Of a stretch of DNA of 32,355 nucleotides, positions 1-32,355 are shown piece after piece. This stretch comes from an uncultured Oscillospiraceae bacterium. GTDB lineage: Bacteria; Bacillota; Clostridia; Oscillospirales; Oscillospiraceae. Location: assembly GCA_947626315.1 (NCBI GenBank), contig CANQRQ010000026.1, positions 1-32,355 on the forward strand. The letters run 5' to 3'. Positions within the stretch are counted from its first letter, which is position 1. Each line of letters opens with the position of its first letter. A program made the position numbers and the translations under genes. The notes under the pieces were generated by a model. The model did not search any database. It was not told the origin of the DNA and saw only the letters and a program-made list of their open reading frames with translations.

Positions 1-1030
1 TCACCTGGTCCGGGGCCAGCATGGTGACGGCGTTGCAGACCGAGCGGGCCAGCATCCCTACGTCCCTCTCCAGGATCTCCCACATGGCCGGATCTTTCAG
101 TTCCAGAAACTGGGTGAAGTTGTGGGCCGCGATCTCGTTCAGGTCCCCCTTGACCGCCCGGTACAGCTCCGGCATTGTCTCCGGCGTGCAGCTCTCCCGC
201 AGCTGCTCCGCCATGGCGTGGGTGCCGGTGAAGGTCTCCAGGCAGCCTGTCCGCCCGCAGCGGCAGCGCTTTCCCTGGGTGTTCATGGCAAAATGGCCGA
301 TCTCCGCGTTCTTGGAGCGCTTGCTGTCATACACCTGCTTGTTCAGCACGATGGCCGAGCCCACGCCGGGCCCCCATTTGATAAACAGCATGTTCTCCGC
401 CTGCTTGCCGCCGCCGAAGATCAGCTCCGCCTCTGCGAAGGCCCGGACGTTGTTCTCCACCAAGACCGGCATCCCCAGCTCCTCCCGGAGAATAGGCCCT
501 ACCCGGACCGGCTCTTCCCAGATCCGGTAGGCGTAGAGGCTGACGCCGGTCTCCTGATTGACCGTGCCCGGCACGGAGACGCCCACGCCCAGGATCGTCT
601 CCGGGTCGATCTGCTCCTCCCGGAGCAGCTGCAGGCACTGCCGGGCGATCTGCCGGAGGAACTGCTCCGGCGGGGCGGCCGTATCCGTCCGCAGGCGGCG
701 GAAGGCCCCCTTCTCCCCTCTCAGATTTGTGACGGAAAGGCAGGTGTCCGGGCTCTCGATGGAGATAGAGAGCACCCTGTACCGGTCATAGTTGATGCCC
801 AGCAGGATCTTTTTCCGTCCGGCCCGCTTCTCCTCCCGCATTTCGCCCAGCTCCCGCAGAATGCCCGCCTCGATCATCTGGGAGCAGATGATCGTGACGG
901 TGGCGGGGGTCAGGCCCAGAATGTCAGCGATGTCCTTGCGGGACATGGTGCCCCGGTCGTTGAGCAGCTTCAAAATGGAGCTGCGGTTGTTGCTTTTCAG
1001 ATTTCCCAGATTGATTCCCGTGTAGGCCAT
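1..1030 (-). CDS. ROK family transcriptional regulator (3' end cut by window)
   Basis: The minus-strand frame opens at ATG 1030 and stays open to base 1, so about 343 codons are present and the C-terminus lies outside the window. The first 60 residues form a winged helix-turn-helix (MSRKDIADILGLTPATVT), followed by a ROK sugar-kinase-like domain with the phosphate-loop-like GVGVSVPGTV and the ROK zinc signature CRCGRTGCLE. This is the NagC/XylR arrangement, in which a sugar or sugar phosphate releases the repressor from DNA. A purine-rich GAGAGAGG lies before the start. It is transcribed from its own promoter and separated from the upstream hydrolase gene by a strong terminator, so it is not clearly in the symporter operon, although it may control it. 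The ligand cannot be read from the sequence. Confidence 0.93.
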   Translation of the reverse strand, partial: MAYTGINLGNLKSNNRSSILKLLNDRGTMSRKDIADILGLTPATVTIICSQMIEAGILRELGEMREEKRAGRKKILLGINYDRYRVLSISIESPDTCLSVTNLRGEKGAFRRLRTDTAAPPEQFLRQIARQCLQLLREEQIDPETILGVGVSVPGTVNQETGVSLYAYRIWEEPVRVGPILREELGMPVLVENNVRAFAEAELIFGGGKQAENMLFIKWGPGVGSAIVLNKQVYDSKRSKNAEIGHFAMNTQGKRCRCGRTGCLETFTGTHAMAEQLRESCTPETMPELYRAVKGDLNEIAAHNFTQFLELKDPAMWEILERDVGMLARSVCNAVTMLAPDQV

Positions 1031-1092
1031 GTGCCCATCCTCTCTCTCAAAACGCCATCCGGTGACGGCTGCCGCACGCATCGGTCCTCCTG

Positions 1093-1148
1093 AAAACATC
1101 CAATATAAAAACATCCTATATTATAGACAAACTGATGTCATTTGTAAA
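1093..1148 (-). promoter_or_regulatory. ROK promoter with tandem 15-bp-period repeat
   Basis: On the minus strand TTTACA (1143-1148) and TATAAT (1120-1125) are spaced by 17 bp. Immediately downstream, near the expected transcription start, two near-identical direct repeats read on the plus strand as AAAACATCCAATA (1093-1105) and AAAACATCCTATA (1108-1120), 15 bp apart. The position fits an autoregulatory operator. That role is inferred, since ROK operators vary widely. Confidence 0.55.
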
Positions 1149-1154
1149 GATAGC

Positions 1155-1201
1155 AAAAAGGCGTCTGCCGGCGGTAAACTTTTTCCGGCAGATGCCTTTT
1201 T
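1155..1201. terminator. Bidirectional intrinsic terminator
   Basis: A 17-bp stem (1155-1171 with 1185-1201, one G-T pair) has A5 on one side and T5 on the other, so it can act in both directions. It sits 39 bp past the stop of the alpha/beta hydrolase (minus strand) and just before the ROK promoter. Confidence 0.8.
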
Positions 1202-1239
1202 GATTATGTGGGAACCCGTCCCCTTGTTCTCCCGTCCGA

Positions 1240-2193
1240 TCAGGCAGGCAGAATTCCTTCCTTCAGAAAGCTAAAGGTCTGGCGGAAGTAGTCCTCCAGG
1301 ACGCTGTTTTCCGAACGGTAGATCTCGTGCTTGGAGTTTGCGACCGGGACCAGCCGCCCCTGCTTCAGGCGGCTGACAAAGGCCTCCTGAGCCTTGGGGG
1401 ACACCAGGCCGTCCTTCTCCGCCTGAAACACCAGCACGGGCACGGTGATTTTCCCGGCCCCGGCCACCGCCCTTTTGGCGGCCCGGATGGCCTCTCCGGT
1501 CCAGGCATAGCTGGAGGCGGACAGCTGCAGGGCGGGCTCGGCGCAGCGCAGGCCGTGATACCAGGCGTAGCGGGCCGGGGAGGAGGCGCAGGCCGTCTCG
1601 AAGCCCTTGTCGGGGCTGAAGTCCTCCTGGAAAAACAGCTTCTCCCCGCCCTTGCCCAGCAGGCACTTGAGCCAGCAGAACAGGCTGCCCGCCCAGGGCG
1701 GGAGCTTCCCCATGTCCAGGCCCAGCATCGGCGCGTTGAGAATGGCCCGCTCAAAATCCTCCGGCCAGCGCTCCAGGTATTCCGCCGCGATGCAGCCGCC
1801 CATGGAGTGCCCGTACAGGCAGAGGGGCCCGCCCAGAGCGGGCAGCACCGCCCCGTGGACAAATTCGTGGAGGTCCTCCGCATAGAGGGAGAAATCCGAC
1901 ACGTGCACCACCCGGGGGTCCTTCCCCTCCCGCAGAGAGAAGCCGTGGCCCCGGTGGTCCATCACCGCGCAGCTGAAGCCCTCCTGCAGGGCATAATAGA
2001 TAAACTCGTGGAACTTGACGCAGGACTCCGTGGAGCCGTGGCTGATGACCAGCGTCCCCCTGGCCTCCGGCAGCCGGTAGAGCTCGTAATTCAGCTCTCC
2101 CCGGAGCCGGCCCTGGGTGCGGTACTTCTCCAGGAAGGGCTCCACTTCCTCCCGCATGAGCTCTTCCAGCCTGTTTTCGTCCAGCAGAACCAT
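1240..2193 (-). CDS. Alpha/beta hydrolase (serine aminopeptidase S33 / monoacylglycerol lipase-like)
   Basis: A 317-residue soluble hydrolase. The nucleophile elbow GHSMGG places Ser130, an upstream DHRGHG loop (79-84) is typical of lysophospholipase/monoglyceride-lipase-like enzymes, and the rest of the triad is probably Asp261 (QAEKDGLV) and His289 (NSKHEIY). A lid-like insertion rich in Trp and Leu (about 160-190) suggests a lipid or other hydrophobic ester substrate. No signal peptide is seen. It starts 4 bp after the stop of the GPH symporter gene, so the two are probably one operon ending at the terminator around 1155-1201. The exact substrate is not known; a role on an imported ester or acylated glycoside is only suggested by the neighbour. 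Confidence 0.88.
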   Translation of the reverse strand: MVLLDENRLEELMREEVEPFLEKYRTQGRLRGELNYELYRLPEARGTLVISHGSTESCVKFHEFIYYALQEGFSCAVMDHRGHGFSLREGKDPRVVHVSDFSLYAEDLHEFVHGAVLPALGGPLCLYGHSMGGCIAAEYLERWPEDFERAILNAPMLGLDMGKLPPWAGSLFCWLKCLLGKGGEKLFFQEDFSPDKGFETACASSPARYAWYHGLRCAEPALQLSASSYAWTGEAIRAAKRAVAGAGKITVPVLVFQAEKDGLVSPKAQEAFVSRLKQGRLVPVANSKHEIYRSENSVLEDYFRQTFSFLKEGILPA

Positions 2194-2197
2194 GGCC

Positions 2198-3610
2198 TTA
2201 CTCCTCGCAGAGGCGGCGCAGGCTCTCTTCCTTCTGTACCTGGAGCTCGGCGATCTTCTCCTTGCCCAGGGGATACAGGAAGCGCAGCACGATAAACACC
2301 AGGATGTACAGCACCGCCGGGATCAGCACGGAGTCCGCGTACATGGCGTGAAGGATATCCCCGGTGATGTTGGTGGCGTTGAGCACATTGTCCGTATAGC
2401 CGATGCGCAGCAGCGCCATATTCACCAGCACCGCCGCCACCGTCTGGCCCAGCTTCCGGGTGAAGCTGTAGAAAGCGTAACTGGTAGCGTCGTCATGGAG
2501 GCCGTAGGTGACCTCGTTGTAGTCGATGGCGTCGGTAGCCAGGGCCCAGACCAGCAGGAAGATAAAGGCATTGCCGATGCCGGACATGAGGCACACCGCC
2601 AGATACAGCCACACGTTGCTGGTGCCGGTGAGGTAGAGGATCAGGTTGCAGGCCCCGGCAAAGAGCATGCCGTAGGCGCAGACCTCCCGGCGGCCGAAAC
2701 GGCCGCCCAGCCGCCCGGCAAAGAACATGATCACCGCCACCGGCAGATACTGGCAGACCGTGGGCATCATGGACAGGCCCGGCGCGTTGAAGTAATAGTT
2801 GAACAGATAAGGGAAATAGCTCTGGCTGAACATCTGGGCGGCCAGGAACAGCATGCTGGCCGCGCACACGGCCAGGAAGGGACGGCTCTTGAAGAGGGTC
2901 TTGATTACCTTCCAGGTCTGCCCCTTCTGCTGCTTGGGGGCCGGCTTCATCTGCACCCGCTCCTTGGTCCAGGCGTAGCTCAGCAGGTAGCAGAGCACAG
3001 ACAGGGCCGCAATGACGATCACGCCCACCAGCACTTTTTGATAGGACATGACGCTGTTGCCCTCGGCGGTACGCTCATAGCACAGGCTGATCAGGGCCAT
3101 GGCCGGCATGGCGCCGAAGGTGGAGCCGATGGAGCGGAACACCGACAGGGAGGAGCGCTCCTTCTCGTCGGAGGTGATCACCTGGGCCAGGGAACCGTAA
3201 GGGATGCTGATGGCTGTGTACAGCATGCCGAAGAGGATATAGGTGATGTAGGCGTATACCAGGTTCTGCTTTGCGTTAAAGCCCGGTATCCGGACAAACA
3301 TCAGCACCGCCGACAACGCCACCGGCACGGCCAGCAGCTTCAGCCAGCGGCGGTAGCGGTCCTTCCCCTTCAGGCGGACGCTGTCCACGATCCGGCCCCA
3401 GATGGGGTCGTTGACCGCGTCCCAGATCCGGGCAATGATGAACATCACCATGATGTTCACGATGCCGATCCCCAGCAGGTCGGTATAGTACTTCTGCAGC
3501 ACGCTCTGCACCAGGCCGAACACCAGCAGAGACGCCACATCTCCCATGGCATAGCCGATCTTGTCCCGCGCGCCTATGCCGCTGGTTTTGCTTATGTAGT
3601 TTTCTTCCAT
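2198..3610 (-). CDS. GPH-family (MFS) sugar:cation symporter
   Basis: A 470-residue protein with about 12 hydrophobic segments. The N-terminus has the glycoside-pentoside-hexuronide family pattern (KIGYAMGDVASLLVFGL, then KYYTDLLGI) and the loop WDAVNDPIWGRIVD, as in MelB- and XynB-type transporters; a central segment (SIPYGSLAQVITSD) also fits. Family members import glycosides with Na+ or H+. The substrate cannot be deduced. The ATG at 3610 is preceded by a GGGAG ribosome site. It is the first gene of a two-gene unit with the hydrolase. No convincing promoter was identified in the AT-rich stretch 3690-3740. Confidence 0.9.
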   Translation of the reverse strand: MEENYISKTSGIGARDKIGYAMGDVASLLVFGLVQSVLQKYYTDLLGIGIVNIMVMFIIARIWDAVNDPIWGRIVDSVRLKGKDRYRRWLKLLAVPVALSAVLMFVRIPGFNAKQNLVYAYITYILFGMLYTAISIPYGSLAQVITSDEKERSSLSVFRSIGSTFGAMPAMALISLCYERTAEGNSVMSYQKVLVGVIVIAALSVLCYLLSYAWTKERVQMKPAPKQQKGQTWKVIKTLFKSRPFLAVCAASMLFLAAQMFSQSYFPYLFNYYFNAPGLSMMPTVCQYLPVAVIMFFAGRLGGRFGRREVCAYGMLFAGACNLILYLTGTSNVWLYLAVCLMSGIGNAFIFLLVWALATDAIDYNEVTYGLHDDATSYAFYSFTRKLGQTVAAVLVNMALLRIGYTDNVLNATNITGDILHAMYADSVLIPAVLYILVFIVLRFLYPLGKEKIAELQVQKEESLRRLCEE

Positions 3611-3770
3611 ATGCAGCTCCCTCTTTCCTTTTTCTTCTCCGAAAATGTTTGATCCTCTCCGGCGCCGGAAAAGCCCGGCGGGATCCGCCGCTCCACCTGC
3701 GTCCGGATTGATTGATTAAACATTCTAACCAAATCAATGATACCGCGCCCGGCAGTTTTTGTCAACTGTG

Positions 3771-3806
3771 AAAAAAGCCCCCGCGGCATTTCTTGTCCGC
3801 GGGGGC
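3771..3806 (-). terminator. Intrinsic terminator of the FeS-DUF92 operon
   Basis: A perfect 10-bp GC stem (GCCCCCGCGG 3777-3786 with 3797-3806, 10-nt loop) is followed on the minus strand by a T6 run (plus-strand A6, 3771-3776). It lies 26 bp beyond the DUF92 stop codon. Confidence 0.85.
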
Positions 3807-3832
3807 AAAATATGATCAAGCGCCTCATATGC

Positions 3833-4627
3833 TTATTTTTCAGCCGCCCAGGCGGCCAGCGCCAAGGCAAAGACGGAGAGATTGCTCAGCAGGTTCACTC
3901 CGTCGTTGTTGACGGGGCGCAGGCCCTTTACCCGCCCGGTCACAGCGCCGCAGCAGCGCTCCCGCTCCGTGAGGCTGCCGCAGACCGGGCAGCGGTACTT
4001 CACCTGGAGCAGCGAGCCGTACACGCTGTCCAGCAGTGCGCCCGCAAAGCCCAGCAGCGCCGCCAGCGCGGCCCGCCGGAGAGGCCAGCCAAAGAGCAGG
4101 GACAGCAGCCCCACCAGGGCGGCCCCCAGCAGAGAGGCCGTCGTCCCCCACAGGGAGACGCCGCCGGAGAGCCCCTTCTCTATGGGACGCAGGGTGCAGA
4201 TATCCACCGTCCGCCCGGCACTCAGGGGCCCCAGCTTGGAGGCCAGGCTGTCCGCCAGAGTCTCCGCCAGCACAGCGGCGTACACGAAGCGAAAGCCCGG
4301 CTCCCGCAGCAGGCCGCCCAGCAGCAGCGCCGCGCCGCCCAGCCCCACATTGCAGAAGACCCGGACCGCGTCCCGCCGGCCGGACTTGCGCCGGAGACCG
4401 TGGGGATCGGCCCGCTCTCCGGCCAGCCGGTCGGCCCCTACGGTGCACAGGAAGGTAACCGCCAGGATCAAAAAGGCGGGCAGCCCGCCGCAGAGGCAGA
4501 TGATGACGCACAGCAGCCAGGCCAGCGCCGTGCCGCCTGGGGTCAGGGCCCTTTTCCATACGGCCAGCGCGGCCAGGGCAGAACTGAGAAGGAGCGCCGC
4601 CGGCAGTTGTAAAACGCCCGCCGTCAC
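3833..4627 (-). CDS. DUF92 family integral membrane protein
   Basis: A 264-residue polytopic protein with six to seven hydrophobic segments. It carries the DUF92/TMEM19 family landmarks: GRRDAVRVFCNVG, the AETLADSLASKLGPLS segment, GVSLWGTTASLLGA and a C-terminal GLRPVNNDGVNLLSN. Plant members are phytyl-phosphate kinases (VTE6); bacterial roles are mostly undefined, with polyprenol-phosphate chemistry a reasonable but unproven idea. Two CxxC-like pairs (CPVCG and RCC) near 210-225 may bind metal. It starts at GTG 4627, overlapping the stop of the upstream Fe-S gene by 4 bp (GTGA), which indicates translational coupling. Confidence 0.88.
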   Translation of the reverse strand: MTAGVLQLPAALLLSSALAALAVWKRALTPGGTALAWLLCVIICLCGGLPAFLILAVTFLCTVGADRLAGERADPHGLRRKSGRRDAVRVFCNVGLGGAALLLGGLLREPGFRFVYAAVLAETLADSLASKLGPLSAGRTVDICTLRPIEKGLSGGVSLWGTTASLLGAALVGLLSLLFGWPLRRAALAALLGFAGALLDSVYGSLLQVKYRCPVCGSLTERERCCGAVTGRVKGLRPVNNDGVNLLSNLSVFALALAAWAAEK

Positions 4628-5634
4628 GGCTCTTTGGCGGCGGCAGTCTCGCCCTTATACGGCTGGGCGTATTTCTCCCCGCCGTGGATGTAGCCCGGCT
4701 GCTTGGTACTGAGGATGTCCTTCTCCCGGGGCTCAGACTGCATCAGGTGCATCTTGCTGCCGGCCAGGTGCTTATAGACCCACACGCCCGGCATAAAGAT
4801 GGCATAGACATAGGCGACAGACAGGGCTGCCCGCAGACGGCCGGGCTCTGTGACCTTCTGGGCCCGGCTCTCCGTGTAGACCATTTTGCCGATATGCTTG
4901 GGACAATTGCTCTCGCAGATGCCGCAGCCCAGGCACTTGTCCAGATCGATCTGCCGCTGGCCGTTCCCGTCAAAGCGCATGGCTTCCACCGGGCAGGCCT
5001 TCACGCATTTCTGGCAGTGGACACACTGGCTCTCGTCAAATTCCGGCAGATAGGGCCCGTTGTAATTGACAAAAGGCACGTGGTACTGGGTTTTCAGGGT
5101 CAGGGGCATGCAGCAGCAGGGGCAGCAGAAGCAGAGGTTATCCTGATAGGGCTGGACGCAGCTTTCGATCACGGCGATCAGCCCCTGTTCGTGGGCCATG
5201 TCCGCCACGGCCAGGCACTCCTCCACGCTGACCGCCCGCTCCCCCGCCTTCTTTTTCAGGCTGCCGTAGAAGTTCAGCCCGAAGCAGGTGTTGATGGGCT
5301 TGTCGCAGTTGCCCCGTACTGTCCGGCAGACACAGGGGGACACGGCGATATCTGTGGTGCTACGGATAATGTCCTTGGCCACCTGGATGGGGACCACCAC
5401 GGAATTGGTGTGGATATAGCGGTAGTGCAGCTCCAGGCTCTTCCGGATCAGCGGCCCGATCACCGGCTTGACCGCCAGCTTTCCCATCATATAGGAGAAG
5501 CGGACCACGTCCACCGTATTTTTCAGATGCTTTTTCAGGAAGTTTTTCCGAAAGCGCGCCTCGCTGTCGTACAGGGTGATGCCGTCCACCTCCAGCTTCC
5601 GGGAGGTATAAGGATTGGGCTTTGTATTTTCCAT
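4624..5634 (-). CDS. 4Fe-4S binding protein, cysteine-rich
   Basis: A 336-residue cytosolic-looking protein. Two ferredoxin motifs sit at C204-C207-C210-C214 and C234-C237-C240-C244. A long N-terminal part has extra cysteines: CVC at 101-103, C110, C117, C159 and the CFCCPCCC cluster at 168-175, so more than two metal centres are possible. There are no strong membrane segments. The family has no assigned reaction that I recognise; an electron-transfer or oxidoreductase accessory role is likely. A good AAGGAG ribosome site precedes ATG 5634. It is coupled to the DUF92 gene and divergent from a LysR regulator. A TACAAT -10 element at 5667-5672 (minus) lacks a good -35, which would suit LysR-dependent activation. 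Confidence 0.8.
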   Translation of the reverse strand: MENTKPNPYTSRKLEVDGITLYDSEARFRKNFLKKHLKNTVDVVRFSYMMGKLAVKPVIGPLIRKSLELHYRYIHTNSVVVPIQVAKDIIRSTTDIAVSPCVCRTVRGNCDKPINTCFGLNFYGSLKKKAGERAVSVEECLAVADMAHEQGLIAVIESCVQPYQDNLCFCCPCCCMPLTLKTQYHVPFVNYNGPYLPEFDESQCVHCQKCVKACPVEAMRFDGNGQRQIDLDKCLGCGICESNCPKHIGKMVYTESRAQKVTEPGRLRAALSVAYVYAIFMPGVWVYKHLAGSKMHLMQSEPREKDILSTKQPGYIHGGEKYAQPYKGETAAAKEP

Positions 5635-5666
5635 GTTTTCTCCTTCTTTCCTTACAGATTAACTAT

Positions 5667-5672
5667 ATTGTA
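5667..5672 (-). promoter_or_regulatory. Putative -10 element of the Fe-S/DUF92 operon
   Basis: Minus-strand TACAAT 33 bp upstream of the Fe-S start, with no recognisable -35 at 17 bp. A weak -35 next to a divergent LysR gene is consistent with activator-dependent transcription; this is inference. Confidence 0.3.
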
Positions 5673-5731
5673 GCAAGGAACAGGGGAAAAAGATAATATT
5701 TTGTCAAGCAAAGTTCATAACTCCCTGGTTA

Positions 5732-5760
5732 TTGACGGAGGCTGCTTCCGGTGCTACAAT
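5732..5760 (+). promoter_or_regulatory. Promoter of the LysR regulator
   Basis: TTGACG (5732-5737), 17-bp spacer, TACAAT (5755-5760). The predicted transcript starts near 5767, so the in-frame TTG at 5701 lies upstream of the RNA. This supports ATG 5779 as the true start. Confidence 0.65.
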
Positions 5761-5778
5761 CGGGGAGAGGTGAGCGAA

Positions 5779-6687
5779 ATGGAACTGCGGGATCTGCGCT
5801 TTTTCTGCCTGACGGCGGAGCTGGGCGCCGTCACCAAGGCGGCGGAGCGGCTGTATGTCTCCCAGCCCTTTGTCACCAAGGTGATCCATCAACTGGAGGA
5901 GGAACTGGGCGTCAAGCTGTTTGATCTGGAGAAGCGGCGGCTTGTTTTGAACGACAACGGGCTGTATTTTTATCAGTCCGCCAAGGCGATCCTGGAGAGC
6001 GTGGACCAGCTCACGGCCGGCATGGCCGCCCGGCGGAAGCGGGAGGAGACGCCGATCCGCCTATTGTACAACAACGCCGGCTATCTCAGCGCCCTGAACA
6101 GCGCCTTCATGGAGAAATACCCTCAGAGCGTCCTGTCGGAGACCTTTGCCGTCCGGGGGGACATCATCGAGCTTCTGAACAGCGGCCAGGCGGATTTTGC
6201 CATCACGCTGCCCCCTATTACCGGGGAAGAGTCCCGCATGATCGAGAGCATCACCGTCCTGAAGGACACCGGCAGCATCATGCTCCCGCCGGACCATCCG
6301 CTGTTTGACCATGACTATGTGACGCTGGAGGAGCTGGCCCCCTGCCCGCTGGTCATCGCGCCCAAGGGCAGCGGCATGCGGGACACCATCGACCAGATCT
6401 ATTTCAGCCACGGGCTGACGCCCAACGTGGTCTACGAGACCAACGATATGGACCTGCAGCAGCGGGCCGTCCTGGTGGATAAGAAGGGCATCGCCTTTAT
6501 GTCGGTTATCCACACCCAGGACCCGCTGATCGGCCAGTACTGCCGCAAGACCCTGACGGACGAATGCTTCGGGACCGTGGGTCTGAGCTATAACCGCTTC
6601 CGCCCGGAGAGCGCGGGCACGCAGCAGTTCAAGAAATTCGCCCTGGCCTTTTTCGGCCAGCTCCAGGCCCTGGCCGACCGCCTGTAG
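5779..6687 (+). CDS. LysR family transcriptional regulator
   Basis: A 302-residue LysR-type regulator. The N-terminal winged helix-turn-helix is clear (MELRDLRFFCLTAELGAVTK, AAERLYVSQPFVTKVIHQLE, EELGVKLFDLEKRRL), followed by a substrate-binding domain of about 210 residues. Start ATG 5779 was chosen because it begins the conserved domain, follows GGGGAGAGG, and lies just after a good promoter. It is divergent from the Fe-S/DUF92 operon, the usual arrangement for LysR control of the neighbouring unit. The effector is unknown. It ends convergent with the heptose operon at a shared terminator. Confidence 0.93.
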   Translation: MELRDLRFFCLTAELGAVTKAAERLYVSQPFVTKVIHQLEEELGVKLFDLEKRRLVLNDNGLYFYQSAKAILESVDQLTAGMAARRKREETPIRLLYNNAGYLSALNSAFMEKYPQSVLSETFAVRGDIIELLNSGQADFAITLPPITGEESRMIESITVLKDTGSIMLPPDHPLFDHDYVTLEELAPCPLVIAPKGSGMRDTIDQIYFSHGLTPNVVYETNDMDLQQRAVLVDKKGIAFMSVIHTQDPLIGQYCRKTLTDECFGTVGLSYNRFRPESAGTQQFKKFALAFFGQLQALADRL

Positions 6688-6734
6688 GGTTTTCCCGCCC
6701 TCCGGCCGCCGCTTTCGCGGGTGAATAGGGTCAA

Positions 6735-6790
6735 AAAGGAAGAGTGGGTGCTGCCCGGCTTTTCAGCCTTGCCGCACCCACTCTTCCTTT
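6735..6790. terminator. Bidirectional terminator between LysR and the heptose operon
   Basis: A perfect 17-bp stem (AAAGGAAGAGTGGGTGC 6735-6751 with 6774-6790) with a 22-nt loop that holds a smaller GGCT/AGCC helix. It lies between convergent genes and serves both. Confidence 0.85.
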
Positions 6791-6807
6791 AGATTCCGCC
6801 GCTTTTC

Positions 6808-8046
6808 TTACGGCAGCAGCCGGTCTATGGCCTCACGCAGGCCAAGCCCCGCGTCCAGCCGCACCGTCCGGCATCCCGCCGCCTCTCCGGCCCGCACATC
6901 CGACTCCGAATCGCCGATCATCCAGCTCTGGCTCAGGTCGATGTTGTATTTCTCTGCCGCCTGCAGCAGCAGCCCCGGTTTAGGCTTCCGGCAGCCGCAG
7001 TCCAGCTTGTATTCCGCCCGTTCACCGGGAAAGCCCTTGTCCGGGTGGTGCGGACAGATGAAAATATCGTCCAGATAGGCGCCCTCCCGGCCCAGCAGCG
7101 TCTCCAACTTGTTGTGGATCTCCCGGAGCTCTGCCCAACTGACCTCTCCGCGGGCAATCACCGGCTGATTGGTCACCACAATGGCAAGGAAGCCGCTGCG
7201 GTTGATCCGCCGCACCGCCTCCGCCGCTCCATCCAGCAGCTCCAGCTGTTCCGGCCTTTTCAAAAAGCCCACATACTTATTGAGGGTGCCGTCCCGGTCC
7301 AGAAAAACGGCCCTTTGCTTTTGTCTCAGGCTCTTTCTTTGGACAAAGCCTGTCTCCAGGTCCCGCTCCACCTCCTGAATCCGCTCCGGCGTTCCCATGT
7401 CCTTCACATATTCCGGGGAGCGGTAGGCATAGATCCTGCCCGAGGGGATGGACGGTCTCAGGATATCCCTGTCCAGGTCTGTTTTCACCGGCCGCATGAG
7501 CAGCTCCAAAATATGCGGCGACAGCACGTGGACCCCGGCGTTGACACGGTTGGAATACCAGCCCCGCTCGTCCTCCTTTGTCAGCCAGCCGCATACACGG
7601 TCGTCCTCGTCCGCGACGATGATCCCGCTGTCATAGGGGTGATTGTTGGGATGTACCAAAAGGGTCGCTTCGGCGTCATGGGCGCGGTGGAAATCCATCA
7701 TCCGCTGAAAATCCACGTTGAAGATCATATCGCCGTTGAGGAGGAAAAAGCTGTCCTTTACCCTTCCGTTCAGATAGAACAGCGCTCCGGCGGTCCCCAG
7801 CGGGGCATCCTCCCGGATATACTCCATCCGCACCCCGAAGCGGCTGCCGTCGCCGAAATACGCCATGATCTGGTCCGCCAGGTATCCCACCGTCAGGATA
7901 ATGTCTGTGATCCCCTGCTCCCGGAGGCACGCGATCTGGTGTTCCAGCACCGGTTTCCCGCAGACAGGCAGCATGGGCTTCGGTACGGCGCTGTTCAGGG
8001 CGGCAATGCGCGTTCCCTTGCCGCCCGCCATAATAACTGCCGTCAT
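6808..8046 (-). CDS. Fused heptose-1-phosphate guanylyltransferase / heptose-1,7-bisphosphate phosphatase (HddC-GmhB)
   Basis: A 412-residue two-domain protein. Residues 1-235 form a nucleotidyltransferase (MAGGKGTR 6-13, LNGDMIF, closing DMGTPERI 216-223) of the HddC type. Residues 246-412 form a HAD-IIIA phosphatase of the GmhB type: Asp250/Asp252 in FLDRDGTL, Thr292 in VVTNQ, Lys354 in CRKPKP, GDSESD 378-383, and a zinc loop C331-H333-C350-C352. Together they would perform the last two steps, removal of the 7-phosphate and transfer of GMP, to GDP-D-glycero-alpha-D-manno-heptose. The start is ATG 8046, not the upstream in-frame codon at 8160, because the domain begins here and the SIS gene stops 1 bp before. 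Last gene of the operon, before the 6735-6790 terminator. GDP as the nucleotide is inferred from the HddA and Gmd/Fcl neighbours. Confidence 0.9.
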   Translation of the reverse strand: MTAVIMAGGKGTRIAALNSAVPKPMLPVCGKPVLEHQIACLREQGITDIILTVGYLADQIMAYFGDGSRFGVRMEYIREDAPLGTAGALFYLNGRVKDSFFLLNGDMIFNVDFQRMMDFHRAHDAEATLLVHPNNHPYDSGIIVADEDDRVCGWLTKEDERGWYSNRVNAGVHVLSPHILELLMRPVKTDLDRDILRPSIPSGRIYAYRSPEYVKDMGTPERIQEVERDLETGFVQRKSLRQKQRAVFLDRDGTLNKYVGFLKRPEQLELLDGAAEAVRRINRSGFLAIVVTNQPVIARGEVSWAELREIHNKLETLLGREGAYLDDIFICPHHPDKGFPGERAEYKLDCGCRKPKPGLLLQAAEKYNIDLSQSWMIGDSESDVRAGEAAGCRTVRLDAGLGLREAIDRLLP

Positions 8047-8047
8047 C

Positions 8048-8689
8048 TTACTCCCCCCAGAACTGGTATTCCAGCGCGGCGCATAGGATATGGTAAACCG
8101 TCGAATGCCTGTCCTGGATCTCCTCTGTCGAATTTCCCGGGACACAGACGGCCAGGTCAAAACAGTCCTTCATCTTTCCGCCGCTGCGGCCAGTAAGCGC
8201 CACGGTCGCGAGCCCCATGGCCTTGGCTGCCGCCCCGGCGTACAGGATGTCCTTGGAGTTTCCGGAGGTACTGATTCCCAGCAGCACGTCCCCCGGTTTC
8301 CCGTAGCCGATGACCTGCTGGGCGAACAGGTACTCCCCGCCCACATCGTTGAGCAGGGCGGTCATCAGGGCGGTATGCGCCCCTAAGTTTATTGCCGGCA
8401 GGCCGCCCTCCAGCTTCTCTGCCAATTCCGGGATACCGCTTGCGGCGGTCAGCGCCGCTTTAAGCGCCGGATCCAGAGGCCGGTGGATTCGAAAGGACTT
8501 CAGCAGCTCTCCCACAATGTGGTCCGCGTCAGCGCAGCTGCCTCCGTTGCCGCAGATCAGCAGCTTTCCTCCGGCCCGAAAGGAGCGCTCCAGTATCTCC
8601 ACCGTCCGGCGCAGCTCCGCCTCCAGAGCGTTTACAAAGCCGTAGGCCTGCGTATATTCCCGAAGAATCTCCTCTGTCCCTGCCCTCAT
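8048..8689 (-). CDS. gmhA: Phosphoheptose isomerase (SIS domain)
   Basis: A 213-residue SIS-fold protein. CGNGGSCADADH (46-57) and GISTSGNS (138-145) are the phosphosugar-binding loops. His57, Glu61, Gln192 and His200 match the zinc ligands of GmhA in both identity and spacing. The reaction is sedoheptulose 7-phosphate to D-glycero-D-manno-heptose 7-phosphate, the entry step of the pathway. Compared with the roughly 190-residue enterobacterial enzyme it is longer, with extra residues around 66-100. It overlaps the kinase stop by 4 bp (ATGA) and ends 1 bp before the fused hddC-gmhB start, so the three are tightly coupled. A DnaA-interacting DiaA protein is the main alternative for this fold, but the context rules in favour of GmhA. 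Confidence 0.9.
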   Translation of the reverse strand: MRAGTEEILREYTQAYGFVNALEAELRRTVEILERSFRAGGKLLICGNGGSCADADHIVGELLKSFRIHRPLDPALKAALTAASGIPELAEKLEGGLPAINLGAHTALMTALLNDVGGEYLFAQQVIGYGKPGDVLLGISTSGNSKDILYAGAAAKAMGLATVALTGRSGGKMKDCFDLAVCVPGNSTEEIQDRHSTVYHILCAALEYQFWGE

Positions 8690-9699
8690 TTTTCTCTCAT
8701 CCTCTTTTCCATGGGGTCGTAGATCTCCGGCACATAGTACAGAACACGGCTGCCGCCGGTCTCAAAGCGGAAGGGGATCTCCATCAGGCCGCCCAGCGCC
8801 TGCCGCACCTGGGTCTGCTTCTCCTTCGGCGCGTAGATCAGCAGGAAGCCTCCCCCGCCGGCTCCCAGCAGCTTGCCGCCCAGTGCGCCGGCCTCCATGG
8901 CCCTGTCATAATGGCCGTCGATCACCGGATTGGAAACCTTGCCGTTGATCTCCCGTTTCAGCTCCCACTCCGTGTCCAGCAGCCGGCCGAAATCGTCGAC
9001 CCTGCCCTCCACCAGCGTCCGCTCTGCCTCGTCCACCAGGTCCTTCATGCGCAGCAGCTGCCGGTTCTTGCGCTCCAGATTCTTCTCCTGCTCCATTTGG
9101 ATGGTGAAGGAGTACCGGGACAAGCCGGTAAAGAAGAGCATCAGATTATCGTTCAGGGCGTCCTTCACTCCGCCGCTCACCACCATCGGATGCACCTCAA
9201 AGCCTCCGGGTCCGAAGATGATCTTATTGAGCCCTCCGTAGGCCGCGGCGATCTGATCCTGAATGCCGCCGCTCTCATTACACAGCACCCGCTCCAGATA
9301 AATAGCCTCCTCTGCCAGGCGGCGTTTGTCCACGTACTTCCCTTTCAAAGAATAAAATGCTGACAAAAGCCCCACGGCAAAAGAGCTGCTGGTCCCCAGC
9401 CCTGTCCGGGCAGGCAGGTCCGCGTCATAGAGGATCGTCAGGTCGTGCATGTCCAGATGCTTCATGGCGTTGCGCACCAGGGGATGCTCGATCTCGTCCA
9501 CATGCTTCACCTGTTCGCATTTTGAATAAACTATGTTGTTGGAATATTCGAAAAAGGGCGGCAGATGCCGGACGGTCACATAGCAGTATTTGTCGATGCT
9601 GGTGGACAGCACCTGGCCGCCGTGTTTCTCATAAAAGCCGGGGAAATCTGTTCCGCCCCCGAAAAAAGAGATGCGGAAGGGCGTCTGTGTAATGACCAT
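8686..9699 (-). CDS. hddA: D-glycero-alpha-D-manno-heptose-7-phosphate kinase (GHMP family)
   Basis: A 337-residue GHMP kinase. The ATP loop LPARTGLGTSSSFAVGLL spans 95-112, and the C-terminal GHMP motif GGKLLGAGGGGFLLIY spans 274-289; the N-terminus TPFRISFFGGGTDFP is typical of HddA. It phosphorylates heptose 7-phosphate at C1 in the alpha configuration, which sets the route to GDP-heptose rather than the ADP-heptose of lipopolysaccharide cores. The start ATG 9699 has AAAGG 10 nt upstream and GGAG immediately adjacent. It is followed by gmhA with a 4-bp overlap. Confidence 0.9.
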   Translation of the reverse strand: MVITQTPFRISFFGGGTDFPGFYEKHGGQVLSTSIDKYCYVTVRHLPPFFEYSNNIVYSKCEQVKHVDEIEHPLVRNAMKHLDMHDLTILYDADLPARTGLGTSSSFAVGLLSAFYSLKGKYVDKRRLAEEAIYLERVLCNESGGIQDQIAAAYGGLNKIIFGPGGFEVHPMVVSGGVKDALNDNLMLFFTGLSRYSFTIQMEQEKNLERKNRQLLRMKDLVDEAERTLVEGRVDDFGRLLDTEWELKREINGKVSNPVIDGHYDRAMEAGALGGKLLGAGGGGFLLIYAPKEKQTQVRQALGGLMEIPFRFETGGSRVLYYVPEIYDPMEKRMREK

Positions 9700-9716
9700 T
9701 CTCCAAAAACCTTTCT

Positions 9717-10733
9717 CTATCTTGTAAGGAACTGCTCTCCTTTGGCGATCCGGCCCCGCCAGTAGTCCAGCAGATCGCCCATGGTTTTCTCATAGGGGAT
9801 CTGCGGCTCCCAGCCGGTGTGCGCCTTGAACTTCCGGCAGTCCGGCACCTGCAGGTCTGCGTCGATGGGCCGCAGCCGCTCCGGGTCCACCTCCACCCGG
9901 ATGCTGTCCTTTTTCGGAGAGAAGGACAGGAGCGTGTTGAGGGTGTCTCCCACCGTGCAGGTGTAACTGCCGCCGATATTGTAGTATTCGCCGGGGACGG
10001 GATTCACCGTCACCAGCATGTAATAGGCCCGCACCGCGTCCCGCACGTCCGCATAGGTCCGCAGGGACTGGAGATTCCCCACCTTCACCACCGGCTCTGT
10101 CAGCCCCGCCTCGATCATGGCGATCTGCTTGGCGAAGGTGGACTCGTGGAACACGTCTCCCCGCCGGGGGCCTGTGTGGGTGAACATCCGGGTGGTCATG
10201 ACCTTCATGCCGTAGGCCTCGGCATAATACCGGCCCAGCAGGTCGGTCCCCACCTTGGAGATGGCGTAGGGAGAGGCCGGATGGAAGGGGCATTCCTCAT
10301 GGATGCCCGTGGCCGGCTTCTTCTCCGGCGGGATCTTCCCGAAGACCTCCGAGGAGGCGCAGACGTGGATCACCGGGTCCAGCCCCGCGATCCGCACCGC
10401 CTCCAGCAGACGGCTGGTCCCCAGGATATTGGTGTTCAGCGTATCCAGCGGCGCGTCAAAGCTGGTCAGCGGATAGCTCTGGGCCGCCAGGTGGAAGATA
10501 TAGTCCGGGCGGACCTTTTCCATCAGCTTCACCAGGGACACCGCGTCGTTCAGGTCCGCGTATTCAAAAAATACCCGGTCTTTCCTGTTGGCCCGGTCCA
10601 GCAGATGGGACACATTGTCCAGCGGGCTCCGCCACCGGCAGGCGCCGTATACCTCCCAATCCGTGTGCTCCAGCAAAAAGTCCGCCAAATGGGACCCCAC
10701 CATCCCGGTGACGCCCGTGATCAATGCACGCAT
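9717..10733 (-). CDS. GDP-sugar 4,6-dehydratase (Gmd-like SDR)
   Basis: A 338-residue extended short-chain dehydrogenase. The Rossmann motif GVTGMVG covers 7-13. The catalytic Ser127-Ser128-Glu129 (CASSEVFGK) and Tyr156-xxx-Lys160 (SPYAISK) match GDP-mannose 4,6-dehydratases, as does the C-terminal pattern RPIDADLQVPDCRKFKAHTG ending in LLDYWRG. Given the HddA/GmhA/HddC-GmhB neighbours, the likely substrate is GDP-D-glycero-D-manno-heptose, giving the GDP-6-deoxy-4-keto-heptose (compare the Yersinia and Campylobacter heptose dehydratases). GDP-mannose remains possible. It lies 20 bp after the upstream reductase-like gene and 17 bp before hddA. Confidence 0.85.
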   Translation of the reverse strand: MRALITGVTGMVGSHLADFLLEHTDWEVYGACRWRSPLDNVSHLLDRANRKDRVFFEYADLNDAVSLVKLMEKVRPDYIFHLAAQSYPLTSFDAPLDTLNTNILGTSRLLEAVRIAGLDPVIHVCASSEVFGKIPPEKKPATGIHEECPFHPASPYAISKVGTDLLGRYYAEAYGMKVMTTRMFTHTGPRRGDVFHESTFAKQIAMIEAGLTEPVVKVGNLQSLRTYADVRDAVRAYYMLVTVNPVPGEYYNIGGSYTCTVGDTLNTLLSFSPKKDSIRVEVDPERLRPIDADLQVPDCRKFKAHTGWEPQIPYEKTMGDLLDYWRGRIAKGEQFLTR

Positions 10734-10753
10734 ATGCGTTTCTCCTTTATATA

Positions 10754-11662
10754 TTAGTTTGCGTACAGATTCCGATACAATTCCGACAAGCCATCATACA
10801 GGTCCACCTTCGGCGCCCAGCCCAGTGCATTGAGCCGGCTGCAATCCAGCATCTCCCGCTGCGCTCCCTCCGGCTTTGACAGATCATGGGTAATCTTTCC
10901 GCTGAATCCGGCTATTTTTGCCGAAATTTCCGCGATCTGATTGATCGTATACATTTTTGAACTGCCGACGTTGATATATGGCTCCGAAAAATGGCTGTTA
11001 ATGACCAGATCTGCCGCTCTGACCAGATCCTCCGCGTGGAGGAACTCTCTCCTGGCGTTCCCGGAGCCCCATATGGAAACGGAACTTTTTCCCTCGGCAA
11101 CTGCCTCATGAAAACGGCGCATCATTGACGGAAGGACCGATGACAGATCGGGCTTATAGCCCACCCCATTTCCGTACAGGTTTACAGGGAGAAGGGACAG
11201 GTAACGCAGAGAGCCGCATCGGTTATAGTACTCGCAAAGCTTCATGCCTGCCGCCTTCGCCAGGCCATAGGGTTCGGTGGCCTTCTGGACAGGGCCATCA
11301 TAGAGCTGCTCTTCTCTCAGCGGCCCCGGCAGGTTCTCCGCATAGACGCAGCTCGCCCCAATATTGATCAACGTGCCGACTCCGTTCTCCGCCGCCGCAT
11401 TGATCACATTGGTTGAGATAAGCAGATTGTCTCTATAGTATTCCAGTGGAAACCTGCTGTAGTTTTCTATCCCCCCGTGTTTTGCCGCCGAAAGGATCAC
11501 CACATCCGGTCTGTGCAATCTCAGGAAAGCGTCTACCTGTGATTTGTCCCGCAGATCCACCTCTGCAGAAGAGGTGGAGAGGAAGTCCCCGCCGAGCTTA
11601 CGGTAATAACGGCAAAAAGCCGTTCCCAGCAGCCCGTTTCTTCCGGCAAGATAAATCTTCAT
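10754..11662 (-). CDS. GDP-fucose-synthase-like SDR, probable C4 ketoreductase
   Basis: A 302-residue WcaG/Fcl-like protein. It has an N-terminal dinucleotide motif (AGRNGLLG), ASCVYAE around 103-109 with Cys105, and Tyr132-xxx-Lys136 (PYGLAK). In E. coli GDP-fucose synthase a Cys and a His catalyse the C3/C5 epimerisation and Tyr/Lys the C4 reduction. Here the segment aligned with the catalytic His (NLYG to LLRRF) has Ser175 instead, while Tyr/Lys are kept. I infer that it mainly reduces the 4-keto group. The Ser four residues before the motif Tyr is replaced by Ala103, so the catalytic details may differ. It overlaps its paralogue's stop by 4 bp (ATGA). Confidence 0.82.
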   Translation of the reverse strand: MKIYLAGRNGLLGTAFCRYYRKLGGDFLSTSSAEVDLRDKSQVDAFLRLHRPDVVILSAAKHGGIENYSRFPLEYYRDNLLISTNVINAAAENGVGTLINIGASCVYAENLPGPLREEQLYDGPVQKATEPYGLAKAAGMKLCEYYNRCGSLRYLSLLPVNLYGNGVGYKPDLSSVLPSMMRRFHEAVAEGKSSVSIWGSGNARREFLHAEDLVRAADLVINSHFSEPYINVGSSKMYTINQIAEISAKIAGFSGKITHDLSKPEGAQREMLDCSRLNALGWAPKVDLYDGLSELYRNLYAN

Positions 11663-12579
11663 ATGTACTCTTCCTTATGCAGATCAAACCACTCGATGGT
11701 TTTCCTCAGTCCCTCTTTAAATTCCGTCTGCGGATACCAATTCAAGAGCTTATTTCCAAGGGTCCCGTCTACTCTTTTACACAAAGCGCCGTCCATTTGA
11801 CTCAAGTCATTGACGATTTCGCCATCGTAGCCCACAAGCTCTTTTATCAGCTCCGCAGTTTCTTGGATTGAATAGCCCTTCGCAGCCCCGATATTGATGA
11901 TCGAATCATAGGGCTCCGCTCCGATCGCTCTGTAAAGCGCGTCAGCCGCGTCTTCCACATAAAGCCATTCCCGGATCGGCTTCCCGCTGCCCAAAACCGT
12001 TACCGCCGGCAGCTGTTTCTCCTTTGCCTGCACAAATTTTCGGATCAGCGCGCCGACAGCATGGGACCGGACCGGATCGAAATGATCCGCAGGGCCGTAC
12101 ATATTCGACATGACCAGGTTCATAACATCCAGACCATACTGTTTGTGATATGCCCAGGAGGCCACGACAAACGCCTTTTTTGCCGTTGCAAAGGCTAACA
12201 CCGACTGGTGCATAGGGCCGTCCCACAGCTTACTCTCGGTATACATGTCCAGCGCGCCAGGATATACGCAGCTCCCGATCGGGTTAATCAGGCGTTTTAC
12301 GTGCGTATCCCGGCAGGCATCCAGAATATTAATCTGCATGCGCATGTTGTTGCTGAACATCTCTGCCGCGTGCTCATAGCCAAAGTGGACGCCACCTAGG
12401 AAGGCCGCAAGATTGATCACGACCTCCGGCTGTACCTTTTCAAAAAGCGCTCTTGTATCCTCCTCCCTCCGCAAATCGCATTCCGCGTGGGTAGAGGCAT
12501 AATACACTCTCTTTTCAGCCGCCAATCTGGCGCACATGGCTTTCCCAACAAAGCCGTTGCTGCCTAACACAAGAATCAT
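11659..12579 (-). CDS. GDP-fucose-synthase-like SDR, probable epimerase without reductase Tyr
   Basis: A 306-residue paralogue of the next gene. The dinucleotide motif is LGSNGFVG (5-12). The epimerase pair is kept: Cys104 in GSCVYPG and His173 in VRSHAVGAL. The SDR Tyr, however, is replaced by Phe130 (LAFATAK; codon TTT at 12190-12192) although Lys134 stays. By comparison with E. coli WcaG this predicts epimerisation of a 4-keto sugar without reduction, complementing the adjacent protein. It is the first gene of the operon, with AAGGGGG about 8 nt before ATG 12579. Annotation pipelines would probably name both genes GDP-L-fucose synthase. Confidence 0.82.
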   Translation of the reverse strand: MILVLGSNGFVGKAMCARLAAEKRVYYASTHAECDLRREEDTRALFEKVQPEVVINLAAFLGGVHFGYEHAAEMFSNNMRMQINILDACRDTHVKRLINPIGSCVYPGALDMYTESKLWDGPMHQSVLAFATAKKAFVVASWAYHKQYGLDVMNLVMSNMYGPADHFDPVRSHAVGALIRKFVQAKEKQLPAVTVLGSGKPIREWLYVEDAADALYRAIGAEPYDSIINIGAAKGYSIQETAELIKELVGYDGEIVNDLSQMDGALCKRVDGTLGNKLLNWYPQTEFKEGLRKTIEWFDLHKEEYI

Positions 12580-12753
12580 TGAAACAACCCCCTTATGCTG
12601 TCATCGTGACACAGCCGGCGTTCACAAACACGCTGTGTTTCACTCCCAGCCGCGGACTCCCCGCCTTCTTAAACGCCGCCTGCCTCAGCCCGTTTGTCAG
12701 CCGGGCCGAGGTGCGCGGAAAGTCTATCTGTACCGCCTTGTTCTCTTCCGCTA

Positions 12754-12849
12754 TTAAGATATCACAAACAGCCCGGTATAGGCAATCCCTATTTTCAAAT
12801 ACAGAGGAACGATCTCCTTGCTTCTCCGGCTCCCCTTTATCTTTCGCAT
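12754..12849 (-). CDS. Possible 31-residue small protein (uncertain)
   Basis: ATG 12849 follows AGAGGAAA. The peptide has a basic N-terminus (MRKIKGSRRSKEI) and a short hydrophobic C-terminal half (IGIAYTGLFVIS), like a small membrane peptide. It lies in the leader of the heptose operon and overlaps the start-less open frame in another register. There is no independent support. Confidence 0.2.
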   Translation of the reverse strand: MRKIKGSRRSKEIVPLYLKIGIAYTGLFVIS

Positions 12850-12903
12850 TTTCCTCTTTGCTTTCTTTCCCCTGATTTTGTGCGGAGGATTTTTTCTAAG
12901 GGC

Positions 12904-12932
12904 TTGCGAAAAACCGGCGGCGGGAGTACACT
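12904..12932 (+). promoter_or_regulatory. Candidate MATE gene promoter
   Basis: TTGCGA (12904-12909), 17-bp spacer, TACACT (12927-12932). The coding start lies 42 bp downstream. Confidence 0.5.
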
Positions 12933-12973
12933 GTGCGGGAGATAAACGGTAAAGGAAAGGATCTCCCGCAGAG

Positions 12974-14350
12974 ATGAGAAGGCGTCTTGATCTCCCCATG
13001 CTGTCCATCATTCTGGCCTTGGCCTGGCCCACGATGCTGGAGCAGCTGATGCAGACGGCAGTACAGTATATTGACACGGCTATGGTGGGCACGCTGGGGA
13101 CCCGGGCCACGGCGGCGGTGGGGGCCACCGCCACAGTCAACTGGCTGGTTAACAGCACCGTCTCCGCCCTGGGCGTGGGTTTTTTGACTTATATTTCCCA
13201 GGCGATCGGCGCGGGTAAGGCGGAGAGGGCCCGGCGGGCCTCCGGCCAGTCTGTGCTGGCCGCCGCGGTCGTGGGACTGCTGCTCACCGCCGTCACCACC
13301 GGGCTCAGCAGCCGCATCCCCGGCTGGATGCGGGCGGACCCGGCGATCCGGGATTTGGCCGCCCGGTATTTTCTGATCACCTATCTGCCCATGCTTTTTC
13401 GCACGGCCAGCAATCTGTTCGGTATGGTGCTGCGGGCAGCGGGCGACACACGGACGCCGATGCGGGTGGGTCTGGCGGTAAACCTGATCAACCTGGTGCT
13501 GAACTTCTTTCTGATTTATCCCTCCCGCACGGTCCTTCTGGGCGGCCTGGCGCTGCCGGTGCCCGGGGCCGGCTGGGGCGTAGAGGGGGCGGCGGCCGCC
13601 AGCGCCCTGTCCTATGTATTCGGCGGCGTGGCAGTCGGGGCTGCCCTCTGGCGGCATCCGGTGGTCTCCCCCCGGGGAGAGAGCCTCCTGCCGGACCGGA
13701 ACATTCTCCGGCCCTGCCTCCGGGTAGCCCTGCCCAACATGTTTCATCGCTTTGCCACCTCCTTCGGCTATGTGGCCTTTGCCTCCATGATCAACTCTCT
13801 GGGGGAGACAGCCGCCGCGGCCCATACCATCGCCAACACGGTGGAGTCCGCCTTTTACATCCCCGGCTGGGGGATGCAGACGGCGGCGGCCACCCTGGCC
13901 GGCAACGCCTGCGGTGCCGGGGACCGGGAGCGTCTGCGCCGCCTGACCGGGGATCTGCTGCCGCTGGAGGCGTGCCTGATGCTGGTTTCCGGCGGGCTGC
14001 TGTTCGCCTTTGCCCCTCAGCTGGTGGGGATCTTCTCCCGGGACGCCTCGGTGATCGTCCTGGGGACCACGGTGCTGCGCATGGTGGCGGTGTCGGAGCC
14101 CTTTTACGGCGTACCGGTGGTGCTGGAGGGCGTCATGCAGGGCATGGGCAAAACCCTGCCGCCGCTTCTGTATAACGCGGCCGGCATGTGGGGCGTGCGG
14201 ATCGTGGGCACCTATCTGTGTACCCAGAAGCTGGGCCTGGGCCTGGTTTCCGCCTGGGGCTGCATGATCGGTCATAATATGCTGCTGTTTGTTCTCTTTA
14301 CCGCGCACATGCTGGTATGGAACCGGCGGGAAAAGTCGAGACAGGCATAA
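12974..14350 (+). CDS. MATE family efflux transporter
   Basis: A 458-residue membrane protein with 12 predicted hydrophobic segments in two similar halves, the length and organisation of MATE antiporters. Typical features are the N-terminal ALAWPTMLEQLMQTAVQYID, followed by TAMVGTLGT and the GFLTYISQAIGAGK loop, and in the second half GWGMQTAAATLAGNACGAGD. MATE proteins export cationic drugs or metabolites using Na+ or H+; a MATE-like lipid flippase role is less likely given the classical motifs. The start ATG 14974 minus 2000, that is 12974, has AAAGGAAAGG upstream. It is divergent from the heptose operon and followed by a GC-rich hairpin. Confidence 0.92.
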   Translation: MRRRLDLPMLSIILALAWPTMLEQLMQTAVQYIDTAMVGTLGTRATAAVGATATVNWLVNSTVSALGVGFLTYISQAIGAGKAERARRASGQSVLAAAVVGLLLTAVTTGLSSRIPGWMRADPAIRDLAARYFLITYLPMLFRTASNLFGMVLRAAGDTRTPMRVGLAVNLINLVLNFFLIYPSRTVLLGGLALPVPGAGWGVEGAAAASALSYVFGGVAVGAALWRHPVVSPRGESLLPDRNILRPCLRVALPNMFHRFATSFGYVAFASMINSLGETAAAAHTIANTVESAFYIPGWGMQTAAATLAGNACGAGDRERLRRLTGDLLPLEACLMLVSGGLLFAFAPQLVGIFSRDASVIVLGTTVLRMVAVSEPFYGVPVVLEGVMQGMGKTLPPLLYNAAGMWGVRIVGTYLCTQKLGLGLVSAWGCMIGHNMLLFVLFTAHMLVWNRREKSRQA

Positions 14351-14358
14351 AAAAACGG

Positions 14359-14387
14359 GGCTGCGGCAAAATGCGTTTGCTGCAGCC
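14359..14387 (+). terminator. CTGC-type hairpin after the MATE gene
   Basis: A 12-bp stem with one G-T pair (GGCTGCGGCAAA 14359-14370 with 14376-14387) and a 5-nt loop, 8 bp past the MATE stop. The T-tract is weak (TCTTCT). The same CTGCnGC-AAAA hairpin type recurs on both sides of both R1 repeats. Confidence 0.55.
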
Positions 14388-14421
14388 TCTTCTGAATCTG
14401 CGAAAAAGGGATGCTCTGAAA

Positions 14422-14765
14422 GATAAATGAAAGTTTATGTAAGGAAGTAAGTGCGTAGAAAAAATACCTGCCCGGCGGGCCTTGCAGGTATGTGCGTGCG
14501 ACCGTAGGAGCGACTTTTACCAGTGTCTGCACCGGGGTAAACCTGCAGGAAAGACAAAGGGCGACCAGAGAACGGGTCTGCCGTACCCTGCTCCCAGAGG
14601 GGCCCCGGGGAAACATCCCCGGGTGCCTTTTCTTTCGGTTCGCTTTCTTTGCGGCAAGGCAAAGAAAGCGAACAAAGCCACCAAGAGACAAAGCCTAGTT
14701 CCCGCTGGTGACCGAAGGAGACAGGCTGAGAAAGGTATCTTTCCTGCGATAAACTTTCGTTTATC
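14422..14765 (+). repeat. R1 repeat, copy 1 (structured element with terminal inverted repeats)
   Basis: A 344-bp intergenic unit bounded by 16-bp inverted ends (GATAAATGAAAGTTTA 14422-14437 and TAAACTTTCGTTTATC 14750-14765, 15/16 complementary). Its core, 14469-14720, matches the reverse complement of 21160-21412 with about 23 differences in 252 positions by eye (about 91%). Strong internal hairpins: a 15-bp stem at 14638-14652/14659-14673 (TTCGCTTTCTTTGC arm), a 7-bp CCCGGGG stem at 14604-14610/14617-14623, and a TAAAC-TTTC-GTTTA tip at the right end. No credible protein is encoded. It is either a MITE-like element or a gene for a structured RNA. Confidence 0.8.
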
Positions 14766-14801
14766 TTTGAAAAAATTTTTGACTTCTTTCATACGCAAAG
14801 T

Positions 14802-14833
14802 GGCTGCGGCAAAATTTTGTTTTGCGGCAGTCC
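14802..14833 (+). terminator. CTGC-type hairpin with T-tract after R1 copy 1
   Basis: An imperfect 13-bp stem (14802-14814 with 14820-14833, one G-G mismatch and one bulged T) and a 5-nt loop, followed by TTTT. Terminator-like on the plus strand. Confidence 0.55.
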
Positions 14834-14854
14834 TTTTATAGCAGAGGGCAGGAT

Positions 14855-15061
14855 TTATAATGATATATGATGGCGAAACGCCAAAAAGCGTTTCGCCGAG
14901 CAGCTTGGCTGCTCAGCAAAACAGCAGTGCTGTTTTGCCATATACGCATTGCAATGAGCATCGCGCCAATGATTCTTTGAATCATTGGCTGCCAAACTTG
15001 TCGTTTGGCGGCGAAAACAATCGAACTCTCGATTGTTTTTGCTACGCGATCATCATTATAA
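14855..15061 (+). repeat. R2 multi-hairpin repeat, copy A
   Basis: A 207-bp element with perfect 10-bp terminal inverted repeats (TTATAATGAT 14855-14864, ATCATTATAA 15052-15061). The interior is a chain of hairpins with almost no spacing: 14872-14897 (10 bp), 14898-14914 (7 bp), 14916-14938 (10 bp), a CATTGCAATG palindrome at 14947-14956, 14966-14988 (10 bp), 14991-15009 (7 bp) and 15011-15042 (14 bp). The right end overlaps the stop codon of the PMT gene (15056-15058). The inverted partner lies at 16994-17200, also 207 bp and about 95% identical. Confidence 0.88.
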
Positions 15062-15062
15062 T
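15033..15062 (+). promoter_or_regulatory. Promoter-like sequence at R2 copy A end, antisense to PMT
   Basis: TTGTTT (15033-15038), 18-bp spacer, TATAAT (15057-15062) on the plus strand. It faces out of the element into the 3' end of the minus-strand PMT gene, so it would give antisense RNA. Confidence 0.4.
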
Positions 15063-16936
15063 GGCCAGGTGGGGAGCCAGCCCAGCAGCCCGGTGGCCAG
15101 GCTGTTGTCCACCGGCAGGCCGCCCAGAGCGGGGAAGAAGAGGCCGAACAGCAGCAGGCTGACCGCCGTGAAGCTTACCGTATACGGCAGCCAGTTGGGC
15201 CGGTTGAGCTTCATCAGGCGGAACACATAGCAGAGGGCCAGAATAAGGAAGACCGAAGAGGGGAAATAATGGTATTCAAAGGTGATCCGGCGGACGAACA
15301 TCCAGGGGATCAGCTGGGCCAGGTAGCCCAGGAGGATAAAGGCGGCCTTCCGGTCCCGCCGGAAAAGGGCGGTGTATCCCAGTACGAAGAGGCTCAGCAG
15401 CCCGCCCCAGCAGATGGCGGGATTTAAAAAGGCGCAGATAGAGGAGCGGGTGCCGTCGTCAAAATACTCCAGATAGTACAGGATAGGCCGGATATCCAGC
15501 ACCCACTGGTACCAGCGGGAGGCATAGGGGTGCTCCGCGTTCACGCCCAGGTGATAGCTGAGCATGAACTGCTGGTTGTCCCAGACCATCTCCAGATAGT
15601 CCCGGCTGAAAAGGGGAATCCCACGGGCCTGGCCGTAGGGGAAGTAGGACAGATAATAGATCAGACAGGGCAGGAACACGAAAAAGACCATGCAGAACAG
15701 GCAGTTTCCGAAAAAGGCCGGGAGCAGAGGATCCCGTTCCGGCTCCGGGCTCTCTTCCAGCACGGGGCCCTCCTCCGGCACGGGGTCCGCTTCCGCCTCC
15801 GGCTTCCTTCGCGCCCGGACAAAACGTCCGATCCAGTGCAGCAGCCAGAGCACGGCCAGCCCGCCTCCGGCGTAGATGCAGGTCCACTTGCTGGCCGCGC
15901 CCAGGCCGAAGAACAGGCCGGACAGGCCCAGGGCCGGCAGGCTCTCCCGGCTGAGGTACACATACATGCACAAATACATCAGCAGGATGAAAAACACGGC
16001 ATAGGTGTCCACCGTGGCGATACGGGTCTGGGTATAGTGCATGAAGTCCGAGGCGAAGAGCAGCGTGCCCAGGGTGGGCACAGCCCGTCCGCCGAAGAGC
16101 TTTTTGAGAAACAGATACAGCACCGGCAGCATCAGCACGCCGAAAAGGGTCCCCATAAAGCGCCAGCCGAAGGGCGTCATGCCCAGAAGGCGGATGCCCA
16201 GGGAGATGATGATCTTGCCCAGGGGCGGGTGGGAGATCTCATAGGGCCAGATGCCGTTGAGATGCTCCCAGGCGGTGCGGGCGTGGTAGATCTCGTCAAA
16301 GTAGCTGGAGTTAAGGTAGCTCTGGGCGGCGGGGGCGGTCTCCGCCTCGTCGCAGAGCTGTGGGATATCACAGCTGACCGGGATGGGCAGACCGTCCCCG
16401 TCCAGCAGGGTGAGCTCCCCCAGCCAGGGCGTGCCGGAGGTGCAGCGGATCTGAACGTAGCGGGGGCGCATGGAGAGCGCTGGTGTCAGCGCGTGCCACT
16501 TGAGGACGGAGGCATAGTCCTGCTCAAAGTTATAGGCGGCGGTCCAGCTCTCCCCGTCCTCAGAGTAGAGAATTTCATAGCTGCCAGCGTCGATTCCGGT
16601 ATAGAGCATCAGCCGGGAGGGAACGGCGTCCGCTTCCAGGGTGAGACAGGCAGTCCGGCCGTGCATGGGCACGAAGGTCTGGGGGGCGTCCCGGTCCCCC
16701 AGGTTCGTAAAGGCGGGGACGGCATAGGCCCCGGCGATGAGCAGGACCAGCAGCAGGTCCGGCAGCCAGGCGGGAAAGCGCCCCCGGCGTCCGGGCCGGG
16801 GCAGCGGGGAGGAAACCGGCTCCTCCCCCGGCAGCAGGCAGCTTTTCAGGGCCGGAAGCCCGGTGAAAAAAGCGATCAGCAGCAGCGCCGCCGCGATCGG
16901 CAGCGCGTATTCCAAAAGAACTCTCAAAGCGTTCAT
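15056..16936 (-). CDS. PMT-type (GT39) protein O-mannosyltransferase-like membrane glycosyltransferase
   Basis: A 626-residue polytopic GT-C enzyme. After two N-terminal membrane segments (8-30 and 56-78) comes an extracytoplasmic beta-rich section (about 90-200) resembling a discoidin/F5-8C insertion (YEILYSEDGESW, YVQIRCTSG). The catalytic loop follows: Asp214-Glu215 in YFDEIYHAR and HPPLGK 236-241, the PMT signature. A highly acidic cytoplasmic loop lies around 383-406. The family transfers a sugar from a polyprenyl-phosphate carrier to proteins or other exported acceptors; the GT2-GtrA protein at 21518-22609 could make that donor. The gene stands alone on the minus strand between the two R2 copies; its last codons (Leu, TAA) lie at and inside the R2 end. 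A poor ribosome site precedes ATG 16936. Confidence 0.9.
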   Translation of the reverse strand: MNALRVLLEYALPIAAALLLIAFFTGLPALKSCLLPGEEPVSSPLPRPGRRGRFPAWLPDLLLVLLIAGAYAVPAFTNLGDRDAPQTFVPMHGRTACLTLEADAVPSRLMLYTGIDAGSYEILYSEDGESWTAAYNFEQDYASVLKWHALTPALSMRPRYVQIRCTSGTPWLGELTLLDGDGLPIPVSCDIPQLCDEAETAPAAQSYLNSSYFDEIYHARTAWEHLNGIWPYEISHPPLGKIIISLGIRLLGMTPFGWRFMGTLFGVLMLPVLYLFLKKLFGGRAVPTLGTLLFASDFMHYTQTRIATVDTYAVFFILLMYLCMYVYLSRESLPALGLSGLFFGLGAASKWTCIYAGGGLAVLWLLHWIGRFVRARRKPEAEADPVPEEGPVLEESPEPERDPLLPAFFGNCLFCMVFFVFLPCLIYYLSYFPYGQARGIPLFSRDYLEMVWDNQQFMLSYHLGVNAEHPYASRWYQWVLDIRPILYYLEYFDDGTRSSICAFLNPAICWGGLLSLFVLGYTALFRRDRKAAFILLGYLAQLIPWMFVRRITFEYHYFPSSVFLILALCYVFRLMKLNRPNWLPYTVSFTAVSLLLFGLFFPALGGLPVDNSLATGLLGWLPTWPL

Positions 16937-16992
16937 AGCGGTTGTATCTCCGGAAAAATGCGTGATGAAAAGGCAGGGGCCGTTTCGCCCTT

Positions 16993-17022
16993 ATTATAAT
17001 GATTATCGCATAGCGAAAACAA
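16993..17022 (-). promoter_or_regulatory. Promoter-like sequence at R2 copy B end, reading into PMT
   Basis: Minus-strand TTGTTT (17017-17022), 18-bp spacer, TATAAT (16993-16998). The -35 lies in the terminal hairpin of R2 and the -10 straddles the element's edge. The PMT start lies 57 bp downstream. This is the best promoter candidate for the PMT gene. Confidence 0.5.
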
Positions 17023-17200
17023 TCGAGCGTTCGATTGTTTTCGCTGCCAAACGACAAGTTTGGCAGCCAATGATTCAAAGAATCATTGGCGCGATGCTCA
17101 TTGCAATGAGTATATGGCAAAACAGCACTGCTGTTTCGCTGAGCAGCAAAGCTGCTCGGCGAAACGCTTTTGGCGTTTCGCCATTATATAATTATTATAG
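16994..17200 (-). repeat. R2 multi-hairpin repeat, copy B
   Basis: 207 bp, the inverted partner of 14855-15061. One end keeps TTATAATGAT (16994-17003); the other (ATTATTATAG 17191-17200) matches the terminal repeat at 8/10. The hairpins occur in the same order on the minus strand. Most of the interior differences from copy A fall in loops (the second and last hairpins) or exchange A-T, G-T and G-C pairs in stems (third, sixth and last hairpins), so folding is kept. Confidence 0.88.
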
Positions 17201-17279
17201 CCAGCCGGGCCGGAATAGTCAAGGCGGGGGAGAAAACGGCTGACTTTTCCAAAATCCGGCCCCGCCGGCGGGTTTTCTC

Positions 17280-17308
17280 TTGCATATGTCCCCTGTTTGT
17301 GCTAAAAT
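17280..17308 (+). promoter_or_regulatory. Promoter of the WbaP-GT4-LCP operon
   Basis: TTGCAT (17280-17285), 17-bp spacer, TAAAAT (17303-17308). It is preceded by a short GC-rich hairpin plus TTTT (about 17252-17276), which may insulate it from transcription out of R2. The coding start is 62 bp downstream. Confidence 0.6.
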
Positions 17309-17370
17309 GTACTGCAATGCCCGTTGGGCGGCGGAAGCCGGAGAAAGAAAACGGCCTGAGGTTTGGCAGC

Positions 17371-18777
17371 ATGATCAAAAGAAACCAGAGAACAATCAAC
17401 TGGATAAACCGTCTGATCGATTGGGGCATCATCTACCTGTCCTACGGTTGGGCCGTTTGGTTCTGGATCTTCTATTTGGATCATGAGCGGAACAATATCG
17501 CGGTACATTACGTCTTTGAAAATCCCTGGCCGGTGCTGCTGGCGGGCTTCATGATCATGCTGGTCTTTCAGTACGGCGGGCTGTACGACTCCTTCCGCTC
17601 CCGCCGGCTGGTCCAGGAGCTGCTGCAGCTGCTCAAATATTTTACCCTGTGCCTGGCGCTGATCGTGGGGCTCTTCTTCCTGATGAAGCTGGAGGATTTC
17701 TCCCGGGGCGTCATGGTTTCGGCGGCCCTGTGCGCCTATGTGCTGCTGGCCGCCAAGCGGGTCGGCGTGCGGGCTGTGCTGCGCCTGGCCCGGAGGACGG
17801 GCTATAACCAAAAGCATGTGCTCCTGGTGGGCAGCGGCCGTCTGGCCCAGAAGTATGTGGACAGCATCCGGGAAAATCCCCAGTTCGGTTTCCACTGCGC
17901 CGGCTATGTGGGCCAGCGGGGCGAGAAGGGCCTGGGCCGGTATCTGGGCGGATACGACAGCCTGCAGACCGTGTTGGAGCAGAACGATCCGGATGAAGTG
18001 ATCATCGCGCTGGAGCAGTACGAGATGGAGCTGATGAACAGCGTGATCGGCTGCTGTGAGGAGCAGGGGATCCGGGTCAGCATCATCCCTATTTACAATG
18101 ACTACCTGCCGGGCAGCGCCACGGTGGACACCCTGGGCCGGGTGCGGCTGATCAGCCTGCGCAGCAATTCCCAGGACCTGACCCTTTACCGGGTGCTCAA
18201 GCGCGTTTTTGACATTCTTTTTGCCCTGGCTGCCCTGCTGCTGACCTCGCCGGTGATGCTGGCGGTGGCGATCGGGGTGCGGCTGTCCGGGCCCGGACCG
18301 ATCCTGTTCCGGCAGACACGGGTGGGGAAGGACCGGAAGCTGTTCACCATGTACAAATTCCGGAGCATGGTGCAGAACGAGGGGGCGGACAGCACCTGGA
18401 CCCGCGCTACTGACAGCCGGATCACCCCCTTTGGGGCGCTGATCCGCAAGCTCAGCCTGGACGAGCTGCCCCAGTTTTTCAACGTGCTGCGGGGCGAAAT
18501 GAGCGTGGTAGGCCCCCGGCCGGAGCTGCCGTTTTTTGTGGAAAAATACCGGAAGGAAATCCCTCTGTACATGGTCAAGCACCAGATGAAGCCGGGCATC
18601 ACCGGCTGGGCCCAGGTGAACGGCTACCGGGGGGACACCAGCATCGAAAAGCGGATCCGGTACGATCTTTGGTATATTGAGAATTGGTCGCTGTTTCTGG
18701 ACATAAAGATTATCCTGTTGACAGTGTTCGGAGGAATGGTCAACAAAGAGAAGAACCTCCGCCTGATGCGAAAATGA
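17371..18777 (+). CDS. Undecaprenyl-phosphate sugar-phosphate transferase (WbaP/CpsE type)
   Basis: A 468-residue polyprenyl glycosylphosphotransferase. Several N-terminal membrane segments (about 15-130) precede a cytoplasmic nucleotide-binding-like domain (HVLLVGSGRLAQKYVD 149-164). The catalytic bacterial sugar transferase domain covers 275-468: KRVFDILFALAALLLTSP, RVGKDRKLFTMYKFRSM, the LSLDELPQ dyad Asp364-Glu365, VVGPRPE and KPGITGWAQVNG. It moves a hexose-1-phosphate from UDP-sugar to undecaprenyl phosphate, starting assembly of a surface glycan. ATG 17371 was chosen over the upstream in-frame codon at 17170, which lies within R2 and before the promoter. It is coupled to the next gene by an ATGA overlap. 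Confidence 0.92.
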   Translation: MIKRNQRTINWINRLIDWGIIYLSYGWAVWFWIFYLDHERNNIAVHYVFENPWPVLLAGFMIMLVFQYGGLYDSFRSRRLVQELLQLLKYFTLCLALIVGLFFLMKLEDFSRGVMVSAALCAYVLLAAKRVGVRAVLRLARRTGYNQKHVLLVGSGRLAQKYVDSIRENPQFGFHCAGYVGQRGEKGLGRYLGGYDSLQTVLEQNDPDEVIIALEQYEMELMNSVIGCCEEQGIRVSIIPIYNDYLPGSATVDTLGRVRLISLRSNSQDLTLYRVLKRVFDILFALAALLLTSPVMLAVAIGVRLSGPGPILFRQTRVGKDRKLFTMYKFRSMVQNEGADSTWTRATDSRITPFGALIRKLSLDELPQFFNVLRGEMSVVGPRPELPFFVEKYRKEIPLYMVKHQMKPGITGWAQVNGYRGDTSIEKRIRYDLWYIENWSLFLDIKIILLTVFGGMVNKEKNLRLMRK

Positions 18778-19859
18778 AAAAACTGTTGATGACGGCCTCC
18801 AGCTTTGCCCATATCGAGAGCTTCCACCTGCCCTACCTGGCGGGCTTCAAGGCGCTGGGCTGGGAGCTGCACCTGGCCTGCGGGGGCGAGGCGCGGGCCA
18901 TACCGGACGCGGCCGCGGTTCTGCCCCTGCCCTTTGAAAAGAGCTTTACGGCCCCCGGCAATTTCCGGGCCTGCGCCATGCTGCGAAGGCAGATGCGGCG
19001 GGAGCGGTACGACCTGGTGATCGCCCACACCAGCTTGGCGGCTTTTTTCACGCGTCTGGCGGCGGCGGGGCTGCGGCCCCGTCCCAGGGTCATCAATGTC
19101 ATGCACGGCTACCTGTTCGACGACGAGACGCCCTTTCTCAGGGCCGCGGTCCTGAAGGCGGCGGAGCTGCTCACGGCCCCCTGGACGGACCTGGTGCTGA
19201 CCATGAACGAGTATGACACCCGCTGGGCCCGGGCGCACAGGGCCGGAAAGCAGATACGGCAGATCCCCGGCATGGGGGTGGACGCGGAGAAGCTCCTTGC
19301 TTCCCCTGCCCGGGAGATTCCGGGCGCGGCGGAGGGGGACTTTGTGCTGGTCTACCCGGCGGAGTTTTCCAAAAGAAAGAATCAGACCATGCTGATCCGG
19401 GCGATGGCGCTTCTGCCGGAGCGGGTAAAGCTGCTGCTCCCCGGAGAGGGGGCGCTGCTGGAGGAGTGCCGCCGGCTGGCCCGGGAGCTGGGGCTTGAAA
19501 AGCGGGTGCTTTTCCCCGGCTACGTTCGGGAGATCGGAGCCCTCCTGGCCCGGGCGGACGCGGCGGTGACCGCCAGCCGCTCAGAGGGGCTGCCCTTTAA
19601 CGTGATCGAGGCCATGCTGATGGGCCTTCCGGTTGCGGCCAGCCGGGTGAAGGGGCACACGGACCTGGTGACAGATGGGGAGACGGGCCTGCTCTTCCCC
19701 TTTGGGGACGAGGCGGCCTTTGCCGGCGCGATTCAAAAGCTGCTGGACGACGGGGCGCTGAGAGCCCGTCTGGGCGCCCGCGGCCGGGAGGCGGCCCAGG
19801 CGTACCGGCTGGAGGCGGTGTTCCCGCAGGTCATGGACGCGTATTGTTCTCTTATATAA
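18774..19859 (+). CDS. Glycosyltransferase family 4
   Basis: A 361-residue GT-B enzyme. The donor half shows VLVYPAEFSKRKNQTMLIRA (192-211) and the E-x7-E motif at Glu271/Glu279 (EGLPFNVIEAMLMGLP), diagnostic of retaining GT4 enzymes such as those extending polyprenol-linked glycans. MHGYLF at 110-115 is part of the acceptor half. ATG 18774 overlaps the preceding stop (ATGA); the longer frame from 18684 lies wholly inside the upstream gene. Probably adds the second sugar after the WbaP-like step. Donor and linkage cannot be read from sequence. Confidence 0.9.
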   Translation: MKKLLMTASSFAHIESFHLPYLAGFKALGWELHLACGGEARAIPDAAAVLPLPFEKSFTAPGNFRACAMLRRQMRRERYDLVIAHTSLAAFFTRLAAAGLRPRPRVINVMHGYLFDDETPFLRAAVLKAAELLTAPWTDLVLTMNEYDTRWARAHRAGKQIRQIPGMGVDAEKLLASPAREIPGAAEGDFVLVYPAEFSKRKNQTMLIRAMALLPERVKLLLPGEGALLEECRRLARELGLEKRVLFPGYVREIGALLARADAAVTASRSEGLPFNVIEAMLMGLPVAASRVKGHTDLVTDGETGLLFPFGDEAAFAGAIQKLLDDGALRARLGARGREAAQAYRLEAVFPQVMDAYCSLI

Positions 19860-19886
19860 TCCAATCTTTTTAAACGGAGGCTGAAA

Positions 19887-21011
19887 ATGGCTGACACGAA
19901 AAAGCAGAACGATCAGATAACGCAGGAAAAGAAAAAGACCGTGAAAAAACGGCGGCGCTGGCCCCTGTGGGTCCTGTTGGGCCTGGTGGTGGTCATCGCT
20001 GCGGCGGCGATCGCCTCGGCGCTGGTCTTTGACCACTACTTTGACAAGCTGGGGAAAGCGGATTCGCCTACCCAGATAAAGGAGTCCCTGAGCCCGGAAG
20101 ACGAGGCCTGGAAGCAGGAGCTGGACCAGGATCAGCTGGCCGCTATGGACGAGGCCCTGGAGAAGAGCCTGGCGGCGGCCGCGGATTGGGATTTCGCAGA
20201 TCAGAGGGTGAAGAACATCCTGCTGATCGGCGTGGACAACGACTATGCCGGCGGGATGGATCAGCTGGGCAACGCGGACGGGTTGATCATCGTCTCTATC
20301 AACGAGGACACCAAGCGGGTGGCGCTCAACTCCATCATGCGGGACAGCTATGTGTCCGTACCCGGCCGCTACAACACAAAGATCACGCTGACCTATCACT
20401 TTGGCGGTGTGGATTTGCTGCGGGAAGTGATGGAGGCCAACTTCGGCGTCCCGATCGACAATTACATGCTGGTCAATTATCCGGATCTGATCCAGATCGT
20501 GGACGCCATGGGCGGCGTGGAAATGGATGTGACGGCGGACGAACTGTACTGGATGCAGCCCAAGATCGAGAACCTGAACGAGATTCTGGGCCGGATGCCG
20601 GAGCAGGATGTGCTCAGCCCGACCCAGGCGGGCACTCTGCTGCTCAACGGGGTGCAGACGGCGGCCTATCTGCGCATCCGCTACGCCGGAAACGGGGACT
20701 TTGACCGGACAACCCGGGCCCGGAATGTGCTGCTGGCTCTGAAGGACAAGGCGGCCGCCATGAGCCTGACCGAGCTGAACGAAATGGCCAACGTTGTGCT
20801 CCCCTGTGTCAAGACGGATCTGAGCGAAGGGGAGGTGCTGAGCCTGCTGCTGTCGGCGCCCAGCTATCTGCAGTATGAGATGGAGTCCAACCGGATCCCC
20901 ATCGACGGCACCTGGGGCTTTGCCGACGCGGCGGAAGCCGGCGCCGTGGTCACGGTGGATTACAAGGCAAACAGAGACTTTCTGTACAATTCCATCTACG
21001 GCAACGGCTGA
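19887..21011 (+). CDS. LytR-CpsA-Psr (LCP) family glycopolymer transferase
   Basis: A 374-residue protein with a basic cytoplasmic N-terminus, one membrane anchor (about 25-48) and an extracellular LCP domain (108-290). Conserved elements: KNILLIGVDN, DGLIIVSINEDTKRVALNSI, catalytic-region Arg152-Asp153, KITLTYHFGG, Arg263/Arg265 and the DFDRTTRARNVL motif (271-282). LCP proteins attach undecaprenyl-pyrophosphate-linked wall polymers to peptidoglycan. A consensus GGAGG lies 6 nt before ATG 19887, 27 bp after the GT4 gene. It completes a start-extend-attach operon and is followed by a strong terminator. Confidence 0.93.
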   Translation: MADTKKQNDQITQEKKKTVKKRRRWPLWVLLGLVVVIAAAAIASALVFDHYFDKLGKADSPTQIKESLSPEDEAWKQELDQDQLAAMDEALEKSLAAAADWDFADQRVKNILLIGVDNDYAGGMDQLGNADGLIIVSINEDTKRVALNSIMRDSYVSVPGRYNTKITLTYHFGGVDLLREVMEANFGVPIDNYMLVNYPDLIQIVDAMGGVEMDVTADELYWMQPKIENLNEILGRMPEQDVLSPTQAGTLLLNGVQTAAYLRIRYAGNGDFDRTTRARNVLLALKDKAAAMSLTELNEMANVVLPCVKTDLSEGEVLSLLLSAPSYLQYEMESNRIPIDGTWGFADAAEAGAVVTVDYKANRDFLYNSIYGNG

Positions 21012-21041
21012 CGGCAGCTTAAGCGTCTGCCGTACAAAACA

Positions 21042-21081
21042 GGGGCTGCAGCAAGCCAAAATGGCAAGCTGCAGCCCCTTT
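21042..21081 (+). terminator. Terminator of the WbaP-GT4-LCP operon
   Basis: An 11-bp stem (GGGGCTGCAGC 21042-21052 with 21068-21078) with an inner GCC/GGC helix, followed by TTTGTGTGTT. It belongs to the CTGCAGC hairpin type that flanks both R1 copies. A smaller hairpin (ACGGCAG/CTGCCGT, 21011-21033) lies just before it. Confidence 0.75.
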
Positions 21082-21111
21082 GTGTGTTAAAAAAGCAAAA
21101 TCTTTTCCTGC

Positions 21112-21442
21112 GATAAACGAAAGTTTAGCTTCCTAAAAAGGTAGTTTTTCCTCTGCTCGTTTCCTTTGGTCATCAGCGGAAACAGGGTTTGGTCTCTTGG
21201 TGGCTTTGTTCGCTTTCTTTGCCTTGCCGCAAAGAAAGCGAACCGAAAGAAAAGGCACCCGGGGAAGTTTCCCCGGGGCCCCTCCGGGAGCAATGTACAG
21301 CAGATCCGTTCTTAGGTCGCCCTTAGTCTTTCTTGCAGGTTTACCCCGGTGCAGACACTGGCAGAAGTCGCTCCTGCGGTTGCACGCACATACCTACAAG
21401 GCTCGCCGGGCACTTGTTTCCTCCTATAAACTTTCGTTTACC
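21112..21442 (-). repeat. R1 repeat, copy 2 (inverted relative to copy 1)
   Basis: 331 bp with 16-bp ends GATAAACGAAAGTTTA (21112-21127) and TAAACTTTCGTTTACC (21427-21442), 15/16 complementary. The 21160-21412 core is the inverted counterpart of 14469-14720. The 14-15-bp hairpin arm TTCGCTTTCTTTGC and the CCCGGGG stem are identical between copies, while the CCCGGGG loop differs. The two copies bracket about 6.3 kb of glycan genes. Confidence 0.8.
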
Positions 21443-21462
21443 TTTAAATGTACCTTGGCAGA

Positions 21463-21505
21463 TTAAAAAGCTGCAGCAAAAAAGCATTTTGCTACAGCTT
21501 TTTAA
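21463..21505. terminator. Long hairpin, terminator of the GT2-GtrA operon
   Basis: A 19-bp stem with one mismatch (21463-21481 with 21487-21505) holds A5 and T5 tracts at its base, so it can work in both directions. It lies 13 bp beyond the GT2-GtrA stop and contains the AAGCTGCAGC arm shared with other R1-flanking hairpins. Confidence 0.75.
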
Positions 21506-21517
21506 CGCTTTATGAAT

Positions 21518-22609
21518 TTACTTTTCCTTCTGAGAGAAGACCCATTCCCGCTGGATCTGGTAGCTGATGAAGAACAGGCAGGTGTCCACCGCGAACTTGA
21601 TCAGCGTGGCGATAATGGGCACGCTGTTGGAGAGCAGGCGGTTGATCAGAGTCACCAGGCCGGCAGAAACCAGCATCTGGGGGATGCACAGGCAATAGTA
21701 CCGGAACAGCGCCCGCTTGTAGCTCCCCTTGTTGCTGAAGACAACCGTATTGTTGGCGTTGAAGTTGGCGAAGGAGGAGCAGACGCGGGCGATCACCGTG
21801 GCGGTCAGCTCGGCGTAGGCGCCGATCCGCGACCCGAAAAGCCGCATCACCAGGTAGAACAGGCCCAGGTCGATCAGGGTGGAGCCGAAGGAGCTGAGCA
21901 GGAACTTGAACATGATCTTGAAGATCCGCCAGGAGTCCTTCACCGGGTCGTAATGGGAGCGGACGTTCTCATCCTCATAGACCGTCTCAATGGGCTGCTC
22001 GATAAAGCCGATCCCCATCCGCTTCATATGCAGCAGCATATTGGTCTCGTACTCAAAGCGCTCGCCCTCGATGGCGCAGAAGCGCTCCAGGCAGGAGCGG
22101 GGGATGGCCCGCAGGCCGGTCTGGGTGTCGGAGAGCTTGATGCCGTAGCACAGGCGGAACATCCGGGCGGTGGTCTTGTTGCCCGCCACGCTGCGCGGGG
22201 GGATGCCGGGCAGGTCAAAGTTCCGGCAGCCCAGCACCACCTTGCCGGGGTTTTGCAGCATCACGTCGCCGCAGGCGATGATATCTCCCACCAGGTGCTG
22301 CCCGTCTCCGTCGATGGTGATCACGCCCTCCGCCTCCGGAAGCTCATCCAGCACATAGCGGAACGCGGTTTTCAGCGCCCGGCCCTTGCCCTTGTTCCCC
22401 TCGTGATGCAGCACCACACAGCCGGGCAGGGCCGCCGCCTTTTCAAAAAAGCGCTGCCGGTCGTCCTTGCTCCCGTCATCCACAATGACGATATGTTGAA
22501 AGCCCCTGGCCGCCAGGCCATCCACCACGGCGCTGAATTTTTCATCCGGGTTCAGGGACGGCAGTACCACTGCCAGCGCCTCCTGGCAGGGCTTAATTTC
22601 AGCTGACAT
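21518..22609 (-). CDS. Polyprenyl-phosphate glycosyltransferase (GT2) fused to GtrA domain
   Basis: A 363-residue fusion. Residues 10-235 are a GT2 domain of the dolichol-phosphate-mannose synthase type: VDDGSKDD (43-50), the metal site DGDGQH (100-105) and DTQTGLR (161-167). Residues 235-355 form a four-helix GtrA domain (FLLSSFGSTLIDLGLFYL, then VCSSFANFNANN, and a late IQREWVFS). The GT2 part would load a sugar on polyprenyl phosphate, and GtrA proteins are thought to flip such lipids outward. That lipid-linked sugar is exactly what a PMT-type enzyme uses, so it may serve the PMT at 15056-16936. Last gene of a three-gene minus-strand operon. Confidence 0.9.
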   Translation of the reverse strand: MSAEIKPCQEALAVVLPSLNPDEKFSAVVDGLAARGFQHIVIVDDGSKDDRQRFFEKAAALPGCVVLHHEGNKGKGRALKTAFRYVLDELPEAEGVITIDGDGQHLVGDIIACGDVMLQNPGKVVLGCRNFDLPGIPPRSVAGNKTTARMFRLCYGIKLSDTQTGLRAIPRSCLERFCAIEGERFEYETNMLLHMKRMGIGFIEQPIETVYEDENVRSHYDPVKDSWRIFKIMFKFLLSSFGSTLIDLGLFYLVMRLFGSRIGAYAELTATVIARVCSSFANFNANNTVVFSNKGSYKRALFRYYCLCIPQMLVSAGLVTLINRLLSNSVPIIATLIKFAVDTCLFFISYQIQREWVFSQKEK

Positions 22610-22664
22610 GCGACTTGTACCTCTGTTTGCGTATCAATCAAATCCGGGCCGGAAGAAAGCTCGG

Positions 22665-23792
22665 TCACAGATCCTGGCTGTCGTAAATTTCCAGCATGAC
22701 GGCCCGGATATCGTTGCCCGCGTCCTGCACAATGACCCGCATGCTCTGGACGTTGTTGACCTCGCCCTGGCCGGGCTGCAGGGTCTGGGACTCGGAGCTG
22801 ATGTCCAGAATATAGTAGCCGTCCCCGATGTCGATGGCGCTGTTGAGCGTGACCCAGGTCAGAGAGAAGGTAAAGGTATGGGCCCAGCCCAAGCCGTCCA
22901 TGGCCAGCTTCATGCGCTCGTCCAGGTCGCTGCCCAGCACCATGTAGGCCGCCAGACGCTGGTAGCCGTAATCCGGGTTGAGCGCGCCGGAGACATAGCT
23001 TCTGTACCGCTCGGTAAAGGCGGTGGTAAACTCCGTCAGCCTGGTGAGCCGGTCGTCGTCTACGTAGTGGATGAACTGGGAATCGTCCTGCGTTTCATCA
23101 ATGGTCACCTGGTTGCCCGCCTCGTCCAGCACCACCGGCTCCAGGTCGCCGATGATGTTCTCAAAGCGGTAGGTCACCTTGGTAGGCAGGTTGGGATAGT
23201 CCTCGTAATAGTTCTCCAGTACATTGTAGTGGATGCCTTCCTCCACAATGTACTCGCTGCCCAGCTCGTGGCCATTGAGCTCCACCGTATAGGCGGCCGG
23301 GACCGTGATCTCCATGGAGGTATACAGGCCCGTAAAGTCAAATTTTTCGTCGGCAATCATCCAAGGCAGCATTCCGTACTCCACTTCATCCGCCTTGGAC
23401 TGATCCTCCCGCAGCGTGACCTGGCCGAAAACTCGGTCCCCGCAGCGCAGATTGTACACAATGCTGGAGCTGTCGCTCCCGCCGGACTGCCGGGAATAGC
23501 TGATCTCATTGCGGAGCATATCCTTCACGATTTCCGCCACTTCCTCGTTGGTCTGCATCTCATGGGGCATTTCCGAGACGGTGCGCTCGATCCCCTCGTC
23601 CCAGAGGTTTTCCCGCAGATCCGCCACATAGGCCTCGATCACGCCCTCCGGCCGGGCCTCCTGATACTCCTCGGCATAGTCCCACACCTTGGACAGCGCG
23701 ATGAGGATCACCGCGCCTGCCACCAACGTATAAGCCGCCAGGAAAATGGCATAGACCCAGGCCCAAAGCTTTCTTCTTTTTCGTTTCGACAT
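22665..23792 (-). CDS. Membrane-anchored extracellular protein of unknown function
   Basis: 375 residues. A basic start (MSKRKRRK) and one hydrophobic segment (about 9-36) suggest a type II membrane protein with a large external domain. That domain is acidic and rich in Tyr, Asp and Glu, without cysteine pairs or any catalytic motif I recognise; two halves (about 60-200 and 200-375) may each resemble small NTF2-like or beta-rich folds, which is speculative. It sits 51 bp after the phosphodiester glycosidase and 55 bp before GT2-GtrA, so a role in the same surface-glycan process is likely. The start ATG 23792 has AGGAGAG upstream. Confidence 0.8.
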   Translation of the reverse strand: MSKRKRRKLWAWVYAIFLAAYTLVAGAVILIALSKVWDYAEEYQEARPEGVIEAYVADLRENLWDEGIERTVSEMPHEMQTNEEVAEIVKDMLRNEISYSRQSGGSDSSSIVYNLRCGDRVFGQVTLREDQSKADEVEYGMLPWMIADEKFDFTGLYTSMEITVPAAYTVELNGHELGSEYIVEEGIHYNVLENYYEDYPNLPTKVTYRFENIIGDLEPVVLDEAGNQVTIDETQDDSQFIHYVDDDRLTRLTEFTTAFTERYRSYVSGALNPDYGYQRLAAYMVLGSDLDERMKLAMDGLGWAHTFTFSLTWVTLNSAIDIGDGYYILDISSESQTLQPGQGEVNNVQSMRVIVQDAGNDIRAVMLEIYDSQDL

Positions 23793-23843
23793 AGCTTGCT
23801 TTTCTCTCCTTTGCCGGCGCGCCGTCAGGCCCGCTCCGGCGGC

Positions 23844-24971
23844 TTACTTAAACAGGAACGCGTTGGGAAGCAGCCGGGCCAACCCGTTTTCAGAAGAGCA
23901 CTTGTTCACATACTGGCCGTTGTAATACATGGTGGTGGAGGAACCGCCGTCCATATTGCAGGCATTCACCGCCCCGTGATCCAGCAAAATGTCCACAACG
24001 TCGGAATATTTGGCCCCGATGCTATGTACCTGCCGCCCGTCGATCACCAGCATGATCACCGCGCCGTCCGCCCGCTGGGCGATGGCCGTGCGGGGGTTGA
24101 CGCCGCTGGCCAGTGTTGCCGCGTTCGCGGCCTCGCCGTTGTAGATCAGGATGGGGCCGAAGCTCACGCCGCTGACAATGCCCATGTTGATGACATCCTC
24201 CGTATTGTAGTAACCCACATGGAGGATGCCGTCGGCGTCAAAGCCGGCAAAGCTGTCGTATCCGTAACCCTCGTTATAAATGACGCCGTCAATGATCGTC
24301 AGGCCCTGGGGCTGGCCGCCCAGGCCGGCGCCGCTCTTGTCCACAAAGCCGCCGCCGTTGATGCCGCCGATGGCGCCGTACTTGTTGCACATCTCCTCCA
24401 GGGTAAGGCCGATGCCGCCATAGCCGTTGGGCATGCCGATAAAGACCCGGGTGGGATCCAGAACGGTGATCATATAGCCCACAAAGCCCTGTCCCAGAAT
24501 ATCCTCATAGATCACGCCGTCCCCGTCCTCATCGATCAGGCCGTAGGCGTCCATCCCCGGCACCTCCGGGTCCACCGGCTCGGTGGGAATCTGAATCAGA
24601 GACAGGTCCTGCTCCTCGGTGATCTCCTGCTCGTGGCTGGCCTCAATCGCCTCCACCTCTTCTTCCGTGAGGAAGATATTGGAGATAAAGCTGAACCGCC
24701 TGGTCTCCAGCATGGTCATGATAAAGGTCTCCTTCAATGCGGGAGAAGGGCCCTTTACCAGCACATACTCCAGCCCCAGGCCGCCCAGGCCAAACAGGAT
24801 CCCGGTGACCAGGAAAAAGCCGAAGATCCGGTCGATCACCCGGCCGATGGCCCGCCGCCGCGCTCTCCTTTTGCGCTTGAGCCGGGCCGCCTCCACCTCT
24901 TCCGGGGAAGGCTCTGCCGCGGGAGCGGTAGTCTCTTCCCGCTTTTCTTCAATTACATCTGCGCTTTTCAC
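23844..24971 (-). CDS. Phosphodiester glycosidase (NAGPA domain) family protein
   Basis: 375 residues starting at GTG 24971 with AAGGTG upstream. A Glu-rich then Arg/Lys-rich cytoplasmic tail (1-45) is followed by one membrane segment (about 48-70) and an external domain. Residues 165-375 carry the NAGPA family pattern: GGINGGGFVD, VNPRTAIAQRADG, LVIDGRQ and the NMDGGSSTTMYYNG block. The human homologue removes GlcNAc from a phosphodiester; bacterial members occur in exopolysaccharide and wall-teichoic-acid-like loci, where they may trim glycosyl phosphodiesters. Here it opens an operon with an unknown membrane protein and GT2-GtrA. A residue-level check of the active site was not possible. 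Confidence 0.88.
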   Translation of the reverse strand: MKSADVIEEKREETTAPAAEPSPEEVEAARLKRKRRARRRAIGRVIDRIFGFFLVTGILFGLGGLGLEYVLVKGPSPALKETFIMTMLETRRFSFISNIFLTEEEVEAIEASHEQEITEEQDLSLIQIPTEPVDPEVPGMDAYGLIDEDGDGVIYEDILGQGFVGYMITVLDPTRVFIGMPNGYGGIGLTLEEMCNKYGAIGGINGGGFVDKSGAGLGGQPQGLTIIDGVIYNEGYGYDSFAGFDADGILHVGYYNTEDVINMGIVSGVSFGPILIYNGEAANAATLASGVNPRTAIAQRADGAVIMLVIDGRQVHSIGAKYSDVVDILLDHGAVNACNMDGGSSTTMYYNGQYVNKCSSENGLARLLPNAFLFK

Positions 24972-25031
24972 ATTAACACCTTCACAGAAGCAGTGTGGTT
25001 TGACGCCTGTGCGGCGCCTGCATACGGAAGC

Positions 25032-25060
25032 ATTCTAACACAAGCGCCGTGTTATGACAA
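25032..25060 (-). promoter_or_regulatory. Promoter of the NAGPA operon with palindrome in its spacer
   Basis: Minus-strand TTGTCA (25055-25060), 17-bp spacer, TAGAAT (25032-25037). Between them TAACAC-N7-GTGTTA (25036-25041 and 25049-25054) makes an inverted repeat filling the spacer, a likely repressor or activator site. Confidence 0.6.
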
Positions 25061-25139
25061 GAATAATTTGACTTTTTTTCTAATTATGTAAATTATTTCT
25101 CCCTGTTTCGGCCTGCCGCGCCGTCATCCGGAGGCTTTT

Positions 25140-27038
25140 TCAGCGGCAGGTGAAAAGAATGACCTGCCGCTCCCGGGCGATCTCTTTGAGCAGGGTCATG
25201 GCCTGCCCGGTCCGCTCCTCGTCCAGGTTGGACAGCGCGTCGTCTATGATCAGGGGGCAGGTCTCCCCCTGGGGCATGGCCAGCTCGCACACCGCCAGCC
25301 GCACGGCCAGGTACAGCAGGTCCAGCGTCCCCGCGCTGAGGTATTCCGCCTCCCGGGGCACCGTGTCGTCCTTGGTGCGGGCGCGGGCGGAGAAGTCCCT
25401 GTTCAAAAGCACGTCCTCGTATCGACCGCCGGTGACCAGGGCCATGTACCGGGACGCCAGCCGCCCCAGCTCCGGGGAGAAGCGGCTCTGGATCTCCTGG
25501 TCGGCCTCCCGCAGCGCGTCCAGCGCCAGGCTCAGCGCGTCGTACTCGGCCTGGATCAGGCCGTATTCCTCCTGCATGGCGCTCAGGTCGCTGGCCAGCA
25601 CCAGCGGGTCCCCCATGGCGGAGAGCCGGCCGTTGAGCCCGGCGATCTGGGCGGAGATCCGCTCCGTCTCCCCCCGGGCCTGGCTGAGCTGCCGGCCTAG
25701 GGCCGCCGCCTCCGAGCTGCCCCCGGCGAAATCCAGCTCCCGCAGGGCGTCCTCCTCCAGCTTGACCTGGAGCACCCTGGCCCGCTCGTAGTCCTCCCGG
25801 CAGCTTTGTTCCGCCGCCTCCGCCTGGGCCAGCTTCCGGTTCAGCTCCAGATAGGTCTCCAGCATCTCCGACAGCTCCTCCGGCGAGGAAGCCCGGTATT
25901 TTCGCAAGATCCGCCGCCGCTCCGCCGCGGAATCCTGAACGGCCTGCTTCTGCTTGCTGTAGCGCAGCAGCAGCACCAGCGCCCCCACGCAGAACACCGC
26001 CGCCGCGATGATCATCATCAGATTCTCCAGGGCGGTATAGGCCGCGGCGCAGAGCACCGCCAGGACGAAGCACAACACAGCGGGCAGCACCGGATGTTTG
26101 GCCTCCCGCGTCTGTTCCAAAGTCTCCAGCTGGTCCAGATCCGTGCGGATCTGCTCCTCCAGCTCCTGCTTTTCCATATCCCCGAAGGGGTTGTTCCGCA
26201 GGGCCTCCCGTCGGGCGGCCAGGGCCGCCATGGCCGCGTCATGCTCCTCGCCGCGCTTTTTCAGCTCCGCCCGGCCGCTGTTCAGCCGGTCCAGCGCCTC
26301 CCGGCGCTGTTTCTTGCGGCTCTCGGTGACCGCCGCCTCCAGCCGGGCACAGTCGTCCCGGCTCTTCTCCAGCTGCTTCTCCAGCCGTTCCAGCTCTTTG
26401 GCGGAGCCGCCCAGCTCGTCCAGCCGGTGCTGGGTCTCGTCCATCTTCGCCTCCAGCTCCGGCAGCAGGCCCCGCCGGTTGTACCGGCGCTTCCGCTGCC
26501 AGGCCCGCAGACGCTCGTCCGCCTCGGTGTAGGAGCTCCGCTCCTCCCCGGTGGTGACAATGGCGCCGATGCGCCGCTCCAGCTCCGGGCTGCCGCTGAC
26601 CGCCGCGGCCCCCTGGGCCACGAAGGCGCTGCGGACAAAGACCTCCTTCGAGACCCCCGTCAGCATCTCCCCGGCGTTGGCGCCGGTCATGCCCTCCACC
26701 GGCACGTTGGAGCCGGTATAAGTGGCGCTGAACTCCCGCATAGGGGCGCTTTTGGCCTTGGTGCTGCGGGTGAGCGTAATGTCGCAGCGGTCCGCCGTCA
26801 GCTCCATGCTGCCCGCCATAGGGGCCCCGGACCAGGGCAGATACCGGGTCTTGTCCGGCAGATAGCCGGCTTTGGCCCGCTCGGAGCTGTCCACGCCGTA
26901 GAGCATGGCCTTGATAAACGCGCACCAGGTGGATTTTCCGCTCTCGTTGGGGGCGCGGACGATGTTCAGCCCCTCGTGAAAACGCAGGCTCTCGTTCTCC
27001 AGCCGGCCAAAGGAGGCCGTCAGCTTATTGATCTTCAT
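25140..27038 (-). CDS. YhaN-like membrane-anchored SMC/Rad50-type ATPase
   Basis: 632 residues. Walker A is at 29-37 (APNESGKST), the ABC signature-like LSAGTLDLLYLAVRLA near 567, and Walker B LIIDDALSN near 596, separated by long coiled coils. In place of the SbcC zinc hook there are two membrane segments (about 316-336 and 340-360), as in Bacillus YhaN. With the YhaO-like nuclease it would form a membrane-associated SbcCD-like complex acting on DNA ends. ATG 27038 was chosen because the domain begins there; it overlaps the nuclease gene by 14 bp. The longer frame from 27239 is a shadow. The protein ends at VILFTCR, a few residues earlier than I would expect for this family. Confidence 0.88.
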   Translation of the reverse strand: MKINKLTASFGRLENESLRFHEGLNIVRAPNESGKSTWCAFIKAMLYGVDSSERAKAGYLPDKTRYLPWSGAPMAGSMELTADRCDITLTRSTKAKSAPMREFSATYTGSNVPVEGMTGANAGEMLTGVSKEVFVRSAFVAQGAAAVSGSPELERRIGAIVTTGEERSSYTEADERLRAWQRKRRYNRRGLLPELEAKMDETQHRLDELGGSAKELERLEKQLEKSRDDCARLEAAVTESRKKQRREALDRLNSGRAELKKRGEEHDAAMAALAARREALRNNPFGDMEKQELEEQIRTDLDQLETLEQTREAKHPVLPAVLCFVLAVLCAAAYTALENLMMIIAAAVFCVGALVLLLRYSKQKQAVQDSAAERRRILRKYRASSPEELSEMLETYLELNRKLAQAEAAEQSCREDYERARVLQVKLEEDALRELDFAGGSSEAAALGRQLSQARGETERISAQIAGLNGRLSAMGDPLVLASDLSAMQEEYGLIQAEYDALSLALDALREADQEIQSRFSPELGRLASRYMALVTGGRYEDVLLNRDFSARARTKDDTVPREAEYLSAGTLDLLYLAVRLAVCELAMPQGETCPLIIDDALSNLDEERTGQAMTLLKEIARERQVILFTCR

Positions 27039-28155
27039 GGCGAACCACCTCCTCGCTGTTGTCCAGCGCGGCCAGGCCCCAGCGGGCCGCCTGCTCGATG
27101 CGGATCCGCTCCGCCTCATCCTTTGCCGCGTCGTAGCGGGCCCGGAGCTTGGCCAGGAACAGGCCCCGCAGGGTGTCGTCCCCCATCCGGTCCCACACGT
27201 CCCGCTGCAGCCGGGTCTCGTCCCGGATCTGCAGCTCAAAAAAGAACTCCGCCAGGTTGGCCTGCAGCCGCTTCAGATCCGGGGCTGTTTCGGTCTCCCC
27301 GGTGAGGACGATGCGGTAGATGTCCCGCACCGTGTCGTCCGGCAGTTTGGCGTGGACCGCCAGAAAGGGGTCCGTCCCCGTCACGTCCACTGGGAGGATC
27401 TCGTACCGGCGGGCGGCCAGGGAAACCGGGCGCAGCCGGCAGCTCTCCCCCTCCATCTCCACCAGGTTGACGGTCTTCTCCCCCGTCTCGTCAAAGCCCC
27501 GCCCCTCCGGGCAGCCGGGCCAGGCGTACCAGGTGTTTCCCGCCTTTTTCAGGCCGCTGGCCTTGTGCACGTGCCCCAGGGCGGCGTAGTCCAGGCCGCT
27601 CTGGGCCAGCTCCTCCTCGGCGATAGGGTTGTAGGCCGAGTCCCGCACGCCCACCTCTCCGTGGAGGCACAGGAGATTGACCGTCCCCTCTTCCCGGGGC
27701 GCCTGAAAGCCCCTCAGCAGCGGCCCGCTCCGGTTCTCCGTAAAGGCCGCCCCGTACACCCGGACGCCCAGCTCCTTCAGCTCCACAGGCTCGATCCTTC
27801 CGGTTTTGAAAATATGTACGTTTTCCGGCAGCTTCAGCCGGGCATAGGGGGACTGAGCCCCGTAATAGTCATGGTTTCCCGGGGAAATAAACACCGGCGC
27901 GGCAATGCGCCCCAGGCTGCGGATCAGCTCCTCCCCGGTCTCATAATAGGGCTTGCCGCTGTCCAGCAGGTCCCCGCTGAGGAGCACCAGGTCCGCCTGC
28001 TCGCTTTCCGCCAGGGCGGCCAGCCGCCGCAGCAGCTCCCGCTGCTCCCCCCGCCGCACCGCAGCCTTGCCGGCCGGCAGGCCCTCAAAGGGCGAATCCA
28101 GATGCAGATCCGCCGCATGGAGGATTTTCAGCTTTTCCTTCTTGTTCATAGCCAT
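27025..28155 (-). CDS. YhaO-like metallophosphoesterase (SbcD/Mre11 type)
   Basis: 376 residues. All phosphoesterase motifs are present in order: DLHLDS (16-21), SGDLLDSG, GNHDYYG, CLHGEVG and ALGHVHK, matching Mre11/SbcD-type nucleases and Bacillus YhaO. A capping domain and an ATPase-binding tail follow. ATG 28155 was chosen because GGAGGG lies 6 nt before it; ATG 28179 and ATG 28149 (the latter giving an ATGA overlap with the YmdB stop) are alternatives. It is the middle gene of the YmdB-YhaO-YhaN unit. Confidence 0.9.
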   Translation of the reverse strand: MAMNKKEKLKILHAADLHLDSPFEGLPAGKAAVRRGEQRELLRRLAALAESEQADLVLLSGDLLDSGKPYYETGEELIRSLGRIAAPVFISPGNHDYYGAQSPYARLKLPENVHIFKTGRIEPVELKELGVRVYGAAFTENRSGPLLRGFQAPREEGTVNLLCLHGEVGVRDSAYNPIAEEELAQSGLDYAALGHVHKASGLKKAGNTWYAWPGCPEGRGFDETGEKTVNLVEMEGESCRLRPVSLAARRYEILPVDVTGTDPFLAVHAKLPDDTVRDIYRIVLTGETETAPDLKRLQANLAEFFFELQIRDETRLQRDVWDRMGDDTLRGLFLAKLRARYDAAKDEAERIRIEQAARWGLAALDNSEEVVRHEDQ

Positions 28156-28919
28156 CTGACTCCCTCCGCCCGCAGGCATTTTCCCGTCTCCGGGTCTATC
28201 TCGAACAGGCAGCCCTCCAGCTTGGCCGGGCCCTTGGCCGCCTCATAGCGCCGGGGCGGGTCGCCCATAAATTTTCCGATGCTCTGCTCCGGGTCGATGC
28301 CCAGGACGGACTGCACCGCCCCGGTCATGCCCAGGTCCGTGATGTAGCCGGTCCCCTTGGGCAGAACGCAGGCGTCCGAACTCTGCACATGAGTGTGGGT
28401 CCCCCAGACGGCGCTGGCCTTCCCGTCCAGCATGTAGCCCATGGCCCGCTTTTCACTGGTGCCTTCCGCGTGAAAGTCCACCAGAATGATCTTCTCCTGG
28501 ATCTCCGCCATGTAGCCGTCGGCAATGACAAAGGGGTTGTCCGTGTTGTTGTCCAGGGTGAAGCGGCCCAGCAGGTTCAGCACACACACATCCCCAAATG
28601 CCGTGTGGTAGACCCCGATCCCCCGGCCCGGGCACTGGGGGCCGTAGTTGGCCGGGCGGAGGATTTTCCGCCGCTCCTCCAGATAGGGGCGCAGCTCTGT
28701 GCGGGTCCAGGTGTGGTTGCCCAGGGTGATCACATCCGCGCCGGCCTTGAAAATCTGATCCGCCTGCCGGGGCGTGATGCCCACCACGTTGGCATTCTCC
28801 CCGTTGACCACCACAAAGTCGATCTCTTTTTCCTTTCTGAATTCCTTCAGCTTCCCGCTGAGGAAATTCAGCCCCGGTTCGCCGCAGATGTCCCCTACCG
28901 CCAGGATCTTTACGCCCAT
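28146..28919 (-). CDS. ymdB: YmdB family metallophosphoesterase
   Basis: 257 residues, the normal family length. Metal-binding motifs are VGDICGEPG at the N-terminus, NGENAN, GNHTW, VDFHAEGTSEK and WGTHTHVQSSD. Bacillus YmdB is a 2',3'-cyclic-nucleotide phosphodiesterase that affects biofilm and motility decisions. ATG 28919 was chosen because GGGAGGG precedes it and the fold begins at once; the longer frame from 29030 starts upstream of the promoter. It is the first gene of an operon with YhaO- and YhaN-like proteins. Confidence 0.92.
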   Translation of the reverse strand: MGVKILAVGDICGEPGLNFLSGKLKEFRKEKEIDFVVVNGENANVVGITPRQADQIFKAGADVITLGNHTWTRTELRPYLEERRKILRPANYGPQCPGRGIGVYHTAFGDVCVLNLLGRFTLDNNTDNPFVIADGYMAEIQEKIILVDFHAEGTSEKRAMGYMLDGKASAVWGTHTHVQSSDACVLPKGTGYITDLGMTGAVQSVLGIDPEQSIGKFMGDPPRRYEAAKGPAKLEGCLFEIDPETGKCLRAEGVRWL

Positions 28920-28974
28920 CTCTTTCCCTCCCCTGTCTCTGCTGCCTTGGCAGCGAGCGAAACGGCTTGAAATC

Positions 28975-29024
28975 ATAATGTCTACGACGTAGACATTATA
29001 CCACATTTTACATGTGTGTAGCAA
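28975..29024 (-). promoter_or_regulatory. Promoter of the ymdB operon with a perfect 11-bp palindrome
   Basis: Minus-strand TTGCTA (29019-29024), 18-bp spacer, consensus TATAAT (28995-29000). An inverted repeat with two perfect 11-bp arms (ATAATGTCTAC 28975-28985, GTAGACATTAT 28989-28999, 3-bp spacer) covers the -10 and the expected start site. It is either an operator or a hairpin at the transcript's 5' end. Confidence 0.7.
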
Positions 29025-29078
29025 CGGCATTTATGCACATAATAGGAATAGTTTATCAAAGGAGGCAGTTTCATTAAC

Positions 29079-29240
29079 ATGAAAAACTTCTATGTGGGCA
29101 TGGGTATGGGGATCATGGCCGCCAGCGCCGCCGCAATGGTGCTGCGGCCGAAAAAGCGCTGCATGAAAAGCGCCGTCGGCAAGGCCCTTTACACCATGGG
29201 CGAGATGGCCGACTCCATATGCGACACCATGGGCTGGTAA
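29079..29240 (+). CDS. Small hydrophobic protein, 53 residues, unknown
   Basis: ATG 29079 lies 13 bp after AAAGGAGG (29058-29065). The peptide begins MKNFYVGMGMGIMAASAAAM, a likely membrane or signal-like segment, followed by a basic patch (RPKKRCMK) and a Met-rich C-terminus ending in CDTMGW. Nine methionines in 53 residues is unusual. It ends 10 bp before a strong terminator, which supports a real transcription unit. I do not know its function. It is divergent from the ymdB operon. Confidence 0.65.
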   Translation: MKNFYVGMGMGIMAASAAAMVLRPKKRCMKSAVGKALYTMGEMADSICDTMGW

Positions 29241-29250
29241 CGCAGCCGCC

Positions 29251-29289
29251 CGCCTGACGGCCCGCAAGGCAGGCCGTCAGGCGTTTTTT
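29251..29289 (+). terminator. Intrinsic terminator of the 53-residue protein gene
   Basis: A perfect 12-bp stem (CGCCTGACGGCC 29251-29262 with 29272-29283), 9-nt loop and T6 (29284-29289). Confidence 0.9.
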
Positions 29290-29321
29290 CGCTGTCCGGC
29301 AAGAAAAATTCGGAAAACCCC

Positions 29322-29350
29322 TTGCATTTTCGTCCAAGCTGTGCTAATAT
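29322..29350 (+). promoter_or_regulatory. tRNA-Arg promoter
   Basis: TTGCAT (29322-29327), 17-bp spacer, TAATAT (29345-29350), 16 bp before the tRNA. Confidence 0.6.
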
Positions 29351-29366
29351 ACTAAAGCTTTCAAAT

Positions 29367-29443
29367 GCGCCGTTAGCTCAGCTGGATAGAGCGTCTGGCT
29401 ACGGACCAGAAGGTCAGGGGTTCGAATCCCTTACGGCGTGCCA
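29367..29443 (+). tRNA. tRNA-Arg (anticodon ACG)
   Basis: A 77-nt cloverleaf with encoded CCA. Acceptor arms GCGCCGT/ACGGCGT (first pair G-U), anticodon stem TCTGG/CCAGA with loop CTACGGA (anticodon ACG, normally edited to ICG), and T-loop GGTTCGAATCC. The gene borders an accessory segment that ends in an integrase remnant, as expected for a tRNA attachment site. Confidence 0.97.
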
Positions 29444-29482
29444 AAAAATCACCGGTTTATCAGTAAAAACCGGTGATTTTTT
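29443..29482 (+). terminator. Hairpin after tRNA-Arg
   Basis: A perfect 16-bp stem (AAAAAATCACCGGTTT 29443-29458 with 29467-29482), 8-nt loop and T6 at the end. It serves as the tRNA terminator and could also mark an attachment-site boundary. Confidence 0.8.
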
Positions 29483-29520
29483 GTACTTTTTGAGGCAATT
29501 TATTTTTGCGAAACCGCCGT

Positions 29521-29541
29521 TGACCCAAACCTGACCCAAAC
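29521..29541 (+). repeat. Tandem TGACCCAAAC direct repeat
   Basis: TGACCCAAAC occurs at 29521-29530 and 29532-29541 (11-bp period), 78 bp past the tRNA 3' end. Short direct repeats near a tRNA attachment site often bind the arm domain of tyrosine integrases; that role is inferred. Confidence 0.45.
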
Positions 29542-29725
29542 GGGAAAATTTTTTGTATTTGTTTCAGAACAGGGATGGAGCCTGTTGCCAGATCCTTTGC
29601 TGTATTCAAAAGCAGAAATCCGCCACTGAAAAGAATATTGGCCTCCAATAGCGACAGATCATTTGATCCGGGCTTTCAAGGGACTCTCCAAGTCAAGTAC
29701 AAACTAAGATGACCCACTTCGCCCA

Positions 29726-29775
29726 AACCATGGAGGCCGCAGACGATCTTTCGTTCGTCTGCGGCCTCCATGGTT
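29726..29775. other. Perfect 21-bp hairpin
   Basis: AACCATGGAGGCCGCAGACGA arm (21 bp, 29726-29746) pairs fully with 29755-29775 around an 8-nt loop. There is no T-tract on either side. It could be a terminator for the minus-strand XRE gene, a replication or transfer-type hairpin, or the scar of a mobile element. Confidence 0.7.
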
Positions 29776-29871
29776 CGCGTTAGGCTTATTCATTGATTAC
29801 TGCGCCGCAAACGGTGAGGTATTATTCTTGCTTCCATCGAAAATTCAGCCAAGCTGCTTGTATACTAAGAA

Positions 29872-30174
29872 TTATAAATCATCAATGACTGCAAGAATAT
29901 GCTCTCGCTTCTGTGGTTCCATATCATTGAGTTTTTTCATTGCCGCAATCACTTCCGCAGACGGCTTTTCTTCAAAGTTAAAAAACTCTGCTGGCGTGAT
30001 ATCAAAGTATTCGCAAATGCAGAAGAACACGGCCATGGAGGGTAGCATCTTTTTGTTTTCTATTCGGTTTATATAGGCTTCGCTTTGCCCAAGGGATAAA
30101 CTCATATCCCGCGCTGAAACATTCTTTTCCAGCCGGAGCTGTGTTAAACGTAGAGCAAACAGTTCCTCAAACAC
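29872..30174 (-). CDS. XRE family helix-turn-helix regulator
   Basis: A 100-residue protein starting at GTG 30174 with GGGGTG upstream. The HTH covers about 12-65 (LRLEKNVSARDMSLSLGQSE, AYINRIENKKMLPSMAVFF), followed by a short C-terminal tail (FFNFEEKPSAEVIAAMKKL). Such small Cro/C1-like regulators are common in mobile elements. It is divergent from the adenylate-forming ligase and could control that gene's promoter. Base composition is AT-richer than the left part of the window. Confidence 0.9.
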   Translation of the reverse strand: MFEELFALRLTQLRLEKNVSARDMSLSLGQSEAYINRIENKKMLPSMAVFFCICEYFDITPAEFFNFEEKPSAEVIAAMKKLNDMEPQKREHILAVIDDL

Positions 30175-30244
30175 GAACTCACCCCCACGGCATAATTGTA
30201 ATGCACGTGGAGGTTTTTCTATGCATTTAAAATATCAATTCTTG

Positions 30245-30272
30245 TTGACAACGGAGATTTATAGTATATAAT
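30245..30272 (+). promoter_or_regulatory. Consensus promoter of the adenylate ligase
   Basis: TTGACA (30245-30250), 16-bp spacer, TATAAT (30267-30272): both hexamers are perfect. It lies between the divergent XRE and ligase genes, so an operator here is likely. Confidence 0.8.
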
Positions 30273-30346
30273 TATTGAGAAAGTCTGTATTTCTAATATG
30301 TATTATTGGAAGCAGACAATTAGACAAGTCATAAGGAGGACAGCAA

Positions 30347-32077
30347 ATGTCACCAGAGCTTACAGGATACGCAAGTATAGACAAACCTTGGCTAAAACAT
30401 TATTCTACACAGCAGCTCAGCGTTGAGTTTACGCCTATGTCCATGTATCAGCTTATGGAGAAACGCAACCGGGAGCATCTTTCTGATATTGCCCTTTCCT
30501 ACTTTGGAACAAAAGTCACGTTTTCAAAACTTTTCTCGGAAATTGACGCCGTAGCAAAGGCTCTTTGTCAACTGGGCGTCAAGCAAGGCGACATTGTTAT
30601 GATGGGTATGCCAAACACGCCGGAGGCTGTGTATATTTATTATGCCGTTAACAAAATCGGCGCTGTACTCAACTCTTTTGACCCCCGAACTGCTACGGAA
30701 GAAATCAAAAAGGATATAATTATTTCCAAGTCAAAAGTTGCCTTAGTTATCGACGCTATACTCCCCAAGATGGAAAACATCTTACCCGAGTTACCGGTTG
30801 AAAGGATCATCGTGATCTCCCCTTTCGAGTCTATGCCGGTTCCAGTCAGGGCTTTTCTAAAAGCGAAAAACAAAAAGCAGCTTCCAAACGCTAAAGAATA
30901 CTTGTCATGGGGAAACTTTCTTAAAACAGGCAGCGCCTTTTACAATGATATACCAAATATTTTTGCGCCGAATCAGCCTGCTTTGATCGTGCACACAGGT
31001 GGCTCTACCGGAAGGCCCAAGGGAGTCATCCTGAGTAACGAAAGCTGTAATGCTTTGATCTATCAGCTTATCCATTCAAATCTTGAATTTAAGCGTCAAA
31101 CAGTATTTCTTAACATCTTACCGCCTTTTATCGCTCTTGGTCTTATCAACGCAACACACCTTGTTGCTTGTCTCGGAATACAAGATATTTTGATACCCTC
31201 CTTTGAACCCGAAGATTTTCCGAATCTCGTTCTGAAACATAAACCCAATGTGATCATGGGCGGGCCGATTCATTTTCATATGATGCTTAAGAGTGAAAAA
31301 ATGGCCCATGCCGATTTATCCTTTATAGAAATTTGCGTCTCCGGCGGAGATAAAATGCCGCTGGAAACGCAGAAAAAAGTACAGGCGTTTTTGAAAGAGC
31401 ACCACGCCAAGGCCAACTTCTGCATAGGCTACGGCGCAACAGAAACCAGCGCTGGGACTGCGTGTATGCCCAACAGGGGTTTTCGTTTTGAATCTGTTGG
31501 TATTCCCTACCTAAAGAACATAATGGAAGTGTATGACATCGACACTGGCGAAAAGCTCAGAGGATATGGGAAAATAGGTGAACTTAGGGTAAATGCGCCC
31601 ACGCTGATGCTTGGGTACTTCGGAGAAAACAGCAACGAGACTGAAAAAGTGATCTGGACAGACAAGAATGGGCTTAAATGGTATTGCACAGGCGATCTGG
31701 CCCACTTTGACAGTGACGGATATCTTTACATAGACGGTCGGATCAAACGCATCATTACCAGACGCGGGTTTAAAATCTATCCATCTTATGTGGAACAGCT
31801 TATTTTAGAACACCCTGCCGTAAAAGAATGTGCAGTCGTGGGCGTTCCGGATTCCGAAGAGATCTCCATTCCCGTTGCCAATATCGTATTGCGGGAAGAG
31901 TTTGCATCTGAGGAGAACCGAAAGGAAGTTATTGCTTATATCAGGGAGACGATTGCAAGAGAACTTCCTGAATATTCTCAGATGGCCGGATATAATTTTC
32001 TTCAAGAGCTTCCGACTACTGCGATTGGAAAGCTCGACTTTAAGAAGCTTGAGCAACTTGGAATTCTGAAAGAGTAA
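30347..32077 (+). CDS. Class I adenylate-forming enzyme (acyl-CoA synthetase/AMP ligase family)
   Basis: A 576-residue full-length ANL enzyme. Core motifs are intact: P-loop HTGGSTGRPKGV (A3), GYGATE (A5), YCTGDLA (A7), the hinge GRIKRIITRRGFKIYPSYVE (A8) and the C-terminal IGKLDFK with the catalytic Lys (A10). It activates a carboxylic acid as acyl-AMP, usually then passed to CoA or a carrier protein; the acid cannot be predicted here, and no carrier or partner enzyme is adjacent. AAGGAGG stands 7 nt before ATG 30347. It is AT-richer than the chromosome to the left and lies between tRNA-Arg and an integrase remnant, so horizontal acquisition is likely. Confidence 0.92.
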   Translation: MSPELTGYASIDKPWLKHYSTQQLSVEFTPMSMYQLMEKRNREHLSDIALSYFGTKVTFSKLFSEIDAVAKALCQLGVKQGDIVMMGMPNTPEAVYIYYAVNKIGAVLNSFDPRTATEEIKKDIIISKSKVALVIDAILPKMENILPELPVERIIVISPFESMPVPVRAFLKAKNKKQLPNAKEYLSWGNFLKTGSAFYNDIPNIFAPNQPALIVHTGGSTGRPKGVILSNESCNALIYQLIHSNLEFKRQTVFLNILPPFIALGLINATHLVACLGIQDILIPSFEPEDFPNLVLKHKPNVIMGGPIHFHMMLKSEKMAHADLSFIEICVSGGDKMPLETQKKVQAFLKEHHAKANFCIGYGATETSAGTACMPNRGFRFESVGIPYLKNIMEVYDIDTGEKLRGYGKIGELRVNAPTLMLGYFGENSNETEKVIWTDKNGLKWYCTGDLAHFDSDGYLYIDGRIKRIITRRGFKIYPSYVEQLILEHPAVKECAVVGVPDSEEISIPVANIVLREEFASEENRKEVIAYIRETIARELPEYSQMAGYNFLQELPTTAIGKLDFKKLEQLGILKE

Positions 32078-32103
32078 ATTCTGATTAAGCTTTTTCATTG
32101 GTT

Positions 32104-32133
32104 ACAGCGGCGCAAATCTTGCGCCGCTGTTTT
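32104..32133. terminator. Terminator between ligase and integrase remnant
   Basis: A perfect 12-bp stem (ACAGCGGCGCAA 32104-32115 with 32119-32130), 3-nt loop and TTTT (30-33 of the block). It lies between convergent reading directions and can serve the ligase. Confidence 0.85.
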
Positions 32134-32302
32134 ACATTGATCCAGCCAGGAAGTTTCCAACCTTGTTGGCCGCGTCGCGCTTCATGGCGTTGGTGATGTG
32201 ACCGTATGTGTCCAGAGTGAAGCCCGCCGAGTAGTGTCCGAGGAGGCCGGAGAGAGTTTTCACGTCTACGCCGTTTTGCAAGGCCAAGGTCGCGAAAGTA
32301 TG
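32132..32302 (-). pseudogene. Tyrosine integrase, 3' remnant (Tn916-Int-like)
   Basis: 56 codons plus stop. It begins exactly at the HTFATL box and contains the catalytic-region LLGHYSAGFTLDTYGHIT with the presumed nucleophile Tyr in DTYGH, ending NFLAGSM. Upstream in the same frame there is a TAG two codons before the His (32306-32308) and the similarity stops abruptly, so more than 80% of the gene, including the N-terminal arm and core domains, is missing. It marks the decayed end of an integrated element whose other end is probably near tRNA-Arg. Confidence 0.88.
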
Positions 32303-32355
32303 CCCCTACGGTATAATTACGACAAACCGGAAAATCCAGTAATATCAAGGATTTT
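32303..32355. other. Foreign junction sequence at the integrase break
   Basis: AT-rich bases directly abut the broken integrase. They contain AAAATCC/GGATTTT arms (32331-32337 and 32349-32355). On the minus strand a frame reads KILDITGFSGLS and stops at 32317-32319, which could be the tail of another gene entering from beyond the window. Too short to identify. Confidence 0.35.

Follow-up and report, generated by a model that had tools for sequence, protein, structure and literature searches.

RUP, ERIC and Correia (NEMIS) elements are MITEs of about 100 to 200 bp that, in the sections of the review considered here, are described as lacking a transposase gene and as having terminal inverted repeats, a short duplication and stable stem-loops (PMC2229807). 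The same sections present the CIR elements of Caulobacter and Brucella as intergenic repeats, with an RNA depicted as a pair of arms joined by a linker (PMC2229807). REPs measure 20 to 40 bp in the excerpt used (PMC3733652), and the crossover sites of serine recombinases (resolvases and the IS607 family) are laid out, in the portion of the source considered, as inverted half-sites around a central dinucleotide (PMC4058570).

The window (i.e., the whole stretch of 32,355 nucleotides analyzed here, from an uncultured Oscillospiraceae bacterium) carries two copies of an element that probably represents non-autonomous, MITE-like mobile DNA composed of two three-hairpin cloverleaf units, with an enzyme and a required DNA fold that we infer. 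The element is dispersed and inserts cleanly at AT, and a set of identical copies is present in one genome. Its base pairing is kept while the sequence changes, both inside the genus and among other families of the same order.

Two inverted copies and the anatomy of the element

The two copies are located at positions 14855 to 15061 (plus strand) and 16994 to 17200 (minus strand), in inverted orientation. The original prediction of an inverted, same-length pair around a single gene, about 95% identical by eye, was confirmed, with 192 identities in 204 aligned columns (94.1%) and a PMT-like glycosyltransferase gene between the copies. The proposed unit of 207 bp was too long; the conserved unit is narrower, at about 200 bp, and reads AATGAT...ATCATT with an AT on each side. 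A description of seven palindromes was fair, as there are six hairpins and a central palindrome around CATTGCAATG. The features are as follows.

14857 to 14858, no strand: left AT of copy 1 (the left dinucleotide in 95 of 101 copies)
14859 to 15057, plus strand: copy 1 of the element (AATGAT...TCATT), inserted at AT (window sequence, own-genome copies and 101-copy logo)
14872 to 14897, plus strand: hairpin 1 of unit A (folding)
14898 to 14914, plus strand: hairpin 2 of unit A (folding)
14916 to 14938, plus strand: hairpin 3 of unit A (folding)
14950 to 14951, no strand: central dinucleotide GC joining both units (CATT-GC-AATGA; 101-copy count)
14965 to 14989, plus strand: hairpin 4 of unit B (folding)
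14991 to 15009, plus strand: hairpin 5 of unit B (folding)
15010 to 15043, plus strand: hairpin 6 of unit B (folding)
15058 to 15059, no strand: right AT of copy 1 (the right dinucleotide in 98 of 101 copies)
15056 to 16936, minus strand: flanked PMT-like glycosyltransferase gene, with its TAA stop at 15056 to 15058 within the end of copy 1
16996 to 16997, no strand: AT at one end of copy 2 (window sequence and 101-copy dinucleotide count)
16998 to 17196, minus strand: copy 2 of the element, inverted (window sequence and own-genome copies)
17197 to 17198, no strand: AT at the other end of copy 2 (window sequence and 101-copy dinucleotide count)
17194 to 17199, minus strand: putative -10-like TATAAT completed by the end of copy 2 (from sequence alone)
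17217 to 17222, minus strand: putative -35-like TTGACT, 17 nt from the TATAAT (likewise)

There are 12 differences between the copies; 8 fall in unpaired sequence, and 4 alter one side of a stem (one to A.C and three involving G.U). The differences therefore lie mostly in loops, as had been claimed; the compensation suggested between these two copies was not found, none of the 12 being a double change.

Each of the two three-hairpin units is closed by AATGA...TCATT, and the center of the element reads TCATT-NN-AATGA, where NN was GC in 84, TC in 11, AC in 3, GA in 2, GT in 1 and AT in 0 of 101 copies. The terminal inverted repeats are of the AATGATTAT...ATCATT type (101-copy logo), and the outermost letters are nearly fixed (A in 101/101 copies on the left and T in 100/101 on the right). 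The inserted length was 202 in 78 of the 101 copies, which is not a multiple of 3, so insertion that preserves a reading frame was rejected. No frame was open throughout in 77/101 copies, and one or two were open in 24/101, compared with 9% of shuffles. The window's own genome also contains lone half elements with both ends and a flanking AT (unit B at L221 and unit A at L222), as well as a copy with hairpins cleanly missing (L224). The covariance model described below also matches the opposite strand, in many copies with a score about half as high, so that the element taken overall is approximately symmetric. The loop letters of hairpin 4 are divided between TTT (22) and AAA (21), which suggests hairpin inversions.

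Distribution, insertion sites and neighboring genes

The original prediction called for a covariance-model search of this genome and its relatives and for a comparison with empty sites, and its outcome depended on further copies and on stems preserved in homologues. A model built from 24 copies was used to search 102 genomes of the genus, with 23 candidates scored per genome, and many further copies were found: 56 of the 102 genomes matched, including 17 of the 34 high-quality ones. Matches per genome are not copy numbers, since one copy can match on both strands. The window's own genome has 13 places that match the query over its full length and two that match 184 of its 207 bases, in addition to shorter ones; another genome (G062) has at least 16 distinct places among the matches listed. 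Across the order, under strict filters and with six candidates per genome, the model matched 14 of 394 genomes, i.e., the window's own and 13 of the 393 others, the latter from eight other families. Copies were read from nine of these 13 genomes (G221, G398, G416 and G483, with weak matches, were left out). They have the two-unit layout in common, except for one hairpin in unit B of G209, a longer hairpin in G341 and G283, and different ends in G461. Plasmids and phages gave no blastn match to copy 1, and IMG/VR gave no match to two exact element patterns.

In one genome (G079), a single identical element sequence, loops included, was found at six contig ends, where the contigs break inside the element; a further copy (L306) differs from these six. 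The six identical copies point to a recent burst. More generally, that loops differ while stems hold may mean either that copies are young descendants of fold-selected lineages or that they are under constraint where they lie. The sole insertion shared among the compared loci was L103/L152, with flanks nearly identical between the two species, which favors young descendants.

The end dinucleotides of the copies are AT in almost every case. The letters outside them are 58 to 72% conserved (T in 72 and T in 58 copies on the left; A in 67 and A in 62 on the right, of 101), and these outer TT and AA look like a target preference for TT-AT-AA rather than a part of the element. Five sites compared between species showed a clean insertion at one AT, AT[AATGA...TCATT]AT. 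A search of 20 joined sites in the 102 genomes yielded four of these: L112 of G062 against G096, G061 and G086 (and against G083, where the left flank was only 11 bases), L091 of G100 against G019, G023 and G080, L160 of G123 against G030, inside a terminator-like hairpin, and L127 of G102 against G115 and G092. Among the remaining joined sites, L131, whose left dinucleotide is mutated to AG, was mixed (it agrees with AT in G019, and no AT is shown in G023), L123 was unclear, L104 and L106 had no spanning match, and 12 had no spanning alignment among the loci compared. The fifth clean site, L172, came from 15 loci of G061 searched in G093. Eight of these aligned, and besides L172 they comprised L167, which is consistent with AT though not clean, one end being mutated, and six that were too diverged at the junction. 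Copy 1 of the window, compared with its two nearest relatives, is likewise consistent with AT insertion and not clean. With dispersed copies, occupied and empty sites and the identical copies of G079, the proposal of a non-autonomous transposon family was supported.

An AT duplication looks the same as insertion between A and T without duplication, and the two cannot be told apart. A TA duplication of the RUP/ERIC type was rejected. TA was present on both sides of 52/101 copies, compared with 47.6 expected from shuffled flanks, and either register is excluded by the T to the right of L112 together with the A to the left of L127. Target duplications of 3 to 10 bp showed no excess in any register of the 101 copies, apart from a single 4-letter register into which the fixed end letters fall (50 compared with 43.3 expected), which we read as target preference. 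At one promoter-like site, two species carry the element in opposite orientation with shared flanks (L097/L117). The junctions are 3 bp apart, so two independent insertions are indicated and inversion at one site was rejected.

Copies tend to lie close to gene starts: 68/101 have a start codon with a ribosome-binding site no more than 150 bp away on one side or both, and the frequency per side is 0.41, compared with 0.19 in the control. There was no orientation bias to the neighboring starts (38 versus 44 of 101 copies). General insertion into promoters was rejected, as there was only a small excess; -35 matches of at least 5/6 at 17-nt spacing occurred at 6 of 201 ends, and at 0 to 4 ends for each other spacing scanned (0 to 59). 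In the window, copy 1 supplies the stop codon of the PMT-like gene (the same stretch reads TGGCC-GATATAA and TGGCC-GCTATAA in its nearest relatives, G124, itself a carrier of the element, and G018, and otherwise in more distant ones), and the putative TATAAT/TTGACT pair of copy 2 lies upstream of that gene. A transcription or mRNA-stability module, as had been suggested, would fit individual sites and not a general role, and our best explanation treats the effects of the -10 box and stop codon on host genes as incidental.

Conservation of the fold and its strand symmetry

Folding of the plus strand of copy 1 was far stronger than that of shuffled sequences (z = -11.4 as RNA and -11.1 as DNA; 0 of 200 shuffles were as good). 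In the 24 genus copies, taken from 12 genomes, 98.0% of cells pair, and 16 of 76 pairs were compensated by double changes, where shuffling gave 7.0 on average (0 of 500 shuffles). In 22 copies, 15 of them from outside the genus, compensated types occurred at 60/76 pairs, and in the 15 outside copies, from seven genomes, at 54/76; this alignment was fitted to the covariance model, which favors pairing, and some genomes contributed more than one of the 15, so that several share a genome. Divergence between copies within 14 genomes was 4.6% in hairpin stems, 5.4% in closing stems, 14.5% at other sites and 33.6% in loops, which are thus 7-fold more divergent than hairpin stems. The stems are therefore preserved in homologues within the genus and in other families, and selection on folding, as originally proposed from the two copies, was supported in outcome. 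Stem conservation could, however, stem partly from hairpin-templated repair, given the inversions suggested by the hairpin 4 loops.

On the plus strand, the 24 copies have 17 G.U and 17 A.C cells, whereas 6S RNA from 28 genomes of the genus, treated alike, gave 158 G.U and 3 A.C. Hairpin-stem deviations from the own-genome majority were counted in seven genomes having five or more copies each. There were 61 double Watson-Crick changes; one-sided changes gave G.U in 20 cases, A.C in 17 and another mismatch in 9; and 7 deviations were of other kinds. Because G.U and A.C are about equally frequent in these departures, the data favor a fold kept at the DNA level. Two counts run counter to a purely DNA-level fold. 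Over all 101 copies, G.U exceeded A.C (84 versus 55; P = 0.017, ignoring relatedness). The consensus fold of the minus strand had 71 G.U and 19 A.C cells (reversed 6S, 23 and 18), with 55 of the 71 G.U from four of the nine pairs unique to that fold; the 75 pairs common to both strands' folds had 16 G.U and 15 A.C. These extra minus-strand pairs leave room for an RNA role of that strand. At gathering score, the only Rfam match in the window was a tRNA at 29367 to 29440, and sub-threshold matches over the elements had an E value of 2. A structured RNA gene, one of the earlier suggestions, is therefore not favored, given the equal plus-strand counts, the lack of an Rfam family and the lack of orientation bias.

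Covariation across families is what normally marks a structured RNA. In this case, it is found in mobile DNA whose stems show little strand asymmetry, which suggests that selection acts on the folded DNA itself. Covariation alone, taken without the comparison of G.U and A.C, would have called the element a noncoding RNA. If folded DNA is selected, the family would be a natural data set for learning which DNA hairpins are required by an enzyme, and it could lead to a recombination system that targets AT.

Candidate mechanisms and relation to known systems

In our preferred reading, an enzyme encoded elsewhere would recognize the AATGA ends and join the element at an AT within AT-rich target DNA, preferably TT-AT-AA. 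The reaction, or survival of the element, would need folded DNA, either as single-stranded hairpins or as a cruciform, and such a need would conserve pairing and leave the loops free. Transposition of folded DNA is possible but unproven. For the enzyme, a serine recombinase acting at a central dinucleotide is only marginally our first choice, at a rather low probability, closely followed, at about equal probability, by an HUH/Y1-type enzyme acting on hairpins and a DDE enzyme with a 2-bp duplication. A mobilizing enzyme or autonomous partner was not found among the neighbors, the lone ends, the contig ends of G079, or the DDE_3 and Y1 genes. In the places examined around the lone ends of the window's own genome and the contig ends of G079, no transposon with matching ends was seen. 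No widely recurring family of neighboring genes was detected, with at most 3 other loci sharing one.

A serine-recombinase element, with crossover at the central AT between AATGA half-sites, is rather unlikely as an account of the whole, although several features fit it. Joining of the two ends would give TCATT-AT-AATGA, while the center of the element has the same half-sites around a dinucleotide that is never AT in 101 copies, and the non-AT center would prevent recombination there. Resolvases cleave TTATAA at its central AT. Adjoining copies at one locus (L299) have one AT in common, and target preference is weak. Against this account, the target side shows only TT/AA, the hairpins are left unexplained, and the neighboring ORFs include no widely recurring family.

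The element could also be an ordinary MITE, on whose terminal repeats a DDE transposase acts with a 2-bp duplication, the hairpins being irrelevant and kept by templated palindrome repair; we consider this unlikely. Terminal repeats, a small size, an AT-rich target and positions near gene starts are all MITE-like, the signs of hairpin inversion make template switching plausible, and L224 is a copy with its hairpins cleanly missing. Under templated repair alone, however, stems would be expected to drift through double changes at close to the loop rate, and the observed rate is 7-fold lower. Moreover, IS630-type DDE_3 genes, the DDE family examined, occurred in 6/56 carriers and 11/46 non-carriers and were absent from the window's own genome and from G079.

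Single-strand transposition by an HUH/Y1 (RAYT-like) enzyme, which would recognize the hairpins and insert the element between A and T in a REP/REPIN-like manner, is a little less probable again. It would suit a chain of hairpins kept by pairing. Divergent Y1 proteins with weak Pfam matches, which we take to be RAYT-like from their motifs, were encoded in 23/56 carriers and 7/46 non-carriers (P = 0.005, with kinship not corrected and the category drawn after the list had been seen), although Y1 genes as a whole were not commoner in carriers (31/56 versus 25/46). However, 33/56 carriers have no gene of this class, and within the 3 to 6.5 kb examined per locus the element lay beside RAYT-like genes at 1 of 20 loci and was missing from the other 19. 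To our knowledge, inverted terminal repeats are not typical of that kind of element.

A host structured RNA, 5'-UTR or terminator module that also spreads would agree with the nearness to start codons, the few sites at promoters and the G.U excess of the minus-strand fold, but is very improbable given the lack of orientation bias, the near-equal G.U and A.C counts on the plus strand, in own-genome deviations and in shared pairs, and the 46/102 genus genomes without a match.

It would be a bolder step, and on balance an unlikely one, to regard the family as a new class of mobile element, in which the substrate would be folded DNA in the form of tandem cloverleaves and not a pair of short ends, recombination at AT would take place between AATGA half-sites, a non-AT center would block internal recombination, and pairing rather than sequence would be inherited across the order. 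Our literature search found no description, for bacterial mobile DNA, of a fold kept across distant bacteria despite changed letters.

Among known systems, CRISPR was rejected, because the element consists of hairpins without spacers and the window has no direct repeat of at least 40 bp. REP, BIME and REPIN sequences are also dispersed hairpins near genes, and many carriers of the element have RAYT-like genes; nevertheless, an element of about 200 bp with terminal repeats and AT insertion, found at so few RAYT-like loci, does not fit REP/REPIN. CIR elements, in the portion of the review considered, have two single arms with a GANTC motif at the loop, whereas the element has two three-hairpin units. 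The crossover sites of serine recombinases, as presented in the part of the source used, share the layout of the element (AATGA half-sites and a central dinucleotide), a likeness of site layout alone. The RUP, ERIC and Correia (NEMIS) group is similarly small and transposase-free, with terminal inverted repeats and stable stem-loops. Its members carry TA at their ends, whereas the element carries AT, and two sites exclude TA. In the sections of the review considered here, transcripts of MITEs form long stem-loops by pairing of their ends (PMC2229807), unlike the two three-hairpin units of the element with their compensation across families. By its testable features, the element is best filed as a MITE-like family of a non-TA subtype, with a real chance of a new mechanism.

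Other features of the window

Three further features were located in the window, as follows.
14462-14733, first arm of a 272-nt inverted repeat pair
21148-21419, second arm of the pair
29367-29440, tRNA gene

The arms, 89% complementary to each other, belong to a family other than that of the hairpin element. Stretches related to this repeat occur elsewhere in the source genome (G000:C7:10007-10318, 95%) and at locus L045 of G124, a carrier genome of the same genus. The tRNA gene was the sole Rfam match that reached the gathering score when the whole window was searched.

Element copies, integrase-like genes and RAYT-like genes

Two genes of the source genome that resemble each other, at L213 (around G000:C5:26022) and L218 (around G000:C6:104235), each contain one element unit, in the same position close to the 3' end, and the reading frame runs into the element at ...Y-N-D. 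On the motif TTLDIY, they are putative phage-type integrase genes.

Over 500 bp, the flanks of the copies L103 (G097) and L152 (G115), from different species, share 100% and 97.2% sequence identity, pointing to recent transfer or contamination. Another copy, L310 (G021:C9:46968-47344), is split within hairpin 4 by a second inverted-repeat stretch of ~180 to 190 bp (start, GTAAACG; end, CGTTTAC).

Divergent RAYT-like genes (L383-L402) vary in their internal stretches (e.g., RRGDPCGRP), and some genomes, such as G123 and G061, encode several each.

A distant cousin outside the genus

Loci L364-L366 of G461, a genome of the same order, hold a distant cousin of the element with closed three-hairpin units (n = 2). 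Its two-unit layout is like that of the element, but its ends differ (AATAAAAACA...TGTTTTTATT).
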